Source: Methyloglobulus sp. (GTDB lineage: Bacteria > Pseudomonadota > Gammaproteobacteria > Methylococcales > Methylomonadaceae). Taken from it: DNA of 13,759 bases. The stretch covers positions 1 to 13,759 of the forward strand of contig JABFSV010000219.1 of assembly GCA_013140405.1 (NCBI GenBank). Direction: 5' to 3'. Of this stretch, positions 1 to 13,759 are shown piece by piece. A model generated the notes under the pieces. It was not told where the DNA came from. It saw nothing but the letters and a program-made list of their open reading frames with translations, and searched no databases. Every line of letters starts with the position of its first letter. The stretch's first letter is position 1. The position numbers and the translations under genes were made by a program.

Positions 1-1685
1 CATGAACCCAAGATGAAACCGAACAGGGCTATCAGTACCGATAAGATAACGCCGGTCTTGTTTGAGTTGATTTCAGCCAGTACCGGACTTAACAATCCTA
101 GCAAAAGCCCTAAAAATAGTAAAATGATGCCCATGTAACTCGGAGTCAAGCCGATAAACAGGTTTTTAATCAACGGTGTGAAAATTAGTAATCCTGGCAC
201 ACTGCCCAATAGCAAGATCATGAGAATGAATCGTGGATGGTTTTTGATGAAAGGCAATCTTGCTAAAATTAATGAAACCAACATGGCAAGCAAAGGCCAG
301 TAGAACAAAAAATTTGTCCCATTGTTGTATGTGAATAGTGCCATTAGCAACCAACAAACTGCAATTCCGAGAAAGAGTTCCGTGTTTGTTACCCATCTTT
401 TGATGACTAGGTAAGCACCACCGGATAATGCAATGTTTAAAAAAATAAATCCTAATAAATAACAGTAGCTATTGAATGTGTCGTCATAAGCGAACGTTTT
501 GTAATCTGGATGAAACGAGCGTATGACATACCAAAGGTAGCAATCTACCTTATACAAAGCAAAAATTAAAACAGGATAAGTCAATGTTGTGGTTAATAAA
601 GGTATTGGCCTGATTAACCTTGCTTTATAGTTGGCTACGCAGAGTGCTGCAAACAATGCCACCAACAATCCGCATAAGGCTATTGCCCAACTCATCGGGT
701 AATGAATAACGCCTAATCCGGGAAAATCGAAATAAATATGATTTTCAGCGTTTATGTTATCCAAGGGTTGATTACCAAAATGTTTGACCAACGCCAGCAT
801 AATTTCGCCTTCATGCTGTAAAGTGCCTTGATCTAAAAACTCTGGACGGTCTAGTTGTGTGTGATAGCTCTTGTGGCCTGCAATCGCGGCGAAATTCATC
901 CCAGGAATGCCCGCGCGTTTTAAAACGCTGAAATCGGTATCATTGGGTAAGCGTTTGTATACCTCATACATCAATGAATTGGTCATAACAAACGGCACAG
1001 CGGTGGCGAGTCCTTCGATAAGTTTGCCATTTCCCTCGCTGGTTTCAAACATCATGAATGCACCGCGATTGCCACGGTATTCAAAATTCAGCGCCATACC
1101 GATATTTTTTGCCCACGGATGTTGCTGCACAAAGGCTTCTGCACCGAGCAAGCCCATTTCTTCGCTATCGGTGAAAAGGCAAATTAAGTCATTTTGTAGT
1201 GTCTTGTGTGTTTTTAAGGCACTTAGCGTTTCCAGGATAGCCGCAACCGATGCACCGTCGTCGGCAGCGCCTGGACCGGTTTTTACCGAATCGTAATGGG
1301 CTGCAAGCAATAATGCCTTGCCGGGAGTGATTCCTTGTATTCTTGCCAATACATTATGGATTCTGCCGACCTGTTTTGTTTTCGGATTGACGACTAACGC
1401 TGATTGTATCTCCGGCTCAAGGCCTAATTCTTTAAGCTGGGTGAGCAAATATTTCCGAACATTTTCATTTTCAAGGCTGCCAGTCGGATGTGGATGCACT
1501 GCGATTTGCCGTACATGGGTCATGGCACGGGCTGAAGAAAATGTGGATTTGGGTGCGGAAAGCGAAGATTGGCTGGGTGGATAAGTGTGATAAATCCCTA
1601 TGCCTATCAGGGCCAACACACTGATAAGCAGAATAACACTGCATACTGGATTAATATGTTTTAGTGGTTGATGTTCATTTAGCAT
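1..1685 (-). CDS. M28-family membrane metallopeptidase, 3' end cut by window edge
   Basis: A zinc aminopeptidase-like protein with 561 complete codons visible; the C-terminus lies beyond base 1. Numbered from the ATG at 1685, a hydrophobic segment at about residues 14-33 anchors the N-terminus and a soluble M28 domain follows. All metal and catalytic positions of the family are visible: His130 in an AAHYDS motif, bridging Asp142 in ADDGAS, the Glu175-Glu176 pair in DSEEMG, Glu202 in NFEYRG (Asp in many relatives) and His275 in YHTQLD. From about residue 325 come roughly eight hydrophobic segments, giving a multi-pass C-terminal half like that of membrane M28 proteases of the yeast Pff1/FXNA type. 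The peptidase domain is inferred to face the periplasm. An in-frame ATG 24 bases upstream (1709), directly preceded by a stop codon, is an alternative start; neither start has a strong ribosome site. The gene points the same way as the oxoamine synthase, about 200 bp downstream of it. Its substrate is unknown. Confidence 0.9.
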   Translation of the reverse strand, partial: MLNEHQPLKHINPVCSVILLISVLALIGIGIYHTYPPSQSSLSAPKSTFSSARAMTHVRQIAVHPHPTGSLENENVRKYLLTQLKELGLEPEIQSALVVNPKTKQVGRIHNVLARIQGITPGKALLLAAHYDSVKTGPGAADDGASVAAILETLSALKTHKTLQNDLICLFTDSEEMGLLGAEAFVQQHPWAKNIGMALNFEYRGNRGAFMMFETSEGNGKLIEGLATAVPFVMTNSLMYEVYKRLPNDTDFSVLKRAGIPGMNFAAIAGHKSYHTQLDRPEFLDQGTLQHEGEIMLALVKHFGNQPLDNINAENHIYFDFPGLGVIHYPMSWAIALCGLLVALFAALCVANYKARLIRPIPLLTTTLTYPVLIFALYKVDCYLWYVIRSFHPDYKTFAYDDTFNSYCYLLGFIFLNIALSGGAYLVIKRWVTNTELFLGIAVCWLLMALFTYNNGTNFLFYWPLLAMLVSLILARLPFIKNHPRFILMILLLGSVPGLLIFTPLIKNLFIGLTPSYMGIILLFLGLLLGLLSPVLAEINSNKTGVILSVLIALFGFILGS

Positions 1686-1760
1686 CTTTACACCATAGCT
1701 ATTGGGCATTTACTCACAGAGCATTTCCTGATGAGCATGTTAGGAATAATGCTTAAGCCC

Positions 1761-1797
1761 CCGATGATCTAGGCAATCGGTTGGTTTGGAGCAAACC
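1761..1797. repeat. two small tandem hairpins in the gap after the oxoamine synthase gene
   Basis: Two adjacent inverted repeats lie in the gap between the oxoamine synthase stop and the peptidase start. CCGAT/ATCGG (1761-1765 and 1776-1780) has a 10-base loop, and GGTTTG/CAAACC (1783-1788 and 1792-1797) has a 3-base loop. Neither is followed by a T-tract on either strand, so a rho-independent terminator is not supported. They could protect the 3' end of the upstream message. I see no gene in 1710-1909. Confidence 0.25.
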
Positions 1798-1909
1798 TTA
1801 ACTTTACCCTGAGTTCGACATACACCCCTAAGTTAGAGGCATTTTAGGCCAGGTATCCGAGTTAGTGCGAGTACATTGGCTTGATTGCCATTTAATTAAC
1901 CCACACCCT

Positions 1910-3259
1910 TTAGAGTTTTTCGATTTCTTCAGCGGTCGCTTGAACAGTTTGCTGAATTTGTGCTTCGGTATGCTGGCAGGAAACAAAGAAACGCAGTCGC
2001 GCAGACTTTTCTGGTACCGCTGGATAGAGGATGGGCTGCACATTGATGCCGCGTTCGAACAATGCCGCAGATAAACGTGCCGCCCTGATTGAACTGCCGG
2101 TTATTGCAGGGATAACTGCCAAGCCTGTGCTGGTGCCGGTATCGATGCCGACCGCCCTGGCTTGTTCCAAGAAAAACTGCCCACGTTCTTGTAGTACGGT
2201 GACGCGTTCGGGTTCTTGTTGCATGTGCTTTAAGGCAGCCAATGACGCTGCGGCAAGTGGGGGAGACATGCCTACGCTATAGAGAAAACCTGGTGCGAGA
2301 AACTTCAGGTGTTCCACTAATGCCATTTCTCCGGCTATATATCCACCACAGCCCGCAAGGGTTTTGCTCAGCGTTCCCATCCAAATGTCTACGCTTCCGC
2401 CTTCGAGGTCGAAGTGTTCGCGGATACCTAGGCCAGTCTTGCCCATCACCCCGAACGAATGGGCTTCATCGACCATCAGGAAGGTTTTGTATTTATTTTT
2501 GATCTCTACAAATCGAGGTAAGTTGGGGTAGTCACCATCCATGCTATAAATGCCTTCTAGGACAATGAGTACCCGTTCAAAGTGATGGCGTTGTGCCGCG
2601 AGTAACTTATCCAGCGCAGCCCAATCATTGTGGGGGAAAGGCAGCCGTCTGGCACCTGAAAGAGTTATCCCTTGCAAGATGCTGTTATGAACCAGTTCGT
2701 CGTGCAGGATAAGGTCTTTCGAACCAAACAAATAGCCGATGGTAGTGACATTAGTGGCGTGTCCGCTAACTAATACAATAGCGTCGTCCACGCCATAGAC
2801 CTTGGCGATAGCCTGCTCCAGCTCACGATGGAGAGGGCGCTCACCAGACACAAGACGGCTTGCAGAAACGGATGTGCCATAGCAGTCGATAGCTCTTTTA
2901 GCGGCTTCAGCAATATCGGGGTGACCAGAAAGCCCAAGATAATTGTAACTAGCGTAGTTGATGTATTCACGGCCTCCAATTTGTGTGGTCGCACCAGCAA
3001 TGCCTTCGTGTAATTTGAAGAAAGGGTTGCCTATACCTAGCCTTGCCGCACCATCGTTAATGATGCGGATTTGCTGATAGCCTGGATGTAACTGAAAACG
3101 GTAATGTTGCTCTGGAATGTTGGTCGCACTGCTAGACGATTGGACAGGTATTTCTGTGTCATTTACTTGTTCGGTTTGTCTAAGCCTGCGTTCAAGAGCC
3201 TGTTGTATGAGCTTGTCTTTGATTTGGGCGGTAAGCCCAGGTAGTCCTTTTCGAGACAT
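1910..3259 (-). CDS. PLP-dependent alpha-oxoamine synthase (RkpG/WcbT-like), acyl-chain release enzyme
   Basis: A 449-residue fold-type I aminotransferase-like enzyme of the family of 8-amino-7-oxononanoate synthase, glycine C-acetyltransferase, 5-aminolevulinate synthase and serine palmitoyltransferase. These enzymes condense an amino acid with an acyl thioester, lose CO2 and give an alpha-amino ketone. Visible residues are Lys299 in GTLSKT (Schiff-base lysine), Asp264 and His267 in VDEAHSFG, His191 in the HNSI segment (ring-stacking position) and the glycine-rich stretch after Lys299. The family core is about 390 residues; here it is preceded by about 55-60 extra, partly helical and polar residues. 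The ATG sits one base after the synthase stop codon with no convincing ribosome site, so the two are probably one operon with coupled translation. The context implies that the acyl donor is the chain on the synthase ACP. The family is certain; the amino acid partner (glycine, alanine, serine or another) cannot be read. Pairings of this type occur in RkpA/RkpG, WcbR/WcbT and fungal Fum1/Fum8. Confidence 0.92.
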   Translation of the reverse strand: MSRKGLPGLTAQIKDKLIQQALERRLRQTEQVNDTEIPVQSSSSATNIPEQHYRFQLHPGYQQIRIINDGAARLGIGNPFFKLHEGIAGATTQIGGREYINYASYNYLGLSGHPDIAEAAKRAIDCYGTSVSASRLVSGERPLHRELEQAIAKVYGVDDAIVLVSGHATNVTTIGYLFGSKDLILHDELVHNSILQGITLSGARRLPFPHNDWAALDKLLAAQRHHFERVLIVLEGIYSMDGDYPNLPRFVEIKNKYKTFLMVDEAHSFGVMGKTGLGIREHFDLEGGSVDIWMGTLSKTLAGCGGYIAGEMALVEHLKFLAPGFLYSVGMSPPLAAASLAALKHMQQEPERVTVLQERGQFFLEQARAVGIDTGTSTGLAVIPAITGSSIRAARLSAALFERGINVQPILYPAVPEKSARLRFFVSCQHTEAQIQQTVQATAEEIEKL

Positions 3260-3260
3260 T

Positions 3261-6200
3261 CTAATGGATCATTCTATTGGTTGATGTGGAGTTTTTGGAC
3301 TGAATTTCCTCTGTTAGGTTAGAGATAGCCTCGACAGAAGCCACAATGCCATGTTGGGAGGCTACTTGTGCTACGTGGGCAAGTGTCGTTTGTTCTTCAG
3401 ATGAAGTTTCAATTGCATCATTTCCTCTCAGTTGTTGAATGATACGCTCTGCCAATTTCGTGATGGTGGGACTTTGGCTTAAAGCCATGACCGGCAACCG
3501 CGTACCAAAACGCGATTCGAGGGCAACAACAAGCTCAACTCCCATAAGGGAATCTAAACCCATGTCATAAATCGACCGCGTAGGGTCAATTTTGTCTGGG
3601 GAGACTCTAAGGATTTCGCCAACTTCGCTTTTGAGCATATCAATCAATGTTGTTAATAATTCAGCGTCCGAGAGTTCCGACAGCATGCTTTGGATATCGT
3701 CGAAACTGTCATTATCCTCATTATTGTCGCCAATATTCCGCGTTAGCTCACTGAATTTTGGTGTTAACGCACTCGGCAAGAAGCGGGAAAGTGCCTTCCA
3801 GTCAAGATCCATCACGCCAAGGCTCGAACAGTCCGCGACCAACATACTCTCAAGGGCATCCAGGGCTATAGCAGAGTTGATTGCCGATCCACCCATGCGG
3901 TTTTGCAAAGCGTCTTTGATTTTTTCGTTGCGTGCCAGAAATCCCACATCGTCAATTGCGCCCCAGCTCACACAAGTTGCAACTAAACCGCTAGAGCGGC
4001 GGTGCTTAGCCAAGGCTTCAAGGTAAGCATTGGCGGCTACATAGTTGCCTTGGCCAGGGTTGCCAAATAGGGTGGTGGCCGATGAGAAAAGGATAAATAA
4101 ATCAAGCGGCATGTTGAGAGTCAATTCATGCAAGTTTTGCGCGCCTACTATTTTAGGCGCAAGTACGCTACGGATTTGGTCTGCATCCATATTGCGTATC
4201 AGTCCATCATTTATGACTGTGGCAGCATGTACGATACCTTTGAGGGGCGGCATTTCCTTGGCTATTTTGTTTAGCAGCAGTGCAATAGCGTTTTTATCAG
4301 TAACATCGCATGAAACCGCGAGAACAGCTACCCCCTGTTGTTCTAGTTGGTTGATGGCGGTTATGGCTTCTTCGGAGGCAGGCCCGCTACGGCTGATTAA
4401 AACGAGATGACGAGCGCCTTTGCTGGCGAGCCATTCCGCAGTTTTAAGGCCAAAACCGCCTAAACCGCCTGTCACCAAATAAGACGCATCTGAAGAAAGC
4501 ACTAAAGGCTTTTGGGTAGTAATAGTTGGCTTATGGACATGGCTAATGCCATTCCGATAAGTTACGACTATTTTCCCGATCTGACGTGCTTGCTGCATAT
4601 AACGGAAAGCATCAACAATATTCTCAGCTTCGAAGACATGATAGGGCAAAGGATGTAGTACGCCTTCGCTAAACAATGTCATCAGTTCCGAAAACAAGCT
4701 ACGGGTGAGTTCAGGATGAACTTGCATCAGTTGGTCGGCATCAATGCCAAAGTAGCTGATATTGTTGCGGAAAGGGCGTAGCCCTAGTTTAGTGTTTTCG
4801 TAGAAATCGCGTTTGCCAAGCTCAAGAAAACGACCGAAAGGCTTAAGTACCTTGAAGTTACGGATCATGGCTTCCCCAGCAAGGGAATTAAGCACGACAT
4901 CGACACCTTTTCCATCGGTTTGAGCCAGGATTTCATCAGCAAAAGCCAACGAGCGGGAGTCAAAAATACGATTGACACCCAATAGCCGCAAAAAGTCGCG
5001 CTTTTCATCAGACCCAGCCGTAACGTAGATTTCGGCACCAATCCATTTTGCCAGTTGGATAGCCGCTATGCCTACACCACCTGCCGCACCATGGATTAGC
5101 ACTTTTTCGCCTGGTTGCAACCGTGCCAGATGGTGCAGGGCATAATAAACCGTGAAAAAAGTGCTGGGAATGGTTGCTGCCGCCTCAAAGGAGATTCCGG
5201 GCGGAATATGTGAGATTGCGCTGGCTTGGGTGATGACCTGGTTGGCAAAACTGGAAGAACCGAAACCTACGACTTGTTCCCCAGGTGCAAATCCCTTTAC
5301 TTTATTGCCTGCGCTTTGCACAACACCAGAAAACTCAAGACCTAACGTTGGGCCAGCGAAACCATTTTCGATAGCTTCATCAGAAAGCAAGCCAAGGGCG
5401 TACATGACATCACGGAAATTCAGGCCGGTAGCATGGACTTTAACCACAACTTCATCATCTGTTGGGGAAGGATTTGGATGGGCCTCCCATCGTAGATTAC
5501 GTAATTGACCGGAGATTTGGAAACCCAGGCATATCCTTGGGTTTTCGTCATGGTGTTCGTCGATCTGTGGTCTTGGTTCAAGGCGAAGGCGTGGTGCATA
5601 TCGTGCGCCATGACGGGTAAGAATGATTTCTTGTTCGTCGTCAGGCACATCGAATTCTTTGTCCAAAGCGGTAGCGACAGTTTCAATCGTTAAAATATCT
5701 TCTAAATCGACCAAACGGACATTAAAGTTTGAAGCCTCATTGATCAATGTGCGGCCAAATCCCCATAGTGCAGCATCTATTGGGATTGCGGTTGGGTTCG
5801 GAGTGCCGACGGAAATGCGTTGAGGGAGCAGGTCAGTTGCAGCACCTGATGTGATTAGCCAGCAAGTTGTATTTGTCTCTGTCGTTTCACACGCTTGAAT
5901 AATGTTAGCAGCAGTGGCGCATCGAGCTACCTGCTGGTTCAAGATGGTTTCTGCTTCGGTATTGGTTGGGTAAGGTGAGAGGCCTGCTATGTGCACAATG
6001 CCGTCGAGCAGCCCATAACTGGCGGTAGTGTCGAGCAACAAGGATTCAATATCGGCGGTATCGCCAGGGTAGGCCTGTACGACGAGATCCCCTCTTGCCT
6101 GCAATTTCATCGTTAAGCGATCAGATAACTGTGCAGAGTAACCGCTTTGGTCTGCGAACAAAATCCAACTGCGTGGCATGGCCTTACTTGATGGAATTGT

Positions 6201-9200
6201 CGATAAAGCCCTCTCAGCTTGTTGGGCAAGCAGCAAATAAGGGCCAGAGAGGGTGTCTGGGGATAGTTCAAAGGTGATGGCATCGGAAAAATCAAGTTGC
6301 TGCAATTGCAGTTGCCAGAACTGTGCAGTATGTTGATTTGATATCCACGCGCCACTTTCCGAAGCCGACCAATGCTCGAGTTGCCCACCAAAAACAAAGT
6401 CGATCCAGCGTGAAGGATGTTGTCCGATGACGATAAGTGAGCCGCCCTCCGTGAGGCTGGCACGAGCATACTCAAGTGCTGATAAGGCTTCGCTAAGAGT
6501 GCTGAAATCAAGTGTGACGATGGCAATCTGGCAATTGGGCGCTATATCAGGTTGCTGTATAGTGGCATCAATTAGGCAAGTATTTATGGCAGGAAAAGTT
6601 TCTTTGATCCGTACCGTTTCTTCAAGTGTCGTCGGTGATGTGCTGGCAAAAATATAATCACAGTTCACAAAATCCATGGATAGACAGATATCCATGATAA
6701 ATGAAGGTGAACCTTTGCTAATTTCCGTAATGCTAAGACGACGGCCTTCGGGCAATTTGCTTAGCCCCTGAATAATCAAATCTCGAAGAACCCAGCCAAT
6801 TTTCTGTTTACCCTTAGCGCCAAGTACCTGACGTGTCAGGGTTTCCATTGATGACTCTTGAGGGCAGAGTTGATCGAGAATTAAGCTCCCATCCAGGAGT
6901 GAATTAAGGTGCATCCCGATACGTCCTACGGAATGTATTATCTGAAAATAATCAGGGTAATCGGCAACCAGAATATTCCAAATATCTTGGGCTGAGGCTT
7001 GATCATCTTGGATTGGCAAAACTTTCCAGCCGTCATTGATCGGCATTAAGGCTTGATCATCCTGCGCTCTGGACAATAGATGCTCAAGGAACGGAATAAT
7101 TTCAGGGTTAGCTGTCTTACAGTCCAGGATTTTTTGGGAACAAAGCGTTTCACCATCCGTTATCAGAAGTTGTAGTGCCTGACGAGTAAACTGGCTGCAC
7201 AGGCTATCGAGCAAGGGATCCACTTCCTCCGAGTAGGAACGATAAGAACCTTTGAGTGCGGCACGTCTTGCCAGTTCGGTAATGGCTGAATGAACGTGTT
7301 CAAAGCGAATAATCGGCGTAGCGTTAAATGTTAAAACGTGAGGCTTTGGAATGCTGTGATAATTTAAAAAATGCAAATTATCAGCCGCATTTTTACTGAG
7401 CCGAACGCTGCGGAAGCGAACTTCATTGGCTATGGCTATAGGTATTCCATCGGTGTCAAAGACAGTAAATTCAGCAGTCAATGAGTGCGTGGTTCGACGC
7501 AGAAGTGTGGCGTGGGCAATTCCTGGTTTCGCATTGCTGGATTGAAAAGCGATTCGCCCTATCTTAATGGGGACAAAAGTAAAACCAACGTGGGCATCCA
7601 GCTCATTTTTCAACAATTGGATAATGAGCTGGAAGGTACAATCCAATAGGGCAGGGTGGAGATGGGTATGTTCCAGTTCATCTTCAATGCTTTCTGGTAT
7701 CTTAAAAACAGCTAGTGCAGAATTATCTTCAACCCATCCATAATCAATACACTGGAACGCTGGGCCGTAAGAAAGTCCAGCAGCAATGGTAAGCGCTTCA
7801 TGGCTAGTGCAACTGAAATCAGGAAGACGTGTAGGTAATACAGGCATTTCTTGCCGCAGCAAAATATCACGGGGTTCCCGCAAAACACGAGCCACTGCGT
7901 GCAAAGCCCAGGGTTCTGCGCTGACATATTCCCTGCCTTTGATAGTTAAACTGCCATCTCGAGGGTCGATGCTTAAGCGTATAAGTTTGCTGTGATCTTC
8001 AGTTAATAACAATGGGGAGACTATTTCAAGTTCCTCTATTTCGGCTAAGTCACCAGGATTCCAGGCTAACGTGGCTGCCACGACGAGTTCGAAAAAACCC
8101 GTACCAGGAAATACGGTTGCTCCCCCGACCACATGATCAGCCAATGAGGGGTTAAGTTTTGTGTCGAGCTGGTTTTCCCATGTAAGTTCATGTTGTTGGA
8201 GTGGATAACCCAATAGAGGGTGAATTTTACGTCGATCAAGCAAGCCTATGGATTCTGATGTCACAGGATGCCAATGGCGTTCGCGCTGCCAGGGATAGTT
8301 TGGCAATTTAACGAATTTCCCTTGAACCGGAAAGAAATGTTGCCAATTAACACGCGCTCCGGCGATAACTGCTTGGCTGTATGCGGCCCAAATTTTTTGA
8401 GAGCTATCGTCACCACGGGCAAGTGTAGGAATGACACGGCTTTCTATAGCCAAGTCTTTCACGCAATCATTTATATAGCTGCGTAAAACGGGATGTGGGC
8501 CGATTTCGACGAATATATTGATGCCGTCTTCTTGGCTATTCTTGATTGCTTGCTCAAACAATACAGGCTTACGGATGTTATGCCACCAGTATTTTGCGTT
8601 GAGTTCGGAGCCATTAAGCAACCCGCCTGTTACTGTGGAATAGTATGGGACTACCGTATCAACTGGATTTAACTTTGCCAACGTTTGCTTTAAGTTGACT
8701 TCGATTTCGTCCATAGCTGGGCTGTGAAATGCGTAGTCAAGTTCGAGTCGCCTATTGAAAATATTGTGCTGGTTTAGGTTTGACTCAAGCTGGGTGAGCG
8801 ATTTTGAGCTGCCGGCAATTGTCACGCCTTTGGAACTATTGATTCCCGCAATGACAAGCGATGTCTCAAGATTCAGTTCTTCCAGTAGTTTTTGAATGGC
8901 CTCCTGACCTAAGCCCACTGCGGTCATATTGCCTTTGCCTTTGGTTGTTCCTTGCTGATGGCTACGGTGGAAGATAACTTTGACCGCATCTTCAAGCGTT
9001 AATGCGCCTGATGCCCATGCTGCGGCTACTTCACCAACACTATGCCCCGCCACGGCTAATGGCATGATACCCAGATTCCGTAACATGTTTGTGATTCCGA
9101 CCTGAAGGGCAAACAGGGCAGGTTGTGCAATTTCAGTATGCTCGTAGCGGTTTTCGCCATTTTTGCCAGCCAATTCATCTTCAAGCGAGTAATCGGCATA

Positions 9201-10898
9201 GCGATTGAAAATGGCATCAATTTCCCGGATGGTATCCCTGAACACCGGTTCTTCTAATAGGCGCTTGCCCATGCCAGCCCATTGGGAGCCATTGCCCGAA
9301 TAGATAAAGGCGGGGCCTGAAGGTTCATGCAATCCGATTCCAGCCTCTACCGGAGATTGCACAAGCTCATCAGATGTAAAATTGAGCAATGCCTTGGTAG
9401 TCGCTTTTGCTGTCGAACTGCATACGATTGCTCGGTGTTCATGCCATTCGCGTTGAAAAACGGAGCCATAGGCAATGTCGTAAAGCGGGGTTTCAGGGTG
9501 TTCTTTTAAAAAGTCAGAAAGCTCTTGAGCCGCTTGTTTCAGCGCGGTGTTGTCTTTTGCCGAGAGGATTATAGGCAGTATGGGTGTTTTGGAAAGTTTT
9601 GATGCCTTTGTTTTCGGCTGTTCATGACTTTCCAGGATGACATGGGCGTTAGCGCCACCGAAACCGAAGGAATTGACACCTACAATAAGTTTTCCGGTTT
9701 TTTTGAGTGGTTTGTTTTCGGTGACAACTTTAATGTTCCAGTCATCGAATTGGATATTAGGGTTGGGCGTTTTAATGCCAATAGTTGCGGGCACCAGCCG
9801 ATGTTGGATACAGCTCAATGCTTTTACAAGTCCCGCTACGCCGGAGGCCGCTTCGAGATGTCCAAGATTGCTCTTTACGGAGCCAATAAGGAGCGGCTTG
9901 TTTTTGCTACGGCGCTTGCCGAGTGCATTACCGATGGCATGTGCTTCAATCGGGTCACCGACCGCAGTTCCGGTGCCGTGGGCTTCAATATAATCAATAG
10001 CAGACGGGTCAATACCAGCCTGGGCATACGTGTGTTCTAGCAGGGCGGCTTGCACTTTTGGGTTGGGCACTGTTATGCCGGATTTGCGGCCATCCGTGTT
10101 AATCGCAGAATTTGCAACCACAGCCACTATCGGGTTGCCGTCGGCTATCGCCTGATCGTAATCCTTAAGGAAAAATATGCCGCCGCCTTCGGATCGCACA
10201 TAACCATCCCCGGATGCATCGAATACATTGCATCGTCCACGCCGCGACAGCATAGATGCTTTGGAGAAGGTAATGAATCCATAGGGATGTATATGCAGAC
10301 TAACGCCACCCGCTAACGCCTGGCTGCTTTCGCCCGAAAGAATTGATTGGCAGGCTTGGTGGAATGCCACCATGGATGACGAGCAGGCGGTATCTAACGC
10401 CATACTGGGGCCACGCAAGTCAAGGACATAGGATATGCGGTTGGCTGCAATGCTTGATGTGTTGCCGGTGGCGACAGAAGACTCAACAGCAGTGAGATCG
10501 TCGGCTAACCGATAAGCATAGTCAGCACTGGCGATACCAATAAAGACACCACACTGGCTACCACGAATACTGGATGGCTTGATTCCCGAATTCTCCAATG
10601 CTTCCCAGCTCATTTCGAGCAGCAATCGTTGTTGCGGATCCATCAGGGCGGCTTCCCGTGGGGAAATGCCAAAAAAGCCCGCATCGAATTTTGTAATATC
10701 TCCGATAGAACCCGCCGCAAAGGTATAGCTTGTTCCTGGGTGGTTTTTATTTGGATGGAGAAAGCTGTTTTTCGCCCACCGTTGAGGATCGACTTCGGTC
10801 ACTAAATCTCGACCATCTAGTAGATCTTGCCAATACTGGTTGGTATTCGTACCTGGGAATCTAAAGGAAAACCCAGTGATTGCAACTCGCCTTGTCAT
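3261..10898 (-). CDS. fully reducing type I polyketide / fatty-acid synthase without thioesterase (RkpA/WcbR-like)
   Basis: A 2545-residue iterative-type multienzyme with animal-FAS order. KS spans about 1-425 (Cys172 in DTACSSS, His307 in HGTGT, His347 in NLGH). AT spans about 530-830 (Ser620 in GHSVGE, His725 in YAFHSP; the Phe of YAFH and the Val after Ser suggest malonyl-CoA). DH spans about 890-1165 (His922 and Pro931 in HxxxGxxxxP; Asp1086 and Gln1090 in DCTFQ). A region at about 1215-1570 sits where C-methyltransferases lie but lacks the SAM glycine motif. A structural KR covers about 1575-1775. ER spans about 1790-2115 (LNFRDV, HGAAGGVG). KR spans about 2135-2315 (TGGLGGFG; Ser2272/2273, Tyr2286, Asn2290; an IND triplet in place of LDD suggests a B-type KR). 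ACP spans about 2415-2490 (Ser2450 in GLDSL). A polar tail of about 55 residues ends the protein with no thioesterase. All catalytic sites for a saturated acyl chain are intact. I chose the ATG at 10898; an in-frame TTG at 10913 is possible, but neither has a clear ribosome site. The oxoamine synthase gene follows after one base. Confidence 0.95.
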   Translation of the reverse strand: MTRRVAITGFSFRFPGTNTNQYWQDLLDGRDLVTEVDPQRWAKNSFLHPNKNHPGTSYTFAAGSIGDITKFDAGFFGISPREAALMDPQQRLLLEMSWEALENSGIKPSSIRGSQCGVFIGIASADYAYRLADDLTAVESSVATGNTSSIAANRISYVLDLRGPSMALDTACSSSMVAFHQACQSILSGESSQALAGGVSLHIHPYGFITFSKASMLSRRGRCNVFDASGDGYVRSEGGGIFFLKDYDQAIADGNPIVAVVANSAINTDGRKSGITVPNPKVQAALLEHTYAQAGIDPSAIDYIEAHGTGTAVGDPIEAHAIGNALGKRRSKNKPLLIGSVKSNLGHLEAASGVAGLVKALSCIQHRLVPATIGIKTPNPNIQFDDWNIKVVTENKPLKKTGKLIVGVNSFGFGGANAHVILESHEQPKTKASKLSKTPILPIILSAKDNTALKQAAQELSDFLKEHPETPLYDIAYGSVFQREWHEHRAIVCSSTAKATTKALLNFTSDELVQSPVEAGIGLHEPSGPAFIYSGNGSQWAGMGKRLLEEPVFRDTIREIDAIFNRYADYSLEDELAGKNGENRYEHTEIAQPALFALQVGITNMLRNLGIMPLAVAGHSVGEVAAAWASGALTLEDAVKVIFHRSHQQGTTKGKGNMTAVGLGQEAIQKLLEELNLETSLVIAGINSSKGVTIAGSSKSLTQLESNLNQHNIFNRRLELDYAFHSPAMDEIEVNLKQTLAKLNPVDTVVPYYSTVTGGLLNGSELNAKYWWHNIRKPVLFEQAIKNSQEDGINIFVEIGPHPVLRSYINDCVKDLAIESRVIPTLARGDDSSQKIWAAYSQAVIAGARVNWQHFFPVQGKFVKLPNYPWQRERHWHPVTSESIGLLDRRKIHPLLGYPLQQHELTWENQLDTKLNPSLADHVVGGATVFPGTGFFELVVAATLAWNPGDLAEIEELEIVSPLLLTEDHSKLIRLSIDPRDGSLTIKGREYVSAEPWALHAVARVLREPRDILLRQEMPVLPTRLPDFSCTSHEALTIAAGLSYGPAFQCIDYGWVEDNSALAVFKIPESIEDELEHTHLHPALLDCTFQLIIQLLKNELDAHVGFTFVPIKIGRIAFQSSNAKPGIAHATLLRRTTHSLTAEFTVFDTDGIPIAIANEVRFRSVRLSKNAADNLHFLNYHSIPKPHVLTFNATPIIRFEHVHSAITELARRAALKGSYRSYSEEVDPLLDSLCSQFTRQALQLLITDGETLCSQKILDCKTANPEIIPFLEHLLSRAQDDQALMPINDGWKVLPIQDDQASAQDIWNILVADYPDYFQIIHSVGRIGMHLNSLLDGSLILDQLCPQESSMETLTRQVLGAKGKQKIGWVLRDLIIQGLSKLPEGRRLSITEISKGSPSFIMDICLSMDFVNCDYIFASTSPTTLEETVRIKETFPAINTCLIDATIQQPDIAPNCQIAIVTLDFSTLSEALSALEYARASLTEGGSLIVIGQHPSRWIDFVFGGQLEHWSASESGAWISNQHTAQFWQLQLQQLDFSDAITFELSPDTLSGPYLLLAQQAERALSTIPSSKAMPRSWILFADQSGYSAQLSDRLTMKLQARGDLVVQAYPGDTADIESLLLDTTASYGLLDGIVHIAGLSPYPTNTEAETILNQQVARCATAANIIQACETTETNTTCWLITSGAATDLLPQRISVGTPNPTAIPIDAALWGFGRTLINEASNFNVRLVDLEDILTIETVATALDKEFDVPDDEQEIILTRHGARYAPRLRLEPRPQIDEHHDENPRICLGFQISGQLRNLRWEAHPNPSPTDDEVVVKVHATGLNFRDVMYALGLLSDEAIENGFAGPTLGLEFSGVVQSAGNKVKGFAPGEQVVGFGSSSFANQVITQASAISHIPPGISFEAAATIPSTFFTVYYALHHLARLQPGEKVLIHGAAGGVGIAAIQLAKWIGAEIYVTAGSDEKRDFLRLLGVNRIFDSRSLAFADEILAQTDGKGVDVVLNSLAGEAMIRNFKVLKPFGRFLELGKRDFYENTKLGLRPFRNNISYFGIDADQLMQVHPELTRSLFSELMTLFSEGVLHPLPYHVFEAENIVDAFRYMQQARQIGKIVVTYRNGISHVHKPTITTQKPLVLSSDASYLVTGGLGGFGLKTAEWLASKGARHLVLISRSGPASEEAITAINQLEQQGVAVLAVSCDVTDKNAIALLLNKIAKEMPPLKGIVHAATVINDGLIRNMDADQIRSVLAPKIVGAQNLHELTLNMPLDLFILFSSATTLFGNPGQGNYVAANAYLEALAKHRRSSGLVATCVSWGAIDDVGFLARNEKIKDALQNRMGGSAINSAIALDALESMLVADCSSLGVMDLDWKALSRFLPSALTPKFSELTRNIGDNNEDNDSFDDIQSMLSELSDAELLTTLIDMLKSEVGEILRVSPDKIDPTRSIYDMGLDSLMGVELVVALESRFGTRLPVMALSQSPTITKLAERIIQQLRGNDAIETSSEEQTTLAHVAQVASQHGIVASVEAISNLTEEIQSKNSTSTNRMIH
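6995..7061. repeat. 13-bp direct repeat inside the synthase gene
   Basis: AGGCTTGATCATC occurs at 6995-7007 and 7049-7061, offset by 54 bases, which is 18 codons. Both copies are in frame and encode a QDDQA pentapeptide in the degenerate methyltransferase region. Most likely a trace of local duplication in a weakly constrained linker, or chance. Confidence 0.5.
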
Positions 10899-10958
10899 TG
10901 TTTTTGAATTCAATATTTTGTATTACATGTTTGGATACACCAAGATTTACCTGTCTCC

Positions 10959-10990
10959 CCAAAGGTATTGATTACCTTAGGTTTTATTTT
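10959..10990 (+). terminator. hairpin with T-rich flank in the synthase 5' leader
   Basis: On the plus strand, CCAAAGGTA and TACCTTAGG (10959-10967 and 10973-10981) pair over nine positions with one mismatch around a TTGAT loop, followed by TTTTATTTT at 10982-10990. This has the form of a weak rho-independent terminator for plus-strand transcription, which here would be antisense to the synthase. On the minus strand it would be a hairpin about 60 bases before the synthase start. It could also be a near-palindromic protein site. Confidence 0.4.
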
Positions 10991-11055
10991 AAGACATAAT
11001 AGGCGCTATCCCTGAAGGCCGAGGCCGATGTTGGATATTTAACAAGATTTTCAAC

Positions 11056-11086
11056 ATTATACTATGCCCAGTCTCCAGCAATCCAA
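11056..11086 (-). promoter_or_regulatory. candidate sigma70-type promoter for the synthase operon
   Basis: Read on the minus strand there is a perfect TATAAT (11056-11061). The best -35 match is TTGGAT (11081-11086), with a long 19-base spacer. Start of transcription would be near 11049, giving a leader of about 150 bases that contains the hairpin at 10959-10981. The -10 is good and the -35 is poor, so an activator may be needed. Confidence 0.35.
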
Positions 11087-11181
11087 TGGGTCTGAGGAAG
11101 TGATCTGTTTCCTGAAAGAAAATTAGCATTGAAACTGCTTGTTTCTGTTAAGTATAGAGCAATGATACTAATTATGGACAA

Positions 11182-11220
11182 ACAAGTATTCATTACCACA
11201 AGGCCGCAGTGAATACTTGT
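11182..11220. repeat. 11-bp perfect inverted repeat, 17-base spacer
   Basis: ACAAGTATTCA (11182-11192) and TGAATACTTGT (11210-11220) are exact reverse complements separated by 17 bases. In RNA the stem could extend two more pairs inward through a G-U wobble. It lies about 120 bases upstream of the synthase promoter candidate and about 150 bases upstream of the kinase start. No T-tract follows directly. It may be an operator for a dimeric regulator or an RNA hairpin. Confidence 0.6.
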
Positions 11221-11271
11221 AACGAGTGTTTTGAATATTAGCATTTGGGGCTAAGAAACTATTAATATACA

Positions 11272-11298
11272 TTGGCAATTTGCAGAAAGCATTATACG
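11272..11298 (+). promoter_or_regulatory. candidate promoter for the sugar kinase
   Basis: TTGGCA (11272-11277) and TATACG (11293-11298) are separated by 15 bases, shorter than ideal. They lie about 75 bases upstream of the chosen kinase start. Weak support from motif shape and position only. Confidence 0.25.
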
Positions 11299-11359
11299 CA
11301 GGGATTGTCACAGTCAGGTTACAGGGATGCAAGCGGTATTTGCAAATTAATTTTTCGTG

Positions 11360-11365
11360 AAGGAG
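11360..11365 (+). promoter_or_regulatory. strong ribosome binding site that selects a TTG start
   Basis: AAGGAG lies six bases before a TTG at 11372. An in-frame GTG at 11357 overlaps this site and has no ribosome site of its own, so the TTG is the more likely start of the kinase. Confidence 0.7.
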
Positions 11366-11371
11366 TCTTTT

Positions 11372-12268
11372 TTGGAAATTAATCCAGTAGAAGTCGATGT
11401 TCTTTGTGTAGGACATGCCTCGTATGATCTCGTTTATTCTGTGCCACATCATCCTAAAGAAGATGAAAAAATGGTCGCCGATAGTTTTATAAGCTGTGGC
11501 GGTGGGCCTGCCGCGAATGCGGCGGTGATGGTTGCAAAATTGGGTTTGAAGTCAGCGTTTGTGGGCTATTTGGGGCATGATCTTTACGGGGAAATGCACT
11601 GTCAGGAGCTACGTGGCAACAAAGTTGTCATTGATAGGGTCGTTCGAGGGTCGTCACCCACGCCGCTCTCGATGGTATTGGTAAAGCCCGATGGCAAACA
11701 TGCATTAATCAATTACAAAGGTGAAACCAAGCCCTTGCCTGAAAATGCGGTAAATTTTTCAGCGCTTAAAGCCAACGTTATCTTGTTCGACGGTCATGAA
11801 CCACATATTTCCATACCGTTGGCAAAGGCAGCCAAAGCGCAGGGCATACCGACAGTGCTGGATGCAGGTTCCGTGCATGAGGGTACGTTAGCTTTGATGG
11901 ATAAAGTTGATTATTTGGTTTGTTCGGAAAAGTTTGCCTTACAACTGGCAGGGGACGAAGAAACTGCCCTGGGTCGTATGGCAGAAATATCACCTAATGT
12001 ACTGATTACACTGGGAGAAAGAGGGCTAATCTGGCAACAAGGCGCAAGGCGTGGTTCATTGCCTGCATTTTCTGTGACTGTTGTCGATACCACTGGGGCG
12101 GGGGATGCTTTTCATGGCGCTTTTGCGGGGGCAGTGGCGTTAGGTATGCCGTGGGATGAAGTGTTACGCTATGCCAGCGTGGCAGGTGCGCTTTGTTGTA
12201 CGAAAGTGGGGGCTCGTCATGGCTTACCCACCTATCAAGAGCATTGGAATTTATTCAAGCAGAATTAA
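11372..12268 (+). CDS. PfkB/ribokinase-family sugar kinase
   Basis: A 298-residue ATP-dependent carbohydrate or nucleoside kinase of the PfkB family, near the usual length of about 300. Counted from the TTG at 11372, the N-terminal substrate region has GHASYDL (Asp19). The first family signature is a glycine-rich CGGGPAANAA segment at about 42-51. The second signature is DTTGAGDAF at about 239-247, with the catalytic base Asp245 in the anion-hole GAGD. The GARHGLPT ending and the overall style recall the sulfofructose kinase/ketohexokinase branch, but I cannot name the substrate. The start is set by AAGGAG six bases upstream of the TTG; a GTG start at 11357 would add five residues. The gene diverges from the synthase operon and converges with the GNAT gene, so it is probably a single-gene unit. 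Nothing ties it to the synthase apart from the shared upstream region. Confidence 0.9.
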   Translation: MEINPVEVDVLCVGHASYDLVYSVPHHPKEDEKMVADSFISCGGGPAANAAVMVAKLGLKSAFVGYLGHDLYGEMHCQELRGNKVVIDRVVRGSSPTPLSMVLVKPDGKHALINYKGETKPLPENAVNFSALKANVILFDGHEPHISIPLAKAAKAQGIPTVLDAGSVHEGTLALMDKVDYLVCSEKFALQLAGDEETALGRMAEISPNVLITLGERGLIWQQGARRGSLPAFSVTVVDTTGAGDAFHGAFAGAVALGMPWDEVLRYASVAGALCCTKVGARHGLPTYQEHWNLFKQN

Positions 12269-12287
12269 ACACAGTAATATCAATGGG

Positions 12288-12310
12288 ATCTGAAAATCAA
12301 GGGTTCAGAT
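12288..12310. terminator. hairpin between convergent genes
   Basis: ATCTGAA (12288-12294) and TTCAGAT (12304-12310) form a perfect 7-bp stem with a 9-base loop, in the 41-base gap between two convergent stop codons. It could serve both directions, but no T-tract follows on either strand, so termination is uncertain. Confidence 0.35.
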
Positions 12311-13269
12311 TATAAACCCAGTGTCCGAAATTCAGTGCAAGGGCGACACCGTTGCCAAATACTGTCGAAGTTTTCAGAAAGTTGCCGATTGCGGGAAGGC
12401 AAGGTTGGGCTCCAAACACCACGATAATAACCGCTTTGTTGACGGAACAAATAACCGTCACGGTCATTGACCAGATACGCAGATGGATATTGCAGGTCAT
12501 CAGGCTCAACAGGCGACCGCAATAAAAATGCAGAGGGCAATCGTTGCACCAAATCAATCAACGGATGCGGTTGGCTGCGAACTGCCAGCGTATCTTGCAG
12601 AATAATCAATATGTTGCCGCCGTTGCTGCTAATGGCAAATTGTTTAAGCGCTTCCACAACTTCATCTTGCCCAAATAATACGCGTTCCAAGTCTGGAGTG
12701 TAGATGCAGATTTGCCGCCGCGCTTTGGTTATGAGCTGTAGTGTTGCGGCTAGCGTATCTTCCAGCGTCGTAAATTCGCTGATTTCTACTAACTCATCAC
12801 GCAGTTTTGGGGCAGGGCGGTTGGATTTAATGATAGGTTCTAACTGTAACCTCATGGTTTGATGAGGGATATTGGCCTCCATGAATACAGCGCCTTCTTT
12901 AGCGAAACCGAATTTTTCATAAAACCCTAATACCTCAGTTTGTGCATTAAGCGTCAATTCAGTCCAACCCAGTTTACGTGCCTTATCCAGAACGGCTAAC
13001 AATAATGCCTTACCTACTCCTTTTCCACGCCAGCTTGCCAAAACTGCCATGCGTCCTAGTTTATGGTCAGGTGTCAATCTGGCTGCACCAATGGCTTCAT
13101 GCTGGTCATCACGGGCGATAAAGTGATAACAAACTGGATCGACGCTATCAGATTCAATTGCTTCCGGTATGTTTTGCTCGACAATAAATACGGCTTCCCG
13201 CACAGCGTGGAGGTCATCAAAATCGGCTTTATAATCGGCAGGTTCAACGCGGAAGTTGGAGATATTCAT
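12310..13269 (-). CDS. GNAT N-acetyltransferase with C-terminal phospholipase-D-like (DUF7931-type) domain
   Basis: A 319-residue two-domain protein. Residues 1 to about 147 form a GNAT acetyltransferase. The acetyl-CoA pyrophosphate loop RGKGVG is at 81-86, preceded by the GRMAV strand, and a YEKFGF motif near 117-122 closes the fold. The VFIVEQ start region resembles the YjcF/ElaA subgroup. Residues from about 155 to the end form a second domain with alternating beta strands and helices, including an ICIYTPDLE segment and a QPHPLIDLVQRL segment. It resembles a non-catalytic phospholipase-D-like fold such as DUF7931, an assignment made from memory of family style. The ATG at 13269 has GGA seven bases upstream; an in-frame TTG at 13281 would add four residues but is less likely. 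The acetyl acceptor is unknown. The gene converges with the kinase and shows no link to the synthase. Confidence 0.85.
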   Translation of the reverse strand: MNISNFRVEPADYKADFDDLHAVREAVFIVEQNIPEAIESDSVDPVCYHFIARDDQHEAIGAARLTPDHKLGRMAVLASWRGKGVGKALLLAVLDKARKLGWTELTLNAQTEVLGFYEKFGFAKEGAVFMEANIPHQTMRLQLEPIIKSNRPAPKLRDELVEISEFTTLEDTLAATLQLITKARRQICIYTPDLERVLFGQDEVVEALKQFAISSNGGNILIILQDTLAVRSQPHPLIDLVQRLPSAFLLRSPVEPDDLQYPSAYLVNDRDGYLFRQQSGYYRGVWSPTLPSRNRQLSENFDSIWQRCRPCTEFRTLGL

Positions 13270-13759
13270 AGTGGAATCCAATAGTTGCAGGTTCTTTGAT
13301 GTCAGCCTGATTGTTATAACTGTGATTGAAAATGGTAACTGCCATTAAGAATATAGCCTGTTTATTCCCGTTTTGTGAAGGCCTTAAAACCGAATGCCCA
13401 AAATTTATGGCGGATCCGTACCCGATTTAAAATCAACGGACAAACCCGGTTATCTGAATGGAGCTTGAGCCAATTGTCATGTTTACCACCTTATGGATTT
13501 AAATGTGCAAGGGATTACACGAGAAGACTGGCTTTCATTCCTCCGCTAAATCACTATAGGTTCAAAACACTAGGGCATTAACCTTAGTCGAAAACGGTGC
13601 TGTTTTATCCATATATGATCAATGTTGGATCGCTCAGGCGTATCAATAGTCTTGAGTAAAGTTACAACCTGCTAACCCTTTAAAACTTCATTTTGCAGCG
13701 TTAATTCAATCCAAAATCAGTCTTTTTTTATCGCTTGCATTAAGTAATTTAGATAGCAA
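13270..13759. other. non-coding right flank
   Basis: About 490 bp upstream of the GNAT gene. Short open frames exist on both strands, but none has a ribosome site or recognisable protein content. A TATAAC (minus strand, near 13314-13319) could be a -10 for the GNAT gene but lacks a good -35. No RNA gene or repeat is recognised. Confidence 0.5.

Follow-up and report, generated by a model that had tools for sequence, protein, structure and literature searches.

A reducing polyketide synthase and oxoamine synthase pair from a Methyloglobulus genome as a probable sphingoid-base source for an ABC-transporter-type capsule pathway

Introduction

What does a reducing polyketide synthase (PKS) without a release domain make when the next gene encodes an alpha-oxoamine synthase (AOS), and what is the product used for? 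Both questions are raised by a gene pair in Methyloglobulus sp., a methanotroph of the Methylococcales, on a contig of 13,759 nucleotides that we analysed whole and refer to as the window (contig C205 of a 3.39-Mb draft in 545 contigs). An earlier, sequence-only reading took the pair to make a saturated long-chain alpha-amino ketone, akin to a sphingoid base, and suggested that its role may differ from those of its capsule-related relatives, as no capsule genes were in view.

The best described pair of this kind is SgaA and SgaB of Pseudomonas fluorescens MYb115, which Peters et al. (2025) found to be needed for C24-C28 sphinganines; SgaB has serine palmitoyltransferase (SPT) activity and condenses serine with acyl-CoAs, the SDR SgaC was proposed as the reductase, compounds 154 Da heavier were most likely phosphoglycerol (PG) sphingolipids, and 6,101 clusters homologous to sgaAB were reported (PMC12134224). 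In Escherichia coli, KpsS adds Kdo to (lyso-)phosphatidylglycerol (PMC7694667), and KpsS and KpsC act at the cytoplasmic face (PMC7694667, PMC11041684). A 2016 review of rhizobia credits the rkp-1 products with making and modifying a specific carrier lipid used in the secretion of K-antigen, and mentions KPS-deficient rkp-1 mutants (PMC4881576).

Among the open-licence papers that our literature searches listed, we found none in which a Kps capsule ends in a sphingolipid, and nothing evident on such a capsule in methanotrophs. A 2025 review of capsule attachment (PMC12220298) has no word starting 'sphing', 'polyketide' or 'rhizob', and a word-start search of the main text of Peters et al. returned neither 'capsul' nor 'KpsS' nor 'LTA synthase' (PMC12134224). 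Here we argue that the pair is probably an SgaAB-type sphingoid-base synthase that serves an ABC-transporter-type capsule pathway.

Results

The gene pair and its domains

The two genes are separated by a single base (3260) in the open reading frame calls. The frames, Pfam matches and motifs confirmed what had been read from the letters, a complete KS-AT-DH-ER-KR-ACP protein with no thioesterase and an AOS one base away (Table 1). Motifs were found in the KS (TACSSS at residue 175, EAHGTGT at 310, NLGHLEAA at 349), the AT (GHSVGE at 623 and YAFHS at 727, which we take to be of the malonyl type), the DH (HVVGGATVFP at 927, HPALLD at 1086), the ER (GGVGIAA at 1945), the KR (LFSS at 2275, YVAANA at 2291) and the ACP (GLDSL at 2452); the patterns, for PKS and AOS alike, are those characteristic of such domains.

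Table 1. Features of the window; residue numbers are those of the encoded protein.
Feature	Position	Strand	Remarks
M28 peptidase	3-1709		runs off contig; neighbour of pair
AOS (PLP-dependent alpha-oxoamine synthase, SgaB/RkpG/WcbT type)	1910..3259	minus	449 aa
PLP lysine K299	2363-2365	minus	in AOS
PKS (iterative type I PKS/FAS-like synthase, SgaA/RkpA/WcbR type)	3261..10913	minus	2550 aa from TTG
PKS alternative start	ATG at 10898	minus	2545 aa; 10898 is the end given in the sequence-only reading
ACP (acyl carrier protein)	3441..3635	minus	residues 2427-2491, Pfam; GLDSL
KR (ketoreductase)	3951..4487	minus	residues 2143-2321, Pfam and motifs
ER (enoylreductase)	4563..5459	minus	residues about 1819-2117, Pfam and motif
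Relic C-methyltransferase region	6363..7124	minus	residues about 1264-1517; SAM motif lost
DH (dehydratase)	7401..8222	minus	residues 898-1171, Pfam and motifs
AT (acyltransferase)	8364..9308	minus	residues 536-850, Pfam; GHSVGE, YAFHS
KS (ketosynthase) with C-terminal extension	9429..10892	minus	residues 8-495, Pfam; Cys-His-His motifs present
pfkB-type kinase	11357-12268		neighbour of pair
GNAT-DUF7931 protein	12310-13281		neighbour of pair

The stretch that separates DH from ER holds a relic C-methyltransferase, overlooked in the earlier reading, which matches the CurJ CMeT domain (E 3e-7). Where CurJ has the SAM motif LEIGAGTGG the PKS has LSITEISKGSP, and this loss rules out a methylated chain. 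From the domains with their motifs and the relic methyltransferase without its SAM motif, a fully reduced, unbranched chain built from malonyl units is therefore expected. A thioesterase that releases the chain, which would have spoken against release by the AOS, was absent from the PKS among 17 Pfam families and the 25 of 164 NCBIfam families listed.

The pair is flanked in the window by unrelated, non-capsule genes. None of the three neighbours (M28 peptidase, pfkB kinase, GNAT-DUF7931 protein) was matched at E 1e-25 in a tblastn search of 114 loci, so that the immediate surroundings of the pair are its own. The PKS-AOS arrangement itself is not a chance one, since the pair and its gene order were found again in many genomes. 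The closest named homologue of the AOS (98% identity) comes from a metagenome genome of Methyloglobulus, a genus assigned to the Methylococcaceae. A scan for terminators and promoters 3' of the AOS gave nothing useful.

The AOS among its relatives

The AOS has HDELVHNS at residue 186, DEAH at 264 and Lys299. It scored below every NCBIfam cut-off considered: 336.6 of 426.45 bits for bioF, the best by bits among the matches listed, 300.8 of 460 and 254.7 of 493 bits for glycine C-acetyltransferase (KBL), and at best 292.2 of 640 bits for the SPT matches listed. Its structure model (mean pLDDT 80) has the alpha-oxoamine synthase fold and matched ThAOS, KBL, SPT and BioF about equally. In a tree of a 59-row subset, with long-branch warnings for own_L002, Ecoli_BioF, Ecoli_Kbl and L031, the 48 PKS-linked rows form one clade (100/100) apart from the BioF, KBL and SPT rows, both SPT rows lying outside it; the window AOS falls with SgaB-like proteins of Pseudomonas in a clade of 27 rows (98/84). 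The clustering with BioF or glycine C-acetyltransferase that the sequence-only reading had named as evidence against itself is thus not what the tree gives.

Other genes of the family lie elsewhere. The second AOS-family gene of the same genome (contig C396) is KBL-like, stands beside E. coli Kbl in the tree and adjoins an epimerase-type dehydrogenase gene. In a relative with a closed genome (G028), the bioB-F-H-C-D run contains a bioF that passes the cut-off (486.9 bits) and is distinct from the PKS-linked AOS. Within the window E. coli BioA, B, C and D had no match at E 1e-6, and BioF was not found in the window's own draft, which is 90.6% complete. The tree, the NCBIfam cut-offs and the separate bio locus of G028 speak strongly against a BioF or KBL reading, and on these sequence comparisons the AOS is neither of the two, nor a canonical SPT.

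Kinship to SgaA/SgaB, RkpA/RkpG and WcbR/WcbT

A tree of the KS-AT region (49-row subset; long-branch warnings for L007, L008 and L068) groups the window sequence and SgaA-like proteins in a clade of 30 rows (100/99), nested in a 43-row clade (100/100) that also holds RkpA- and WcbR-like rows. The SgaA and SgaB of both trees are Pseudomonas proteins tied to MYb115 by a 22-base primer match, not the MYb115 proteins themselves: the MYb115 sgaA forward primer fits the PKS start of P. putida 31753 (L092) with 0 mismatches and that of P. paraversuta (L096) with 2. As in the window, SgaA and SgaB are a two-gene reducing iterative PKS and AOS, and the primer-linked pairs are about 68-70% (AOS) and about 57-59% (KS-AT) identical to ours. 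By sequence, then, the pair belongs to the SgaAB/RkpAG/WcbRT kind. Both trees bear out the kinship that had been proposed to RkpA/RkpG and WcbR/WcbT; the phylogeny that the proposal called for puts the two proteins in one family with those types. The two trees and the homologous SgaAB also lend support to the saturated, sphingoid-like amino ketone as predicted product.

The Pseudomonas loci are of interest for what lies beside the pair. In L092 the order is PKS, AOS, PhyH, KpsC-like, GNAT, LTA-synthase-like (hereafter LTA-like), SDR, KpsS, KpsC, and in this the window differs, its pair lying apart from the SDR, LTA-like and Kps genes. The flank of L096 reads PKS, AOS, PhyH, KpsC-like, GNAT, a shortened LTA-like match and KpsC, with SDR and KpsS not seen in it. 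For MYb115 itself, the published tags are RS19805 for the PKS, RS19800 for the AOS and RS19775 for the SDR (PMC12134224). If the tags step by five, as is usual, the gap from RS19800 to RS19775 leaves room for four genes between AOS and SDR, as in L092. Given this spacing and the KpsS, KpsC, LTA-like and SDR genes of the primer-matched L092 locus, the sphinganine cluster of MYb115 probably sits in a capsule locus, which the main text of Peters et al. does not say.

A similar layout is found in the rhizobial K-antigen locus of S. meliloti (L006), with PKS-AOS-SDR-LTA-like-KpsS in that order, positions that we take to be rkpA, G, H, I and J of the rkp-1 region. This pair, included in both trees, forms a separate subclade and is more distant (AOS 49%, KS-AT 38% identical to the window), and the S. 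meliloti LTA-like protein is only 25% identical to that of our genome. Loci of the WcbR/WcbT type (Paraburkholderia, Caballeronia, Burkholderia lata and Ralstonia, all in both trees) have, as here, PKS, AOS, LTA-like gene and SDR where the flank extends far enough; we assume the wcb gene names for the Burkholderia-type order. They differ in an LpxC-like deacetylase between PKS and AOS, and form clades of their own (AOS 100/100, KS-AT 100/99). Further away, in fungal Fum1/Fum8 and the sphingofungin PKS/aminoacyl transferase, an AOS likewise releases the PKS chain (PMC12134224); SphA gave a weak match in a search of PDB sequences (E 1e-21), and both trees were drawn from rows other than the fungal systems.

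Capsule genes in the same genome and in relatives

The absence of capsule genes from view, on which the sequence-only reading based its doubt about a capsule role, does not extend to the genome. Two other contigs of the draft, C109 and C318, overlap by identical ends of 116 bases and together encode an export-protein fragment, a GT4 glycosyltransferase, a half-length KpsC (347 aa), a KpsS of 409 aa (scoring 278.5 bits, where NCBIfam sets the KpsS cut-off at 600), an SDR and an LTA-like protein. The SDR, which the earlier reading had proposed to look for beyond the window, is a candidate KDS-reductase-like enzyme; its gene is divided between the two contigs where they overlap, and it shares 59% identity with its L003 counterpart. 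Homologues of PKS, AOS, SDR, LTA-like protein and KpsS, the lipid set of RkpA-J/WcbO-T, are thus all present, not in one cluster, with PKS-AOS on the window contig and the rest on C109/C318.

In several relatives such genes adjoin the pair directly, which weakens the doubt further. The order PKS-AOS-KpsS-SDR-LTA is found in six genomes (G032, G028, G078, G082, G158, G072), PKS-AOS-KpsS-SDR at a contig end in G108, and KpsC-KpsS-SDR-LTA-PKS-AOS in G210.

Co-occurrence across genomes and loci

Among the matches listed for 161 genomes of the order, the AOS is present at 47% identity or more in 21, our own included, and the other listed matches reach at most 39%. The KpsC/KpsS family PF05159 (E<1e-20) is likewise found in 21 genomes, 18 of them common to both sets, or 18/21 AOS-positive against 3/140 AOS-negative genomes (Fisher P 5e-18, shared ancestry ignored); seven more have weak PF05159 matches only. 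All 15 genomes with an SDR homologue (E<1e-50) and all 11 with an LTA-like protein (at least 37% identity) are among these 18, leaving three without a strong SDR match and seven without an LTA-like gene at the cuts used. Three genomes (G086, G128, G153) have PKS and AOS without PF05159, their PKS being of a different subtype (2123-2136 aa).

Across 398 genomes of the phylum, PF05159 (E 1e-20) occurs in 14/17 AOS genomes against 45/381 others (Fisher P 3e-10, shared ancestry ignored). The AOS cut used here, 540 bits or more, was chosen after viewing the list, and matches of 380-540 bits were set apart (G482, G201, G351, G347, G227, G505, G317); lowering it to 380 bits weakens the association, with PF05159 in 15/24. 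Three AOS genomes (G484, G172, G329) lack PF05159 at E<1e-20. When considering the 62 genomes with AOS or Kps, the LTA-like gene is found in 12/17 AOS against 4/45 Kps-only genomes, and the SDR (E<1e-44) in 13/17 against 0/45.

Named loci, the best 80 of the scan, give a similar picture. In the 59 of at least 19 kb, tblastn, by which we counted neighbours as counts from open reading frames are too low in high-GC DNA, found PKS in 57, LTA-like in 36, SDR in 33, KpsS in 26 and KpsC in 16, with LTA-like and SDR together in 32. At least one of SDR, LTA-like, KpsS and KpsC is present in 43, and the number of loci with any capsule-type gene rises to 52 when looser matches to export and chain-length genes are counted as well. 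These flanks are of 10 kb, and the view upstream of the PKS is limited to about 2.4 kb.

A KpsS clade that goes with the pair

Our comparison of KpsS-type domains took in 54 rows, of which 31 come from genomes or records that bear the pair (29 in all) and 23 from genomes without it. The latter are G046, G075, G109 and a sample of 20 out of the 45 Kps-only genomes of the phylum; four PKS-positive loci (L046, L055, L059, L066) were left out, and each phylum genome is represented by its best PF05159 match, and hence by KpsS or KpsC. All 31 pair-bearing rows fall in one group of 34 (97/90). The other three (G463, G487, G477) are Kps-only genomes in which no more than about 2 kb separates an LTA-like gene from the PF05159 gene; in G463 and G487 the AOS-family gene that scores best does so as BioF, at 408 of 426 bits just below cut-off. 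A fourth Kps-only genome with an LTA-like match, G467, lies outside the group on a long branch, its match being partial (E 5e-25) and on a different contig from the PF05159 gene. The tree requires two label changes against 17.7 in shuffles, with 0/500 as low, an outcome that near-copies and shared ancestry favour. The simplest reading of these sequence relationships is that a dedicated KpsS clade recognises the product of the LTA-like transferase, though the clade includes pair-bearing genomes without an LTA-like match of this type (e.g. G033, G070, G102, G123, G327, G422, G425).

The LTA-like transferase

The closest PDB sequences to our LTA-like protein are the phosphoglycerol transferase GacH and the lipoteichoic acid primase LtaP. 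Its model (mean pLDDT 77) matches LtaP, GacH and LtaS, and also the phosphoethanolamine transferases MCR-1/EptA. The catalytic Thr272 and the ligands Glu230, His390, Asp453 and His454, roles that we assigned presumptively with the help of an alignment to GacH, are kept in 43/43 homologues. Phosphoglycerol as the head group fits the lipid of Peters et al., the modelled fold matching both glycerol and ethanolamine enzymes.

LtaS- and EptA-type enzymes act outside the cytoplasm. In ten homologues of our protein, loop 1 is strongly positive (33 K+R against 3 D+E), loops 4 (5 against 15) and 3 (28 against 41) are negative and the stretch after helix 5 is neutral (24 against 22), while in E. coli EptA the positive charges belong to the N-terminus and to the loop that precedes the last helix. 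Loops 1 and 3 are richer in K+R than the N-terminus and loops 2 and 4 together in 36/43 homologues; the N-termini, with starts chosen mechanically, sum to 85 K+R against 35 D+E over the 43. With five membrane helices and a cytoplasmic loop 1, the catalytic domain would be cytoplasmic and the enzyme inverted, and the mixed charge counts give a hint of such a placement.

Discussion

Taken with the homologous SgaAB, the sequences make sphingoid-base synthesis by the pair very likely, and they make service of its lipid to the capsule likely. The PKS, from the domains seen, would iteratively build a saturated very-long-chain acyl thioester that is kept on its own ACP, with a chain length that SgaA suggests (C24-C28 sphinganines). 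As in its homologues, the AOS would take up the chain by decarboxylative condensation, most likely with L-serine, the amino acid that SgaB uses; this would yield 3-ketosphinganine and release the PKS with no need for a thioesterase. The SDR of C109/C318 may then reduce 3-ketosphinganine to sphinganine, as Peters et al. propose for SgaC, and the lipid would feed the KpsS/KpsC capsule assembly encoded beside the SDR, as synteny, co-occurrence and the KpsS tree suggest.

How the lipid might enter the capsule can be given more tentatively. It is conceivable, at somewhat less than even chances, that sphinganine and a phosphoglycerol from the LTA-like transferase give phosphoglycerol-sphinganine, and that this is the capsule's lipid anchor and the acceptor on which the dedicated KpsS clade starts the Kdo linker. 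It would replace the look-alike lyso-phosphatidylglycerol, and the transferase would be unusual in acting at the cytoplasmic face, the reverse of the orientation of LtaS and EptA. The E. coli group 2 capsule, whose KpsS and KpsC have homologues in the pair's genome, differs in its acceptor: there Kdo is added to a glycerophospholipid, (lyso-)phosphatidylglycerol (PMC7694667, PMC11041684), where we propose a sphingoid analogue. If true, the rkpA-G-H-I-J and wcb gene sets and the suspected rhizobial lipid carrier would find a common explanation, and the LTA-like gene would be a candidate maker of the P. fluorescens PG-sphingolipids. A capsule anchor of this kind would give sphingolipids a defined structural role in bacteria that are not reckoned among their producers, and the suspected lipid carrier of the rhizobial K-antigen a testable structure. 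More generally, the AOS tends to co-occur across Pseudomonadota with an SDR, an enzyme resembling phosphoglycerol transferases and a particular KpsS clade, and the pair adds a Methylococcales methanotroph to an already large family of PKS-AOS clusters.

The alternative that survives best, with perhaps one chance in a few, is that a phosphoglycerol sphinganine is itself the end product, a free membrane or secreted lipid, and that the nearness to capsule genes reflects shared cell-surface islands. MYb115 does accumulate free sphinganines and likely PG-sphingolipids, with effects on a host (PMC12134224), G484 has SDR-LTA-PKS-LpxC-like-AOS-GNAT without a PF05159 match at E<1e-20, and KpsS was not seen in the 10-kb flank of 33/59 long named loci, flanks that are short on the PKS side. 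A free lipid would not, however, lead one to expect all 31 pair-bearing KpsS rows in one clade with only three others, each with an LTA-like gene, nor the KpsS, SDR and LTA-like genes that adjoin in several loci; and the rkp-1 products, whose mutants can be KPS-deficient, are credited in the 2016 review with a specific carrier for the K-antigen (PMC4881576). The capsule role is our preferred reading.

It is also unlikely that the AOS takes alanine or glycine in place of serine, in which case the product would be 1-deoxysphinganine-like or an amino ketone. Such a product would have no 1-hydroxyl, and a phosphoglycerol head group could therefore not be attached there. AOS enzymes vary in their choice of amino acid, and the choice is not readable from the AOS sequence with the methods used. 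Against this, the genome encodes, together with the SDR, an enzyme that resembles phosphoglycerol transferases, and SgaB, likely relatives of which share the clade of the window AOS, is virtually exclusive for serine (PMC12134224). By analogy, serine specificity and chain length would then follow SgaA/SgaB.

That the AOS is instead the genome's biotin-pathway BioF or its KBL, the PKS being unrelated, is extremely improbable and already largely refuted: though bioF is its best listed NCBIfam match by bits, below cut-off, and its own draft yielded no separate BioF, it stands apart from both in the tree, is distinct in G028 from the bioF of the bio run, has a PKS beside it in 57/59 long named loci, and shares its genome with a KBL-like paralogue next to an epimerase-type dehydrogenase.

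Plasmids and lineages with and without the pair

The plasmid pL21564-1 of Pseudomonas sp. TMW 2.1634 (locus L003) carries the PKS-AOS pair together with genes for the LTA-synthase-like protein, the SDR, KpsS and KpsC, and is typed as mobilizable, which offers a route for horizontal spread. Two further plasmids, one from Planktothrix agardhii and one from Streptomyces, encode the PKS and AOS as a single fused protein.

A distinct PKS-AOS subtype is found within the Methylococcales in three genomes, G086, G128 and G153 (loci L065, L067 and L068). Its PKS is shorter (2123-2136 aa) and branches apart in the KS-AT tree, the AOS identity is 46-56%, and our search of the order's genomes gave no PF05159 match in any of the three. 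Three other genomes, G463, G487 and G477 (loci L162, L199 and L200), have an LTA-synthase-like gene and a KpsS belonging to the clade of the pair-bearing genomes, and the search of the phylum's genomes returned no PKS-AOS match above 540 bits in them.

Accessory genes and capsule enzymes

At Burkholderia-type loci the PKS and AOS are separated by a gene for an LpxC-like deacetylase, which perhaps takes an N-acyl or N-acetyl group off the lipid. A phytanoyl-CoA dioxygenase-like gene, possibly encoding a lipid or sugar hydroxylase, adjoins the pair at several Pseudomonas loci (L003, L092, L096 and L099).

KpsC is half-length in the window's own genome, G100 and G126, with a single GT domain (339-347 aa, compared to 681-684 aa in G158 and G102), and these three could make a shorter or simpler Kdo linker.

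Across the LTA-synthase-like family, loop 1 is positive and loop 4 negative, a charge pattern that differs from that of E. coli EptA and hints at an inverted membrane topology.

Coordinates of the features discussed
Feature	Locus	Position	Context
LTA-synthase-like protein	L053	856-2412	Charge pattern examined with homologues
LpxC-like deacetylase	L004	11040-11954	Between PKS and AOS
LpxC-like deacetylase	L161	16468-17379	Between PKS and AOS
Phytanoyl-CoA dioxygenase-like	L003	13402-14445	
GNAT acetyltransferase-DUF7931 fusion	window	12310-13281	DUF7931, domain of unknown function
Half-length KpsC	L041	1522-2565	Own genome
Half-length KpsC	L044	9741-10784	G100
Half-length KpsC	L050	10395-11414	G126
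Fused PKS-AOS	L007	5602-13200	Planktothrix agardhii plasmid
Fused PKS-AOS	L008	8311-13134	Streptomyces plasmid
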